Shown piece by piece: positions 1-64,000 of a stretch of 64,000 nucleotides of DNA. The stretch is taken from contig CAIMEY010000002.1 of assembly GCA_903840165.1 (NCBI GenBank), forward strand, positions 197,109 to 261,108. The letters run 5' to 3'. Position 1 is the first letter of the stretch, and each line of letters starts with the position of its first letter. The DNA is from an uncultured Myxococcales bacterium. Lineage in GTDB: Bacteria > Myxococcota_A > UBA9042. The notes below the pieces were generated by a model. The model worked only from the letters and a program-made list of their open reading frames with translations. It was not told the DNA's origin and did no database searches. A program made the translations under genes and the position numbers.

Positions 1-2460
1 GTCACCAATGCCGGCGGCTTTCACTGGATCACGGAAATGCTCGGTGAGTTCGGGCATTTGCCTGCCATCGCCAGCTACGCGATTTTGGGACTCGAGGCTG
101 TCGTTCAAGGATTGGCCTTTGCCCTTGGCCTAGCGCTGTGGCGCTGGCTGGTCCAGCGGGGTGCGCCGGTTGCGTTGGCGGCGATGCTCGCTATGTGGGC
201 GGGAGAAGCTTGTATTCCTATGCTTTTCCCGTGGTTCTTGGGCAATGCGATTTCGCGCGAGTTGCCGATGATCCAACTGGCCGACCTCGGCGGCGTCCAC
301 CTAGTGTCTGCGCAACTCTATGCTGCGAATGCTGTTTTGGCCGACCTCATCAGCGCTCCCTTGGGCAAAAGGCAGCCCGGCTGGTGGATGGCGCTGATCA
401 CGGCTGTGGGTATCGCTTTGTCCTATGGCTATGGGCAGTTGCGCATCGCCGATATCGATGGTCAGCAGGCCGCCGCGCCCAAGCTCAAGATCGGCATGGT
501 CGAGGGCAATGTGGGCATCTGGGAAAAGGAAGCCAAGCACCTGCCTCCGGAAGAGCGCGCGCAGATGCTGGCGCATAACCTTTTGAAACATCAGCAGATG
601 ACTGCCCAATTGCAGGCCCAGGGGGCCCAGTTGGTGGTCTGGCCGGAGAGCGCCTTTCAGCCGCCCGGGCCTTTGCCGGTGGTGACCAGCGACGACCACG
701 TAGTGGCCATCGGTGAACAGGGCGCGGTCTGGCGGCATGACGGCCTCAAGCTGCAGAGCGGACGCAGTGATCGATTGGGATTGCCCTTGAAATTAGCGTC
801 GTTGACGGGGCTATCTAGTCCCCGCGGCGACCTCTGGCGGTGGATTGAAGGCGATCACCGCGTCTGGACAATTTCCAGCCGAGGCGCCCAGTCCATCGAC
901 CTGCCCGAGGGCGAAACCGCGATTGCCACTGCGAGTCCACCGGCCGACCCGTGGGGAGGCATTCCTCCTGGCTATGTGGTGGGGCGCGGCGGGCGAGTTT
1001 GGCGTTTAGAATTCGCTGGTTTTGCGACGTCGGCCGATACGGGCAAGCTGCTGCCCAACCATACACCCCAACTCGCTGAAGTGCCGCAGGATCGCCCGGC
1101 CATCGATGTGACCGCAGCTGCCGTCAATGGCAGCGGGGCCTTGGTGGTCACTGGCCGGCAGGGACGCGTGTTGTCGCTGGTCCAAGGGCGCATGCAGCCT
1201 GTGCAATCTGGGACAACGGCGGACCTCTGGGCGGCCGCGGGAGATCCCCTAGGGCTCAACTTGGTGCTGGCTGGCGCTCACGGCACGGTGCTGATGGGGG
1301 ATGGCCGAGTCTTTTTCCAGAGTTTGCCGACCGACGTCGACCTGTACGCCGCCTGGTTTGCGCCAGACGGAACCGCCTGGGTTGCCGGGCAGCGCGGTGT
1401 CATTTTGCAGCGTTTGCCCGGTAAAGCGTGGGCAAAGATTGCGGGTTTGCCGCCCGTCGACGTCATGGCTGGTGCCTGCGATGCCGACGGCAACTTACTG
1501 GTGGCAGGCCGAGGCGGGCGCTTTTTCTGGCGCGCCCAAGGACATACAGATTTCGCAGAGTTGCCCTCTGGTCAGCGCGGCGAAGTGACGGCCTTGCTCG
1601 GGGTGCAAGCCTTGCCGAGCTACTACCTGCCACGGCTGGCGCGGCGAATCGTGCCTGCCCAAGCCCCGTTGCCAGATGCCAAATTGTCTTATCCTGCCGA
1701 TGCCTTGGCCGATGCTGGCGTGCCCGAGATGGACCGAGCGACACCGCGCCGAGGCTTCACCGTTCCGCTGCTCTTTGGCGCCATGAGCCACGGCGGGCCT
1801 TTGCCCATGCGCAGCGCCGACTGCATGGACTGCTATAACAGCGCAGTTCTCTTGGGTTCTGACGGTCAGGTTCAAGACCTTTACGACAAGACTTTCCTGC
1901 TCATGTTCGGCGAGTACCTGCCCTTTGGTGAACAGTTCCCGTCCCTGTACGAGCTTTCGCCAGAAACCGGGCATTTTCAACCGGGTACGCGCACAACGCC
2001 GGTGATTCTCGGTCCGGCGCGCATTGGGATCCTGGTCTGCTACGAGGACCTCTTGCCGAACTATGCGAGACGTGTTGCGGCGCATAACCCTAATGTTTTC
2101 ATAAATATGACCAACGACGCATGGTTCGGTCAGACCGCAGAACCGGAGCATCACCTCAACCTAGCTCTGATGCGCACTGTTGAGTACCGCCGCTGGCTGC
2201 TGCGTTCGACAAATACTGGAATTTCTGTGTTTATTGACGCCGCCGGCCGACGCGTCCAGGAGACCTCGCTGCAAGGGGCTGAGACGCTGATTCGCGACGT
2301 GCCCCTGATGGAATCCCGCACAGTGTATGCGCAATTGGGCGATTGGCCCTTGGGCGTTCTCGGCGCTGGACTGTTGCTGTTGGTGGCGATGGGGCAGGGC
2401 GGAGCGCGGTCCGGCAAGAGCAAACGCAAACGTCAGGCCAAGGCTGCTGCTGCGGCTTAA
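1..2460 (+). CDS. lnt: Apolipoprotein N-acyltransferase (Lnt) with internal beta-propeller-like insert, 5' end outside window
   Basis: The reading frame is open from base 1, so the N-terminus lies upstream; 819 residues are visible. Lnt transfers a third acyl chain to the N-terminal Cys of lipoproteins in the inner membrane, which fits the many lipobox proteins in this window. Membrane segments come first, then the nitrilase-like (C-N hydrolase) domain. The likely catalytic triad is Glu in WPESAF (codon 646-648), Lys in LYDKTF (1888-1890) and Cys in LVCYED (2038-2040). After the NDAWFG motif a C-terminal membrane helix and a Lys/Arg-rich tail follow. Between the Glu and Lys parts, about nt 685-1610, lie some 300 residues foreign to Lnt, with repeated short blocks such as VAGQRG, VVGRGGRV and VAGRGGRF that look like beta-propeller blades. 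Typical Lnt has about 500 residues. The family call is firm; the propeller reading is inference. Confidence 0.9.
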   Translation, partial: VTNAGGFHWITEMLGEFGHLPAIASYAILGLEAVVQGLAFALGLALWRWLVQRGAPVALAAMLAMWAGEACIPMLFPWFLGNAISRELPMIQLADLGGVHLVSAQLYAANAVLADLISAPLGKRQPGWWMALITAVGIALSYGYGQLRIADIDGQQAAAPKLKIGMVEGNVGIWEKEAKHLPPEERAQMLAHNLLKHQQMTAQLQAQGAQLVVWPESAFQPPGPLPVVTSDDHVVAIGEQGAVWRHDGLKLQSGRSDRLGLPLKLASLTGLSSPRGDLWRWIEGDHRVWTISSRGAQSIDLPEGETAIATASPPADPWGGIPPGYVVGRGGRVWRLEFAGFATSADTGKLLPNHTPQLAEVPQDRPAIDVTAAAVNGSGALVVTGRQGRVLSLVQGRMQPVQSGTTADLWAAAGDPLGLNLVLAGAHGTVLMGDGRVFFQSLPTDVDLYAAWFAPDGTAWVAGQRGVILQRLPGKAWAKIAGLPPVDVMAGACDADGNLLVAGRGGRFFWRAQGHTDFAELPSGQRGEVTALLGVQALPSYYLPRLARRIVPAQAPLPDAKLSYPADALADAGVPEMDRATPRRGFTVPLLFGAMSHGGPLPMRSADCMDCYNSAVLLGSDGQVQDLYDKTFLLMFGEYLPFGEQFPSLYELSPETGHFQPGTRTTPVILGPARIGILVCYEDLLPNYARRVAAHNPNVFINMTNDAWFGQTAEPEHHLNLALMRTVEYRRWLLRSTNTGISVFIDAAGRRVQETSLQGAETLIRDVPLMESRTVYAQLGDWPLGVLGAGLLLLVAMGQGGARSGKSKRKRQAKAAAAA

Positions 2461-2485
2461 CCCATTTGGGGCCAGAACGGTCGGC

Positions 2486-2650
2486 TCAGGGCTTGGTTGC
2501 GGCCGGTTGGTCGTGCAGTTCTTGCGCTTTTTGCCTCGACTTGCGGTGGCGGTAGGCGCGCCAGCCCGTGTAGGCGCGGTGCAGGAACAGCAAAGTCCCC
2601 GCGACTGCAAAGATTTTGCCCATTCCGAAATCGGCACCAGCTGGCATCAT
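2486..2650 (-). CDS. Small hypothetical single-span membrane protein (54 aa)
   Basis: The ATG overlaps the TGA of the upstream amidotransferase gene (ATGA arrangement at 2647-2650), which suggests translational coupling. The product starts MMPAGADFG, has one hydrophobic stretch around residues 11-28 (IFAVAGTLLFLHRAYTGW), and ends in a basic, polar tail (RHRKSRQK). I do not recognise a family. The coupling and the helix-plus-basic-tail layout support a real gene. It ends 25 bp from the convergent lnt stop. Confidence 0.45.
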   Translation of the reverse strand: MMPAGADFGMGKIFAVAGTLLFLHRAYTGWRAYRHRKSRQKAQELHDQPAATKP

Positions 2651-3288
2651 TGGCTCCCAGGCGAAGAAGTCGCCATCCAATCAAGGACGTTCGCCAGCAA
2701 ATGCAAGCCGCTAGGCGTGCCAATGCTCTCTGGATGGAACTGAACACCGCGCAACCCCGGCCCACGCAACGCCATCGGCAGCGGCGGATCCTGCTCCTGT
2801 GGGAGCCAAGCGGTCAGCGAAAGGTTCGCGGGTAAGGTTGCCGGGTCGATCTGCAGACTGTGGTAGCGCATAACCGCCAAAGGATTGGGTAATTGCGCGA
2901 AGATGTCCAGGCCGTCATGGGCGATCGCACTGACCTTGCCGTGGCACGGGACCGTCGCCCGAACCACTTGGGCACCGCGGACGTGGGCCAACACCTGCAT
3001 ACCCAGACAGACGCCAAAAATCGGTGTTGTTCCTGCTAGTTGCTCGACAACCAGCTGACTGGCCAGCGCCTCCTGGGGACCCAAAGGACCGGGCGACAAG
3101 ACTACGCCCTGCCAAGGCCTGCGCAGCTGGGCCTGCACCAGTTCCAGATCGCTACGAACAACGGTTAGCTGGACGTCGTGGCCGCGTTGGCGCCCCGCCT
3201 GCTCCAGCGCGTCAACGAGGTTCCAGGCAAAGCTGTCGTAGCAGTCAACAAGAAGAATCTGTAGTGAACTCAATGATGAACCGCGCAA
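2647..3288 (-). CDS. Glutamine amidotransferase, anthranilate/aminodeoxychorismate synthase component II
   Basis: Class I glutamine amidotransferase subunit of 213 aa, the usual TrpG/PabA size. It supplies ammonia from glutamine to a chorismate-using synthase, giving anthranilate (tryptophan) or 4-amino-4-deoxychorismate (folate). Visible motifs are LLVDCYDSFAWN at the N-terminus, LSPGP (oxyanion strand), GVCLGMQ with the nucleophilic Cys, and FHPES with the catalytic His and Glu. No component I gene is in the window, so trpG and pabA cannot be told apart. The start is a TTG at 3288 or 3273, with no clear ribosome binding site. The upstream lipoprotein gene ends only a few bases before it on the same strand. 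Confidence 0.85.
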   Translation of the reverse strand: MRGSSLSSLQILLVDCYDSFAWNLVDALEQAGRQRGHDVQLTVVRSDLELVQAQLRRPWQGVVLSPGPLGPQEALASQLVVEQLAGTTPIFGVCLGMQVLAHVRGAQVVRATVPCHGKVSAIAHDGLDIFAQLPNPLAVMRYHSLQIDPATLPANLSLTAWLPQEQDPPLPMALRGPGLRGVQFHPESIGTPSGLHLLANVLDWMATSSPGSQ

Positions 3289-3291
3289 CGG

Positions 3292-5604
3292 CTAGGGGAC
3301 GGGATAGATGTGCAGCGTGCCCCAGGTGTCCACCGTGGTGGCGTTGGCGGCCTGTTGAGGCGGCAAGAACTGATTGGAAATCGAGCTTCCGTCCTTATTG
3401 ACGATCACTGCGACGTATTTGACCGTAGCGCCGCCAGCCGGCAGGCCTTTGGGAAAGAGCTGGGTCAAAAGAATCGAAAATTCAAGAGATTGCTTGTCTA
3501 CCGCAGGAGCCACTGTGCCAACGGTCCAGGCAAAGTCATTGACATTGCTTAGCCCTCGCCAGCCGGCGTCTGTGGATAGGGCTAGGTTTGTGCCCGTGAA
3601 ACCGGCCATGCCCAGGGACCCTGCGGCGAAATCAATGCCAATTTGGCCATCTGCCACGAGCAGGCCGTTGGCGATCGCGTCGTCAAGGTTGCCGGTATTG
3701 TCTTTGAGATCGGATGGTTGCTTAGCGCCCGTGCCGCTGCCGTAGTCGATGTCCAGGTAGATCACCACTGCATTTGACGCTTCAACCGTGCCAACGATGC
3801 CAAAATACAATGAATCTTTGTCCCAAGCTGCGTACAACTGATCTAGTTGATTCTTGCCTACACCCCAGCCGGTGGGTGTGGCCTGAACACTGGCCAAGGA
3901 CCAAGGGTTCCAATCCGCCGCCTGACCGACTGCACCGTCGATGACGGGTGTGTCAAAAGGCTCGACATCCAGCGCATTTTTTAGCGTCATCGCTGCTCCC
4001 ACAGGCGGTGTGACCACGACGTCGGCGGGCAGCGGCGGCAGCCCGGGCGTGGTCGCTAGCAAGCCAGTACCATTGGCCACAACTGTAGTCGCATCAAAGG
4101 TTTTTCCTTGAAATTGCGAGACAAAGTGCACGCCAAAGCTCCCGAGCAAGTTGGCCCCCAGCAACTGCACGGCCCCGCCCTTGGCCGGGACCCAGGCGGG
4201 CTGAACGGCGGTCAAGGTCGGCTGCGTCGCCTTGTCGACGATGGTCAATGTCGTGAATTGATTCGCTTGTAGGCCATTGTCGGACCCGTCAGCGTCCCCA
4301 TAGACGGTCTGCCCCTGCCACGTCGCCCGCGCCACCACGGCATAGGTGCCAATGGCCAGAACGGGCAGGGTGGCGGACCAGGTTTCCTGGCCTTTCTGCA
4401 CGTCTTCACTGGTAAAACTGGCCGGAACGAAGGTCCACGCTGCCGGATTCTTCACAGGGTCACTGCCCACGGGACCATATGCAACGTCGACCTGCAAACC
4501 GGGCGTCGCTCCAGGCAATTCGGAGACGCTTTGTACCTGCGCCAGGACAGACACGGTCACGCCGTCCTTATTATTTCCGCCCAACTGCATCTGGGGTAAC
4601 TGCACGGAAGGTTTGGGCATAACTTGGAAATAGAAGCCGCCGCTCAGCGTTGCCGTCGTGGCGTCGGGGTTCTTCGCCACCACATCGACTAGGCCGGCGT
4701 CATGGGCGGGCGTGGTGCAGATGACTTGCAGGCCATCGGCGGACACCTTGGCTGCGGTTGCTGCTTTGTCGCCAAAGATCACAGTAGTTCCATTGACAAA
4801 GCCGGTCCCTGTGAGGACCACCTGATCACCGCCACTAGTCCATCCCTTGGCGGGGTCTACCGCTGTGATGGCCAAAGGTAGCTGATTCTTTACACATTGC
4901 CCGGCCTTGCACGACTCGTCGGCGGCGCAGGCTGGATTGCACGGCGTTGGCACACATTGGCCGGCCTGGCAAACCTGTCCATCGCCGCAGGCCGGGGTGC
5001 AATCGACTGTCTTTGCAACGCATTGTCCGGCCGTGCACACCTGGTCGGCGTTGCACGGTGGGTCACAACTCGCCGCGCTGGCTGCCGGCACGACGACAGC
5101 CGTATTGAGGAATTTCCCTTTGGAATCTTTGCTCAAGATGACCTGCGCCGAGACCCAGGCTCCGGCTAACCCCGTGGCAGTCGCCGCGCCAACACCGTCC
5201 TGATACGCCTGCGTCGCAGCCTTGTACTCCTGGCCATTCTCAGGCAAATCATCGCCTTGGGTCGCCACGAAGATGAACTGCACTTCGTCGCCCGCGTTGA
5301 GCAGTCCATCGTGCTTGCCTTTGGCCACGGACTGCACGTAGGTCAGGATGCCGTCTCCCGCCGCCTCGTCGCCATTTTGGCCATTGTCTAGCAATTGCAC
5401 AGGAGTCCACTGGTTCATCGTCCCTTTGGCGAAGAAGTTGAAGCCATCGCCGGCCCAGCTAGCGAAGGCGGTATTGAGCTGCTTGCGATCAAGGGTCAGT
5501 TTGATGTCGATGGTGCCGAACTGTTTAAGTGTCATTCCAGGTACTTTGAGCGTCCCCGAGGTGCCTTTGGCGATCTTGATGAGGCCATTGGCCCCGACCC
5601 ACAT
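3292..5604 (-). CDS. C-terminal part of a frameshifted TIG-domain surface protein
   Basis: 770 residues without an export signal of their own. The frame continues upstream of the first ATG to a stop at 5746-5748, and the missing N-terminus, a lipoprotein leader, lies in another frame immediately upstream. In order: a domain with NGDEAAGDG of the choice-of-anchor type (about 40-120); three Cys-rich repeats of the form C-PAC-x-GQVC-x-AGQCV (about 180-235); an IPT/TIG immunoglobulin-like domain (about 240-330); a middle domain; a second TIG-like domain (about 460-540); and a C-terminal domain with LYAAWDKDSLYFGI, like the CBM9/DOMON-type sandwiches. Together with the upstream piece it would form an extracellular lipoprotein of about 930 aa, of unknown binding target. 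Confidence 0.7.
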   Translation of the reverse strand: MWVGANGLIKIAKGTSGTLKVPGMTLKQFGTIDIKLTLDRKQLNTAFASWAGDGFNFFAKGTMNQWTPVQLLDNGQNGDEAAGDGILTYVQSVAKGKHDGLLNAGDEVQFIFVATQGDDLPENGQEYKAATQAYQDGVGAATATGLAGAWVSAQVILSKDSKGKFLNTAVVVPAASAASCDPPCNADQVCTAGQCVAKTVDCTPACGDGQVCQAGQCVPTPCNPACAADESCKAGQCVKNQLPLAITAVDPAKGWTSGGDQVVLTGTGFVNGTTVIFGDKAATAAKVSADGLQVICTTPAHDAGLVDVVAKNPDATTATLSGGFYFQVMPKPSVQLPQMQLGGNNKDGVTVSVLAQVQSVSELPGATPGLQVDVAYGPVGSDPVKNPAAWTFVPASFTSEDVQKGQETWSATLPVLAIGTYAVVARATWQGQTVYGDADGSDNGLQANQFTTLTIVDKATQPTLTAVQPAWVPAKGGAVQLLGANLLGSFGVHFVSQFQGKTFDATTVVANGTGLLATTPGLPPLPADVVVTPPVGAAMTLKNALDVEPFDTPVIDGAVGQAADWNPWSLASVQATPTGWGVGKNQLDQLYAAWDKDSLYFGIVGTVEASNAVVIYLDIDYGSGTGAKQPSDLKDNTGNLDDAIANGLLVADGQIGIDFAAGSLGMAGFTGTNLALSTDAGWRGLSNVNDFAWTVGTVAPAVDKQSLEFSILLTQLFPKGLPAGGATVKYVAVIVNKDGSSISNQFLPPQQAANATTVDTWGTLHIYPVP

Positions 5605-5699
5605 CCAGTTGCTGTACTCATTGAGGGCGCCGTATTCCAGTGTGGCGTCCTGCTTGGAAGTATCGAAAAAGACTTTGGTCGTCAGGATATGATCGCCTG

Positions 5700-6098
5700 C
5701 TACGCCGTCGTCCTGCTCGTGGCCGCCCTGCTGATCGGGCCGTCGTCATAGAGGACCGGGTAAGGGCCGTCGCTGGGTAGCCAACTGGTTGCATAAGTAA
5801 TGGAATTGGTCTTTGCATCCCAGGAAAAAGAGCCTGTCCACTGGATGTCGCCGTCGCCAAAGGTCTTGTTGGCGCTGTCGTCGACAGCAAAGGTCAGCCA
5901 TACCCCGCCGGGTGTGTCGCTCGTTTCGCTAGAGTTGGTCGAATCAGCATCTGACCCTTTGCTATCATTGACGAAAATCGGCCCTGTGTCGGTTGACGCC
6001 TTGGCGTCGGTCGCCGTAGTTGTCGCGGTAGAACCGCAGCCGCTGAGCCCAAGGGTAACTGCTGTCAAGATGCTGAAATTGCGAAGCATTACATGCAT
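5700..6098 (-). CDS. N-terminal part of the frameshifted lipoprotein (signal peptide and lipobox)
   Basis: 132 residues starting MHVMLRNFS, with a hydrophobic core and the lipobox LSGCG, then a Thr/Ser/Asp-rich linker and the start of a beta-rich domain (VWLTFAVDDS). The sequence reads sensibly up to YDDGP near 5740 and then changes into low-complexity residues before the stop. Inserting one base near 5740 joins it to the downstream frame, which continues DQQGGHEQDDGVAGDHI. The split is therefore a one-base frameshift: a sequencing or assembly error, a true mutation or programmed shifting. Other starts are ATG 6089 and GTG 6107. No clear ribosome binding site is seen. Confidence 0.65.
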   Translation of the reverse strand: MHVMLRNFSILTAVTLGLSGCGSTATTTATDAKASTDTGPIFVNDSKGSDADSTNSSETSDTPGGVWLTFAVDDSANKTFGDGDIQWTGSFSWDAKTNSITYATSWLPSDGPYPVLYDDGPISRAATSRTTA

Positions 6099-6176
6099 TA
6101 TACGCACCGTTGGCAGCCAAGGCTGCAGCCAAAGCCGCCCAATCGCGCCACGTCGTACAATCAGCCACGGTGGCGA

Positions 6177-9068
6177 TTATTCCAGGGTGACGGCGTCGAT
6201 CAGCACGGCGGTATCGTAAATTGAATCGCCAGCGTCTGAAGCGAAAAACTTTAATGTAGTCCGCTTGTTGGCGCCTGCTAGGGCAGAGACGTCGGTCACC
6301 GACTTCTGCCAATCGGTCATCCATACGTCGCCGACATCAAAGGAAACATCGGCCTTGGTCAGGCCTTTCCACTGTTGACCGCATTTGCAACTTGCTGAGC
6401 CGGGGTCGCAAGGCGCTTTTCCGCCGCAATCATAGGGGCATAGTGCATCGATCCACACATCGACCATGGTAATCTTGCCCGTATCCGCCTGCAAGGTAGC
6501 CGTGAACTTGTCCATGTACGGCGACATGCAGAACTCCTCGAACTCCTCGCTGTAGAACTTCCAGTAAAACGTCAGGTTTTTCACCATCGGTTGTACGCAA
6601 AACGGTTGTTCCAGCGAACCCGTCTGCACGGTGAAGCCCATGCCTGTGGAGACAATTCCCATGTACTTACCGGCCACTGGAATGGTAACGCCCAGGCGGG
6701 AAATCACGCGGCCGTCCCCGTCTTTCTTCCAGCCAACCAAGTTGCCGGTATCCCAACTCGGGTTGATCAGGTCGTTGTTGTTGACATTGGCCTTGCCGTT
6801 GCCCACCAGGAGCAACCGCGACCCCGGATTGTCTGGGTCCTCTTGGCCGCTAACACCTTGATTAATCGATAGTTGTTTGTTCAGCATGCCGTCGAATAGC
6901 GTGCGCCCCGCTTGGTAGGCGAACTTGCTGCTGACGTACCCCGTCCAGCCGACCACGGCTTGGGCCCCTGCGCCGAAGAGTTGCACCGCCAGTGAGCCGT
7001 TGAACATGGTCCGACAGCCGCCCATATAGATGATAGAGCTGGGGAAATCTTCGGTGAGGTGGCGCTGGAAAAAGGCTGGCGCCATGCCGTAGGTGTCGGC
7101 ACCGATGACCAATCGGCCATGCAAGATATCCGCTTGGGTGGCATCTACGCAGACACCGCCGCCTTTTGAAGTCAAAGCGCAGGCTTGGCCACCACTGCAC
7201 TGTGCCGCGGTAGAACATGACCCGGCATTGCCGGCCAGGGCGTCGCAGTTGACTGCCTCACCGGACCACAGAACTTCTTGAGATCCAAGGTGTTCCCAAC
7301 CAAGTGCCTGCTTGGCTGTGGAGTCCATGCCTTCGAAGTACGCTTCGCCGTGGCCTGAAAGCGCGACTAGGCCATAGAGTTCCATGTTGCGATAGACCGA
7401 TAACAGCGCTTTATCATTGCTGTATTGGTCAACTGAGAAGGGCGGGCATTGCTTGGCGGCCAGGGCCAATCCAGCTTCGGCCGCTTCGTCGCCGGGATTG
7501 ATGACGCAGATCTGGCTGTCCGAACAGGCACCGCACGCTGTACTCGTCTCGCGGCAGGTGCTGCCGTCGCAAACCATGCCCGTGGGGCAACTGCCACATG
7601 CGGTGGCATCGGCGGGTTTGGCAACGCAATTCGCTACTTCAAATTCGCTCTGGCCCGGCGCGAGCGCCAACGCGCGACGGGCACCGACACTATAGGTCGG
7701 CAAAGCAGCCCCAGGGTCGCCACCTGCAGCACCGCCGCCAGCGCCGCTGCCAGCACCACCGCGTAACCCTGCAGGAGCTAAGTTTAATGCGCCAACTCGC
7801 CCTGTCTTGTAGCGCACCCAGATGCCGTAGCCACCACCAGATGCGGGGCCGGCTTCCGCAACAGAAGAGTCCGCTTTGAGGGTGGCAATGGCGCTCGCCT
7901 GGGCCTGGGCGGCCGTGTTTGAGGCCAAGGCAACTTTGTAGGCATCGCGGACATTCTTCTGTAAGCCTACGATTTGTTTGCACTCGTCCTTAGACCAGGG
8001 CGTGACGATGTCGACGGCGGTGACCGGCGACAAGGCCGTGATCTTATTGCCACCCAGCGTTACGGCTGCCTGCACACGGAAGTAAGCGGTTGTCTTGCCT
8101 GCGCTGGCGCTGTACGGCACGCAGTTGGAGAATACGGAATCCTTTTGCACATCGTCGCACTTGCCGCCGGTGTCGCCGACGTCATACAAAGTTGCGCTGA
8201 CGCCACCCGCGACCGGAGCCCCACTGCCATCGACCTCGATCAGCTGAATACTTGCTGGATCGACGACGGATTTGCCGGACGAGTCAGGTGCAGCCTGAGG
8301 AACCGCGATATTCACCACCAGGGTCTGGTTCTGCCCCGCGAAGACCACATCCGGGTTGACATGGGGCCCAGACTCAAAGTGAAACAAGGGGTTGTACGTA
8401 ATGTGAATGGAGTCCGCGGCAGTGGTGGTGCCCTTGGTTGCCGTGACGGTGATCAAGTTGTCGCCGGGGACCAGCTTGAGCGGAGGGCTTACCCAATAAT
8501 CTGGCGGTGTTGGCTGGCTGACGGTACCACTGGCAGAACCCGTGAACTGCAGCGTGTCCGCCGCGCCATAGGCAACGCCGGAAAGTTGGACCTGGGCACC
8601 TTCTGAGAAGCCCCAGTCGCGACCACTTGGCGACAGAATCTTGACAAGCAACTCGGGGAATTGACTGTTGATTCCTGTGTCTGTGCTCTTGATTTCCGTG
8701 CCATTGCCGTCGGTGCTGCCTGCGTCAACGATTGTGTCGGATGCATCGCCGGCGAGCGTGTCGGAAACGCCAGAATCTACGGAGGAATCGCCAACCCCAA
8801 CATCGCCCGAGCTGTCGCCCTGGGTGTTGCCATCGGAAACGCCTGAGGAATCACCGCTGGCGTCGGCCACGGCTGCGTCGCTCGCATCGGCGGGGTTGCC
8901 ATCGTCGCCGCTGACCTGATCGTTCGATTGAGCTGTATCGACAGCCACTTGCGTGTCGCTACCACAGGCGCCTAGGCTGGCTGCCAAACACGCGCCGATC
9001 ATGGTGATCAGCGGGGTTCGCCACCTAGCAGAGCCTGTCCCGGGCGACCGATCAGCGAGTGCGTGCAT
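6177..9068 (-). CDS. Large lipoprotein with caspase-like (clan CD) His/Cys motif
   Basis: 963 aa. I chose ATG 9068, where GAGG sits 6 bases upstream; a longer in-frame start at 9209 would bury the signal. A signal peptide ends in the lipobox LGAC (Cys35), followed by about 90 residues very rich in Asp, Ser and Gly. Beta-rich regions come next, then a Cys-rich stretch (CGSCPTGMVCDG, CGACSDSQICV). Next is a region with LSGHGEAY (His573) and IYMGGCRTMF (Cys685) followed by GAQAVVGWTGYV, the arrangement seen in clan CD cysteine peptidases and CHAT-type domains. The C-terminal 190 residues (NPSWDTGNLVGW onward) look like a carbohydrate-binding or choice-of-anchor beta-sandwich. It is likely an outer-membrane surface protein; the protease activity is inferred from motifs only. 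Confidence 0.75.
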   Translation of the reverse strand: MHALADRSPGTGSARWRTPLITMIGACLAASLGACGSDTQVAVDTAQSNDQVSGDDGNPADASDAAVADASGDSSGVSDGNTQGDSSGDVGVGDSSVDSGVSDTLAGDASDTIVDAGSTDGNGTEIKSTDTGINSQFPELLVKILSPSGRDWGFSEGAQVQLSGVAYGAADTLQFTGSASGTVSQPTPPDYWVSPPLKLVPGDNLITVTATKGTTTAADSIHITYNPLFHFESGPHVNPDVVFAGQNQTLVVNIAVPQAAPDSSGKSVVDPASIQLIEVDGSGAPVAGGVSATLYDVGDTGGKCDDVQKDSVFSNCVPYSASAGKTTAYFRVQAAVTLGGNKITALSPVTAVDIVTPWSKDECKQIVGLQKNVRDAYKVALASNTAAQAQASAIATLKADSSVAEAGPASGGGYGIWVRYKTGRVGALNLAPAGLRGGAGSGAGGGAAGGDPGAALPTYSVGARRALALAPGQSEFEVANCVAKPADATACGSCPTGMVCDGSTCRETSTACGACSDSQICVINPGDEAAEAGLALAAKQCPPFSVDQYSNDKALLSVYRNMELYGLVALSGHGEAYFEGMDSTAKQALGWEHLGSQEVLWSGEAVNCDALAGNAGSCSTAAQCSGGQACALTSKGGGVCVDATQADILHGRLVIGADTYGMAPAFFQRHLTEDFPSSIIYMGGCRTMFNGSLAVQLFGAGAQAVVGWTGYVSSKFAYQAGRTLFDGMLNKQLSINQGVSGQEDPDNPGSRLLLVGNGKANVNNNDLINPSWDTGNLVGWKKDGDGRVISRLGVTIPVAGKYMGIVSTGMGFTVQTGSLEQPFCVQPMVKNLTFYWKFYSEEFEEFCMSPYMDKFTATLQADTGKITMVDVWIDALCPYDCGGKAPCDPGSASCKCGQQWKGLTKADVSFDVGDVWMTDWQKSVTDVSALAGANKRTTLKFFASDAGDSIYDTAVLIDAVTLE

Positions 9069-9271
9069 ACGAGCCTCAATAAACTTCAGCAATTGGAGCG
9101 GATTTCCGCCTATCCCACGCCGCAGCCCCGGAATTGTTCCGGTGCTCAACTCCGCCAGCGATCGACGCGGACGTAACGTCGTGGGAAGGACAACGGAATG
9201 CCAGCGCAAGAAAGAACGTCGCCCAGGGTAGCGTACCGGGCAGACTGCGCAGAATCAACAGCCAAGCGTTG

Positions 9272-10366
9272 TTAGGGGCGCTGCGTACCCCAGAGTCCAG
9301 GTACTGCGAACAGGCGGTGCGGACTCAGCGTCACAGAAAGCGGCTGTTGGCTCGCAGACAAGGCGGGCTGGGAAAATCGTTCGCCATCAAGGCTATAGGG
9401 CCCCGACAGGGTCAGGCTTTGAACGCTTGGCCAGTCGTGAACCCCGTTGGCTGAGCCCTCGCGCAACAGGGCGGGCAGCATCGCAACCAACTGTTTCGGC
9501 GAGGCTTGATCGACTACGCGAACAGCAAAGCCTTTGGCCAGCATCGGGCGACGGATGGCCCGGATCGCTGCAACGGCCAAGGTGAGGTCGACGGTCGAGG
9601 CGACTGCGCCAATATACGGTGGCATTTCAAGACCATCCACGTTCAATCCCGTGGTATACGGCCCCAGCTTCCAGCCTTCGCGCTGCCACAGGGCGCTGCC
9701 CAAGGCGATCCCGCTGGACAGGGCTAGCAGAAATCGAGACAGGCCTAAGTACCCGGCACCAAAGCGTTCGTACAGTTCAAGGGCGTGGTAGGTCACTTCA
9801 GAGCCAAACACAAACCCGTAGCGGCAAGGCTCCGTCCCAGCGCGCACTTGCAGCAAAGACAGGCGCCTGCCGGGCACGCGCGATAGTGGAGCTCCTTGAA
9901 AATCGTGAAGAAAGCGCTGCAATGTCCGAGACGGCGGGCCATGAATGCCCACGGTTCGGCCGACGATGTTTAGCGTGCCGCCATTGAGCAGGAGGATGCG
10001 CGGCATCGGCGGCAAAATCCCAGAGGCGGCGTGGGTTTCCTCGGTCAGGGCTAGCAGGGCGTTGACGGCGTGGTGCAGCGTTCCGTCGCCGCCTGCAATC
10101 ACCAGCACATTGGCCGCACGCACCACCAGCAACTGGGCGATTGCGCGGCGAACCGATGCAAGATCAGGCGTTTGCTCCCACGCATCGGGCCCATCGAGGC
10201 TGTTGGTCAACCGGTGCGTGGCCCGAGCCCCGTGCTGCCGCCCCGCCTTGCCGTTGATCAGCAGACCCACGCGCACGGGGGCCGTCGCAGCGCACGCGGA
10301 ACAACGCCGCTGAGCGCCGTAGGCAGAAAGGGCCATTGCGATCGGGTCCTGAGGTGCAAAAACCAT
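9272..10366 (-). CDS. Diacylglycerol kinase family lipid kinase
   Basis: 364 aa, typical of the DagK/YegS/sphingosine-kinase-like family, which phosphorylates lipid hydroxyls using ATP. The N-terminal strand GLLINGKAG, the nucleotide-binding motif IAGGDGTLHH and a later NGGTLN fit the DAGK catalytic domain. The C-terminal half is the beta-sandwich part. The first 30 residues include a small Cys pair (CSACAA) of unclear meaning. ATG 10366 has GAAGAGAAA just upstream. It is transcribed away from the FHA gene at 10740. The exact lipid substrate cannot be told. Confidence 0.8.
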   Translation of the reverse strand: MVFAPQDPIAMALSAYGAQRRCSACAATAPVRVGLLINGKAGRQHGARATHRLTNSLDGPDAWEQTPDLASVRRAIAQLLVVRAANVLVIAGGDGTLHHAVNALLALTEETHAASGILPPMPRILLLNGGTLNIVGRTVGIHGPPSRTLQRFLHDFQGAPLSRVPGRRLSLLQVRAGTEPCRYGFVFGSEVTYHALELYERFGAGYLGLSRFLLALSSGIALGSALWQREGWKLGPYTTGLNVDGLEMPPYIGAVASTVDLTLAVAAIRAIRRPMLAKGFAVRVVDQASPKQLVAMLPALLREGSANGVHDWPSVQSLTLSGPYSLDGERFSQPALSASQQPLSVTLSPHRLFAVPGLWGTQRP

Positions 10367-10739
10367 TTTCTCTTCAATCCGTTGTCTCGGTGGACCCCAC
10401 GCCCCTTGTCAGGCAATTGCGTGTCCTTGTGGCCCATCCGGCTGCGTGCTAGCCTAACCGCACGACTTGCATGTTGCCACGGCGGCCTTGCTGGCCGCGG
10501 TGGACAAGACCGAAGTGTGGCGCTACGTAGAACCGCAAGCATGGGCAATAGGATTCTTGGACAAATGGCCAAGGGTGCCCGATAAGCAGCAGGCAGTGAT
10601 TGGGCAACGCGCCCGGTTTGGACTTGGCTGGATTTTCGCTAGGCACGCGGTCTAGCCCCTAGGTCTACATTCTAGTTCTTGAATTTGGGCAACCCGTCCG
10701 GCGCAGTACCGCTCGATCGTTGGGGAGAAAACAGTACCG
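10367..10739. other. Divergent intergenic region with a possible promoter and a doubtful small frame
   Basis: Separates the minus-strand lipid kinase from the plus-strand FHA gene. A possible sigma-70-like promoter reads TTGTGG (10427-10432), 17 bp, TAGCCT (10450-10455). A 62-codon plus-strand frame from TTG 10467 to 10655 has coding-like third positions in its first half, but no ribosome binding site and no recognisable family, so I do not call it a gene. Confidence 0.3.
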
Positions 10740-12590
10740 ATGCTGAAACTGTCGATCCAGGATAGCGAAGGTCGGCCCACGCTGGTTCCGCTCACCGATG
10801 GCGAGTTGAGCATCGGGCGCGATGAGGCGAACTCGATTTGCTTGACAGATCGCAATGTTTCCCGGCAGCACGCGCGACTGACTACCAAGGGGGCCCAGGT
10901 CTGGCTTGAGAACGTCGCGGCCACCTACGGAACGCGGATCAACAACTTGCTGCTGCGTGAACGCCTGCTCCTACAGCGCGGTGACGTGGTTCAAGTCGGC
11001 GATTATGTGCTCGAATTGACCGACGATGATCCCGCTGCGGTCCGTCGCGACACTGCCCTGGTCGACGATTCTGCCAAGCCCGCGCCGGCCGCACCGCCGC
11101 CTAGCAAAGCCAAAGGGGCAGACGGCGCTACGGCGATCGTTAACCTCGCGGATATTCAGAGTTTGCTCGATAAGGCGCCCGCTGGCGAATCCAAGAATCT
11201 ACCTGAAGGCCAACAGCCGCGACTTGTGGTGGAAAGCGAGAATCTGCGCGGACTTGAATTGCGTGTGACCAAGTCGCCGATCATCATCGGCCGGACAGGC
11301 GAAGCAGCCGACTTGGTGATCGATCATCGTTCAATTTCTAAGGAACACGCTAGGTTGACCCGTCTGGGCGACGGCACGTGGCAGATCCTCGACCTCGGCA
11401 GTTCCAACGGCATCAAGGTCAACGGTGAGCCGTATTCCAAGAGCGAAATTCGTTCCGGCGATCGCGTAGAACTGGGCCACGTGACCTTGCGTTTTCTTGG
11501 GGCCGGAGCCAAGGCGCCGTCCATCGCGCCCGGTGCTGCAACTGCTGGAACGCCTGCTAAAACAGGTGGTTCTAAGACAGGCCTGTACATTGCCGCGGGC
11601 ATCGGCGCCCTGATCGTCGTTGGTGGCATTGTCGCCCTGCTGCTGCGCGGTGGGGAAAAGCCGGCGCAGAATTCGGCCGTGGACCCAGGCGTCAAAGAAG
11701 GCGACCCCAAGGGCAAGCCTGAAGTGAAAGGCATTGAAGGGGAAGGGAAAAATCCTGCAAACGCCGGTGCAGAAGCGGCCATCAAGGCAGCAGCGGCGGT
11801 TAAGCAGAGCCCGGCTGACGCGATCAAGGCAGCTGAAAAGCTCTATGCCGCCAATATGTTGCAGGAGGCCGTCGATCTGCTCAAGAAGGCGCAGGCCGAC
11901 AACGACGGCAATCCTCAGCTCGAACTGAAGATCAAGAAGTACGAGCGCGAATTGACAGCGAAATCAACGCTTGACGACGCAGAGTCGATGCTGAGCAATA
12001 ACCCCAAGGATGCCCTCGACGGCGCGACCAAGGCCAAGACTTTGTTGCCGGACGACTCGCCGCTGACCGAGAGGGCTGACAAGATCGTTGCGGCGGCTAA
12101 GGCCTCGCTCGAGGAACAGAAGAAGAAGGCGGCGGCGACCCCGACGCAGTCCGCTCATGCTGTGCCCGATCGGGCGACGCCGGACAAGGTTGTGCCTGAC
12201 AGGGTTGTACCGGATAAGGGCCACGCTGCGACGCCTGACAAGGTCAAGGCTGAGCCCAAGAAGGTTGAAGAACCTAAGAAAGTCGAAGAGCCCAAGAAGG
12301 TTGAGGAGCCCAAGAAGGCCGACCCAGCGCCAGCAGCCAAGAGCGGCAAGGACTGGTACGACGAAGGCCGGCAGAAGTTACTCGGGGGCGACTCCGACGG
12401 TGCGATCGGCAGCTTCAAGGCGGCGGCAAAGGCTGGCTTTGGTAAGGCGTATGGGCAGTTGGCGCGCGTATACTTCCAGAAGAACGACAAGGGTGGTTGC
12501 GCTTCGGCCGCCAAGAGTTACCTGGACAAGTACCCGGATGCGGGCGACGCGCCCCAGATTCAGAGTCTTCTGGAGAAGTGCCAGAACTAG
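10740..12590 (+). CDS. Membrane protein with two FHA domains and a C-terminal TPR-like region
   Basis: 616 aa. FHA domain 1 (about 1-90) shows SIGRDEAN, SRQHARL and GTRINN; FHA domain 2 (about 160-250) shows IIGRTGE, SKEHARL and SSNGIKVNG. Both keep the Arg, Ser and Asn that read phosphothreonine. A single membrane helix follows at about 281-305 (GLYIAAGIGALIVVGG). After it comes a long Lys/Glu/Ala-rich part with a TPR-like stretch (about 350-470), a PKKVEE repeat region, and a last TPR-like unit with two Cys (about 535-616). By topology the FHA part would be cytoplasmic and the TPR part periplasmic. It probably docks phosphorylated partners of Hanks-type kinases, such as the one at 58-60 kb; that link is inference. 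Confidence 0.85.
   Translation: MLKLSIQDSEGRPTLVPLTDGELSIGRDEANSICLTDRNVSRQHARLTTKGAQVWLENVAATYGTRINNLLLRERLLLQRGDVVQVGDYVLELTDDDPAAVRRDTALVDDSAKPAPAAPPPSKAKGADGATAIVNLADIQSLLDKAPAGESKNLPEGQQPRLVVESENLRGLELRVTKSPIIIGRTGEAADLVIDHRSISKEHARLTRLGDGTWQILDLGSSNGIKVNGEPYSKSEIRSGDRVELGHVTLRFLGAGAKAPSIAPGAATAGTPAKTGGSKTGLYIAAGIGALIVVGGIVALLLRGGEKPAQNSAVDPGVKEGDPKGKPEVKGIEGEGKNPANAGAEAAIKAAAAVKQSPADAIKAAEKLYAANMLQEAVDLLKKAQADNDGNPQLELKIKKYERELTAKSTLDDAESMLSNNPKDALDGATKAKTLLPDDSPLTERADKIVAAAKASLEEQKKKAAATPTQSAHAVPDRATPDKVVPDRVVPDKGHAATPDKVKAEPKKVEEPKKVEEPKKVEEPKKADPAPAAKSGKDWYDEGRQKLLGGDSDGAIGSFKAAAKAGFGKAYGQLARVYFQKNDKGGCASAAKSYLDKYPDAGDAPQIQSLLEKCQN
12252..12320 (+). repeat. 18-bp in-frame tandem repeat encoding PKKVEE units
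   Basis: About three and a half imperfect copies of an 18-bp unit encode PKKVEE-type hexapeptides in the FHA protein, just after a run of PDKVVPDR-type repeats (about 12165-12245). It forms a highly charged spacer before the C-terminal TPR-like unit. Confidence 0.75.
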
Positions 12591-12997
12591 CTGAATAGTA
12601 AGCGAGATCTGACGACAATTTGCGTGCATGGTCCGAGCCTCGTACGGCTGCGGAGCGCGCCGACACGTTACCCGGGGCCGCTGTGATCGCGCGCTGGGCG
12701 TGCGGAATTCGCGCACGGGAACCCCTTGCCTTCGGTGCCGTTTTTGGACGGCTTGGCCTTTCAGAAGGAACCTCGGACGCGGAACTCTAAGCTCTCTGCG
12801 GGTGACCGCTGAGAACTCGGCGTTGTGGACTTGCGACCGGGGACCCGCCCGAACGCAGGCGTGAGCCCGTAAGCGCGGCGGAGGGGCGGCGCGCCCCCTT
12901 GAAACTCAAAGCAAACACTCTATCTCGAACCTGAAAGGAACTTAGGGTTTGAGGTACTAGGCTGGCCGTCCCCAATGCGGACGCCCAAAGGGACAGC
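12591..12997. other. 407-bp intergenic region, GC-rich with several hairpins
   Basis: No protein frame is supported. Hairpins are visible, for example GCCGT/ACGGC near 12740 and a strong GGGGCG-GCG-CGCCCC stem near 12884. A small structured RNA is possible, but I cannot match a known family (6S, RNase P, SRP and tmRNA signatures were looked for by eye). Confidence 0.3.
12899..12926 (+). promoter_or_regulatory. Possible sigma-70-type promoter for nagZ
   Basis: TTGAAA (12899-12904), 16-bp spacer, TATCTC (12921-12926), in a locally AT-rich stretch 72 bp upstream of the nagZ ATG. The nagZ gene has AAAGGGA just upstream of its start. Confidence 0.4.
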
Positions 12998-14224
12998 ATG
13001 CAAAACGACACGTCGCGCCCACTGCACGCCTATGCGGACCTTCGCCAAGCCTATGCAGCGCCTGAGCTATCGCCCGAAACGGCTGGTCAGCTGGCTTTGG
13101 AACTCTTTGTCGCGGGCTACGATGGCCAGACCCTGCCTCCCGCCTATGCCGATTGGCTTGCCCACGGTTTAGCTGGCGTCATTCTCTTCAAAAGAAACCT
13201 AGTGTTAGGGGAGAACGGCGAGATCGACATCGCTGCGCTCACGGCCCAGACGGCCTGCATCCACCAAGCCGCGGCGCGCAACCGCCATCCTTGGCCTGCG
13301 ATCTGTTCGGTGGACCAGGAGGGAGGGCTGGTGCAGCGATTGCGTAGCCCTTTCAGCAAGTTTCCTCCGATGCGCATTCTGGGAACTCACGGTGATCGGA
13401 CGCTGATCCGCCGCGTCGGTGAACAGCTCGGGCGCGAATGTCTGGCGGCGGGCTTCAATGTCGACTACGCGCCCATCCTCGATGTCGATACCAACCCGGC
13501 CAATCCGATCATCGGCAACCGCGCCTTTTCTCGCGATCCCGAACAAGTCGCTGAATTTGCCGGGGATTTGCTCAACGGGCTTCAGAGCCAAGGGGTCCTA
13601 GGCTGCGGCAAGCACTTTCCCGGGCATGGCGACACCGACAGCGATAGTCACCTAGAACTGCCTGTACTGCCACATGATCTGTCGCGGATGACTTCCGTTG
13701 AACTTGCGCCATTTGCCGAACTGGCTGCGCACATGCAACTGGTGATGACGGCCCACGTGCTCTTTCCGGCTCTGGACCCGGTGTGGCCGGCAACGCTTTC
13801 ACCCGCAATTTTAGAGCCTTTACTGCGAACTCACTGTGGCTTCGCTGGCGTCATTGTCAGCGATGACCTGGAAATGCAGGCTGTCGCAGCAAGATACGAT
13901 GTAAAAGCCTGTGTTCGCCGAGGTTTACTTGCCGGCTGTAACCTATTCTTGGTGTGTCGCAGCCAAACGCAGTTGCAGCTAGCTGTTGAAGAAGCCACAG
14001 CTATCCTTATGGATCTAAAAGAGGATTCGCTGCGTTTGCAGACCCTGGACAGCATCGCGCGCGTCCGAAGCCTGCGCAACCAGCTAAGCCTGCCGCAGCC
14101 GAGCGCTTCGGCCGTGCTGGCCGTACTAGGCGATGCAAAGACCGCAGAATTGCGTAGAGAACTCGAGTCTCTGGTTGCCATGGAAGCGGGCCCGCAGCGC
14201 GACGGGACCGAGAGAGGCCGTTAG
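12998..14224 (+). CDS. nagZ: Beta-N-acetylhexosaminidase, glycoside hydrolase family 3 (NagZ-like)
   Basis: 408 aa, the size of a single-domain GH3 enzyme. In the cytoplasm NagZ removes N-acetylglucosamine from anhydromuropeptides during cell-wall recycling. Motifs in order: GVILFKRNL, CSVDQEGGLVQR, YAPILDVD, the hallmark KHFPGHGDTDSDSH with the catalytic His-Asp dyad region, and VSDDLEMQA with the nucleophilic Asp. There is no signal peptide, in line with a cytoplasmic NagZ. The start at ATG 12998 is preceded by AAAGGGACAGC. A Gly/Ala-rich C-terminal tail of about 60 residues has no further motif. Confidence 0.9.
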   Translation: MQNDTSRPLHAYADLRQAYAAPELSPETAGQLALELFVAGYDGQTLPPAYADWLAHGLAGVILFKRNLVLGENGEIDIAALTAQTACIHQAAARNRHPWPAICSVDQEGGLVQRLRSPFSKFPPMRILGTHGDRTLIRRVGEQLGRECLAAGFNVDYAPILDVDTNPANPIIGNRAFSRDPEQVAEFAGDLLNGLQSQGVLGCGKHFPGHGDTDSDSHLELPVLPHDLSRMTSVELAPFAELAAHMQLVMTAHVLFPALDPVWPATLSPAILEPLLRTHCGFAGVIVSDDLEMQAVAARYDVKACVRRGLLAGCNLFLVCRSQTQLQLAVEEATAILMDLKEDSLRLQTLDSIARVRSLRNQLSLPQPSASAVLAVLGDAKTAELRRELESLVAMEAGPQRDGTERGR

Positions 14225-14419
14225 GGTCGGGCAGCCTCGGCTGTCTGGCTTTGGCTTGAAATGCCGACCTTGCCGAGAGAACTGGGGCTGCCGATGAAAT
14301 GTTTTGGCGGCCCGCGCGTTGAAAACCCTGTGCTCCGCTTGCACCGCCCGGGCTCGGCTGGCAGGCTTGACTGCCCGAACTCACCGCCGCTGGGCCTGTT
14401 CTCACTGAGGCAACAATTG

Positions 14420-16591
14420 ATGACTATGTCGTTTTCGCCTGATTCTTCGCCAACCCAGGACCCTGGACCGCGCCCGTGCTTAGGCCCTGGCTTGGGCCTG
14501 ACGATCGTGGTATTCGCCATGGCTTTGGGGCTGTTAGGCTGTCAGCGCCACTCGGCGACGGCGCCCGCAAGTACGGTAACGGCCCATCCTACCGCTAGCA
14601 AAGGGGCGGCTGTTGTGGCTGCAACGGCCCATTCACGTTCAGAAAATCCTGGTGCTGAGGCCCTCAGTGGTTCAGCGGCGGGCACCGAGCACGCGGCCAA
14701 CGACGCTACCGAAGACGATGAAGCCGATGGCGACGACGACGAGGACAATGACTACTGGAAAGATTTGCCGTTTGACGTCCATAACTTCGATGAAGTTCTT
14801 GATTATGTAGCGAATTACTACATTGACGCCAATCCGGACAAGAAGAGAGCTTGGATCGAGGCCGCCAACATGGCCTTGCTGTCGATCGACCCGGCTGCCG
14901 AGTTGCTGCCGGAGGCGTTCTACCAAAAACGCCATACTTCTGCAGATGAAGAAGGACGCTTGGATGGCAAGGTCTCTCCTCTGATCTGCAACGGGCGCGC
15001 TGTGCCCGGCCTGGTGCTGCATGAACTGCCGACCGACGAGTACCTCAAAGCGCACCGGACCCCGCGCAAGAAGGGACGATTGTCGAACGAAGAAGTGCAG
15101 GTACTGCGCGATAAAGCCAAGGAACGCAATAACTTATACAATACTGGCCTGTCCGCAGTCAGCTTTGATCGGCACCTATTTGAGTGCGCGATGGGCGTTG
15201 TCGAGACCAAGGTAAAGCTCTGGAAATTGGAGCACAAAGACGATCCCAAGGTCGCAACGGGCAAGGGCGGTGCCCACGGTGCCAACAAGGCGGTTGACCC
15301 CGCAGCGGTTCCGGCACCCATTGCCGTGCCGGCCACAGGCACTGCAGCGCCGGCAGACGACAAAGCCATTGCTGCGAAAGACGAAATCAAGCGCCCGCCT
15401 CCGGACATGAAGAGGGCTTGGCAGGCAGCGACGCAGGGCTACCTGTACGCGCTGGACCCGCACAGTTCGGTGATTCCCCGCCAAGCGTGGGATAAGTCGA
15501 CGGAAAAGACCCAGGACAACTCCTTTGAGGGCATCGGCGCCATGCTGAGTCAGCGCGACGACCTGACCCTGGTCGAGAATCCGATGGAGGGCCGGCCGGC
15601 CTGGCGTGCGGGTGTGCGAGCCGGTGATATTATTCACAAAGTCAACGGTGCAGACGTGACCGCTTGGCCCCTCAAGAAGGTCGTAGACTCCATTCGCGGC
15701 CCGCGTAACACCAAGGTGACCCTGACGATCAGCCGGGAGGCGGAGCCGGAACCGCATGACATCGTGGTTGTTCGCGAGAAGATTGATATCCGCAATGTGG
15801 ACGGCAATTTGATCAAGGAGTTCCCGGGCTTCGCTGTGGTGAAGATGGCCGGATTCATCCCGAATTCCACCTCAGACATGAGGGCCAAGATCGATGAACT
15901 GGCCAAGCAGGCGCCCGGCGGCAAGCTGAGCGGGCTGGTTCTGGATTTGCGCGGAAATTCAGGCGGTCTGCTGGTGCAAGCCGATCGCGTTGCCGACCTG
16001 TTCCTGCCGGCGGGGCAGCGCATCGTATCGGTCAAGAGCCGCCGCAATCCCGAAGAGGTGCATGAAGCCCATGATACTGCGAACGATTACACCTTGCCGC
16101 TGGTCGTTCTGGTCAACGATGGGTCCGCGTCGGCTTCGGAGATCGTGGCCTCGGCGCTGCAGGACAATCGACGTGCCTTGGTCGTGGGCCTAAGGACCTT
16201 TGGCAAAGCGTCCGTACAGACCTTGTATGAGCCGACCTTGCACGAGGAGTACTACATCAAGCTGACCGTTGCCCGCTATTATGCGCCCAATGGCCAGACG
16301 ATTCAGGTGGTTGGCGTCAGTCCGGACGTGCAGGTGTCCCCGGATGTCGATGGCAAGATTCCAGTCGGCTTCCGCGAGGAAAACCTCAACAATCACCTGA
16401 CCCCCATTGAGGCCAAGTCCAAATCTCCGTGGTTGAATCAAATGCCCGCGCTCAATAAGTGTGTGGAAACCACGGGAATGGCTGAGAAAATCGCCAAGGC
16501 TGAACCGCGGCCGCAAATTCACCCCGATTTTCAGCTGCTGCGTGCCGCCGACTACCTGAATTGCTTGGTGAAAATGCCGGCAGGCAAGTAG
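14420..16591 (+). CDS. C-terminal processing peptidase, S41 family, PDZ-containing lipoprotein
   Basis: 723 aa from ATG 14420 (TGAGG upstream); ATG 14426 is also possible. A signal region ends in the lipobox LLGCQ, so it is probably a lipidated periplasmic or outer-membrane protease. A low-complexity acidic linker (DDDEDNDYW) leads into a helical part, followed by ALDPHSSVIP, typical of CtpA/Prc. A PDZ domain (FEGIGAML ... AGDIIHKVNG) comes next. The catalytic core has LDLRGNSGGLL, NDGSASASE with the nucleophilic Ser, and RTFGKASVQ with the general-base Lys. The N-terminal helical part is longer than usual (about 250 residues before the PDZ) and holds an Ala/Pro-rich insert near residues 280-320. 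It likely trims or degrades envelope proteins. Confidence 0.88.
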   Translation: MTMSFSPDSSPTQDPGPRPCLGPGLGLTIVVFAMALGLLGCQRHSATAPASTVTAHPTASKGAAVVAATAHSRSENPGAEALSGSAAGTEHAANDATEDDEADGDDDEDNDYWKDLPFDVHNFDEVLDYVANYYIDANPDKKRAWIEAANMALLSIDPAAELLPEAFYQKRHTSADEEGRLDGKVSPLICNGRAVPGLVLHELPTDEYLKAHRTPRKKGRLSNEEVQVLRDKAKERNNLYNTGLSAVSFDRHLFECAMGVVETKVKLWKLEHKDDPKVATGKGGAHGANKAVDPAAVPAPIAVPATGTAAPADDKAIAAKDEIKRPPPDMKRAWQAATQGYLYALDPHSSVIPRQAWDKSTEKTQDNSFEGIGAMLSQRDDLTLVENPMEGRPAWRAGVRAGDIIHKVNGADVTAWPLKKVVDSIRGPRNTKVTLTISREAEPEPHDIVVVREKIDIRNVDGNLIKEFPGFAVVKMAGFIPNSTSDMRAKIDELAKQAPGGKLSGLVLDLRGNSGGLLVQADRVADLFLPAGQRIVSVKSRRNPEEVHEAHDTANDYTLPLVVLVNDGSASASEIVASALQDNRRALVVGLRTFGKASVQTLYEPTLHEEYYIKLTVARYYAPNGQTIQVVGVSPDVQVSPDVDGKIPVGFREENLNNHLTPIEAKSKSPWLNQMPALNKCVETTGMAEKIAKAEPRPQIHPDFQLLRAADYLNCLVKMPAGK

Positions 16592-16736
16592 CTATCGCCC
16601 GGGCAAGGTAGCGGCCGTGCTCGGTTGCGCGCCACGGGGCGACCAAGAACCAGGGCAGCGTCTGAAGGTAGTCAACCTCGATATTTGCTGCGACGATGCC
16701 GCCTCGGGGTCGTCATGACCGCAGGATGGAGCCGCC

Positions 16737-17324
16737 GTGAGTGAATCCCTTGAGATTGTGACACAAGCGCCCGTGTTGACCCTGCAGGGACTGGAGGCGC
16801 AAGTGCAGGCGCTGCAGGCCCGCGTGGACGGCCTAGAAGCGCAACTGGCAAGCCGCACTCCCGTATCTCCGGTCGCAGCGCAGGTCGCACCCGTGGCGGT
16901 GGCTGCTGCCATCGCGACAGCCGCGCCTGCCGATGACCAAGGCACCATTGCCGCGCAGTTGACCAAGCTATTTGCCATTGCGGCGCGTAGTAATCCCGAA
17001 AATGCCAATAGCGATGCAGCGTTGGCTGAGTTTGAGGATTTTCGTGCCCTGGTGCACGTCGATCGCAAGAATTCGCCCTTGCTCAATCAAGAACTGTATC
17101 AGTACAAATGGCGTGTTATTTGCCGGCGTTACGCGCAGTACTTGACCGACATCGCCAATCCGGCGTCGTTCCAGATCACCACGCAGGTGCCCGCTGTGAT
17201 CGACGCCCGCACGGAGACGGTCCGCGTGTTCTTGCGAGCCGACAAGCGCATGCCTGTTCCTGTGTTATTTCGCAGAGATCCCACGCAGGCCAGCGCCTTT
17301 CGCATCGACCAGAGCAGCCTGTAG
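16737..17324 (+). CDS. Hypothetical protein with N-terminal coiled coil
   Basis: 195 aa from a GTG start, with GGATGGA about 6 bases upstream. Residues 14-40 form heptads (LQGLEAQVQALQARVDGLEAQL), then an Ala/Val/Pro-rich stretch, then a soluble part with FEDFRALVHVDRKNSPLLNQELYQYKW and a beta-rich end (ITTQVPAVIDARTETVRVFL). No signal peptide or membrane helix. I do not recognise the family. It stands alone between the S41 peptidase and tRNA-Cys. Confidence 0.6.
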   Translation: MSESLEIVTQAPVLTLQGLEAQVQALQARVDGLEAQLASRTPVSPVAAQVAPVAVAAAIATAAPADDQGTIAAQLTKLFAIAARSNPENANSDAALAEFEDFRALVHVDRKNSPLLNQELYQYKWRVICRRYAQYLTDIANPASFQITTQVPAVIDARTETVRVFLRADKRMPVPVLFRRDPTQASAFRIDQSSL

Positions 17325-17522
17325 TTGGCAGGTGCGGCGCAATTGCACAGACGTCGCGCTACTGGAACCAATTCTCCTTGAAAATTAGCGACTCCTCTTG
17401 CCGGCGTGTTGCGCTCATTGGCGGCGCTATGGCGGGCAAATAACTGTAACGACAACCAATTGCGGCGGCCACTGCTAGCGGCTAACGAGGACCTGCTGCC
17501 ACCGCTCCGGCCGGGCAAGCGC

Positions 17523-17551
17523 TTGACCGGTGCCGGGTCCTCCGTTAGTCT
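17523..17551 (+). promoter_or_regulatory. Probable promoter of tRNA-Cys
   Basis: TTGACC (17523-17528), 17-bp spacer, TAGTCT (17546-17551). This predicts a start near 17558, about 30 bases before the mature tRNA-Cys. Spacing and -35 match the housekeeping sigma consensus well. Confidence 0.5.
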
Positions 17552-17589
17552 GCGCCCGGCTTGGCGGCGCTCGCGCTCCAAAGCAACTC

Positions 17590-17660
17590 GGCGGCATGGC
17601 CAAGTGGTAAGGCAGAGGACTGCAAATCCTCCATCCCCGGTTCGATCCCGGGTGCCGCCT
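17590..17660 (+). tRNA. tRNA-Cys (GCA)
   Basis: A full 71-nt cloverleaf: acceptor GGCGGCA pairs with TGCCGCC; anticodon stem GAGGA/TCCTC with loop CTGCAAA (anticodon GCA); T arm CCCGG-TTCGATC-CCGGG; discriminator U. The 3' CCA is not encoded (CCG follows). It lies 577 bp upstream of rimP, much as a tRNA-fMet gene precedes rimP-nusA in E. coli. Confidence 0.95.
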
Positions 17661-18237
17661 CCGAGAGTTTAGCGCAGCGGTTCATGGTCCTGACGGCTTC
17701 GGCCGCGTGGAATATTCCCGGACCAGTTCCCCAGGAGATCTCCTGGCTTATCGGGCGATACGCCTGGAAGATGCAGCCCGATTGGCCGAATTGCGATTCG
17801 GAATCCTTCTGGGCTCTGCAGGGGCCGGCCTCTAGGGGCTGCCAGCCGCGATAGTGCTTTGCCCAATGTGTACAGTGAATTCGGCCAAGCCGTCGCTTGC
17901 TGGACCTGGACCCAAGGGAACTCCGCCCCGGTGCTGGCCCGCGTATCACTGCATACGCTGACGTTCGGGCTAGACCAGCTGCACCCCATTGGCCTTGGCT
18001 GATGTCGGCGCGCGTACGCAGGGTTTGCGCTCCTCAGGCGCGGATTCGGCGAGCGGGGCCCGGAGTCGATGTATATTTATTCAAGGTTCTCGCAGCCTTG
18101 CGAGGCCTAAGGTTTCCTGGATGTCTGCCCGTCACGTTCGCGCCCATGACCGAGCATCGCCCCGCAAGGGCGAGAGGCGAGGCTTTGCGCCTGAAGCTGC
18201 TGGTTCCGGGGACGGCGCGGTTGTCGGCGCAGCAGAT
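17661..18237. other. 577-bp region between tRNA-Cys and rimP
   Basis: No convincing gene. Frames through here (for example from 17897 or 17989) have no recognisable domain, and their composition is unlike the neighbouring proteins. It likely carries the promoter and leader of the rimP-nusA-infB operon; I see no clear -35/-10 pair or terminator. Confidence 0.3.
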
Positions 18238-18966
18238 ATGGCAGCAGTGCCGGCCGTGGCGCCTGAGTTCGTTCAGGAGACCCTGCAAAAGCACTTGGAA
18301 CCTTTGGTGGAATCGGCGGGTCTTCACCTCATCGCCTTTCAACTTGGCGCGGGAATTTCTGGACAGCGCTTGCTGCTGCAACTCGACCGACCGGTGGGCC
18401 GTGGCGCGGTTACGCTGGATGATTGTTCTGTCGTTTCGCGCAAGATAAGCGCATTGGTCGATGCTGAGATCGAGGCGCACGGCGAAGCGGCCCCGCTGTG
18501 GGGCGTGATCGCAGGGGCCTTCGACCTGGAAGTCTCCAGTCCTGGTATGCAGCGCATCTTGCGCCATCAGGCTGATTTTGAACGCTTCTTAGGCATGACA
18601 GCCAAGGTCGTCGTTCAGCATCCGGACGGCCGGGCCATTGGCGTCATCGGCGTGATTGCCGCAGTTGATGCCCACGGCGTGACGCTCAAAGTTGGCGCTG
18701 ACACCAAGGTGCTGCCGGGGCAAAAGGCGCGAAAAGACGGGAAACTGACCAAGAAGCAAGCGGCTTCGGCCCAGACCGTGGTCGTGCCCTGGGGCGATGT
18801 GGTGCGGGCCAACCTGCAGCCGACGTTGCCTCAATGGCAGGCGCTAGGCGCGCGACTCAAGGCGGAAAGTGCAGCCTTGGGGCAGGTGGTGGACGACGAT
18901 CTGAGCGACATCGGCGACGATGTTGCCAGCGATGATGAGACTGAAGTGTTGGAGACGTTTGAGTAA
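18238..18966 (+). CDS. rimP: Ribosome maturation factor RimP
   Basis: 242 aa from ATG 18238; longer in-frame starts exist but add low-quality sequence. RimP binds the nascent 30S subunit and assists S12 assembly. Family signals are the N-terminal LEPLVESAGLHLIAFQL, the middle LDDCSVVSRKISALVD, and FDLEVSSPGMQRILR, the RimP hallmark. The C-terminal Sm-like part is longer than usual (E. coli RimP is about 150 aa) and ends in an acidic tail (VVDDDLSDIGDDV). It is the first gene of the nusA/infB operon, with nusA starting 106 bp downstream. Confidence 0.9.
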   Translation: MAAVPAVAPEFVQETLQKHLEPLVESAGLHLIAFQLGAGISGQRLLLQLDRPVGRGAVTLDDCSVVSRKISALVDAEIEAHGEAAPLWGVIAGAFDLEVSSPGMQRILRHQADFERFLGMTAKVVVQHPDGRAIGVIGVIAAVDAHGVTLKVGADTKVLPGQKARKDGKLTKKQAASAQTVVVPWGDVVRANLQPTLPQWQALGARLKAESAALGQVVDDDLSDIGDDVASDDETEVLETFE

Positions 18967-19072
18967 AATAGCGATTCAACTGGGCATTGTCCACGCGGGC
19001 GTGCCGGTGGTCGTTGGCAGAACCGAATTGCCGATCTTTGTCGCGCGCACGGGCGCGTAGGAGCAAAAACTG

Positions 19073-20581
19073 ATGCTGGGTGCCAATCTCAACCAGATCA
19101 TCGACCAGGTGTCCAAGGAAAAGAGCATTGATCGCGCAGTCTTGGTTGACGCGTTGGAGCAGGGCATCTTGTCCGCCGCGAAAAAGACCTTTGGCCATGG
19201 CCGCGAGCTTGAAGCCAAGTACAACGAAGAGCTCGGGCAAGTTGAGCTGATGCTGTACATGGTGGTGACCGACGACGAGGCGATGACCAACGCTGAGCGC
19301 GAAATGCCCTTGACGTCTGCGCAGTTGATCGATGCCGATGTGCAGGCTGGTGACGAGTTGGGCTTCCAGATCTTCTACCTGGACCGCGATCGTGCGGCGG
19401 CGGAAGAAGAAGACCGTAAATACGGCGATATCCTGGGCATTCGGACCGCGCGTCAGCAGTTTGGCCGCATCGCTGCCATGACCGCCAAGCAGGTGATCAT
19501 GCAGCGCGTGCGCGATGCCGAGCGCGACGTCGTGTTTAACGAATACAAGGATCGCAAAGGCGAATTGGTTACGGGTATCTCGCGCCGCTTTGAGCGTGGC
19601 AACGTGATCGTCGACCTTGGCCGTGCCGAGGCCGTGCTGCCGGTCCGCGAACAAATGTTCCGCGAGAGCTACCGCGCCGGTGACCGCGTGCAGGCCTATG
19701 TCAAGGATATCCGTAGGGATGCCAAGGGGCCGCAGATCGTTCTGTCGCGGACCGATCCGAAGCTGGTTGAGAAGCTGTTTGAACTGGAAGTGCCGGAAAT
19801 CTACGAGGGAATCGTCAAGATCATGGCCATCAGCCGTGAGCCGGGCGAGCGCACCAAGATCGCCGTCGCCAGCAAGGATTCCGATGTGGATCCCGTTGGC
19901 GCCTGCGTCGGTATGAAAGGCTCGCGCGTTCAGGCGGTTGTGCAGGAACTCAAGGGCGAGAAGATCGACATCGTGCCGTGGAGTCCGGATATCGCCAAGT
20001 TCGTGTGCAACGCCATTCAACCGGCTGAAGTTTCACGCGTTCTGATCGATGAAGACAACCAAACCATTGAACTTATCGTGCCAGACGATCAGCTGTCGCT
20101 GGCGATCGGTCGCCGCGGTCAGAACGTTCGCCTCGCGAGCAAGCTGGTTGGCTGGAAGATCGAGATTCAGAGCGAAGGAAAGATTGAGGAAATGAAGAAG
20201 ATGCTCGGCGAGGCTTTGGCCGTGGTGCCGGGTCTGGACGAGTCGCTCATCGGCTACCTGTTCAAGCTGGGCTACCACAGCCCGGACAATCTGCTCAATG
20301 CGCATGGCGAAGATCTGGCAGCAATTCCAGGTGTTAGCGATGACATGGCGATGCAAATCCAGCAGATCGCCTTTGAGGTCAAGAAGCGTCGCGACGAGGA
20401 GTCGCGCCTGGCCAAAGAAGCAGCCGTACAAGCTGCGGCAGCCGCTGCGGCAGAGGCCAACGCGCGCAGTGAAGAAGCTGAAATCGTTGGGGAAGCTGTC
20501 GCGGAGTCGGAGGGTCAAGAGGCTGCCGCCTCTGCTGAGGCCCTCGAGGCCGAACCCGCCGTTGCTGAACCAGCGGTGTGA
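19073..20581 (+). CDS. nusA: Transcription termination/antitermination factor NusA
   Basis: 502 aa, close to E. coli NusA in length. It binds RNA polymerase and nascent RNA to control pausing, termination and antitermination. Order: N-terminal polymerase-binding domain (about 1-130); S1 domain ([21 protein letters not shown], about 135-205); two KH domains ([13 protein letters not shown] and [15 protein letters not shown]); then a helix-hairpin-helix-like domain (about 385-440) and an Ala/Glu-rich tail. An SD sequence (GGAG) precedes ATG 19073. Its TGA overlaps the GTG of the next gene, so the two are probably translationally coupled. Confidence 0.95.
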
Positions 20582-21213
20582 GCGGGGTTAGAACCTGCCT
20601 CGGCTGCCGAAAACGCCAGCCGATTGAGGAGTTACTAGGTGTCATCCCCGGCCGGTGGTCCCAAGGGATGGCGCAGGAGCCCTGGCAACTGGTCCGCGTG
20701 GGAACGCGCCGGGTCAGCAGTTCAAAGTCGCCCTCGAGCGGGGCGGAACTGAAGCAAGGTCCTGACTTGAAAGAAGAATCAGTGTTGCTCTCTGAATGCC
20801 ATGCGCTCGCACAGAGCATGACGGTGGCTAGGGGACAACCGGGCAAAGGCCTTTGGCTCTGTCCAGAGGTACTTTGCCGTGAACGCGGGTGGCTGGCCGT
20901 CCACAAGGCGCAATTGGGGCAACTCAAAGGCGCTGTTCGGCCGGCGGCCCAAGCTGGAGCACGCGCGCTGGCTCAAGAAGCTGGTGACGTGATCCGGCAG
21001 TGGCTGGTAGCGCGCAGGCGAGGATTGACTCGCAGGCGACTGATAGATAACGCTTTTGCCGAGGGGCAGAGCAGGGAAGGGCAGCCCGGTGTTGCCCAAC
21101 CCGATGCGACGAGCGAAATCGCTGCGGCGATAGGCGACGCGCACAGTCAAAAGTGGCAGGATCTGGTGGCTCGCCTGGAGGCGTCCGCACCAGGCAGGCA
21201 CGAGCGCGCTTGA
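20578..21213 (+). CDS. ylxR: YlxR-family RNA-binding protein (DUF448), extended
   Basis: 211 aa from a GTG overlapping the nusA stop. The start [11 protein letters not shown] and the later [17 protein letters not shown] are the two YlxR signatures, with the family position between nusA and infB. Usual YlxR proteins have about 90 residues. Here some 50 residues are inserted between the two signatures, and a C-terminal helical extension of about 95 residues is added. The role of YlxR is not settled; nucleic-acid binding, and in some bacteria regulation of RNase P, has been proposed. Confidence 0.8.
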
Positions 21214-21220
21214 AACGCGC

Positions 21221-24200
21221 GTGGGAGTTCAAGCCTTGGCCGTTTCGACCCAGATTGCAGTCAAGGATCTCGCCCGTGAGTTGGGCGTGAACGATCGAGA
21301 CCTGATCACCAAGGCGGCTGCGGCCGGAATTGTGGTCAAGTCCGGATTTGATCGGCTCGAACCGCCTCAAGCGGATCGCGTGCGCCGGCTTTTTGGTCGT
21401 GGGGCCGCGGTTCCGGCCCGCCCCGTCGATAAACCTGTCGCAGCAACGCCAGTTGACGCCGGTCGGACGGTTGTTCGCCGTCGCGCACGGGCCGACGAAG
21501 AGCTTGTTCCTGAGCCCGCACCGGCTCCGGTGGTTGCACCGCCCGTGGTTGTTGCAGTCGCTGCGCCGGCCGTTGTGGCTGTTGTTGCGGCCAGTTCAAG
21601 GCCATCGGGCGCTGTGCCGGTTGCCACTGTGGTGGCGACGCCCGTTGCGACACCGACCCTGCGCGATGACCGACCGCGCCTGCGCAAAGCGCGCATGGCC
21701 GACGTGGTCAGTGCCATGGAAGCCGCGGCCAGGGGCCAGGAAGCGCCGGTCGACGAGGTCACGGGCGAGCGAATTGCGCCCTCGATCACGGACCCGCTGC
21801 CCTTGCATCCGGTCGATGCTGCACCGCTGACGACGGTGGAGTTCGCCGAAGGTGGCGATTGCGCGGGCAGTGACAGCGCTGCGACCAGTGATTCCTTTGA
21901 ATCTTCTGAGGATACCTCGCCTGTTGCCGTTGCCGCAGTAGAAGCGGTCGCGACAGAAGTGGGCCCGGTTGAAGCGCCAGTAGTGGTGCCAGAGGCCGCG
22001 CCCGTGTCTGAGCCCGTCGGGCCAGCCAAGGTGGAAACATCGGCCAAGGCGCTGAGCATTGGCGAGATTGGCGCGGCACTTACGCGTGACGGGGCTCCGG
22101 CAGCGCAGAGTAGAGTTCCCAAGCTGACCCGCATGAAGATGCCGGACTTCTTGGTGAATATTCCCAAGCCGCCACCGCGCCCAGTGGTTGAAGAGAAGCC
22201 CGCGGCACCGGCCCCGGCACCGGCTGCAGCAGCGGCCCCCGTGGTTGAAGCTGGCTTTGATCGTGCGGGTCGCGGCATGGAACGCACCAGTGACGACAGC
22301 AAGGGAGGCCGTGGCCGAAAGGTGATCTACGATCGCCGTCGCGATTCCATGACCCAGGCCGATGGCAGTCGGGTGCGAGGCAAGAAGAAGGGCGGCAAGG
22401 GCGGCAAGATGATGCCGGTGGTGCCCGTGGCCGCCGCGTCGGCGCAGAAGCGCAACCTCAAGATTGAAGATACCGTCACGGTGTCCAATCTGGCCCACTT
22501 GATGTCGGTCAAAGCCACCGAAGTGATTCGCAAACTGTTCGACTTGGGCATCCTCGCGACGGTCAATCACCCGCTAGACCTGGAAACGGCTGAAATCATT
22601 TCCGCGGAATTCGGCTTTACCGTTGAGAACGTTGGTTTTGATCTCGATTCCTACCTGCAACAGCCCGAGGCTGCCAAGGGAACGGAGCAGGCGCGCCCAC
22701 CGGTCGTTACCGTCATGGGCCACGTCGATCACGGCAAGACGAGCCTACTCGACGCGATTCGAAAGACCCATACGGCAACGCGCGAAGCGGGTGGTATTAC
22801 TCAGCATATTGGCGCCTACGTCGCCGACGTCGCTGGGGCCAAGTTCTCAGACGGCAAGGACCGCAAGGTCGTCTTCCTCGATACGCCGGGCCACGAAGCG
22901 TTTTCCGCCATGCGCGCCCGCGGTGCCAAGGCGACCGACGTCATCGTGCTGGTTGTCGCTGCGGACGACGGCGTGATGCCGCAAACGATCGAGGCGATCA
23001 ACCACGGTCGTGCGGCAAAAGTCCCGATTATTGTTGCAGTTAACAAGATCGACAAGCCCGGAGCCGACGTTGAAAAGGTGCGCCGCGAGTTGGCGGATCA
23101 CGGCGTGGTGGCGGAAGAATGGGGCGGCGACGCGATCTTCTGCGAAGTGTCAGCCAAGTCCGGAAAAGGTTTGGACAAACTTCTGGAGATGTTGGCGCTG
23201 CAGTCTGAAGTGATGGACCTCAAGGCCAATCCGGACGTGGATTCACGCGGCTTGGTCATTGAATCGCGGTTGGAAAGAGGCCGCGGTCCAGTGGCGACGT
23301 TGCTCGTTCAGGCCGGCACCTTGCGCAAGGGACAGTACGTGGTCTCGGGTTCGCAATACTGCAAAGTCCGCGCGATGTTGGACGATGCGCTGCGCCCCTT
23401 GGACACAGCTGGCCCGTCGACACCCGTGGAAGTCATCGGCTTTGACCATGTGACCAGTGCCGGCGACGAATTCTACGTCGTGGCGGACGAGAAGAAAGCC
23501 AAGGCCATTGTTGAGCATCGCCTTGAAAAGCAACGGGAAAAGGACCTGCTCAAGACATCCAAGCGCACGCTAGAGGAAATGTTCGGCCAGGCCGGCGAGC
23601 AGTTGCAGAAAGAGCTCAACCTGATTATCAAAGCGGATGTGCACGGTTCGGCGGAGGCCCTCAAGCAGGCCCTCTCGAAGATCGAGCACGACGAAGTCAA
23701 GGTCCGCGTGCTGCACGCAGCGGTCGGCGGCGTGACCGAAAGCGACATCAACTTGGCGGCAACGTCCAAGGCCGTGATCATCGCCTTCAACGTCAAGCCG
23801 GAAGCCAAGGGCAAGCGCCTTGCCGACGACATGAATGTGCAAATCCGCCAGTATTCAGTGATTTACGATGCGATCGACGATGTGACGTTGCTGCTGGAAG
23901 GCATGCTGACGCCGATCATCGAAGAGCACATCTTGGGTCATGCCGAAGTGCGCAACCTGTTCAATGTCCCGAAATTGGGCACCATTGCCGGTTGCAGCGT
24001 TCTGGATGGCGCCATTCAGCGCTCGGCGCGCATGAGACTCTTCCGCGGCAAGGAACTGCTTTGGGAAGGCGAGATTGCGTCGCTCAAGCGCTTCAAGGAT
24101 GACGTCAAGGAAGTCACCATCGGCTACGAGTGCGGTATTGGCCTCAATGGTTACGCGAAGTTGAATGTTGGCGATCAGTTGGAGTGCTTTGAGCTCAAGA

Positions 24201-24259
24201 AGATTGCCCGAAAGCTCAACCCGACCGGCCAGGGCTCGCGCCCGGTTGCGACGGCGTAA
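21221..24259 (+). CDS. infB: Translation initiation factor IF-2
   Basis: 1012 aa from GTG 21221, 7 bases after ylxR. IF-2 is the GTPase that places formyl-Met-tRNA on the 30S subunit. It starts with the small IF2-N module ([18 protein letters not shown]). A long Ala/Val/Pro-rich, poorly conserved linker (about 70-400) follows, with a basic patch ([11 protein letters not shown]), and then a second IF2-N module. The G domain shows GHVDHGKTS (P loop), DTPGHEAF and NKIDKP. Domains II-IV follow to the C-terminus. No internal start stands out. Confidence 0.96.
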
Positions 24260-24427
24260 TACCGCTTTGCGCAAGGGTCTGTAGGGCAGCGCAGAATCAA
24301 AGCGATTTTGCGCACATGCCCAGGTGTCGCGTCCTAGGGCGTGAGCGTGCGCCACCCAAATCCGCCGCGCCCCTGCGCGACACGGCCGTCTGGCCCATGC
24401 GATCCGGCCAATTCTTCACGGAGCCTC

Positions 24428-24853
24428 ATGCGCCGCCAGCCTTCCTTTACCCGCGCCGATCGACTTGAACACCTGATGCTGACAGAGGTCGAGGCGCTGC
24501 TGGCCTATGAGGTTCGCAATCATATTGCGCGCCTGGTCAAGCCCGTCATGGCCAAGTTATCTCCTGATTTAGGGCACTTGCGCGTCAATTACGTGATGCT
24601 CGATGGTTCAGAGGCCGGAGCGGCGGTAGAGGCAGCGATGGATGGTTCGGCGGGTTTTGTCGCCAGAGCCTTGACCGAGTCGCTGCAATTGCGCAAAAAA
24701 CCTCAGGTTGTCTTTGCCTTCGACCGCGATGCCATGCTTGCCCAACGCGCCCAAGCGCTGCTTGCCGCTGAACGGGCGCAACATGCGGCCGCCCACGCGG
24801 AAACAGCGGACGCAGCCGCGACGCAAGACGCCGAACCGCCTCATGGCACGTAA
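24428..24853 (+). CDS. rbfA: Ribosome-binding factor A
   Basis: 141 aa from ATG 24428, with CGGAG about 4 bases upstream. RbfA binds the 30S subunit and helps 16S rRNA 5' end maturation. The N-terminal TRADRLEHLMLTEVEALLAYEV and a KH-like fold with VNYVMLDG and LQLRKKPQVVFAFD fit the family. An Ala/Gln-rich helical tail follows. The last 11 bases overlap the truB start. The order infB-rbfA-truB is the canonical one. Confidence 0.85.
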   Translation: MRRQPSFTRADRLEHLMLTEVEALLAYEVRNHIARLVKPVMAKLSPDLGHLRVNYVMLDGSEAGAAVEAAMDGSAGFVARALTESLQLRKKPQVVFAFDRDAMLAQRAQALLAAERAQHAAAHAETADAAATQDAEPPHGT

Positions 24854-25778
24854 ACCTGCACAAATTCATGGCGTTCTCTGTGTCGACAAGCCCCTTGGCT
24901 GGACGTCCCGCGACGTTGTCAACAAAGTCGGCCACTTGCTAGGTGAGCGTCGCTGCGGACACTGCGGCACGCTGGATCCAGAGGCGAGCGGCTTACTGCT
25001 GGTGGCTTTTGGCGATGCCAGTAAGTTGATGCGTTGGTTCATGCAAGCGCATAAGACGTACGAGACAACCATCGAGTTCGGTTCGGAAACCCTGACCGAC
25101 GATGCGGCAGGTCCGGTGCTGCGAACGGCTCCCGTGCCCACGCTCGATCGCCAAATCATCGAGGCCGCTCTGCCTCAGCCTGGTGAAATTCTGCAGGTTC
25201 CGCCGGCAGTTAGCGCGCTGCAGCATGAAGGCGTGCGCGATCACGAACGCGTGCGGCGGGGCGAGACCCTGGAGCGTGAGCCGAGGCAAGTGTGGCTTGG
25301 TGATGTGGAAATCCTTGAGATTGAAGACAATTCTGCGACACTACGCATCACCTGCGGCGCGGGCTTCTACATTCGCTCACTGGCGCGGGACTTGGGGCGC
25401 GCGCTACAAAGTGCTGCACACGTGCGGACTTTGCGACGTGTAGCGGCTTCCGGCTTTGGCGTGCAGGAAGGCACCACCATCGAGGCATTGCTGGCGCTTG
25501 ACGACGTGGCGCGGCGGGGCTTGGTGCTGCCCCTGGTCAACGCGGGGCAACGCGTTCTGCCCCTGCTGCCTGTGGATAACGAGGTCGTTGTGGCCTTGCG
25601 CCAAGGGAAAACGCCTGTTGTTGCTACAGCTGGGCTCGACTGGCTCGGCGTTGGGCCTGCGCATTGCTTGGTGGTGGACCCCGATGATCAGGCTGTGTGC
25701 GTCGCAGAACTGCTGGCGGATGGCACGACTCGCGTCGAGCGTGGCATGGCCTACGTTCAAGCTGCTGCAGACGATTGA
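24843..25778 (+). CDS. truB: tRNA pseudouridine-55 synthase TruB
   Basis: 311 aa from ATG 24843, inside the end of rbfA. It converts U55 of the tRNA T loop to pseudouridine. Visible are GVLCVDKPLGWTS at the N-terminus and GHCGTLDPEASGLL with the catalytic Asp. Further on are KTYETTIEFG, QVPPAVSALQHEG and AGFYIRSLARDLG, the family's conserved blocks. The C-terminal part resembles a PUA-like domain. Length is as usual for TruB. Confidence 0.95.
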   Translation: MARKPAQIHGVLCVDKPLGWTSRDVVNKVGHLLGERRCGHCGTLDPEASGLLLVAFGDASKLMRWFMQAHKTYETTIEFGSETLTDDAAGPVLRTAPVPTLDRQIIEAALPQPGEILQVPPAVSALQHEGVRDHERVRRGETLEREPRQVWLGDVEILEIEDNSATLRITCGAGFYIRSLARDLGRALQSAAHVRTLRRVAASGFGVQEGTTIEALLALDDVARRGLVLPLVNAGQRVLPLLPVDNEVVVALRQGKTPVVATAGLDWLGVGPAHCLVVDPDDQAVCVAELLADGTTRVERGMAYVQAAADD

Positions 25779-25979
25779 CTTCCTGGGCCGTCCTGTTTAT
25801 GCTGCTGCGCCCTAGGCTCAGGCCTCCGTGGCTGGATACGTCCAGTAGGTGGCTGACTCGGAGCGGACTTTCCGCGGAATATCAGGCGCATGGGCGCACC
25901 GCACGCCGCGACCGCCGGCCCGACAGTGAACCGTTCGCCTGCGTAGACAGCGCGGGCACTTCAGAAAGGAACGAATTTC

Positions 25980-26249
25980 ATGGCGCTTCTCGCTTTCCAA
26001 AAGGCCGCGATTGTCCTTACCAATCGCAAGCATGACTCTGACACCGGTTCGCCGGAAGTGCAGATCGGCTTGCTGACCGCGCGGATCAACCAACTGACCG
26101 ACCACTTCAAGGTCCATACCAAGGACCATCACGGCCGACGCGGCTTGCTGCGTTTGGTGAGTCAGCGCCGTGGCTTGCTGGACTATGTCCACAGCCATGA
26201 CGCGGAGCGCTACAAGGCGATCTTGGTCCGCTTCGAACTCCGCAAGTAA
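25980..26249 (+). CDS. rpsO: 30S ribosomal protein S15
   Basis: 89 aa, the exact size of bacterial S15, which binds the central domain of 16S rRNA. Motifs include [20 protein letters not shown] and [27 protein letters not shown] lies upstream of ATG 25980. The 201-bp gap after truB may hold an S15 autoregulatory leader, but I cannot identify one. pnp follows, the classical rpsO-pnp order. Confidence 0.97.
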
Positions 26250-26597
26250 ACAGAAGGGCTGAAGATTCGCCCGACGTTTTGCTTGCTGCACGACCTGCAA
26301 CGGCACCGCGACCGGGCCCATTTTCGGCGCGCTGCGGCGTTTGCGGGTTATCCCAAAGCGCCAGTCTTGAGCACCTGCGAACTGCCCAGATACGCTGGAT
26401 CTTTCCAGACAACATCTCGGAGTCCGCGCTGCTTGTTGCGTTGGTCCTGGCCCTGAGCCTTGTCTCGGCCTCGCCAGCGCCCCGATTTCGTGAAGTGCAA
26501 ACGTAGGTCGTGATTACGGCCGCGAATTCGACCGCGCCTGCGGTTGTTACCCAAAAGCTGCGGGGTTGGCAGGAACATGCCCCGCCTGGAGTTCCCC
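26250..26597. other. rpsO-pnp intergenic region with a weak hairpin
   Basis: 348 bp with no supported gene. An imperfect hairpin GGGCTGAA-GA-TTCGCCC (26256-26272) is followed by GACGTTTT. It may be an attenuator or an RNA-processing site, as known between rpsO and pnp in E. coli; the evidence here is weak. Confidence 0.3.
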
Positions 26598-28925
<2,328 letters not shown>

Positions 28926-29087
28926 GCGCCCAAGAGGGGCCTGGCTTAGGTGTGTAAAGGCTTGGATACAAAGGGTTTGCTTGGGTGACTGCATCGTGAT
29001 GCAGCCAACGAGCGGCTCTCTGAGGGCCAGAGCCGGGCCGCAGCAGCACCTTGCAGTTCCAAGTAGGGCAACACGGTAAGTGAGCTA

Positions 29088-30497
<1,410 letters not shown>

Positions 30498-30608
30498 AGC
30501 CGCCATCTTCTGGACTGCCTGATTTTCCGAGGGATTCGGCGTTTCCACTCTCTGGTTGACACCGGCGCCGGCCCGTCCAACACTCAACGCTTGCTAGCCG
30601 GGGGAGTG

Positions 30609-31235
30609 ATGCGCAAGACACCCATGAAGATGCCTCAGCCCCGCTTGGGTCAATCGACTATCTGGACTTTGCTGGCCTTTTGCGCCATTGCCTGTAGCCA
30701 TACGGCCGCCGTCGATCTGCCGCCGCCGGTGCCCGGGTTGATGCTGCCGTCGCTGGCGGCCGTCGGTCAGACGGTGCAGCTATCCGCGACCACCACCGCG
30801 ATCGCCGCAGCGAGCAATGGCCAAACTGCTGTAATCACTCGGTTTCGTTTCGCGGTTGCCGATGGGACGCCGGCCGTTGAGTTGGCAGAAGCGGCCACCA
30901 GTCACGTATTTACCCAGCCGGGGCACTATGCCGTTGAGTTGACGGTATTCGACAATCAAGCCCGCAGCGCGTCGGTCCAAGCGAGCATTGAGATTGTCAA
31001 TGAGTTCGAGACCTTATGCCTCCCAGACGCGTCTACGGGGTGTGACGGTGCGCCGTGCCTGGCCGGAGCCTGTGCTGTCCTTGCTTGCGCGGGGGATGCT
31101 GCGTGCCCCACGGCGATCACGGGCGCGGCGACCCATTGTTGGCAAGGAAATTGCGTCGTTAACTTGCCTGCTCAGGGAACCGACGATGCGTGGACTGGCG
31201 ACCCGGGGCCACGTTTGGAGTTCGACAGCCATTAA
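30609..31235 (+). CDS. Lipoprotein with PKD-like domain and Cys-rich end
   Basis: 208 aa from ATG 30609, preceded by GGGGGAG. The signal peptide ends in the lipobox AIACS. An Ig-like PKD-type domain follows (VGQTVQLSATTTA ... HVFTQPGHYAVELTVFDN). The C-terminal 70 residues carry eight Cys (CLPDASTGCDGAPC and others) and resemble the short Cys-rich repeats of other surface proteins in this window. Function is unknown; an outer-membrane or surface location is inferred. Confidence 0.75.
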   Translation: MRKTPMKMPQPRLGQSTIWTLLAFCAIACSHTAAVDLPPPVPGLMLPSLAAVGQTVQLSATTTAIAAASNGQTAVITRFRFAVADGTPAVELAEAATSHVFTQPGHYAVELTVFDNQARSASVQASIEIVNEFETLCLPDASTGCDGAPCLAGACAVLACAGDAACPTAITGAATHCWQGNCVVNLPAQGTDDAWTGDPGPRLEFDSH

Positions 31236-31578
31236 GGCGCCACCTAGGACCAGCTAGGCAGAGATAGCAGGGGCGTTTCGCGGAGTTCACGGGCTGCACG
31301 CCTACGTCCTGGGCGGCTCGAGAAGCGAACCCGATGGACCTTTCGGGGACCGACCGGCGATGATGGCCTCGGGTGCCCTTGACTTTTTGCCTGTCGATCC
31401 CGTACAACATCGCGCCCGCCGTGTCACTGCCGTCAATGGACGCGCCGACGACGCAGCAGGCTTGGCCGGAACGCTTGCGGTCCAGTCAGGAAAAAACGAA
31501 TCAAATTCGTGTTCCGTCGCAGGTAGCCCTGCGGTTTTTGTCGCTCGCCGCCTGAAGCGCGGCCGATTGAGGTTTTTC
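31236..31578. other. Intergenic region upstream of rpsT
   Basis: 343 bp without a supported gene apart from the promoter listed separately. The transcript from that promoter would have a leader of about 165 nt before rpsT, where S20 autoregulation could act; no structure was identified. Confidence 0.3.
31379..31408 (+). promoter_or_regulatory. Probable promoter of rpsT
   Basis: TTGACT (31379-31384), 18-bp spacer, TACAAC (31403-31408), about 170 bp upstream of the rpsT start. Both hexamers are close to the sigma-70 consensus. Confidence 0.45.
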
Positions 31579-31830
31579 GTGGCCAATCACAAGTCCGCCG
31601 TTAAGCGCGCTCGTCAGAATGAGAAACGCCGTGAGCGCAATCGCTCCGGTCGCGCGGCCAACCGCACTGCCGTCAAGAAGTTCCTGGCCGAAGTCGCCAC
31701 GGGCAATGCGAATCTGCCTGCAATCATGGCGCAATTGGCCGGCAGCGGCAAAAAGGGCATCATCCCCAAGAAGAGGGCCGCGCGCAAAATTGCTCGCCTT
31801 TCCCGGGTGTTGGCCAAGGCCGCTGTCTAG
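31579..31830 (+). CDS. rpsT: 30S ribosomal protein S20
   Basis: 83 aa. The GTG start is set by the family's N-terminus ANHKSAVKRARQNEKRR right after it, with TTGAGG upstream. S20 is a primary 16S rRNA-binding protein. The all-helical, very basic sequence and the length match bacterial S20. A non-ATG start is known for rpsT in E. coli (TTG), where it limits expression. Confidence 0.95.
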   Translation: MANHKSAVKRARQNEKRRERNRSGRAANRTAVKKFLAEVATGNANLPAIMAQLAGSGKKGIIPKKRAARKIARLSRVLAKAAV

Positions 31831-32204
31831 CGAGTCTTTCGGCTCAGTCCCGCGCGGTAACTGGCCGCTGAACTGATCCTTCCGCGATCGCGTCGTGATT
31901 TCATAGGCGTACCTGCGGCATCGTGCGCGCTCATGCCTGGGCGACGCTTTTGGGTCACTTCTTTGCGGTGACGCGGGGCTGCGCAACCTCGCCGCCTAAG
32001 GCGTTGGCAACACGCCTGCCTGAATACACTTTACCTTACATTCCGCGGAATTGTCGTGGGATGTCGGTCGCGATGGGGTGCTGGAGCCCCGCGCTGATTG
32101 GGTAGTGCTTGCGCCGCGCCTAGACCGCTGCGACCATTGCGTTAGGTTGGCGTGTTCCGCCCAAGCCGCGTTAAATCACGGAATTTCCCTGTGTTCGGAG
32201 GACC
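31831..32204. other. 374-bp intergenic region with possible promoter
   Basis: No gene supported. A possible promoter for the next gene reads TTGGCG (32147-32152), 18 bp, TTAAAT (32171-32176), 29 bp before the ATG. A short stem GTCAC/GTGAC lies near 31955-31975. Confidence 0.3.
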
Positions 32205-32924
32205 ATGGCAGTCGAGTCGACCCCGGATGCGCGCGCGGTTTTGCCGGGCCTGGAATTGGCTGAATTCTTTCAGCGGGTCGCCAGTCAGACCAGTGATCCG
32301 GCGCGGAAACTCTTGAGTTTCTTGACCTCCAGCCTAGCGCGCCGTGGATGGGTGCATCCCATCGACAAGATGATCGAAGCGGCTCAGGAAGCGACGGAAC
32401 TGCCCCTGGCGGTGATTTCTGCTGCGCAGGATGAACTGGTGGCTGCTCACCTGCTTGAACTCGATGGGCAGCGAATTGTGTCGCTGGCGGGCCTATTTGC
32501 GACGCGTGCCACGGGCCTGGACTTTGTGCTGGACGGCGAACATGCGCTGCACTTGACCGGCGCTTTGTCGGCATTGGCCGCGTCAATTGCCCTGCAATTA
32601 CCGGGAACTGTGCGTGGGCAATGTCCCGTGACTCAGGCCCGGTTGGAACTGTGTTGCGACGTGTCGGGCATTGCTAGCCGGGAGCCTGAAACTATTTGCT
32701 GTTTCTTGCCCGCATGGAACGGGCAGGGGTCAGCGGCGGCCGCTGCGGCGGTCGGATTTCTGTTCGCGGACGATGAGGCATTGGGCAAGTGGCAGGAGGA
32801 CAATGGCGATCCGCCCGGGATGCCCATGACTTCCTTCTTGTTTCCGATGGGCGCTACGGAGTTGGGCCAGCAATTGGGCACGGCACTGGAGCAGACGTTG
32901 AACCATCTGCCCGATTTCAGTTAG
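32205..32924 (+). CDS. MerB-like (alkylmercury lyase fold) protein lacking catalytic residues
   Basis: 239 aa with a good SD (GGAGG) before ATG 32205. An N-terminal helical / winged-helix-like part is followed by a core with GQRIVSLAGLFATRATGLDFVL, ALHLTGALSALAASIAL and GTVRGQCPVTQARLEL. These match the layout of organomercurial lyase MerB by eye. In MerB the region equivalent to LTGALSAL carries the catalytic Cys96 and Asp99; here they read Gly and Ser. The second catalytic Cys falls in an Ala run (SAAAAAAVGFLFAD). It is therefore unlikely to cleave C-Hg bonds. No mer genes are nearby. The relationship was judged without an alignment, so other readings remain open. Confidence 0.5.
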   Translation: MAVESTPDARAVLPGLELAEFFQRVASQTSDPARKLLSFLTSSLARRGWVHPIDKMIEAAQEATELPLAVISAAQDELVAAHLLELDGQRIVSLAGLFATRATGLDFVLDGEHALHLTGALSALAASIALQLPGTVRGQCPVTQARLELCCDVSGIASREPETICCFLPAWNGQGSAAAAAAVGFLFADDEALGKWQEDNGDPPGMPMTSFLFPMGATELGQQLGTALEQTLNHLPDFS

Positions 32925-32965
32925 GGTCCAGCCGGCGCGTTTCCCCGAAGGGCTACGGCGGACAA

Positions 32966-35206
32966 TTAGGGCGCCGAATCTGATAAAGCTTTGAAAAGAC
33001 AGCGCGCTTGGGCCTCGGCGTACCAGTACGGCGCGACTTCCGCCGTGGTTGCTGGCGCGGGACACTGACCGCGTCGCGCCGCCAAGATGTCAGTCAAATG
33101 CTTGATTTCTTGGGTGATAGCGGGTGCAAGGCCGTCGTTGCCTGCAAGCCAGTCTGTCGCGAGGGCTGAATCGGCCGGCCAGTCTTGGGGAGCATGCGCC
33201 GCAATGGCGCGAAACCAAAGGTAGGTTATGGCCCCCTGCGTCGGCATTTCCCGATGCGCCTGCGCCAAGGCGGTCCAGGGATCGCGGGGCGAGGCGCCAA
33301 AGATCAAGAATTGACGCGCAAATTCTCGCCCTTGAACTGATTTTGCCAGCGACTGCCGAACAGCAAGGGCCCGTAGCGTTGCTTCACTGACGGGGCGACT
33401 CGCTGCTCGGGCCCAATAGGCTTGTGCAATCGACCAGTTTTGCGTGTGAAGAGCCAGATCGCCCTGCGCGATTTCGACGCCTGCGCGCTGCAGAAGCTGA
33501 AGCCCCACAGCCTCTTGCGTCGTGGCGTCGGGCAGTTCAGCCAATCCATTCAGATGTGCGGTGGCCTTTTGCCATTGCCGAGTCTGAATCAGGCGTTCGA
33601 CGTAGTTGAGCGTAAGACTCGGCTCTAGAGGCTTGGGTAGTTCAGCCAGAGTTTCTTCCCAAAGATCGGCTGCTTGCCAGTCGTGTCCGCCTCGATGCAG
33701 TCGTTCTGCAGCAGCGTCGCAGCGGCCCAGGGCCAACGCGCACGGGCGGGCAAACAGGCTAGGTGAGGCAAATCGAGCACGTGCACGGGCTAAATCCGCG
33801 TCTGTTAAAGGGAAACGCTTGTCGTCATCCACATACTGTGCCCACTGCGCGGCCAACGCCGCTGCGGTGCTACCCGTAGCCGCTTGCCAGTCGCCAGTTG
33901 TGTACAATTCCGCGACTTTCAGGGGCTGTGTGTCCGCGAGCCACCGCACCAGGGAGCCGGCGATCGTGTAGGAGCGTTCACCCGAGTGGGAGAAAAACCC
34001 AGTCGGCGTAAGGAGTTCAGCGACTTCAGGCGCTAGACCCAGGCGGCGCATCGCGCGAGCCCATTGGTGCAAGTTCAGACCGCCCCGCACCGGCCATTCC
34101 GCAGCCATCGCCATGCCTTCGATGAGTAGCGCATTGGGCACCAAGCCAGCCTGCAAAGGGACGGCCAACGCGTTGTGGCTCCAAAAGCCAGCAAAGACAT
34201 GGGCGAGTTCGTGTTTGAGCACCGAGGCCCCGAACTCCGGCAGGACCAAATGCACTTGATGCAGCCAGGGTTTGGCCATGTCGACGCGCTCAGCCCCCAT
34301 CCACTGCCGTTTCTGCGTCGCATTGGCATACAGGTAGATGTCGATGGTCGACTGCGCTTGGGCCCCGAACCAGCGCGACAGCTCCCAGGCGCGAAAAGCC
34401 GTGTCTTCCGCGAGCCATTGCCGCTCTTTGGCCCAGCGCGGTCCCGAAGGCAGATGCAGGCGCAGGGCCGGCGCACCCAGGCGGGCCGGGACGTCGATTG
34501 TATCTGTCAAAACATGCGATTGCAGATCGTTGGCCGTGACCCGCCACGGCTCGTAAGGGGCCCTCAGCTCGGTCACGCACCAAGCGGTCAGCGCGAGCAT
34601 CAGCAGCCAAGGCGTGCGCGGATGTCGAGCGACGACGGGCCAAGAACCGCTTGGAAATACGAGTAAAATGCCCCAAAACGCAAGGTCCGTTAGGCGCCAG
34701 GCGATGTAGGGCCAGCGGATGGCTACGGCGTCCTCGTACAACGCTCCGGCGATATAGCCGAACAGGCCATGGTAGGCAAACACCTGAGGTTCATGAAGGA
34801 AATGCCAGGCGGGTCTCGCCGCGCTGCCCAGCGCCAGGAGCCAAAGGGCGAAGAACTGCGCACGCGGCCTGCAAGGGATTCGCGCGACCACGCTGCCCAT
34901 TGCCGAGCCGACCAGCGCTGACATCAAGGGGCCAAGCGCGTAAAAGGCCAAGCCATACAAGCGGTCGCAGTTGGCAATCCAGACGCTGCCCAGGATCAGC
35001 AAAGCCAAGGGCCCAAGGGCTGCGACGGCTGCGTGCCACCTTCGCCGCGGCAGCAACTGCAGATGTCCACAGCTCAAACCAACGACGGGAGCGAGCACAA
35101 GACTCGCATGATAGTCAAGGGTTGCCCAGGCGCCCTGGCTCAGCAGCCAAAGCGCGACCACGGACGGTAGCAAGGCGATGACGGTGGAGGCTGAAAGACG
35201 TCGCAT
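32966..35206 (-). CDS. Multi-pass membrane HExxH metalloprotease-like protein
   Basis: 746 aa from ATG 35206; a GTG at 35311 would add 35 residues. The N-terminal third has about six hydrophobic segments (for example VIALLPSVVALWLLSQ). Outside the membrane follows a gluzincin-like core: SVLKHELAHVFAGF (HExxH zinc motif) and, some 35 residues later, LIEGMAMAAEW with a likely third zinc ligand Glu. The C-terminal 300 residues are helical and TPR-like (LAELPKPLEPSLTLNYVERL). Substrate unknown. It is convergent with the MerB-like gene. Confidence 0.7.
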   Translation of the reverse strand: MRRLSASTVIALLPSVVALWLLSQGAWATLDYHASLVLAPVVGLSCGHLQLLPRRRWHAAVAALGPLALLILGSVWIANCDRLYGLAFYALGPLMSALVGSAMGSVVARIPCRPRAQFFALWLLALGSAARPAWHFLHEPQVFAYHGLFGYIAGALYEDAVAIRWPYIAWRLTDLAFWGILLVFPSGSWPVVARHPRTPWLLMLALTAWCVTELRAPYEPWRVTANDLQSHVLTDTIDVPARLGAPALRLHLPSGPRWAKERQWLAEDTAFRAWELSRWFGAQAQSTIDIYLYANATQKRQWMGAERVDMAKPWLHQVHLVLPEFGASVLKHELAHVFAGFWSHNALAVPLQAGLVPNALLIEGMAMAAEWPVRGGLNLHQWARAMRRLGLAPEVAELLTPTGFFSHSGERSYTIAGSLVRWLADTQPLKVAELYTTGDWQAATGSTAAALAAQWAQYVDDDKRFPLTDADLARARARFASPSLFARPCALALGRCDAAAERLHRGGHDWQAADLWEETLAELPKPLEPSLTLNYVERLIQTRQWQKATAHLNGLAELPDATTQEAVGLQLLQRAGVEIAQGDLALHTQNWSIAQAYWARAASRPVSEATLRALAVRQSLAKSVQGREFARQFLIFGASPRDPWTALAQAHREMPTQGAITYLWFRAIAAHAPQDWPADSALATDWLAGNDGLAPAITQEIKHLTDILAARRGQCPAPATTAEVAPYWYAEAQARCLFKALSDSAP

Positions 35207-35679
35207 CGCCTTGAGCCTACGCGCCAAAGCCGTCGCTGTCAGCGGGGTTGGTCGAGGCAACGGCGTGACGACCCAGTTTGGCTGACGCAGGGTCGACCAT
35301 TGCCCAAGCACCGGCTAGGTTAGGACCTATCCATGGGGCACTTTGCGTTTATTTATCCGTAGTTATCGGAGGATGTGGGACACTCGTTCCTCGGGGAAGG
35401 TCCAGGGGTAGCGCTCACCCTGGTACGCTGCTATCCTTGGCAGGCACGCGGCGGCTCAGGCCACGGGTGCGCTGTAAGTCTGCGGTCTTGCAGGGTTTAA
35501 GCGATAGAGTGCCCTCCTCAGTTTGGCTAGGCGAGGCGCCAATCGCCCCCCGGTCGGTGGCTCCTGCAGGGTGGCAACTGGTGTAGGACAAATCGTTGAT
35601 TGGACAAGATTTTTCCTGCGAAATGTCCAACTCTCGATCGGTGTTTCGCGGCGAGTGACGTAGGGCTCTCCGGCAATCG
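35207..35679. other. Intergenic region before the cyclase gene, containing a hairpin or operator
   Basis: Between the divergent metalloprotease and cyclase genes. Apart from the inverted repeat at 35600-35630, listed separately, I see no gene. Short palindromic matter such as TTATCCGTAGTTATCGGA lies near 35355. Confidence 0.3.
35600..35630. promoter_or_regulatory. Inverted repeat TTGGACA...TGTCCAA upstream of the cyclase
   Basis: Perfect 7-bp arms (35600-35606 and 35624-35630) around 17 bases, with inner ATTT/AAAT complementarity. It lies 50 bp before the cyclase start. It could be an operator or a leader hairpin. Confidence 0.4.
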
Positions 35680-37326
35680 GTGGTACACGTGGCAGTTCCT
35701 CGCGGCAACATTCCTTGCAAACTCGTGCGGATAAGCACGGGCAACGCCCAGCAGGAAATCCTGTTGTCGGACATGACCACCATCGGTCGGCAGCCGACCA
35801 ACACGCTACAAATCGTCGATCGCTTGGTGAGCAAGGAGCACGCGGTTATCGCCCGCAAGCCAGGGAGTAATACCTTTCTGCTCAGTGACTTGGATAGCCG
35901 TAACGGCACCTACCTCAACGACCGACTGGTCGAGAGCACCACCGTCCTCAAGGACGAAGACATCCTGCGGATCGGTTCGACGACATGGAGGTTTGCTTCA
36001 TCGGTCGAAGCCCCTGAACTGCAAGCGGAACCTGCAGCCGATGAGCCGGGCCCCGCCAGCATTCACGCCACGATGCAAATCGACTTGGCGCACGATTTTG
36101 CCCGCGCGGACTTGGTGCTCGACGAGCGAATGCTGCGAGCTGATTACGAAAAGCTGCGCCTTGCCTACACCTTGTCGCGCGATCTGCACGCCGCGCCGAG
36201 CATTGATGAGCTACTCGACCGGCTTTTAACTCGTATTTTCGAGTGGTTGCCGGTGGATCGGGGCGTTGTTCTGCTCGTCGATCCCAAGGCACCGGGCGAA
36301 GTGGTCGATCAGCTGTACCAGGCCAAGTTGCGGTTGAGGCCGGGCGCGGCGCTCTCGGCATCCGATCGCGACGTGCGGGTGCCCCGTTCGATCATGCATC
36401 AGGTGTTGCGACGGCGCGAAGCAGTCCTCTCGACAGATGCGCGTCTGGATGCCCGGTTCAACAAAGCACAATCCGTTGTTTTGCAAGGTATTCGCTCGTC
36501 GATGACGGTGCCGCTGCTGACCTCTGATCGGACGCTGGGCGTCTTGCACGTCGACTCGCTCATCAGTTCTGGCTTGTTTGCGGAAAAGGACTTGGCTGTC
36601 CTCGTCGCCGTCAGCCGTCAGGCGTCAATCTCTATTGATAACGTGCTCTTGCAGCGGCGCGTCGTCGAAGAAGCCGCCCTGCGGTCGTCGCTGTCGCGCA
36701 TGTTGTCGCCCAACTTGGTCGACCGAATTGTCGCCGGCGATTTGGCCATTGAGAAGGGCGGGGCGCAGAAGCGCGTCTCGGTGCTCTTTGCTGATATTCG
36801 TGGCTTTACCAGTCTGACTGAGCGCCTTGCGCCGGCCGACATGGTGGCGCTGATGAACGACTACTTTGAGCGTGTATCCAACATTATCTTCAAGCATGAC
36901 GGGACCTTGGACAAGTACATCGGTGATTGCGTGATGGCTCTCTTTGGTGCACCGCTCGGCAGCGACGAAGACGAGATTCAGTGCGTGCGCGCTGCCTGGG
37001 AAATGCAGGCTTCGGTTCGGGAATTTAACGTTGAACGCGCCGCGGCTGGCCAAGAGCAGATCGGTATCGGTGTCGGCATTGCTACGGCCCAGGTGATCGC
37101 GGGCTATGTCGGTTCATCGCAAACGATGAGTTACACAGTGTTCGGTCGCGGCGTGAACTTGGCCTCGCGCCTATGCAGCCAAGCCAAGGCCGGTGAAGTG
37201 CTGATTTCGCCAACGACTTACGATTCCGTCGTCGCCCGCGGCGTCGATGCTTTCGCCATGGACGAAGTGCGCCTCAAGGGCATGGCCGACCCAGTCAAGC
37301 CCTACCGGTTGACGGCTGTGCCCTAA
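35680..37326 (+). CDS. FHA-GAF-adenylate/guanylate cyclase (class III)
   Basis: 548 aa from a GTG at 35680. FHA domain (about 18-110): TIGRQPTNTLQI, SKEHAVI, SRNGTYLND. GAF domain (about 165-330): the segment from RLLTRIFEWLPVDRGVVLLV to VAVSRQASISIDN. Class III cyclase catalytic domain (about 365-540): VLFADIRGFTSL with the metal-binding Asp, DKYIGDCVMALFGAP with the second Asp, and YTVFGRGVNLASRL. It would make a cyclic nucleotide (likely cAMP), with activity tuned by a ligand at GAF and by phosphothreonine binding at FHA. No membrane segment. It forms a possible link between Ser/Thr kinase and cyclic-nucleotide signalling. Confidence 0.9.
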   Translation: MVHVAVPRGNIPCKLVRISTGNAQQEILLSDMTTIGRQPTNTLQIVDRLVSKEHAVIARKPGSNTFLLSDLDSRNGTYLNDRLVESTTVLKDEDILRIGSTTWRFASSVEAPELQAEPAADEPGPASIHATMQIDLAHDFARADLVLDERMLRADYEKLRLAYTLSRDLHAAPSIDELLDRLLTRIFEWLPVDRGVVLLVDPKAPGEVVDQLYQAKLRLRPGAALSASDRDVRVPRSIMHQVLRRREAVLSTDARLDARFNKAQSVVLQGIRSSMTVPLLTSDRTLGVLHVDSLISSGLFAEKDLAVLVAVSRQASISIDNVLLQRRVVEEAALRSSLSRMLSPNLVDRIVAGDLAIEKGGAQKRVSVLFADIRGFTSLTERLAPADMVALMNDYFERVSNIIFKHDGTLDKYIGDCVMALFGAPLGSDEDEIQCVRAAWEMQASVREFNVERAAAGQEQIGIGVGIATAQVIAGYVGSSQTMSYTVFGRGVNLASRLCSQAKAGEVLISPTTYDSVVARGVDAFAMDEVRLKGMADPVKPYRLTAVP

Positions 37327-37853
37327 CTGCTAGGTCCGCTGCGCGAAGCGATCAGGGCACCTGGCTGCGAGCAGTGTCCGGAAAACCCCAAGCATACAGC
37401 GCACATTGAACCGTGCTATACAGGCGGTCTCAGCCTCACGATGCGCGCAACGGGCCGGACTTGCGCCTTCCAACTCTTGAACATCTGTAAAGACTGCATT
37501 TGGCGGTTGCGGCACTGGGCGGGCGTTCGCTATGGTAACGCTTGATGGCCGGACAATGCGTGGTCCTTCCGCCACGGTGTTTGGAGCCTTAGCCTAGACG
37601 CAGCAAGTCTGCGCAAGGTCAGTATTAACCTGTTCGCCAAAGGGGTCTTTGCCAGTAGATGGGACGCAGAGATGTCGATCAGACACCCCGCCTCCCACGC
37701 CGATAGTGACCCCAAACTTCGATGTCCACACTAGCCTCCTGGCTGCATCCAATAGCCACCGATCGGAGCCCCAAGCGCGGGCTTCGATTGACCCGTGCGG
37801 CGCACTGCGCGCCCCCAGACAGACCGGCCTTGACGCCGGTTGCCGAGGACCCG
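37327..37853. other. 527-bp intergenic region
   Basis: No gene supported; an in-frame upstream extension of the next gene (from 37722) has no signal-peptide logic. I see no convincing promoter or terminator. The stretch 37600-37640 contains GCAAGG and TATTAAC but not the 18-bp motif found at 53.7, 55.4 and 61.4 kb. Confidence 0.25.
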
Positions 37854-39845
37854 ATGAAGCGTTTGTTGTCCCGCCTCTTGCTGCCCACGATGGCGTGTCT
37901 CTTGGCCGTGGCCTGTACCACGTCATCCGGTTCTGGTGGTACCAATTCCGGGATCATCGGCAACGGGTACGGAACGGATGCGCAAATTACCAACGATTCT
38001 GGTGGGAACCAAGGGGGAAGCGACATTGCCGTGGCCGATGTTCCGGCGACCACCGGCCCCGCGGCCTACGTGGCTTGCGAGAAATCCAAGTGTTCCGCGC
38101 AGTATGAGGCTTGCCAAGGTGATTCAGCGTGCGCCGCCGCCCTGACGTGCGCCGCCGCTTGCAGCAGCCAATCCTGCGTCCTGCAGTGCCCGCCGGCGTC
38201 TGGTGCGGTTGTGACCGCCTTGCAGGCCTGTGCTGCACAGCAAGGATGCTCGATGACCGGCGGCAGCCAGTGCGGCAATGGTCAGTGCGAAGCGGGCGAA
38301 ACAACGCAGAATTGCGCAGCCGACTGCCCGGCCGGCACCAGCTGCGGCGATGGCAAATGCCAGCCCGGCGAGAATCCCAGCACCTGCCCCGCCGACTGCA
38401 AGGTGGCCGCTGCGTGCGGCAATGGCGTTTGCGAAGCCGGTGAATCCGTAGCTTCTTGCCCGGCCGACTGCACGCCCAAACCGACGGCTTGCACCACGTA
38501 CGCCGATGTACAGCCGATTTTCCAGAATAGCTGCGACGGCTGCCACGGCCACAATTTTGGCAGCACCTGCGCCGTAGCCGTGGGCGACAAAGCCATCGCC
38601 GGCAAAGTAGCCAGTGGTTCCATGCCCGTAGGCGGTGGCCTGAGCGCAGGCGACAAGGCGACGATTGCCGCTTGGGCAGCCGGCGGATTGAAATGCACGC
38701 CAGCCGACTGCGCACCTGGTGCGGTTTGCGGCAACGGCAAGTGCGAAGCCGGCGAAACTGCAGCAAGTTGCGCGGCCGACTGTGGCACCAGCACCAATCC
38801 CGGCACCAACTACTGCGACGCCAACTGCGGCAGCCAGGCGCCCAGCAAGTGCTACTGCGACGACCAATGCCAGAACTACGGCGATTGCTGTATGCCGGAC
38901 GGGTCGATGCCGACTTCGGCCAACAAGACCTGCGCGGGTTCGACTTGCGGCAAGTGCAACGGCAGCACCCCGCCGCCCTCGCCGTGCGGCAATGGTACGT
39001 GCGATGCTGGCGAAACGCCTCAGAATTGCCCCGCCGACTGCCCGGCGCCGACCAACAACTGCGGCAACGGCAAGTGCGACGCCGGGGAGACCAATGCCAC
39101 CTGCCCGGCCGATTGCCCTGCAGTTGCACCGGGTAGCCACTTCTGTGACACAGCTGGCATGTGCGGAAGTGCCAATGCCGCGCCCAGTGGCTGCTACTGC
39201 GACAACCAGTGCCCCAAGTACGGCGATTGCTGCTTGGCGGATGGGTCCATGCCTAAGAAGGGAAGTCCGAATAACTCTTGTGCTGGCGCTGCTTGCGCGG
39301 ACTGCGGTGGCGGCTCGGCCACTCCCACCTGCGGCAATGGCAAGTGCGACGCTGGCGAGACCAATGCAACGTGCCCTGCCGACTGCCCGGCTGCCAGCAC
39401 CTGCGGTAATGGCAAGTGCGATGCCGGTGAAACCAATGCGAATTGCCCCAAGGACTGCCCCGCGGCCAGCACCTGCGGCAACGGCAAGTGCGACGCCGGT
39501 GAAACCAATGCGAATTGCCCCAAGGACTGCCCTCCAGCCAACACCTGCGGCAACGGCAAGTGCGACGCCGGCGAGACCAACGCGACCTGCCCAGCGGACT
39601 GCCCGGCGGCCAAGACCTGCACTTCCTACACGGATGTACAGTCCATTTTCCAGAACAATTGCAATGGCTGCCATGGCCACAAGTTCGGCAACAGCTGCAG
39701 CGCAGCGGGCAACTACAGCACGATCAACTCGTACGTCCAGGGCGGCATGATGCCTCCGGGTGGCGGACTGAGTTCGGCCGACAAGGCCAAGATCGCGGCC
39801 TGGGCTGCTGCCAAGGATGCTTGCACCGCAGCGCAGTGCCCGTAA
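37854..39845 (+). CDS. Cys-rich lipoprotein with CGNGxC repeats, two SMB-like modules and two CxxCH motifs
   Basis: 663 aa from ATG 37854 (GAGG upstream); the signal peptide ends in the lipobox AVACT. An early Cys-rich helical segment is followed by ten repeats of the type CGNGKCDAGETNATCPADC. Two modules with the Cys spacing of somatomedin B domains (CYCDDQCQNYGDCC and CYCDNQCPKYGDCC) lie between them. Two near-identical segments VQPIFQNSCDGCHGH (heme motif at 38532-38546) and VQSIFQNNCNGCHGH (39660-39674), each followed by GGGLSxxDKAxIAAWAA, look like c-type cytochrome units. The protein would be outer-membrane or surface bound and might carry two hemes; a later Met ligand (MPVGGG / MMPPGGG) is present in both. 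Binding partner and function are unknown. Confidence 0.8.
   Translation: MKRLLSRLLLPTMACLLAVACTTSSGSGGTNSGIIGNGYGTDAQITNDSGGNQGGSDIAVADVPATTGPAAYVACEKSKCSAQYEACQGDSACAAALTCAAACSSQSCVLQCPPASGAVVTALQACAAQQGCSMTGGSQCGNGQCEAGETTQNCAADCPAGTSCGDGKCQPGENPSTCPADCKVAAACGNGVCEAGESVASCPADCTPKPTACTTYADVQPIFQNSCDGCHGHNFGSTCAVAVGDKAIAGKVASGSMPVGGGLSAGDKATIAAWAAGGLKCTPADCAPGAVCGNGKCEAGETAASCAADCGTSTNPGTNYCDANCGSQAPSKCYCDDQCQNYGDCCMPDGSMPTSANKTCAGSTCGKCNGSTPPPSPCGNGTCDAGETPQNCPADCPAPTNNCGNGKCDAGETNATCPADCPAVAPGSHFCDTAGMCGSANAAPSGCYCDNQCPKYGDCCLADGSMPKKGSPNNSCAGAACADCGGGSATPTCGNGKCDAGETNATCPADCPAASTCGNGKCDAGETNANCPKDCPAASTCGNGKCDAGETNANCPKDCPPANTCGNGKCDAGETNATCPADCPAAKTCTSYTDVQSIFQNNCNGCHGHKFGNSCSAAGNYSTINSYVQGGMMPPGGGLSSADKAKIAAWAAAKDACTAAQCP
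39327..39614 (+). repeat. Four tandem 72-bp repeats (CGNGKCDAGETN units)
   Basis: Four consecutive, almost identical 72-bp units encode TCGNGKCDAGETNxxCPxDC plus a 4-residue linker. Earlier copies in the gene are more divergent, so this block is a recent in-frame expansion. Confidence 0.8.
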
Positions 39846-40046
39846 TCGTGCCTCATACTGCGGCTGCCACCGAGGCCGCGCGCCTGAATCCTGAGGCCGC
39901 GACCCGGTGGTACCCGAAACGAATCTGCTGCGAATACGACGATAAGTAGAAGCGCCGGCGTCGTTGTGCCCAGCCTCCGCACAAACCTAGACAGTCGAGA
40001 CAGCCGGGCAGTCTGGAAGCGCAATCGGGCCAGAAACCCAAACGGA

Positions 40047-41069
40047 TCAGCCGTCTAGCTTGGCAAGTCGATCGCAGAGCGCGACAAGGACCAGGGCGCA
40101 CTGCGGCGGCCAGACGTCCTGAGCGACTTCCCGCACGGCCTGTAACTGGGTATGGAGATCGCCACTAGCTGCATCGATGCCGCCGTGAGCCTTGATATCG
40201 TTTATGATTTGACCGACTTCAGCGTCGTCCAGCGGTTCGCCCTGGGCGGCTTGGTGCAGGCGTTCACCCAGCCTGTCCCGTTGCTCACCGGTCCAGCTGT
40301 CCGCAGCCAGGAGCATCGGCCAAGTCGGCTTGCCTTCGCGCACATCGGCCCCGGCTTGTCCCCGGCCCTTGAGGCCCAAGGCGTCAAGCAGATCATCGCG
40401 AATTTGAAAGGCAAGACCCAATGCTTTGGCCATGGGCTGGATCGTGGCCTGAGTGGCCGGCGGCAATTCAAGCAGGATCGCTGCGCCCGCGAGGCACGCC
40501 TCAAAAAGCGGAGCCGTCTTGCCCACATGCACGGCGCCTACGTGTTCGAGCGAGGGCAGGCCGTGGCCATGCAGAAGTAAGTCCGCTGTCTGCCCGGCGA
40601 TCGTGGCCAACAGAGCGTCGGCAACCAACAAAGTCAGGGCCACCCGATGTTCGTTGGGCACGGCCGGATCGCGCAGGAGCGCCGCCAATGGCGTCACGAG
40701 CAGCGCGTCCCCGGCGTTGATCGCCTGCGCTACACCGAAACGGGCCCAGAGCGTTGGTGTACCCCGGCGCAATTCATCGCGATCTTGGACATCGTCGTGA
40801 ACCAAGGTGCCGTTGTGCACCCACTCAATGGCGGCGCCAAGGCTCAAAGCTGCGTCGACAGGACCGTCGCCGGCCGCAACCAGGGCCGCGGGTAGCAGTC
40901 CGCGCAGGCGCTTGCCTCCCGTCTGCATGTGCAGTTCACTCATTGTATCAAGCAGTTGCTGTCCCGCCGCAGGAGCCAGAGTCGGCTCACCAGGACTGGC
41001 CTGCCACTGATCTGCAAGGCGCTGTGTCAGCACTGCTTGCCAAGGGGCCAATAAAAGGTCGAATTGCAT
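40047..41069 (-). CDS. Polyprenyl diphosphate synthase
   Basis: 340 aa from ATG 41069. It condenses IPP with allylic diphosphates to make longer prenyl diphosphates. GGKRLRGLL at the N-terminus, LVHDDVQD (first Asp-rich motif) and FQIRDDLLDALG (second Asp-rich motif) are the family hallmarks. It is the last gene of the mevalonate operon, starting 4 bp after the phosphomevalonate kinase stop, and so draws directly on IPP/DMAPP made by the operon. Product chain length cannot be read reliably. Confidence 0.9.
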   Translation of the reverse strand: MQFDLLLAPWQAVLTQRLADQWQASPGEPTLAPAAGQQLLDTMSELHMQTGGKRLRGLLPAALVAAGDGPVDAALSLGAAIEWVHNGTLVHDDVQDRDELRRGTPTLWARFGVAQAINAGDALLVTPLAALLRDPAVPNEHRVALTLLVADALLATIAGQTADLLLHGHGLPSLEHVGAVHVGKTAPLFEACLAGAAILLELPPATQATIQPMAKALGLAFQIRDDLLDALGLKGRGQAGADVREGKPTWPMLLAADSWTGEQRDRLGERLHQAAQGEPLDDAEVGQIINDIKAHGGIDAASGDLHTQLQAVREVAQDVWPPQCALVLVALCDRLAKLDG

Positions 41070-41073
41070 AGGG

Positions 41074-42036
41074 TTACTCCATGGCACCGGCCAGATCTCG
41101 GGGGAACTCGGCGACCACAAGGCCTCCCTGTTCCTGCCAAGACTTGGTAATTTTATGTATTGTCAGGGCATTATCTGCGAAAGCGAGGACGCAGTCGCCA
41201 CCAGCAGCGCCGGAACTGCGAAAGGTGCCTCCTTGGGCCCGGATGCAATTGCGGGCAGCAACGACGCCTGGATTTGCTCCAGCGACTGCGGCTAGGCTGC
41301 TTTGATCGAAAGCGTTTTGACAGGCAGACAGCGCCTCAAGCACCGCTTTGGCCGTTGCCGTGGGCCATGCCTCGCACAGCGCTCTGGCAGCACGGTCGAT
41401 AGCGGCCAACTGCTCCTCAGTAAGAGGATGGGCCTGCAGCGCGAGCGCCGTCGAGGCCGCGTGGCCACTGTACAAGGCCGCAGCAAAGATGCCATTAGGC
41501 CAACGAAGTCGCGAAGTTGTCGCAGCATCCTTTCGGTAGGCAACGCACCCGCCCCAGGCAATCGTAGTGACGTCGTAGCCACTGCCGGGCGGAGACTGAA
41601 CCGTTGCGTGGACCAATCGGGATAAGTCTGCAATTTCAGCAATATCGGGGCGCACGTTGGCCGATCTCGCCGCGCCCTGCAGCGTAGCGACTGTGACGGC
41701 TGCGCTGGTGCCTAGCCCGAGCTTAAGCCCGCCGCGATCGCCAAAAACTTCGAGGAGCAACTGCTCTGAAAGGTGAATATTCCAGCGCTGTTCAGCGATA
41801 GCTAGGCTTGAGGCCACAAAGGCGGCGAGGCCGGAGTTGGGCCCCTGGGCCGTGATGTTCCAGACCTGGGCAAATGCCGACAGAACAACCTGCCCTGGCC
41901 CGGGGCGTAGCGTCGCACGCACCAACGCGCCGGTCGCAACGGCCAAGCTGTGGCCGCCAGGTTGAACGACGGCATATTCGCCGGCAATCATCAACTTGCC
42001 GGGAACTGTCCAAGATTGCACAGGTATCTCAGGCAT
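41074..42036 (-). CDS. Phosphomevalonate kinase (GHMP family)
   Basis: 320 aa from ATG 42036, overlapping the upstream decarboxylase gene by 8 bp. GHMP kinase signs: VPGKLMIAGEYAVVQPG at the N-terminus, LKLGLGTSAAVTVA (ATP-binding Gly/Ser loop), PPGSGYDVTT and SGAAGGDCVLA near the C-terminus. The PGSGYD block and the position between decarboxylase and prenyl synthase favour phosphomevalonate kinase over mevalonate kinase. It makes mevalonate 5-diphosphate with ATP in the cytoplasm. Confidence 0.85.
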   Translation of the reverse strand: MPEIPVQSWTVPGKLMIAGEYAVVQPGGHSLAVATGALVRATLRPGPGQVVLSAFAQVWNITAQGPNSGLAAFVASSLAIAEQRWNIHLSEQLLLEVFGDRGGLKLGLGTSAAVTVATLQGAARSANVRPDIAEIADLSRLVHATVQSPPGSGYDVTTIAWGGCVAYRKDAATTSRLRWPNGIFAAALYSGHAASTALALQAHPLTEEQLAAIDRAARALCEAWPTATAKAVLEALSACQNAFDQSSLAAVAGANPGVVAARNCIRAQGGTFRSSGAAGGDCVLAFADNALTIHKITKSWQEQGGLVVAEFPRDLAGAME

Positions 42037-43060
42037 GGGGCAGGCCGCCGGGGGCTTCGACAAGACGGGCACCGGGGCCGATGCGCGTTTGTATGACTTG
42101 CTCGATGCCGTCAATTTCACTGAGCACTTCGGAGACGGGCCGCGCATCCTGCGGGCTGCACAAGATGACGACGCTGGCACCGGCATCAATGGTAAAGCAG
42201 CATTCTGCCCCGTCTTTTCGCAGCTCGCGGACGGCCGCAATGACCGCAAGCGTCACAGGCCGCCAATACAACAAGGCAGGCTGCCCGGCGAGCATCGTGC
42301 CGTGCATGGCCAGGGCGTTGCCTTCGACAAGGTCAGCAAATGTCGAAAAGTCTTTGTTTTCAATGGCATTTTCTAGGGCCACGACGTCGTGGTCGCAGCG
42401 CTCGATCCAACTGCGAAACAGCAGCGAATCGGTCTTGCTTTGCGCCATGCCTAGGGTGGAGGACACCGACTTTCGCCCCCCCGACGCGTGGGCAATGAGG
42501 ATGCGCATGGGCCAATGGTCTGCGGCAAATCGTTGAGTTGCAAAGGAATCTGAGCCGTCGTCCTTCTCGCCGCGTTGCCATAGGACGTAGCCACCGTCAA
42601 TCGATCGGCTGGCAGACCCTGAACCTGTGCGAGCGAGGCGAGACAGAGCTGCGGAATCTAAGCGCAATCCGTACGCTGCCGAAGCTGCTGTTGCCAGGGC
42701 AGCAAAGGCGGAGGCACTAGAGGCCATGCCCTGGGCGGCGGCGACGGTATTGACCGAGCGCAGGCCGGCATATAGTGAACTGCCTGACATTGCGCGGATT
42801 TCGTCGAGAACGCGTCGCACTTTGACCAAGCCAGCGTCGTCCAGCGGTTTGTCGTCGACCAGCATGACGTCTTGGCGCAAATCGGCCTGCGGTTCGACGA
42901 TTGTGAACGAGCCAAGTTCGCTCAATGTCACGGAAATCGAGCTGCTCAGTGGCAGGTTGATACGACTGTTGCGCTTGCCCCAGTACTTGGTCAGGGCGAT
43001 GTTGCTAGGAGCGAAGGCAGCGGCGCGGCCGATAGGGCCCAAATTGGGAGAAGGTTTCAT
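42029..43060 (-). CDS. mvaD: Diphosphomevalonate decarboxylase
   Basis: 343 aa. It decarboxylates mevalonate 5-diphosphate with ATP to give IPP. Family motifs: APSNIALTKYWGKR, LPLSSSISVTLSE, MASSASAFAAL (phosphate loop) and GSGSASRSIDGGYV. ATG 43060 overlaps the stop of the mevalonate kinase gene (ATGA), so the two are coupled. Length is as usual for the family. Confidence 0.93.
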   Translation of the reverse strand: MKPSPNLGPIGRAAAFAPSNIALTKYWGKRNSRINLPLSSSISVTLSELGSFTIVEPQADLRQDVMLVDDKPLDDAGLVKVRRVLDEIRAMSGSSLYAGLRSVNTVAAAQGMASSASAFAALATAASAAYGLRLDSAALSRLARTGSGSASRSIDGGYVLWQRGEKDDGSDSFATQRFAADHWPMRILIAHASGGRKSVSSTLGMAQSKTDSLLFRSWIERCDHDVVALENAIENKDFSTFADLVEGNALAMHGTMLAGQPALLYWRPVTLAVIAAVRELRKDGAECCFTIDAGASVVILCSPQDARPVSEVLSEIDGIEQVIQTRIGPGARLVEAPGGLPHA

Positions 43061-44013
43061 GAATCCTCTGGGGAAAGGGCAAGAGGCAACAACCAATGAT
43101 GGGTCACGAGCGGCAAAAGTTTCTGGCTCAGGGGAGAGGCCAGCGCAGCATTTGGCAACAGAGCCAGCATCATACCGCCCAGTCCAGCCCCTGTCTGCTT
43201 GACGGCTAGCGCGCCACCTTGCCGGCACATGGTGACGACTTGGCGCATGGCCGGGTGCACCACGCCAAGAGGCTCAAGCAATTCATGTGCAGTATTCATC
43301 GATTGCGCGAGGGCCGCGAGATCTCCCTCGGCCATGGCCTGCGCGGCGCGGCGGGCGGCGTTCGAGGTCTCTTCGGTCCACGCTTCCACCGCAGACGGCC
43401 CCGCTTGCTGCCGGTGAAGCTGAGCCGTTTCAATGGCTTGCCGCGTAGAACGCTGGCCAAGGTCTAGCAGCCACCAATGGGCAGATGCTAGGCTTGGGTG
43501 GACAGTGATTTCCTCAACAATTTTACCCTGATGAAACAGGACGGCACCACGTTCTGCCGCCGCGGCAGCCGGGTCGAGGCCTGAACTGCGACCGTGGACC
43601 ACGTGCTCGCCTTGCTTGGCAATTTCCTGAATTTCTTCACTTGTTAGGTTCAGCTGCAGGCTAGCAGCACCGGCGCGCGCACACGCAACAGCCAACGCCG
43701 CGCTAGACCCAAGGCCGCGTCCAATTGGAACGGTGCAATCGGCACGAATGGCCACGCGACCACGCACCCCAAGCGCCGTCAGAATGCACAGAACCAGCGC
43801 GCGGGCCTCATCAGCGGCGGTTTGCGGCAAATCTTCAAGGGGCCAGTGCAGTTGTAGCGCGCCATTGCCTTGGCGGTGCAACGTCAACTGCGTGGTCAGG
43901 CGGGGTAGGGCAACTGCCAGCGCGTAAGCGCCAGTCATAACATGGTGTTCGCCCACGACAATGGCCTTGGCGTGCCCGCGACCGACGGTAACCTGAGGCA
44001 CCTGCGTGGCCAT
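43057..44013 (-). CDS. Mevalonate kinase
   Basis: 318 aa from ATG 44013, chosen because GAAGGA lies 4-5 bases upstream; ATG 44025 is an alternative. GHMP kinase: GHAKAIVVGEHHVMTGAYALA, VPIGRGLGSSAALAVA (ATP loop) and KQTGAGLGGMMLAL. It phosphorylates mevalonate, the first step after HMG-CoA reductase. It is the second gene of the operon, after the IPP isomerase and coupled to mvaD. HMG-CoA synthase and reductase are not in the window. Confidence 0.88.
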   Translation of the reverse strand: MATQVPQVTVGRGHAKAIVVGEHHVMTGAYALAVALPRLTTQLTLHRQGNGALQLHWPLEDLPQTAADEARALVLCILTALGVRGRVAIRADCTVPIGRGLGSSAALAVACARAGAASLQLNLTSEEIQEIAKQGEHVVHGRSSGLDPAAAAAERGAVLFHQGKIVEEITVHPSLASAHWWLLDLGQRSTRQAIETAQLHRQQAGPSAVEAWTEETSNAARRAAQAMAEGDLAALAQSMNTAHELLEPLGVVHPAMRQVVTMCRQGGALAVKQTGAGLGGMMLALLPNAALASPLSQKLLPLVTHHWLLPLALSPEDS

Positions 44014-44034
44014 GGATTCCTTCATCAATAGAAA

Positions 44035-45159
44035 TCAAATCCTTTCGCGGCCTTGAGCGCTCTGGGTCACCAGCACCGGCCAATCCTCTTGGAGCGGCGT
44101 ACGGCTCAGCTGGCGCAGATCCTGGGCCCCCACAAGGAACATGGTGATCCGCAAGGTCTCGATAATTCCTTCAATTTCCGTGATCACCGCCTCGACGCCT
44201 TGGCTCGCGGCCTGCAAGAGCGGTTGCGCCACGGCACACGCGGTCGCACCCAAGGCCAGGCACGTAGCGACTTCAAGCCCGTTACGAAGTCCGCCCGAGC
44301 CGATCACGATGCGATTGGGCAAGGCGCGCCGGGCCAGCGGAATCGACTCTGCCGTGCAAGTGCCGAAGCCTGCAAGCACTTCTCCGGCGATTTGCCGCGG
44401 CGTTCGGCGATCGTGGCGTAGCGATTCGATCCGCGCCCAGGAAGTCCCGCCCACGCCAGCGGTTTCCACGCCGGCGATGCCGGTCAGCGCTAAGGCCTGC
44501 AGGGTCCGATCGCCAAGGCCAGCCCCTACTTCCTTGACCAAAATCGGCAGGTTGCACGCGCCTGCGACTTCCCCGATCGCATCTAAGACGCCCCGCCAAT
44601 CCCGATCTCCTTCGGGCTGGATGGCTTCTTGCAATGGATTCAGGTGGATATACATCCCATCGGCACCCACTGCGTCGCCCAGGTGCTCCAAGTCTTGGCT
44701 GCCCAGGTGATCGCGCAGCTGAATGCCGCCGATGTTGCCCAGGATCAGGGTCGTTGGCGCCCACGAACGAACCTGAAAGGTCTCGACTTCCTTGGGATCC
44801 AGACTGAGCATGGCCCTCTGACTGCCTAGGCAGAAGCCCACTTGGCAATGCTCCGCGGCTTGGGCGAGAATCTGATTAATTTCAAGTGCTTGATTGGTGC
44901 CGCCCGTCATTGCGCCAATCAGCAGGGGGGCGCGCAGCCTTTTGCCGAGCAGTTCCAGGCCCATGTCGATTCGGTCGAGGTCCAGTTCCGGCAGAGCTAA
45001 GTGCTCAAACCGTAAGCGCTCCAGGCCGTTACTGCGTCCGGGCCTTTGCACGCGCAGATCGGCGGCAAGCTGCAAGTGCTCATTCTTACGTTCGTTCACG
45101 GCGTTCCAAACGGGCGGCGCCATTGGCCCGGGGTAAGCATGGTGCATGGGGCGCGGCAT
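44035..45159 (-). CDS. fni: Type 2 (FMN-dependent) isopentenyl-diphosphate delta-isomerase
   Basis: 374 aa from ATG 45159; ATG 45123, just before NAVNERKNEHL, the usual N-terminus, is also possible. It interconverts IPP and DMAPP using reduced FMN. TIM-barrel motifs: RKNEHL, LLIGAMTGGT, CLGSQRAML, MYIHLNPLQEAI, LVKEVGAGL and GVGGTSWARIE. The C-terminal GLRNGLEVATCLALGA binds FMN phosphate. First gene of the lower mevalonate operon. Confidence 0.92.
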   Translation of the reverse strand: MPRPMHHAYPGPMAPPVWNAVNERKNEHLQLAADLRVQRPGRSNGLERLRFEHLALPELDLDRIDMGLELLGKRLRAPLLIGAMTGGTNQALEINQILAQAAEHCQVGFCLGSQRAMLSLDPKEVETFQVRSWAPTTLILGNIGGIQLRDHLGSQDLEHLGDAVGADGMYIHLNPLQEAIQPEGDRDWRGVLDAIGEVAGACNLPILVKEVGAGLGDRTLQALALTGIAGVETAGVGGTSWARIESLRHDRRTPRQIAGEVLAGFGTCTAESIPLARRALPNRIVIGSGGLRNGLEVATCLALGATACAVAQPLLQAASQGVEAVITEIEGIIETLRITMFLVGAQDLRQLSRTPLQEDWPVLVTQSAQGRERI

Positions 45160-45263
45160 CCGGTCAACGTGATGGGAAAAAAGGATGTTGATACAGGGGA
45201 TTACGGGTCGGTACTACACCCGCCCTTGCCGAGCGGGGCCCATTTCTGCGACCCTCCCCCACC

Positions 45264-46646
45264 ATGAGCCCAGCCGCCCGACTTGCACCGCAGAATCGCC
45301 CGCCTGAACCCGAGACTGCGGAAGAACTCCCTGATGAGTTAGAGCTATTGCTGGCTCAGGATACGGTCGCCGCAGACGTCCCGGCGCTGATGGCTGCCCA
45401 AGCTGGTATGCCGTATTTTTCGCTGCTTCGCGATTTGGTCCGCCTAGGCGAGGCCAATTTCGTCGTGCGACTTGCGGTGTTGACGGAATTCGCCAGCAGC
45501 GATCGGACCCGCTGGGACATGGACGTCATCGGCCGGCATTTTGCTTGGTTGACGGCCCAGTCGCGGGCGTCGGTCTTGAGATCACTGCGAAAAGGCGGCT
45601 GGCTAGAGGTTGTGGAGGGAAGCCACCGTCTGACCGACCGTGGTGAGGCACTTTACGCCATTATTTCAAGGCTTTTGGGCATTGAGCCCCAAGAAGGCGA
45701 CTTGGCGCTTGGCGTCTTGAATGTGGAATTATCCCGTGATCTTGGGCATGAAGCGACGCCGGCCTTGCGCCATTTGCATCACAACCTGCGGCGAATCGTC
45801 GACGGTGCTGAAGAGGCTGTGCGATCGCACTCCGAAGTACGTGTACTTGAAGCGCAAGCGCGGATTGACCGCAACCTGGCGTGGGCTAGGCGGGCGCGAG
45901 CGTGCATCGAGTCTCTGGATCTCGGCCACGACGCCAACTATCGCGTGGCCCAAGATGTCGGTTCGGCACTGGGCGAACTGCATCAATGGCAAGCGGTTTT
46001 GCAGCGGGCCAGCGGCGATCTTGCGCAGAAGCGCGTTCAGCTCGGGGCCACTGGGTTGTCGATGACCGACGTGACCACCTTCCTCATGCGCTGTGATGTT
46101 GAGATGTTGGCAGAGTTTGGGCGTCCCCTGCTGGCCGAGCCGGTGCAGCCGATCTTCCTGATTCTCGACAACGTCCTGTCCGAAGCCGAGTTCGAGTTCG
46201 TGCAGGGCGTTGATCGCAGTGACGAATTGGCCGCGACAGGCTGGCACGACGGACCGCCGGAGCAGGCTCCAGCGGGCGAGATTGAAGTCGGTGAATTTAC
46301 AGCGCTTGATCGGTTCGTGGCCGATTTGCAGGCCCTACAAGCCAAGGGCGGTTCTGGCCGCTTGTCGAGCCTGGTGCCGCGGCGAAGCTGGGCGGAGAGC
46401 GCGTACCGCCTGTCGCTGCTGGCTCTGGGCGAATCGGTCGAGCCGACACCGGCCGTGGACGCTAACCAAGCGGTACGACAGGAAAATGACGCGGCCCAAG
46501 CAGCTGTCCTTCACGCGCTTTTGCGCCACCCGTTTGAAGTGCTGGTGCAGGGCGACGGCAGTGAAAGCGAACGAATCTACAGTGATGCGGCCAGCGAGGT
46601 CACACGCGGCGTCGTGCGCATGATCGACGGCCGAGCGCCGCAGTAG
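45264..46646 (+). CDS. Hypothetical winged-helix / coiled-coil protein
   Basis: 460 aa from ATG 45264, divergent from the mevalonate operon. Residues 40-130 form a winged-helix-like region (FVVRLAVLTEF ... HFAWLTAQSRASVLRSLRKGGWLEVV ... LTDRGEALYAI). Then come helical coiled-coil segments (LHHNLRRIVDGAEEAVRSH; about 155-260), and the C-terminal half is acidic and helical. The layout of winged helix plus long helices is reminiscent of kleisin-type MukF/MksF subunits, but no SMC-like partner is nearby and I cannot assign it. A DNA-binding or complex-subunit role is only inference. Confidence 0.6.
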   Translation: MSPAARLAPQNRPPEPETAEELPDELELLLAQDTVAADVPALMAAQAGMPYFSLLRDLVRLGEANFVVRLAVLTEFASSDRTRWDMDVIGRHFAWLTAQSRASVLRSLRKGGWLEVVEGSHRLTDRGEALYAIISRLLGIEPQEGDLALGVLNVELSRDLGHEATPALRHLHHNLRRIVDGAEEAVRSHSEVRVLEAQARIDRNLAWARRARACIESLDLGHDANYRVAQDVGSALGELHQWQAVLQRASGDLAQKRVQLGATGLSMTDVTTFLMRCDVEMLAEFGRPLLAEPVQPIFLILDNVLSEAEFEFVQGVDRSDELAATGWHDGPPEQAPAGEIEVGEFTALDRFVADLQALQAKGGSGRLSSLVPRRSWAESAYRLSLLALGESVEPTPAVDANQAVRQENDAAQAAVLHALLRHPFEVLVQGDGSESERIYSDAASEVTRGVVRMIDGRAPQ

Positions 46647-46650
46647 GCCG

Positions 46651-48606
46651 TCACGGCGATAAGAGCGAGTCTAAATCAGCAGTTGACCAGTTGTGCCACA
46701 ACGCGGCGAACCGGTCGGCGTCGCCCGACTGCCAAGCTTGCGCGAGCTGGCGTTGCTTGGTGTACAACGAGGTAAGTAGTCGATCCTGTGGGCTTAATCG
46801 CCTTGCCTGCTCCAATTCATCGCCCGCAATCTGAAACCAGCCACGGCGCAGGGCGTGGGCAGCCTGCAAGGCGTGCTGCCACAGCAGAACCGCGCGGGTT
46901 GGATGGTCGCGCAAATCTGCATCCGAGAATAGAGATTCCAGCGCCAGCCACTGCGCAGCTTGGCGGCGGCGGGCCTGCTGCAGGTCGTAGTCGATGCCCC
47001 GCTCGGCGGTGGTCAGCAGACGATTGACCACGCCGTCAAAGTGAAAATACGGTGCCGGAATGCGCCCTTCTGGATCCATCTCGGCATACACAGGTTGGCG
47101 TTCAATGCGGGCCAAGAAATTCCCCACGGGAGCGCGGTGCAGCGTGCTAGCTGCCGCCGCCGCGTCGCGAAGATCAGGATATCGATGGGCAAACCAGTTC
47201 TGGTAAGCGAGGCCGCCGTCCGTGTCGCCGGTGCGCATCGACAAGTGCGGTGCCACCACATCAGGGCGTCTACCCTCGGCTAGGCGGAATGCCTGTTCAT
47301 TGAATGCTAAGCCATAGTAATTACTGAGGTAGATAGCCCCGGGAGCCAGTGTCGCTCTGAGCTGACTGTCGATACGGTCCGGGGCCCGCAGTTGACTGAG
47401 ATTGCAAGTTGAATCACCTTGCATTGCAATGACTTGCGCACTGCTACCCACTGCCACCAAGGCTACCGCTAAGCCCGAGGCCCAGCGCCGCTGCGTGGCT
47501 TGAGGGACAGCGATCACCAGCAAACGCACAAACTGAGCGACGCCCACGGCCAACATCGCAACAGCAACAAGGACATAGCCGTGGTCGTCGGGATTGCCGG
47601 TGTCGACGCGCATGATCGCCTTTGCCGCGACACTACCGATAAAGGCAAGCAGAACAACGAGATGGTGGCGCTTGGGTCGCGCCAGGGGCAGTAGCAGCCC
47701 GAGCCCGCCAGCAGCGGCCAGCCACCCACCCATTGTTTCGCTAATCATTCCCATGACTACCAGGGCGTTGTCCGCCATGGGGACGGCCACCTGAGTCACG
47801 GATTTCTGAAATTGCTGGGCCGTCACCGTCTGCCAAAAACCAAGCAAGGTTGAAGGGTTCCCCCAACGCATCTCGGTGTCGGCCGAACTGCGTAAGGCCA
47901 GGGCCAAATAGCCCAGGCCCAGGAACGCACCGCCCGCAATGAAAACAGCAAGCCATATCGGGCGTTTGCGCAGCATCCACCAAGCCGGAGCGCTGGCCAA
48001 GAGCGCAGCGGGAAGCGCAAAAATAGTGACATAATGATGGTTTAGCAGCCCCAGGCACGCGGCCGCCGTCATTTCCGCCAGAGGCACCAGGACGTCGCGC
48101 GTCGGCTGGGGCTGGTTCGCTGCGGCTTTGCCCGCTGCTATCCCGGCGGAAAGTAGCCATAGGTTGCCGGCCAAGGCCAGCGTGTAGACCTCAGCGCGCA
48201 CGGCAACCGTAGCGAGCGAGCCCGACGCCAGCAGGGTCAGGGTCGCACAGGCGGTCGCGGCGGTTTGGGCTGAGGGCGAGAGATCCGTCAATAATTGCCG
48301 GGACAAACGGGCTAGTACTACAACACTCGCGCCAGCAGCCAGGGCGCTCAGCCACGCCACGCGGGTCGCGTAACCCGCCACAGGCAGCAGTTCTGCGAAT
48401 CCGGCCAGCGACAGCCAAGCCGGGTGCCCTGGCGGATGCAGGTTGCCCAGTTCTCGGGCCGCCGCTACCATTTCCCCAGAATCAAGCCAACCCAGGGCCG
48501 GCGCCGCCCACAGCGCGTACAGGACCACGGCCAAGGCAGCGCTCAGCCAAGCAACGGCATCGTCGCGCAAGGTCGGTGCAGGCTGAGAAAAGGTGTCATC
48601 TCGCAA
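46651..48606 (-). CDS. DUF2723-family polytopic membrane protein (glycosyltransferase-like)
   Basis: 651 aa from a TTG with AGGA 5 bases upstream. The N-terminal loop DSGEMVAAARELGNLHPPGHPAW is the DUF2723 signature, in a C-type, mannosyltransferase-like architecture with about ten membrane segments. A soluble C-terminal part of about 250 residues contains TPR-like helices (LFSDADLRDHPTRAVLLWQHALQAAHAL). Such proteins are thought to move sugars from lipid carriers to periplasmic acceptors; the acceptor here is unknown. It starts 6 bp after the PTPS paralogue, hence in one operon. Confidence 0.8.
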   Translation of the reverse strand: MRDDTFSQPAPTLRDDAVAWLSAALAVVLYALWAAPALGWLDSGEMVAAARELGNLHPPGHPAWLSLAGFAELLPVAGYATRVAWLSALAAGASVVVLARLSRQLLTDLSPSAQTAATACATLTLLASGSLATVAVRAEVYTLALAGNLWLLSAGIAAGKAAANQPQPTRDVLVPLAEMTAAACLGLLNHHYVTIFALPAALLASAPAWWMLRKRPIWLAVFIAGGAFLGLGYLALALRSSADTEMRWGNPSTLLGFWQTVTAQQFQKSVTQVAVPMADNALVVMGMISETMGGWLAAAGGLGLLLPLARPKRHHLVVLLAFIGSVAAKAIMRVDTGNPDDHGYVLVAVAMLAVGVAQFVRLLVIAVPQATQRRWASGLAVALVAVGSSAQVIAMQGDSTCNLSQLRAPDRIDSQLRATLAPGAIYLSNYYGLAFNEQAFRLAEGRRPDVVAPHLSMRTGDTDGGLAYQNWFAHRYPDLRDAAAAASTLHRAPVGNFLARIERQPVYAEMDPEGRIPAPYFHFDGVVNRLLTTAERGIDYDLQQARRRQAAQWLALESLFSDADLRDHPTRAVLLWQHALQAAHALRRGWFQIAGDELEQARRLSPQDRLLTSLYTKQRQLAQAWQSGDADRFAALWHNWSTADLDSLLSP

Positions 48607-48612
48607 GGTTTC

Positions 48613-49146
48613 CTAGCCCCACTTGCGTTCGTAGATTGCGGATTGCCCTGGCGTTTCTTGCACGGTCACCAGAAGGCGGTCGGGCGTCAGGTGCGGAAAA
48701 TGAGCTGTAAGGCGCGCAAGGAACTGATCGCACAGCCAAACGGCCAGGAGTTCACTGGACGTATTGGCGATCGGCAAGAGCTTACAGTCGCGCGCCGGAA
48801 TGACGTAGCGATCGTCGCGATAGAATGCGTGAACTTCGTTGCCCAATTGTTCGATGCGCAGGTGCTCATTGTGCAGTGGCAGCAGGGTTCGGTGGTCGAG
48901 TTCGTCGCAGCACGCTTTGAAAAGCGGTTTGACTTCCATGAAGTCCGCCACTAGGTGGCCTGACCCCAACGGCGCATCGATCTCGACCGTGGCCCGGTAG
49001 TTGTGGCCGTGGAGTTCCTCACGTGCCCCATCGGCAAAGATGAGGAAGTGTGCAGAACCAAAGTTGAAATACTGCTTGTCAAGGCGGATGCCAAACCGCT
49101 GCTGAGGCGCTGAGCGGGAGGGGAGGGCGGCGGGCGGAACAGTCAC
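48613..49146 (-). CDS. 6-pyruvoyl-tetrahydropterin synthase (QueD) family paralogue, divergent active site
   Basis: 177 aa from GTG 49146 (GAGG 7 bases upstream). PTPS fold: YFNFGSAHFLIF, ELHGHNYRATVEI (zinc His pair) and LDHRTLLPLHNEH, then a C-terminal Glu in VQETPGQSAIYE. The Cys that precedes HGH in active QueD/PTPS enzymes is missing (AREELHGHNYR), so the chemistry may differ. A gene for a canonical QueD lies just upstream. Substrate unknown. Confidence 0.85.
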   Translation of the reverse strand: MTVPPAALPSRSAPQQRFGIRLDKQYFNFGSAHFLIFADGAREELHGHNYRATVEIDAPLGSGHLVADFMEVKPLFKACCDELDHRTLLPLHNEHLRIEQLGNEVHAFYRDDRYVIPARDCKLLPIANTSSELLAVWLCDQFLARLTAHFPHLTPDRLLVTVQETPGQSAIYERKWG

Positions 49147-49193
49147 AGGCAGGCCTCGCGAGGCGTCGAAAGTGGAGTGGGAAGGTATTAGAA

Positions 49194-49571
49194 CTACGGG
49201 CAAAGTGTTGGATTGGGGCCGCGATAGGTGCACGCTGACGTACAGGTTTCCCGAATCGTGACGGCGACGAGGCCAGGGAGATCCGTCGCGAGCTTGCACC
49301 ATATCCAAGCGCTTAGAATTTCGGCAGTAGGATTCTCTAATCCTTCAATGTCATTGAGATAATAGTGATCCAACCGATCGATCGTCGGCTGGACAACTTG
49401 CTTGATGTCGCCGAAATCAATGACCCAACCGGTGTCGGCGGCGAGAGGCCCGCGAACCACGACCTCGCACTGGAATGAATGTCCGTGCAATCGCGAGCAC
49501 TTGTGTGACGCAGGCAGGTTGGGCAAGCGGTGAGCGGCTTCAAAGCGAAAGGTGCGGGACAGTTCAAACAT
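49194..49571 (-). CDS. queD: 6-carboxy-tetrahydropterin synthase QueD
   Basis: 125 aa, the normal QueD size. It makes 6-carboxy-tetrahydropterin from dihydroneopterin triphosphate, the first committed step to queuosine and other 7-deazapurines. Motifs: FRFEAAHRL, KCSRLHGHSF with the catalytic Cys and the zinc His residues, VIDFGDIK, LDHYYLND and a late Glu (IRETCTSACTY). queE and queC are not in the window. Confidence 0.92.
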   Translation of the reverse strand: MFELSRTFRFEAAHRLPNLPASHKCSRLHGHSFQCEVVVRGPLAADTGWVIDFGDIKQVVQPTIDRLDHYYLNDIEGLENPTAEILSAWIWCKLATDLPGLVAVTIRETCTSACTYRGPNPTLCP

Positions 49572-49616
49572 GGTGCGCCATGGTAGGGGTTGGCTGAGGC
49601 AATGTCACCGGGTCGG

Positions 49617-50687
49617 CTACGGCTCGTCCGAGGGCATCGAAGGGGCCGTTGGTGATGGGGGTGCTGGTGATTGAGTTGTAAATTCAGGGTCTTTACCCGT
49701 GGTACTGCGTCCATTTACGCGGGCCAAAGTGCTGGTGCCATGACCCGATTCGTGCCGTGCCCGATGCTCCCAGGCTGCAACCAGGGCGGTCGCGAAGAGG
49801 AAGGCTATGTTGGCGTAGAACAACCACATCATCAGCGCCACAACTCCGGTTAGTGCCCCGTAGACTGCATCCATCTTCACGACATTGCTGACATATAGCG
49901 AAAACAGGCGCTGACCTAGGAACCAAAACGAACCGTAGCCGAGGGCCACGGTGGCCAAGCGGCGTGGCTGTACGCGGCCGACGGACCAACGCACCTGAGC
50001 GTAGAATACCAAAGCAACTGGCAGAACTTGGGTGGCAGTCACCAGCACAGCGACGCCATCGAGCCAGCCGAGGGACACCGCGCCGATGCTGTGCGCCGCG
50101 ACATGGGCGCTCCATTCGATGACCGGGGCGGCGATCGACAGCACCATGGTAGACAGGGCGACCACCAGGACGATCAGGGACATGTAACCCGCTGATCGTA
50201 AAGTCGGTCTTGGCGGTAAGCCAAACAGCGCGCGCACTGAGGCGTCGACACGGGAGAACACGCCGAGGGCCAGGAACAGCGCCATGATCGTGCCGACGAT
50301 GCCGTGCGTTGCGCGATGCCGAACCATCGTTTCCGCAAAATCCGCCGGATTCCACGTCACGCCGGGCAGGGCGGAGTGCATCCAAGTTCCCAGTCTATTC
50401 AGACTCTCCCGTCGCAGGCCGAGTCGTTCGCCGGAAATGCGCGCGGCTGAATCGACGGTGCCCAAAATGAAGCCGACCGCAGAAAACGCAACGAACAGGC
50501 CGGGAACGGCAGCAAACATGCAGAACAGGGTCAAGGCGGCCGATCGGTCGACAAGGTCGGCCTCACCACTGACGCGCAAGGCCATGGCAATGGTAGGGAA
50601 ATGGCGCAAGGTGCGCGCTTTGACGCGGCCGATCGGACCGGGCAGGGCGGCCGGGACACTGGCTGACGGCGGTCGCTTGGGCGTCAT
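49617..50687 (-). CDS. YihY/BrkB-family inner-membrane protein
   Basis: 356 aa from ATG 50687, with AAGGA upstream (an earlier TTG exists at 50708). The sequence holds about six membrane helices. The conserved blocks are DRSAALTLFCMFAAVPGLFVAF near the start, NPADFAETMVRHRATHGIVGTIMALFLALGVF in the middle, and VYGALTGVVALMMWLFYANIAFLFATALVAAWEH at the end. These fit the YihY/UPF0761 family, formerly called BrkB or ribonuclease BN. Function is not settled. It heads the minus-strand run with QueD, the PTPS paralogue and the DUF2723 protein. Confidence 0.85.
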   Translation of the reverse strand: MTPKRPPSASVPAALPGPIGRVKARTLRHFPTIAMALRVSGEADLVDRSAALTLFCMFAAVPGLFVAFSAVGFILGTVDSAARISGERLGLRRESLNRLGTWMHSALPGVTWNPADFAETMVRHRATHGIVGTIMALFLALGVFSRVDASVRALFGLPPRPTLRSAGYMSLIVLVVALSTMVLSIAAPVIEWSAHVAAHSIGAVSLGWLDGVAVLVTATQVLPVALVFYAQVRWSVGRVQPRRLATVALGYGSFWFLGQRLFSLYVSNVVKMDAVYGALTGVVALMMWLFYANIAFLFATALVAAWEHRARHESGHGTSTLARVNGRSTTGKDPEFTTQSPAPPSPTAPSMPSDEP

Positions 50688-50899
50688 GGTGGCGGGTTCC
50701 TTGATCAAGACACTGTGGGGCAGACGCTCAACTATGCTTATCTCAGCCGCTTTTGCGCGATCAATCGGGAACTGGCGTCAAATCGACGACGCGTCTAGTC
50801 TACCCTGAGCGTGCGCCCTTGGCACCAGGGCTCGACCCGCGTTTGGCGATTGCGAACGCTGACGAGGCGTGGGCCGCACGGACAAAGGGGAACAAAACG

Positions 50900-51595
50900 A
50901 TGAACGCCGCCCACGTGCTGGAGGCAGCTAGCACGACGCCTTCGCTGCAACTTGTTGATCTACTGACGAATCTTCTGATTTCGGCAGGGCTGACCTTGGT
51001 CGTCGGCCTGCATTACCGGTTCTTCGGCAGTACGCTGGCCAATCGCGACTCCTTTATCAAGGTATTTCCATTTGTTGCGCTGACAACGACTTTGCTGATC
51101 TCGATCGTCAAGTCGTCGCTGGCCCTATCGCTGGGCCTAGTGGGTGCACTTTCGATTGTGCGCTTTCGCACGCCCGTCAAGGAGCCGGAAGAACTGGCAT
51201 ACTTGTTCCTGTCGATCACCATTGGTTTGGGCCTAGGGGCTGACTTTCGCCTGCCGACGACGGTGGCTGTGGTCCTGATACTCGCGGTCATGGGCGCTGT
51301 GCAACTGCGCTCCAAGAAAAGACAAGAGCGAAATCTTTACCTAAGCATTGGCCTGGATGTCCCGCAGTCGACGGGGGCCTCCGAGGCGATCGCTCGGATC
51401 CACGAACTCCTGGCAAAACACTGTAGCCGTCTCGATTTGCGGCGGATGGACAATGATCACGGCCACTTGGAGCTGGTCTACTACGTGGACATGCGTGGCG
51501 CTGAACCCCTGGGGCAGTTGGCCGGCGACTTCCAGACCCAGTTTCCGGCTGCGCGCGTGACACTGTTGGACCAGAGCCGGTTGCCAGGCGTCTAG
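50900..51595 (+). CDS. DUF4956-family membrane protein
   Basis: 231 aa from ATG 50900 with a strong SD (AAAGGGGA). Three to four membrane helices (LVDLLTNLLISAGLTLVVGLHY, VFPFVALTTTLLISIVKSSLALSLGLVGALSIVRFRTPVKEPEELAYLFLSI) are typical of DUF4956; the loop RFRTPVKEPEE is its hallmark. The C-terminal 90 residues form a soluble alpha/beta domain. Its stop is directly followed by the ATG of the CotH-like gene. By context it belongs with CotH and VTC proteins. Confidence 0.85.
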   Translation: MNAAHVLEAASTTPSLQLVDLLTNLLISAGLTLVVGLHYRFFGSTLANRDSFIKVFPFVALTTTLLISIVKSSLALSLGLVGALSIVRFRTPVKEPEELAYLFLSITIGLGLGADFRLPTTVAVVLILAVMGAVQLRSKKRQERNLYLSIGLDVPQSTGASEAIARIHELLAKHCSRLDLRRMDNDHGHLELVYYVDMRGAEPLGQLAGDFQTQFPAARVTLLDQSRLPGV

Positions 51596-52771
51596 ATGCA
51601 GATTCCACTGGAAAAACAGGCTGATCGCAGGTTCCAGGTCGCCGGGGGAACGGCTGCCGTTGGGCTTGGTGTCGTTCTGCTGGTGGCGGTCGTCGCGTTG
51701 ATCACGGTCAAGGCGACCTCGACCCCGCAGGCCACGCGCGACGCGCATTTGGCGGCTTGGCAGGGGACTGTACCTGTACTAGACCTGCAAATCTCCCAAA
51801 AACATTGGCAAAGCCTTGAGCGAAACCGAGAGTTGCAGCAGCGACTGGCCCAGAGGCTGCACTTTCCCCCTGTTCACGCGCAGTTGGCTGACTCGTCCAA
51901 GCATCTTGGCGTCGTTCTGAATCTTTCTGGCCCCCTAGATACGGAAAGACCAAGTAATCTCGGCGCCTTGCGAGTGGAGGTCAAGGACGGCGGTGACTGG
52001 AAAGGCCTGCGCGCCTTTGTCCTTCGCGATCCAGAAGAGCCAGGGCTGCTGCGGGAAGCCGTTTTTTACGAAGCATTGCGAAGTGTTGGCTTGTTGTACC
52101 CCCAAATCCGCGCAGTGTGGCTTGAGCGAAATGGCCAGGCGGTGGGGCCGGCTGTTGCGGTTCAGATTCCAGACGCAGCGTCGATTCGGGCCGAGTTGCA
52201 AGTTGAAGGCGTTCTACTTGCGATTGACCCGACGGTTGCTCAGGGCGTGGATCTGTCGACGCGCGCGTGGCTCGCAGCGAACGACGTGACGCCTACGGCC
52301 GAGTCCGACCCGGGGCAAACTCATGAAAGTAGAGAGTTTGCGCGCGATGTAAGCCGGGCGCTACAGGCCGTGATTCGTGGCGAGACAAGCGTGGATTCGG
52401 TGCTGGATGCCTCGAAGTCGCTGCAATGGTGGACAGTTGCGCTCCTGTTGCACCAGGCTGAGCCCGGCGCCTGGGCCTCGGCTCGCTGGGTTGCCTCTAC
52501 CAACAGCCAGAAGTTGCAGCCTTTTGCCCGCCATGGCCTTGACGCGCCGTTGGCGGTAGACGCGATGCTGGGGCGCTTGGTAGTCGAGAGGTCGGACGCA
52601 ATTGTCGCGGCGCAGATCTCTGTACTAGCAAGGCTTAATGCACGGGAATTACAAGAGATTCAACGACGACTGCTGAGTACTTGGCCAAACCTAGACCAAC
52701 GCGCGCTCACGGCCATTGTGGCTGAATTGAAGCAACGCTTGGCCTCCTTGCGCGCGCTGAGGGGACTATGA
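51596..52771 (+). CDS. CotH-like protein (degenerate kinase fold), membrane-anchored
   Basis: 391 aa with an N-terminal helix (AVGLGVVLLVAVVALITVK), so probably facing the periplasm. The pattern LDLQISQKHWQSLERN, VEVKDGGDWKGLRAFVLRDPEE, LLREAVFYEALRSVGLLYPQIRAVWLERNGQAVG resembles the N-terminal lobe of CotH protein kinases. I do not see the usual catalytic Asp-Asn-Asp block, and the C-terminal half differs, so kinase activity is doubtful. It is coupled to the VTC gene by ATGA overlap. The assignment rests mostly on neighbours and on this partial similarity. Confidence 0.6.
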   Translation: MQIPLEKQADRRFQVAGGTAAVGLGVVLLVAVVALITVKATSTPQATRDAHLAAWQGTVPVLDLQISQKHWQSLERNRELQQRLAQRLHFPPVHAQLADSSKHLGVVLNLSGPLDTERPSNLGALRVEVKDGGDWKGLRAFVLRDPEEPGLLREAVFYEALRSVGLLYPQIRAVWLERNGQAVGPAVAVQIPDAASIRAELQVEGVLLAIDPTVAQGVDLSTRAWLAANDVTPTAESDPGQTHESREFARDVSRALQAVIRGETSVDSVLDASKSLQWWTVALLLHQAEPGAWASARWVASTNSQKLQPFARHGLDAPLAVDAMLGRLVVERSDAIVAAQISVLARLNARELQEIQRRLLSTWPNLDQRALTAIVAELKQRLASLRALRGL

Positions 52772-53496
52772 CCGCGCCGGCCACACCGGGGCCCTGGGCA
52801 CCGATCTCGTTACCACCGCCGAGCCAAGAGCGCTACGAGGTGAAATTCCTGATACATCGGTCGCAGTTGCCCATCGTGCAAGGTTGGTTGCACACCCACC
52901 GCGTCGGGTGGTCCAGCCCCTTTGCGCAACGCATTGTAAATAATGCGTACTTTGACACGCCGGACCTAGACGCGCTGCAGGACAACCTCGCCGGCGTCGC
53001 GCACCGCCGCAAGGTTCGACTGCGCTGGTACGGCGACACTTGGCAACCGACTAACTGGACACTGGAAATCAAGGGTCGAACCGGGAGCGTCGGCTGGAAG
53101 TGGCAGTTCGACGCAGGCGAGCCTCCGGACCTGCGGCAGACGACCTGGCGCTCGATTCAGAGTGCGGCAATTCGCAAAGTATCACCGGCGCTTGCGCTTC
53201 TGTGGCAGCAACAGCCGGTTGCAACCTTGGTCAATCGCTACTCGCGGCAGTACTTCCTATCCCGCGATTGCCGGATGCGCCTGACCGTAGACAAGGACCT
53301 CTGCCACTGGCCGCAGCGCAGTCAGGGGCGCCCGCAACTCCAGGTGGGGGCCCCGCTGGACGAACTGGTTGTGCTTGAAATGAAATGTGCTATCGCTGAT
53401 CGGGAGCTTGCGGCGAGCGCCTTGGCGGACTGGCCGCTGCGTGTAGTACAGCATTCTAAGTTCGTGAGAGGCATGGAGTTTCTCGTCCATCGCTAG
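52768..53496 (+). CDS. VTC-domain (polyphosphate polymerase-like) protein
   Basis: 242 aa. VTC domains form a tunnel-shaped triphosphate-tunnel-type fold; the yeast protein makes polyphosphate from ATP. Basic and acidic signatures match: ERYEVKFLI, VNNAYFDT, KVRLRWYG, LEIKGRTG, NRYSRQYF, MRLTVDKDL and VVLEMKCA. No signal peptide, so it is cytoplasmic or membrane-associated through the DUF4956 partner. ATG overlaps the CotH-like stop. Whether this bacterial form makes polyphosphate is inference. Confidence 0.85.
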   Translation: MTAPATPGPWAPISLPPPSQERYEVKFLIHRSQLPIVQGWLHTHRVGWSSPFAQRIVNNAYFDTPDLDALQDNLAGVAHRRKVRLRWYGDTWQPTNWTLEIKGRTGSVGWKWQFDAGEPPDLRQTTWRSIQSAAIRKVSPALALLWQQQPVATLVNRYSRQYFLSRDCRMRLTVDKDLCHWPQRSQGRPQLQVGAPLDELVVLEMKCAIADRELAASALADWPLRVVQHSKFVRGMEFLVHR

Positions 53497-54010
53497 GCCT
53501 AGCCGCCCCACAGCGTGGCGTGATGCGGTGGCTTGCCTTGCGGGCGGAGATTTGGCCAACCGCTCGTCGAAAGTCTAAATAATTATAAGCAGCTACCTCG
53601 TTGTGCTGCAATGTTGCGACGGTCTCCGTGGCCACCACCGGGCGGACTCGACGATCAAAGCGCTCGGCGCGTTGTTGCCCGATGCAGGCGCACGGCTGTG
53701 GCTCTCTGAAATAATGTTGTAATAATAAGTTGTTATCCCTTGCCTATACCAAACTTGCGCGCTGCTAAAACGTCGCCGCTAGAGCACCATCGCGCATATC
53801 GACAATAAAAACACGGCTTTGCAAATGGTGCTTGCAGGACTGTTGGCGAGGCAGGACCCGCAATACATGCAAAAAGTTTGCAAGTTGCCAGCCTGCATTA
53901 TTGTCGCCTTGCCCCATCTGGTCTGGGGCGGACGGCGGCGGCCCATGCCAGTGTTGGGCAGCCTACCGGAGCCGACGCCGCGGCTGACATGGCCCGCCTG
54001 GAGGAAGACA
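53497..54010. other. 514-bp intergenic region with AT-rich islands
   Basis: No gene is supported; in-frame upstream extensions of the M23 gene lack a signal peptide. Two unusually AT-rich islands (about 53575-53595 and 53710-53735) stand out in a GC-rich context, and copy 1 of the 18-bp motif follows the second island. It probably holds the promoter of the M23 peptidase gene. Confidence 0.4.
53732..53749 (+). promoter_or_regulatory. 18-bp repeated motif, copy 1
   Basis: GTTATCCCTTGCCTATAC, 262 bp upstream of the M23 peptidase start. Shared with copies at 55449 and 61371 (13 of 18 positions identical in all three). Function unknown; a binding site or promoter element is inferred. Confidence 0.5.
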
Positions 54011-54979
54011 ATGAACTCGACGATTTTGCATAAGTACGCAATTCCATGGCTGCTCCTGGGTTGCTCGATTCTCCTCAATGTGGTCCTACTAGCGACCCGG
54101 CACGCAGCGAGTCCGACCGCGAAAGCAACTGCCACGGCCGTTGCGCCAGCCCCTGCAGCAGTCGTCGCTGAGAAGCCGGCCGCTGACATCGCCGCGAGCG
54201 AGTGGAAGACCATTCGCACGCCGCTCAAGTCCTCTCCAGCACAGAGCTTTGCCGCCGCGTCTCCGGACGATGGCGACCCCGTTTCCCAGGCTTACGCGCG
54301 ATTGTTCATGTTTGATGTGGACTTGCGCCACGACCTGTCGACCGGCGATCAGATGGACGTAGCCTACCGGATGGATGAAGAGGGCAAGCCCGAGATCGGC
54401 ACTGCTCGGCTGGCGGTCAAGAAAAAGGGTAAGACCTTCAAGGCCTACCGCTGGACCGCGCCTGGCGACAAGTTTGCCTCCTACTGGAGCGACGAAGGTA
54501 CCGAGCTGCCTCTGCAGCTCAAGACCGGGCCTTTGCATGAGTATCAGCAGATTACGTCGCTGCTCAAGGATCGCCCGACCCACAAGGGGATGGATTTCAA
54601 GACACCCACTGGCACTGAAGTTCATGTGCCGTTTGCGGCGGTTGTGACGCGCACGAACTGGAATTGGGGCGCGAATGGCAATTGCGTCGAGGTTCAGTAT
54701 CCCGACGGCGTGCTAGCCAAGTTCCTGCATCTTAGCGATAATAAAGTGAAAGTTGGCGACAAGGTCGCGGCGGATCAAGTGATCGCGCTGTCGGGCAACA
54801 CGGGGCACTCGACCGCGCCGCACCTGCACTACCAGTTGAACCGTGGCGAAGAAGTGCTTGATCCGATTGACTATCACGGCACGATTCGTCGCAAACTCGA
54901 CGATGCCGCGCTGGCGCAGTTCAAGCCAGTTCAAGCCAAGCTGGACGCGTTGCTCGCCGACCGCACGGCCGGTCTCTAA
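54011..54979 (+). CDS. M23-family (LytM) metallopeptidase
   Basis: 322 aa from ATG 54011, preceded by GGAGGAAG. An N-terminal hydrophobic segment (YAIPWLLLGCSILLNVVLLAT) anchors it or serves as export signal. An Ala/Pro linker and an OapA/CsdA-like middle domain lead to the LytM core: HKGMDFKTPTG (HxxxD zinc motif), GNCVEVQYPDG and HSTAPHLHYQLN (HxH zinc motif). It probably cuts peptidoglycan cross-links in the periplasm or activates such enzymes. All zinc ligands are present, so it should be active. Confidence 0.9.
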   Translation: MNSTILHKYAIPWLLLGCSILLNVVLLATRHAASPTAKATATAVAPAPAAVVAEKPAADIAASEWKTIRTPLKSSPAQSFAAASPDDGDPVSQAYARLFMFDVDLRHDLSTGDQMDVAYRMDEEGKPEIGTARLAVKKKGKTFKAYRWTAPGDKFASYWSDEGTELPLQLKTGPLHEYQQITSLLKDRPTHKGMDFKTPTGTEVHVPFAAVVTRTNWNWGANGNCVEVQYPDGVLAKFLHLSDNKVKVGDKVAADQVIALSGNTGHSTAPHLHYQLNRGEEVLDPIDYHGTIRRKLDDAALAQFKPVQAKLDALLADRTAGL

Positions 54980-55030
54980 AGAATCTTCGGCGCTTGGGGG
55001 CGGTCATGGCCCTTGAGCGGCCGTCTTGCC

Positions 55031-55276
55031 CTAGTAGGGCGCGCGCGCCAACGTCGTCTTGAGCTCCGTGAGCGACGTGTAGGCATTGTCGCGGAAGATG
55101 ACCTCATCGCCATCGCCAAAGCCAGATTTGGCAATCGCAGCAACGACTTGGTCGGCGGCGCCTTGAGCCGAAACTTCCGTGTCGAATAGCGCCTTCCCAG
55201 GGCGGTCACTGGCCTTCCAGACCAAACCTGAGAACTTTCCGAATTGCTTTTTGATATCGCACTTGTACGTGGCCAT
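55031..55276 (-). CDS. Small hypothetical protein (81 aa)
   Basis: From ATG 55276 with CAGGAG upstream. The sequence starts MATYKCDIKKQFGKFSGLVWKASD and ends in a Leu/Thr-rich helix (YTSLTELKTTLARAPY). It is soluble, of mixed alpha/beta type. I do not recognise the family. It is convergent with the M23 gene, 51 bp away. Confidence 0.55.
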   Translation of the reverse strand: MATYKCDIKKQFGKFSGLVWKASDRPGKALFDTEVSAQGAADQVVAAIAKSGFGDGDEVIFRDNAYTSLTELKTTLARAPY

Positions 55277-55787
55277 GGTTCTCCTGCTGATTTCCGTCGT
55301 TTGCCCGATGCGCGTCCTGCGGCGCTCGGTCCGTCCAAGTCGTCCCAAATGGTCGCAGCCGCGCCATGGTAGGTAGCGGTGGCCAGCGCGTCAACGCGGC
55401 ACGGAAGATCTTGGGCTGGTTCGCGGGATACTCAATGAATTACAAGTAGTTATGCCTTGCTAGTACAACATCGGTGCTGCCGTCCATTCGGCAGCGCGAG
55501 CCAGCCGCCCTGCCATCCAGCGCCCGCGTTTGACACGAGCAACCCCAGTTCGCTATTGTTCTTCACCTTCCGCGCGCCTGCGATCTGGGCCGGAGTACGC
55601 CCCGGTTGGATCGGGCCCAGCGCTGCCAAAGGATGTGGTGGCGCAAAGACCGCACCTGACTTGGGGAATCTCCCGACGAGGTGCAGCGCAGAAACAAGTG
55701 CAGCGCAGGACTCCCTTGCCGTCCGCACGACCGCCGTCCCCACCGCGCGATGTGTAACCGCGCAATTGTTCAGGAGCAAATACGACC
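55277..55787. other. 511-bp divergent intergenic region
   Basis: Between the 81-aa gene and the lipoprotein at 55788. It holds copy 2 of the 18-bp motif (55449-55466) in an AT-rich patch. A near-palindrome GCTGCC/GGCAGC lies just downstream of the motif (about 55473-55495). No other gene is supported. Confidence 0.4.
55449..55466 (+). promoter_or_regulatory. 18-bp repeated motif, copy 2
   Basis: GTTATGCCTTGCTAGTAC, 322 bp upstream of the lipoprotein at 55788. The five bases before it (ACAAGTA) also resemble copy 1. Confidence 0.5.
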
Positions 55788-56933
55788 ATGAAGCGTTTTC
55801 TTACTCCAGCCCTGGCTGCCCTGGGCCTTTGCGCCAGCCTTGGCTTGGCGGCCTGTAGTTCGTCGTCCAACACGTCGGGTACCACCGCCGTGGCCGACAC
55901 CGTTTCCGGAACAGACGTCAAAGTGACCGACACCGTTGCCCCGGCCGACACCGTTGCGCCGGCCGACACTGTCTCGGCGACGACTGACACTGGCCCCGTA
56001 GCCCCGACGGATTGCAGCCCAGCTTGCTCGGCGACGCAGTACTGCGACAAGACCGCCACGCCGTTCAAATGCGTTGACATTTCCTGCGCATTGCCCACCA
56101 AGTGGGGCGTCGCTGGCGACGGCGTCATTCAGAAGATGGGCTCGATCGCGGTGACCGGCCCGGCCGCTTGCACCAAGGACGCCGATTGCAGCGCGCTCGC
56201 CCCTGGCGATACCTGCAACACCGCCAAGGGCACCTGCACCAAGGCGCTCGATGGCTGCGACCTCGACGGCGACGGCCTGCCGAACAACGTGCTCGGCAAA
56301 GTCATCAGCATGTACCCGGACTTGAACAAGACCTTGGCGGACTCCGTGGCCAAGGGCACGGTCGTGATCGCGCTCGAGAACAATGCGTGGCACACCGACA
56401 AGACCCCGTTTGATTTCAACGTGTTGCTGGGCAATATCGACCCGAGCAACCCGACCTGCGACGTCACCAAGGACGGCTGCAAGTACACCGTGACCAAGCA
56501 GAGCTACGACGTGAAGTCGACCGCTGCCAACTGCCCGTCGCAAGTGCTCTTCGCCGGTGCCAAAGTGGACGCCACGACTATGACCGCCGGTGGCGCCAAG
56601 CAAGTGTTTACGCTCTCGATTCCGGTCATGAGCCTCAATCTCCAGCTCAAGATCTCGATGGCGCAGATCACCGCCCAGGTCACCGATGGCACCTCGTGGA
56701 AGTCCAGCAAGGGCCGTCTGTGCGGCGCGATCGCGCAGAAGGACCTCAATACCGCGATCGACGCCATCCCCCCGGCGACCCTCGATCAATTCGGTGGCGC
56801 TGACACGATCAAGGCCCTAATCAGCGGAGTGCTTAAGCCGGACATCGCGTCGGTGGACGGCGGCACCAAGGATGCGATCTCGGTGTCGATCGATTTCAAC
56901 ACCGTTTCGGGCACGATCACCGGCCTGCAGTAG
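55788..56933 (+). CDS. Lipoprotein with Thr/Asp repeats and Cys-rich modules
   Basis: 381 aa. Signal peptide (MKRFLTPALAALGLCASLGLAAC) with lipobox LAAC, then a Thr/Asp-rich linker with three PADTV units. A Cys-rich segment follows (CSPACSATQYCDK), then a large domain starting near residue 100 with several Cys pairs and LDLNKTLADSVAKGTVVIAL-type strands. An EF-hand-like DLDGDGLPNN occurs around residue 160. I do not recognise the domain. A strong terminator lies 71 bp downstream, so the gene is probably a single-gene unit with copy 2 of the 18-bp motif upstream. Confidence 0.75.
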   Translation: MKRFLTPALAALGLCASLGLAACSSSSNTSGTTAVADTVSGTDVKVTDTVAPADTVAPADTVSATTDTGPVAPTDCSPACSATQYCDKTATPFKCVDISCALPTKWGVAGDGVIQKMGSIAVTGPAACTKDADCSALAPGDTCNTAKGTCTKALDGCDLDGDGLPNNVLGKVISMYPDLNKTLADSVAKGTVVIALENNAWHTDKTPFDFNVLLGNIDPSNPTCDVTKDGCKYTVTKQSYDVKSTAANCPSQVLFAGAKVDATTMTAGGAKQVFTLSIPVMSLNLQLKISMAQITAQVTDGTSWKSSKGRLCGAIAQKDLNTAIDAIPPATLDQFGGADTIKALISGVLKPDIASVDGGTKDAISVSIDFNTVSGTITGLQ

Positions 56934-57295
56934 GCGGCGCAGCCTGATCGTCCAAACCGGCTGAACGGTTGGGTCGATCAAACAGCTTGCATTCGATGAG
57001 ATAGCCTGCGGCGGCGGACATGGGTTTTGGCCCAACGTCCGTCGCCGCAGGTCGTTTTTGGGCAGCTCCAAGAACGGGCAAGCCGGGGGCCCCGGATCAC
57101 GCGGCCGAGGCCCCGACAGAAAAGGTGCAAGCGTCAGCGCCAAACGCTTGACAGGTCCTTGGCGCCCGCGTAAATTGCCGCCTCGCCGCTGGCGGAAGCC
57201 ACGGTAGCTGCTGGTTGCGCACTAGCGGTAGAGAAAGCCAAGAAGTCCCGAGAACACATACGGTTGCCTTTGCCGGGCGAACGGTTGCCTTTGCC
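56934..57295. other. Intergenic region from lipoprotein stop to tRNA-Val
   Basis: Contains the terminator at 57004-57059 and the 21-bp tandem repeat that runs into tRNA-Val. The rest (57060-57259) shows no supported gene; the tRNA promoter must lie here but no clear -35/-10 pair was found. Confidence 0.3.
57004..57059 (+). terminator. Rho-independent terminator of the 55.8-kb lipoprotein
   Basis: Arms CCTGCGGCGGCGGAC (57005-57019) and GTCCGTCGCCGCAGG (57037-57051) pair over 15 bp with one G-U wobble; an inner TGGG/CCCA extends the stem. It is followed by TCGTTTTTG. It sits 71 bp after the stop codon, the clearest terminator in the window. Confidence 0.9.
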
Positions 57296-57301
57296 GGGCG
57301 A
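57260..57301 (+). repeat. 21-bp tandem duplication overlapping the tRNA-Val 5' end
   Basis: Two perfect copies of a 21-bp unit that ends in GGGCGA (57260-57280 and 57281-57301). The second copy's end is the first six bases of tRNA-Val, so the first copy carries a decoy tRNA 5' end. Confidence 0.85.
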
Positions 57302-57367
57302 ATAGCTCAGGGGTAGAGCTACGGCTTTACACGCCGCGGGTCGCAGGTTCAATCCCTGCTTCGCCCA
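57296..57367 (+). tRNA. tRNA-Val (UAC)
   Basis: 72-nt cloverleaf: acceptor GGGCGAA with TTCGCCC; D stem GCTC/GAGC; anticodon loop TTTACAC (anticodon TAC); T arm GCAGG-TTCAATC-CCTGC; discriminator A. The first anticodon-stem pair is an A-C mismatch (27-43). CCA is not fully encoded (CCG). Confidence 0.93.
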
Positions 57368-57431
57368 CCGAGCAGTTGATTCTGCGCAACTAATGCGTAT
57401 GTCCCTGAGTTCTTGGGCCGTTTGAATACAT

Positions 57432-57508
57432 GGAGTGGTAGTTCAGTTGGTTAGAACGCTGGCCTGTCAAGCCAGAGGTCGCGGGTTCAAGTCCCGTCCG
57501 CTCCGCCA
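57432..57508 (+). tRNA. tRNA-Asp (GUC)
   Basis: 77 nt including an encoded CCA. Acceptor GGAGTGG/CCGCTCC (one T-G pair), D arm GTTC-AGTTGGTTA-GAAC, anticodon stem CTGGC/GCCAG with loop CTGTCAA (anticodon GTC), T arm GCGGG-TTCAAGT-CCCGT. It lies 64 bp after tRNA-Val, probably in one transcript. Confidence 0.96.
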
Positions 57509-57739
57509 AGTCCTTCAAGTTTCAGTGCGATTCAGCAGCCGTGGGGGCCATCCGGAACCCGCGGCTGTTCTGTTTTTGCCGCGCGATCAGCTTTGGCGGG
57601 AAAGCCGAACCTTTGCGTTCCTGCCGCGATGGCCCGTTGCGTTCCTGCTCCGTTCGCGTTTGCTTTCGCGCGGGTTGGCCTCGAACGATTTGCGACTGGG
57701 CGTGGTTTCCTCGGCAGACAAGCTACTTGGGGTACTCCG

Positions 57740-58042
57740 TCAGCATGAGCCCACCACCCGCGAGCGTCCTTGCTTGTAGCCGCGCTCTGGCCCCATCACC
57801 GCCGCGCACACACGCTTGCGGCCCGTCCATGGGCGATCAGGACTCATCAGCAACACCGTGTCGGTCTTGTCGATTTTGACGTGGTAGCGGGCTGCGTCGA
57901 GCGCTGCAACCAGCGTCACCTGGACCTGAACGGTTTCGCCGATCAACTGCGGCCAGCGAATCGCTAGTTCCGCACCGGTGACCATCAATGGCGCAGCGAA
58001 GGCGGTCGGCGCGATCACGCATGCGATCACGCACATCCTCAT
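57740..58042 (-). CDS. Doubtful small exported protein (100 aa)
   Basis: From ATG 58042: MRMCVIACVIAPTAFAAP reads as a signal peptide with an AFA-A cleavage site. A beta-type stretch follows (GAELAIRWPQLIGETVQVQVTLVAAL) and then a basic tail. No ribosome binding site and no known family. The end overlaps no other gene. It fits the gap between tRNA-Asp and the kinase gene. Confidence 0.35.
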   Translation of the reverse strand: MRMCVIACVIAPTAFAAPLMVTGAELAIRWPQLIGETVQVQVTLVAALDAARYHVKIDKTDTVLLMSPDRPWTGRKRVCAAVMGPERGYKQGRSRVVGSC

Positions 58043-58156
58043 GGAGGAACGAAGGCACGACGTGCGAATATTGGAAGCCTTTGGGCCTCGCAAGACGACA
58101 AGCATCAGGCCCCGGCGCAAGCTTGCGTCATTTCAAGGCTACTGCCAATGTCTAGC

Positions 58157-59761
58157 TTACACGGGATGAAGGCTGGTGGCGTAGATGTCCGTCGGCTGCA
58201 AACGCCAGACGCTCGGGACACTGGTTAGCCGGACCAAGGCGCGCCGACCAGCCCAACGTGCCACGTACTCGTCCACGCGGATCTGGGTGCCGGGGCTGAC
58301 GTCCAAAAGACCTAGTGGATCAAGGCCTTGAACATCGGTACTACATCCCGCCGGTCGGTCAGCGACCACGGCAGCACGCGCCTGCAGCCGAGGCTCCGGG
58401 ATGCGCGCCAGCTGGGCGTGCATGGAGGCCAGCGTATCGAGCAAGTGACTGACCGCGCCCCTCTCGTCACCAGCACATGGCATTCGAATTTCGATGTGGC
58501 GCCCGGCCGGGCCTGAGACATCGGCCCCAGCCTGTCTGAGTTCGTCCAAAGTGCCTGCCAGCACGTGCCGGGCGATCTGCTCGATGGCCTCGGGTCCGTA
58601 TGTGACGCCTTTGCCTACAATTTGGCTGACTTCTACCAGTGCACGCACAACTTGGAGGTCGCCGCCGCTCTCTTGACTTCTGACAGCCGGCACGCCGCGC
58701 CCTGGGGTTCGCGGACGGCGCAGTAGGGCGGAAGACGGCGGTCGCAGCGAGCTCAGCCGCGCACTGCTCATGCGCTCATCGCTGAGATTCTTGCGCATTT
58801 CGGTGCGGATCGCCCGGAGCCCTTCGCGTACCTGACGCGCGGAAGTGGGCCTTTGGTCAGGCGATTTCGCCATCAGAGGCTTGAGCCAGGCCTCCAGACC
58901 GCTTGGCACCTGGGCCGCCCCGAGGCGAGAGGCCAAAGTCGGCGCTTCATCAAGCAGTTGCGACGTGCAGAGGTCGAGCGCCGTCGCGCCCGCAAAGGGG
59001 GGCTCGCCCGTAAGCAGTTCATATGTCACGCAACCGACCAGATACAAATCCGTTCTCGCGTCGATGTTGCCAGCTCGCACCTGTTCGGGGCTCATGTACG
59101 CCGGGGTCCCCACAACGCCGATCTCGTCGGCCTGCACGATGGGCCCAGGCACCTGGGCAATGCCGAAATCGACTAATTTACAAAGACCTACCGAGCCAGC
59201 CCGCGGGAGCATGATGTTCTCTGGCTTGACGTCGCAGTGCACTACGCCGGCGTCGTGACAGGCCGCCAGCGCGGCCAGCAGATTATCCAGTACGTACAAT
59301 GCCGTCTGCATATCCAGGCCCCTGCCCATACGCAGCACGCGATCACGAACAGCTTCCCCGTCGACGAGTTCCATGTCGATCAGCAAGGTTCCATCGGGCG
59401 TCCGGCCAAAGCGGTGCAGCCCGACGATCCCCGGATGTTCGACCTTGCGCAGCAGCCGCGCTTCTTGGAGAAAACGCTGCGCACTTGTTGAATTGCTGGC
59501 ATATTCTGTCTTGAGCAACTTTAGCGCCACATCACGATGCGTCAGCGTGTCATGGGCGCGAAATACGGTACCCATGCCGCCCGCGCCAATTTGCGCTTTT
59601 AGTTCATAGCGTTGATCGAGTATGTCGCCGATGCGGCCGTCGAACGCGGTCACCAACTCGAGCGGAGCACCATCGGTCGGACAAATCCGACTGCGGCCGC
59701 GAAAATGGCGGTTGCACAGGCGGCAGTACAGCAGGTCGGATTGTAAGTGCTTGATGGACAT
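58157..59761 (-). CDS. Hanks-type serine/threonine protein kinase with N-terminal zinc ribbon
   Basis: 534 aa from ATG 59761; a TTG at 59854 would add 31 residues with a further Cys-x-x-Cys. The N-terminus has YCRLCNRHFRGRSRICPTDGAPL, a four-Cys zinc-ribbon type common in this group. Kinase motifs: IGAGGMGTVFRA (P loop), DVALKLLK (ATP Lys), VHCDVKPENIM (catalytic loop), VDFGIAQ (metal Asp) and TPAYMSPEQV (activation segment). The C-terminal 190 residues are Arg/Pro-rich and then a helical/beta domain without known match. No membrane helix, so it is probably cytoplasmic. It could phosphorylate partners read by the FHA proteins in this window. Confidence 0.92.
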   Translation of the reverse strand: MSIKHLQSDLLYCRLCNRHFRGRSRICPTDGAPLELVTAFDGRIGDILDQRYELKAQIGAGGMGTVFRAHDTLTHRDVALKLLKTEYASNSTSAQRFLQEARLLRKVEHPGIVGLHRFGRTPDGTLLIDMELVDGEAVRDRVLRMGRGLDMQTALYVLDNLLAALAACHDAGVVHCDVKPENIMLPRAGSVGLCKLVDFGIAQVPGPIVQADEIGVVGTPAYMSPEQVRAGNIDARTDLYLVGCVTYELLTGEPPFAGATALDLCTSQLLDEAPTLASRLGAAQVPSGLEAWLKPLMAKSPDQRPTSARQVREGLRAIRTEMRKNLSDERMSSARLSSLRPPSSALLRRPRTPGRGVPAVRSQESGGDLQVVRALVEVSQIVGKGVTYGPEAIEQIARHVLAGTLDELRQAGADVSGPAGRHIEIRMPCAGDERGAVSHLLDTLASMHAQLARIPEPRLQARAAVVADRPAGCSTDVQGLDPLGLLDVSPGTQIRVDEYVARWAGRRALVRLTSVPSVWRLQPTDIYATSLHPV

Positions 59762-60018
59762 ACTCAGCTGGGCGCTCCAGGCTTGGAACGGCTTCCCGCA
59801 GTTCCCATCCTCGCCGGACTGGCAGCGAAGGCAAAAAAATCGATCAGTTGACAACGCTCACCCGTCGGCGCGCGGTAATATTTAGCCATACTAGTAGGTT
59901 AACTCATGGTACTACACAGCCGAATCATCGTCGCCGCCGGGCCCAAACCCAGTTGCCCGTCCAGTCGCCACCGACCGGTCTTTACATGGCAGCGCTTCTG
60001 CACTACCTAAGGCCGCCC

Positions 60019-60768
60019 ATGCGCTTCCTGCTGACCAATGATGACGGTGTGCACGCCCCAGGTCTGGCCAGCCTTGCCCGGGCTGCGTCGCAACTAGGCG
60101 AAGTCTTTGTGGTTGCTCCTGATACTGAGCGAAGCGGCAGCTCCCATGCGATCACGCTGTTTCGCCCGCTGCGCCTGCGCGAGGTTCAGCCCGGCTGGCA
60201 TGCCTGTGACGGAACGCCGACGGATTGTGTCTATCTCGCGCTTCACCATATGGATTTGAAACCAGATTTCGTCCTGTCTGGCGTCAATCCCGGCCCCAAC
60301 TTGGCGCACGATGTCTTGTATTCGGGAACGGTCGCCGCCGCGCTTGAGGGGGCCCACTGGCAAGTGCCGAGCTTGGCCATTTCGCATTGCTCCAGCAAGG
60401 AAGAGGAAATCGCTTTGTTGGAGCCGTACTTGCCGGGCCTCCTGCGCAAGCTACTGCCTGTGGCGCAAAGCACCCGCGCTTGTCTGAACGTAAACTTGCC
60501 TCCTGTGCGCGAAGGTCCATACAAAGGCATACAAGTCGCGCACTTGGGGCATCGCTACTACTCCAACGAGGTTATCGCCCGCAACGACCCGCGCGGCCGC
60601 ATGTACTACTGGATCGGCGGCGCAAAGGTCACGATGCCAGACATGGAAGGCAGTGATTGTAATGGGATTCGCGACGGCTACGTGACCGTTACACCGCTGG
60701 GTGACGATTTGACGCATCAAGGCAAGATGCGCGATATGGCAACGATTCTTCGGGGTTCAGCGCTCTGA
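60019..60768 (+). CDS. surE: 5'/3'-nucleotidase SurE
   Basis: 249 aa from ATG 60019, a standard SurE length. It hydrolyses nucleoside monophosphates with divalent metal. The N-terminal [15 protein letters not shown] holds the metal-binding Asp pair, and [11 protein letters not shown] and [25 protein letters not shown] complete the active site. The apt gene follows 28 bp downstream, which links nucleotide salvage functions. Confidence 0.95.
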
Positions 60769-60796
60769 TCCCTTGTCTTTTTGGCGTGGAGTGACC

Positions 60797-61324
60797 ATGG
60801 CGCTTGATCTCGCAACCTATGTGCCCTTAATCCGCGACGTGCCGGACTTCCCCAAGCCCGGGATTCTATTCAAGGATATTACACCCCTGCTGCAGGACGG
60901 ACAGGGCCTTCGGGCGTCGATCGACGCGCTCGCTGCAGCGACTGCGGACCTGACCTATGACCTCGTCATTGGCGTGGAATCAAGAGGTTTTCTCTTTGCT
61001 GCCCCGCTGGCCTACAGCGTTGGCTCGGGCGTGGCCATTGTGCGCAAGCCTGGCAAGCTGCCGGCCAAGTCGGTGCGGCAGGAGTACAAACTCGAGTACG
61101 GCACAGATCGCCTAGAAATGCATGAAGATGCCGTGGCTCCTGGGCAGCGGGTCTTGATCGTTGATGACGTCCTGGCGACCGGTGGCACGGCGCTCGCGGC
61201 GGGAGAATTGGTGCGCCAGGTAGGCGGCGTCGTTGCGGGCTACGTGTTCCTCATCGAGCTCGAGTTCCTCGCGGGGCGACAGCGCCTCCAACCCGTGCCC
61301 GTGCGTTCAGTGCTGCGGTATTAG
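60797..61324 (+). CDS. apt: Adenine phosphoribosyltransferase
   Basis: 175 aa from ATG 60797 (GGAG upstream). It makes AMP from adenine and PRPP. N-terminal [34 protein letters not shown] and the PRPP-binding [14 protein letters not shown] are diagnostic. Length and motifs match bacterial Apt. It is probably co-transcribed with surE. Confidence 0.96.
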
Positions 61325-61370
61325 GCGGCGCGCGACGTGATGGCTGGGGAATTTCCTGTCAAGTCAGGCT

Positions 61371-61388
61371 GTTAACCCTTGCATGTAC
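61371..61388 (+). promoter_or_regulatory. 18-bp repeated motif, copy 3
   Basis: GTTAACCCTTGCATGTAC, 274 bp upstream of the MopE-type lipoprotein start. TTGCATGTACAC here resembles TTGCATATACAC in the inverted repeat 113 bp further on. Confidence 0.5.
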
Positions 61389-61501
61389 ACAGAGTGCGCG
61401 CAACGAGCGCTTGGGGCTAGCCGCCAGCGCGGACACAGTTCCCGCGTGCGCCCCTTCCATGCGGCCTTGCTAAAAACCATTTGAATATCAAATAGCTAGC
61501 G

Positions 61502-61523
61502 GTTGCATATACACCTATGCAAC
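61502..61523. promoter_or_regulatory. Perfect inverted repeat GTTGCATA-N6-TATGCAAC
   Basis: Two 8-bp arms (61502-61509, 61516-61523) around TACACC, 139 bp before the ATG of the MopE-type lipoprotein. The symmetry and spacing fit a dimeric regulator's operator. Confidence 0.55.
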
Positions 61524-61661
61524 ATGCTTTCGTGCCACTCTCCCGATCAGCCACGCTCGCGCATGTTGCCTGATCGCCATACCTAGTCACGGCACGGCAG
61601 AACTGCTACGGTATGAGGTTTGTCAACGACCAAGCCCGGTCGTCAATTCCCGGGAGTCTCG

Positions 61662-64000
61662 ATGGTGCAGGCCCTTGCGACCGCTTCCACGCAATCGCGC
61701 ACGGCCACGATGCGGCCTAGTTCAGCTCTTGGATTGGCTATTTGCGTCTTGCTGGCAGCCGTTCTTGCGGCTTGTAGCAATGGAGCGACGGGAACACCCC
61801 AGAACAACGCCGGCAACATTCTAGATTCATTTGGTTTCGACATTGGCGGCTTCGGTGAAGTCACCGGAGCTGAGGTCACGGACGGCATCAGCACGGGCCT
61901 AGACCAATCGTCCACCGGAACAGGTAGTTGCGAATTTTCCCCTACGCCTGAAACCGGCACCCCGGGGGCACCGTGCCAGAGTGGGACGGAATGTGACAGC
62001 GGGTTTTGCGTCGAGTCGGCAGCGGGCAAAATCTGCACGCGAACCTGCGTTGATTGCTGCCCCAAGGGCTTTTCATGCGCACAATCAGGAAGTTCGGACG
62101 CGACCTTCATCTGTCTGCCTCAGTTGGTCGGCCTATGCCGGCCCTGCCAAAAGGACGCGGAATGCGGCGCCAACGGCGATGGCGCGCTTTGCGTTGACTA
62201 TGGCGAAGTTGGACATTTCTGTGGTGGTTCCTGCGCCAAGGACTCGGATTGCCCCGGCGGCTATAGCTGCGTCCAGGCCAAGGGGGAAAAAGGTTCGGCA
62301 AATCAATGTGTTCGAACTGACAAGGTCTGCGCTTGCTCTGCCAAGTCGATCGCGGATGGCGCCAATACCGCGTGCACCGTCAGCAGTGAGGACGGCATCT
62401 GCTCGGGGCACCGCGCTTGCACGGCGCAGGGGCTGTCTGCTTGCGATGCGCCTGTTCCGGCTTCGGAAACCTGTGATGGCGTCGACAACAACTGCAATGG
62501 CCAGACCGACGAAGGCGCGGCGCTAGGTTGCCAGACCTTCTATCCGGACGCAGACGCCGATGGCGACGGCCAAAAGGGCGGAGTACCCCAGTGCTTGTGC
62601 GCAGCGAGCAGTGGGTACTCGAAAAATACCCTAGATTGCAATGACTTAAATGCCGCCGTGCACCCTGGGGCGAGCGAGCAGTGCAACGGCGCCGACGACA
62701 ACTGTGACGGTCAGACCGATGAGGGCTTTGCTGACACGGACGGCGACGGCTTGGCGGACTGCGTCGATCCGGACGACGACAATGACGGCAGCCCGGATGC
62801 CAAGGATTGCGCGCCTCTAGACCCCACCGTCAGCCCTTTGGCGGCGGAGATCTGCAACGGCAAGGATGACAACTGCAACGGCCAGGTGGACGAACAGGGG
62901 GCCAAGGGCTGCTCGTCGTACTGGTTGGACGCCGACAGCGACGGCTACGGGGCTAGCGCTTCGCCAGCCAATTGCCTTTGCGCGCCAATGGGTTTGTACA
63001 CGTCTCAGACCCCGACCGATTGCGACGACACCAAGCCCAGTGTCAATCCGGGCGTGACGGAGATCTGTAACGACAAGGACGACAACTGCGACGGCGTCGT
63101 CGACGAGGGCTGTGACGCGGACGGCGACGGCTACTGCGCGGCGGGCAAGGTCATCGTCGGATCACCGGCTGTGTGTGTTAAAGGTGTCAAAGATTGCAAC
63201 GACTTAGACCCTGCTATTACACCCGGGGCGGCGGAGATTTGCGGCAACGGTTTGGATGACAACTGCGATGGCCAGACGGACGTTGGCATTGATGCGACCG
63301 GCTGCGCCGTGTTCTTCAAGGATGGTGACAAGGACGGCTACGGTGCAGGAGATTCCATGTGTTTATGCGGACCTATGGCGTTGTACAGCGCCCCGAACAA
63401 CAAGGACTGTGACGACACCGACCCAGCGGTCCATCCCGGTGCCGATGAGGTATGCAACAACGGAAAGGATGATAATTGCAACGGAATGCAAGATGAGGAA
63501 GATTCTGTTGGCTGCGTCAGCTACTACCAAGACCTCGACGGCGATAAGTACGGAGACGGCCTGCCCATGTGCCTGTGCAAGGCTGACGTCAAGTATTCCA
63601 CCGTGCTCAACGGCGATTGCGATCCCAGCAATGCCGCCATTAATCCGGGAGTTAGCGAGTCGTGCAACGGCATAGACGACGATTGCGACGGGTTGACCGA
63701 CGAACAAGATGCCACTGGTTGCACCAAGTTATACGTCGATGGCGACAAGGACGGCTACGGCGATCCAACCAAGGTTCAATGCCTGTGCCAACCGACGGGC
63801 GCGTACCAGGTCATCGCGGGCACGGACTGCAATGACGCGGACCCTGCAGTACATCCGAATGCACAGGAAGTCTGTAATTCTATTGATGATAATTGCAACG
63901 GCAAGATTGACGAGGAATCGGCCAAGGGTTGCAGTACTTGGTTTGTCGACGGCGATGGCGATGGCTATGGCGACCCCGGCCAAGCTGCCTGCCTCTGCGC
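61662..64000 (+). CDS. Long lipoprotein with MopE-type metal-binding repeats, 3' end outside window
   Basis: The frame opens at ATG 61662 (GGGAG upstream) and runs through the window end; 779 codons are visible. A signal peptide ends in LAACS. Cys-rich EGF-like segments follow (CQSGTECDSGFCV, CCPKGFSCAQ, CQKDAECG). Next are eight complete units of DCNDxDPAVHPGAxExCNGxDDNCDGxxDE, the MopE-type putative metal-binding motif, spaced by DGDxDGYGD-type acidic loops (thrombospondin type-3 / calcium-binding-like). Outer-membrane or surface location is inferred; it may bind copper or calcium. Known MopE is a copper-binding surface protein of methanotrophs, but the motif is widespread in Myxococcota-like surface proteins. 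Confidence 0.85.
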   Translation, partial: MVQALATASTQSRTATMRPSSALGLAICVLLAAVLAACSNGATGTPQNNAGNILDSFGFDIGGFGEVTGAEVTDGISTGLDQSSTGTGSCEFSPTPETGTPGAPCQSGTECDSGFCVESAAGKICTRTCVDCCPKGFSCAQSGSSDATFICLPQLVGLCRPCQKDAECGANGDGALCVDYGEVGHFCGGSCAKDSDCPGGYSCVQAKGEKGSANQCVRTDKVCACSAKSIADGANTACTVSSEDGICSGHRACTAQGLSACDAPVPASETCDGVDNNCNGQTDEGAALGCQTFYPDADADGDGQKGGVPQCLCAASSGYSKNTLDCNDLNAAVHPGASEQCNGADDNCDGQTDEGFADTDGDGLADCVDPDDDNDGSPDAKDCAPLDPTVSPLAAEICNGKDDNCNGQVDEQGAKGCSSYWLDADSDGYGASASPANCLCAPMGLYTSQTPTDCDDTKPSVNPGVTEICNDKDDNCDGVVDEGCDADGDGYCAAGKVIVGSPAVCVKGVKDCNDLDPAITPGAAEICGNGLDDNCDGQTDVGIDATGCAVFFKDGDKDGYGAGDSMCLCGPMALYSAPNNKDCDDTDPAVHPGADEVCNNGKDDNCNGMQDEEDSVGCVSYYQDLDGDKYGDGLPMCLCKADVKYSTVLNGDCDPSNAAINPGVSESCNGIDDDCDGLTDEQDATGCTKLYVDGDKDGYGDPTKVQCLCQPTGAYQVIAGTDCNDADPAVHPNAQEVCNSIDDNCNGKIDEESAKGCSTWFVDGDGDGYGDPGQAACLC

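Follow-up and report, generated by a model that had tools for sequence, protein, structure and literature searches.

A seven-bladed beta-propeller predicted within the catalytic domain of a second apolipoprotein N-acyltransferase in a class of Myxococcota

Introduction

Cys387 of the E. coli apolipoprotein N-acyltransferase (Lnt) is surrounded by a funnel of nine loops, one of which, arm 5, leads to helix alpha2 in the upper half of the sandwich (PMC5500888, PMC10313180). The peptide part of the lipoprotein leaves at the top of the pocket through an opening that arms 3 and 7 form, and these two arms and arm 5 are members of one ring of loops (PMC10313180, PMC5500888). The enzyme has been described as promiscuous with respect to the lipoproteins it acylates (PMC10313180).

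The window analyzed here, a stretch of 64,000 nucleotides from a metagenome bin of 123 contigs, encodes an Lnt that shares its domains, its Glu/Lys/Cys triad and its fold (TM up to 0.82 over the models of two homologues) with the enzymes of E. coli and P. aeruginosa (5n6h, 5n6m, 8b0p), but at an identity of about 25% to E. coli Lnt this long form adds a 320-residue propeller and a longer linker between Glu and Lys. The propeller has the fold, the seven blades and the AVGxxGxxxR turn motif of Ycf48/HCF136 and WD40-type propellers (2xbg, 2ymu, 7bid; E-values 5e-31 to 1e-10); however, Ycf48 is a separate protein, whereas here the propeller is a domain within a membrane enzyme, and only fold and motif are held in common. 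Propeller-less myxobacterial Lnt paralogues of the type of L191, L201, L204 and L212 belong to the same DKxYLLxFGE subfamily by tree and motif, with 38-47% identity to the window protein over the Lnt columns, but they lack the propeller and have only 55-133 residues between Glu and Lys. In mycobacteria and corynebacteria, Lnt is tied to a second domain or partner (Lnt/Ppm1), the partner being a separate or end-fused enzyme; PMC3850990 and PMC3460810 deal with these systems. In contrast to these arrangements, the propeller is an insertion inside the catalytic domain. In the papers searched we found neither an Lnt with a propeller nor a nitrilase with an inserted one, in agreement with the first-pass annotation, to which no described Lnt with such an insert was known, and Lnt of Myxococcota was absent from these papers except for one preprint on another subject. 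We regard the propeller Lnt as a known enzyme in a new variant form.

Results

A complete Lnt interrupted after the catalytic Glu

Positions 1-2460 of the window, on the + strand like all features of the protein given below, form a single open frame that represents the 3' 93% of the lnt gene (819 of 877 codons) and scores above the TIGR00546 cut-off. On the whole contig the frame measures 895 amino acids from stop to stop, and its ATG lies at L023:9827, 174 bases 5' of the window. The membrane domain, without its first helices, covers residues 1-160 (1-480; Pfam LNT_N and helices in the model) and is followed by the first part of the nitrilase-like domain, residues 161-221 (481-663; model strands E161-167 and E211-213). 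The second part of that domain, residues 589-770, lies at 1765-2310 (Pfam CN_hydrolase, matches to Lnt in the PDB), so that LNT_N and CN_hydrolase are found on either side of the insert. Likewise, the NCBIfam model TIGR00546 'lnt' reached 225 bits (cut-off 133) in two stretches flanking it.

The catalytic Glu (646-648), Lys (1888-1890) and Cys (2038-2040) align with E. coli Glu267, Lys335 and Cys387, respectively, and as Glu216, Lys630 and Cys680 they are invariant in an alignment of 44 relatives, which bears out the earlier observation that all three are present in one frame. Glu and Lys are 413 residues apart in the window protein, versus 67 in E. coli Lnt and 81 in the second Lnt of the same genome. 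Together with the triad, the residues corresponding to E. coli Asn314, Glu343, Trp415, His425, Gly447, Tyr388 and Glu389 are kept in 43 of 43 long forms, while Trp237 is shifted in the alignment. Of these residues, Glu343, Tyr388, Glu389 and His425 have a known or proposed importance beside the triad. The other surrounding residues that we compared with the E. coli enzyme agree as well except on arms 3 and 7, and Pro353, Phe358 and Met362 at the tip of arm 3 are different. By sequence and structure prediction the window protein is shown to be a full Lnt with membrane domain, nitrilase-like domain and intact Glu/Lys/Cys triad, and we infer that it would carry out normal N-acyl transfer.

The insert is a predicted seven-bladed propeller

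The inserted propeller comprises about 320 residues, which the AlphaFold2 model places at 222-541 (664-1623); an insert profile, Foldseek and the model of a homologue also identify it as a propeller. The first-pass annotation had placed a propeller-like insert at 640-1640, residues 217-525, which was nearly correct and differs somewhat from these modelled limits, and had listed six blade-like blocks where the model gives seven blades. According to the predicted structure, blades 2 to 7 lie at 802-900, 919-1080 (blade 3, with a long loop), 1108-1203, 1225-1323, 1342-1437 and 1462-1563. On our reading of the strand lists, the closing blade appears to combine a single strand contributed by the C-terminal end of the insert with three contributed by the N-terminal end: strands B-D at 700-762 follow from the strand order of the model, their assignment to this blade being ours, and strand A at 1585-1602 would close the ring in a 1+3 manner, the same pattern being seen in the model of L182. 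Since both ends of the propeller fall in one blade, the domain would be attached to the catalytic domain by two adjacent strands, making its gain or loss as a whole unit possible.

AlphaFold2 yielded a mean pLDDT of 90.3 and a pTM of 0.90 for the window protein, and a pLDDT of 90.6 and a pTM of 0.89 for L182, a homologue of full length that belongs to a different family in the class; the two proteins are about 30% identical to each other, and both models combine an Lnt fold with seven four-stranded blades in the insert. In Foldseek comparisons (target-normalized TM), the Lnt part scored 0.68 to 8b0p for the window protein and 0.82 to 5n6h for L182, and the insert scored 0.74 and 0.81, respectively, to the seven-bladed propeller 7bid. 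A single-sequence Pfam scan with the window insert alone matched no family, showing that a profile was needed, and of 38 members scanned with Pfam, three matched PSII_BNR and three matched WD40. A profile built from 38 relatives and searched against the PDB retrieved WD40-repeat proteins and designed propellers with a best E-value of 5e-31, Ycf48 at 6e-11, and also tectonin, so that the blade-like motifs noticed at first are real rather than due to chance. Models, Foldseek and profile matches agree on a propeller fold inserted within the nitrilase-like domain directly after the Glu, which confirms the structural part of the first-pass annotation, and homology to Lnt supports its proposed location on the periplasmic side. 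The insert is thus shown by sequence and structure prediction to be a seven-bladed WD40/Ycf48-type propeller in the loop after the catalytic Glu. Because the insertion starts about six residues past this Glu and ahead of the segment containing alpha2 in the E. coli enzyme, it is placed in arm 5, and the propeller would accordingly sit at the mouth of the funnel, at the position of arm 5 of the E. coli enzyme (PMC5500888).

The architecture is shared by a class of Myxococcota

Within a single GTDB class of Myxococcota, 41 genomes encode the propeller Lnt on one contig each. The insert was found in 20 of the 22 genomes of the window's GTDB family, 19 times on one contig and in G002 over two contigs. 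Among the other 30 genomes of the class, 22 carry the propeller Lnt whole on one contig, it appears split or cut at contig ends in four (G025, G029, G038 and G046), the propeller of G050 is shortened, only the propeller-less form occurs in G024 and G047, and G041 gave no match to a propeller Lnt. Outside the class (about 230 of the 284 Myxococcota genomes searched), no match spanned insert and flanks; these genomes match flank 310-425 only or the propeller repeats only. In public records the same loci are assigned to uncultured Myxococcales or Deltaproteobacteria bins, mostly aquatic. Two bins labelled Klebsiella pneumoniae and Anaeromyxobacter dehalogenans (L148, CAMDBH010000023.1, and L173, DYKK01000037.1) also carry the propeller Lnt of the class, and these labels look wrong.

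An assembly or binning fusion of two genes, for which we found no sign beyond the origin of the sequence from a metagenome bin, is next to impossible: the same junctions recur in 41 genomes that differ in source (various lakes and seas) and in assembler, and the insert is free of stops. As these 41 genomes were binned independently and each has the architecture on one contig, a fusion of lnt and a propeller gene by assembly was ruled out for the class.

A second Lnt and propeller-less relatives

Most genomes of the class also encode a short Lnt that lacks the insert, keeps the triad intact and has 64-82 residues from Glu to Lys. The long form is about 25% identical to E. coli Lnt and 33% identical to the short copy that accompanies it in the genome, and the short copy is 25.5% identical to the E. 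coli enzyme. A tree of 119 Lnts, with a weakly supported backbone, groups the long forms with Lnts of other Myxococcota that lack a propeller and separates them from the short forms. The short copy L143 (G031:C156) has CSD in place of the usual CYE around the catalytic Cys and is possibly degenerate, and L147 (G022:C108), a third Lnt-like protein, is very divergent and sits on a long branch.

Three propeller-less proteins fall inside the propeller group or next to it: L104 (G024:C35), which falls with family f7 in the tree (support 0.95), L114 (G044:C18), the sister of the propeller form of G044 itself (support 1.0), and L252 (G047:C138), which resembles L114 by eye. In all three, a short stretch links the same flanks, WPE[ST]xY and PR...S..PLP...RGF, the latter belonging to the linker PR...S..PLP...DR...RGF that follows the propeller in the window protein (1624-1764) and is common to propeller-less relatives. 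We read these proteins as losses of the whole propeller domain, and such clean loss in a few close relatives makes the propeller look separable from catalysis. The same linker is shared by L191, L193, L201 and L205, propeller-less proteins from outside the class, which suggests that the insertion site may be a loop that predates the propeller.

The propeller is retained yet changes quickly

The propeller is the most variable part of the protein, with 40% identity within the family as compared to 72% for the second half of the nitrilase-like domain, and 18% as compared to 48% outside the family. In seven of eight pairs of near relatives, in several of which synonymous sites were near saturation, dN/dS was 0.09-0.24 for the propeller versus 0.02-0.08 for the nitrilase-like domain; the single pair with the reverse order was L175/L181. 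These values place the propeller under purifying selection and, together with its low identity, indicate a domain that is retained yet fast-changing. Such variability is as expected for a recognition surface; alternatively, quick evolution can reflect weak constraint.

Gene neighborhood and lipoprotein machinery

Immediately 5' of the window's lnt lies a gene for a small predicted lipoprotein without Pfam match (L023:9285-9830). Such a gene is found directly upstream of lnt in 17 loci of the window's family (homologues in L148-L167), and where the start is clear the two genes mostly overlap by four bases (ATGA), which makes the small lipoprotein a candidate substrate or partner of the propeller Lnt. 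However, in other families (L182, L168, L185) the long lnt is preceded by a DUF167 (YggU) gene or a YegS-type diacylglycerol kinase gene, and the small lipoprotein can therefore not explain the propeller as a whole. Since the upstream gene varies between families, the neighborhood was dropped as a clue to function. Downstream of lnt the window encodes a large IPT/TIG-domain protein (3292-5748, - strand) and, beside it, a TrpG-like glutamine amidotransferase (2647-3288, - strand).

The genome of the window contains two Lgt genes (G000:C119:75561-76379 and G000:C30:210265-211173), one of which adjoins the sole LspA gene, and one LolA match. A simple lipobox rule flagged 8 of 48 ORFs in the window, some of them doubtful and including false positives, a share that we judge not unusual for a Gram-negative bacterium. 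By this rough count, the suggestion that many nearby lipoproteins give a reason for special handling is weak.

Discussion

We propose that the propeller, plugged into the loop assigned to arm 5 in a full Lnt, would serve as a periplasmic docking platform beside the substrate funnel that gives this paralogue its own substrates or partner, so that the propeller copy and the insert-free Lnt encoded alongside it would have different tasks. Of the explanations considered this is the most likely, and we regard it as about evenly balanced; the propeller-less forms in G024 and G047 and the second copy in G044 count against a docking role, as they indicate that the propeller is not always needed. A more specific version, in which the two Lnts divide the labor and the propeller form picks a subset of lipoproteins, or a partner bringing them, such that N-acylation becomes a selective sorting step and not the promiscuous one of E. 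coli, is possible if somewhat doubtful; the first-pass annotation had likewise suggested that the propeller could sort or present lipoprotein substrates.

That G024, G047 and one G044 copy of the two have lost the propeller cleanly, and that the propeller of G050 is partial, would also be accounted for if the propeller were a structural or stabilizing ornament, or a relic, with no part in substrate choice, the Lnts differing in some other way. The low propeller identity across families fits this explanation too, and Ycf48-like propellers are frequent in the genomes of the class, so that raw material was at hand. However, retention of the propeller on one contig in 41 genomes across the class and a dN/dS well below 1 argue against this, and we consider an ornament rather unlikely. 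Propellers are common binders of proteins and sugars, and the domain might instead anchor or position the enzyme by binding peptidoglycan, polysaccharide or an envelope machine, such as LolCDE or a secretion system, instead of the lipoprotein substrate. Both this general property and the profile matches to Ycf48, an assembly-factor propeller, and to tectonin would be in line with such an anchor, but we saw no conserved neighbor gene belonging to a machine of this kind, and what lies upstream varies among an orphan lipoprotein gene, DUF167 and a lipid kinase of the YegS type, which leaves this explanation distinctly improbable. Finally, the low identity of the long form to E. coli Lnt and to the short copy could mean that the long protein has ceased to produce triacylated lipoproteins, being inactive or N-acylating something else, and that the short copy is the true Lnt. 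This is very improbable, since every catalytic residue tested is kept, the TIGR00546 equivalog score is above the cut-off, and the short copy is equally distant from the E. coli enzyme.

To return to the proposed docking platform, the propeller-less sisters of nearly the same enzyme provide ready-made natural controls, and G044, which has both forms as sister copies, amounts to a natural deletion experiment. Moreover, the propeller marks a position, a few residues past the catalytic Glu, at which the nitrilase-like domain accepts an insertion of 320 residues; this is useful for engineering and for understanding substrate entry. That a second Lnt with a protein-binding fold near the funnel occurs throughout the class suggests that the last step of lipidation may be selective in some bacteria.
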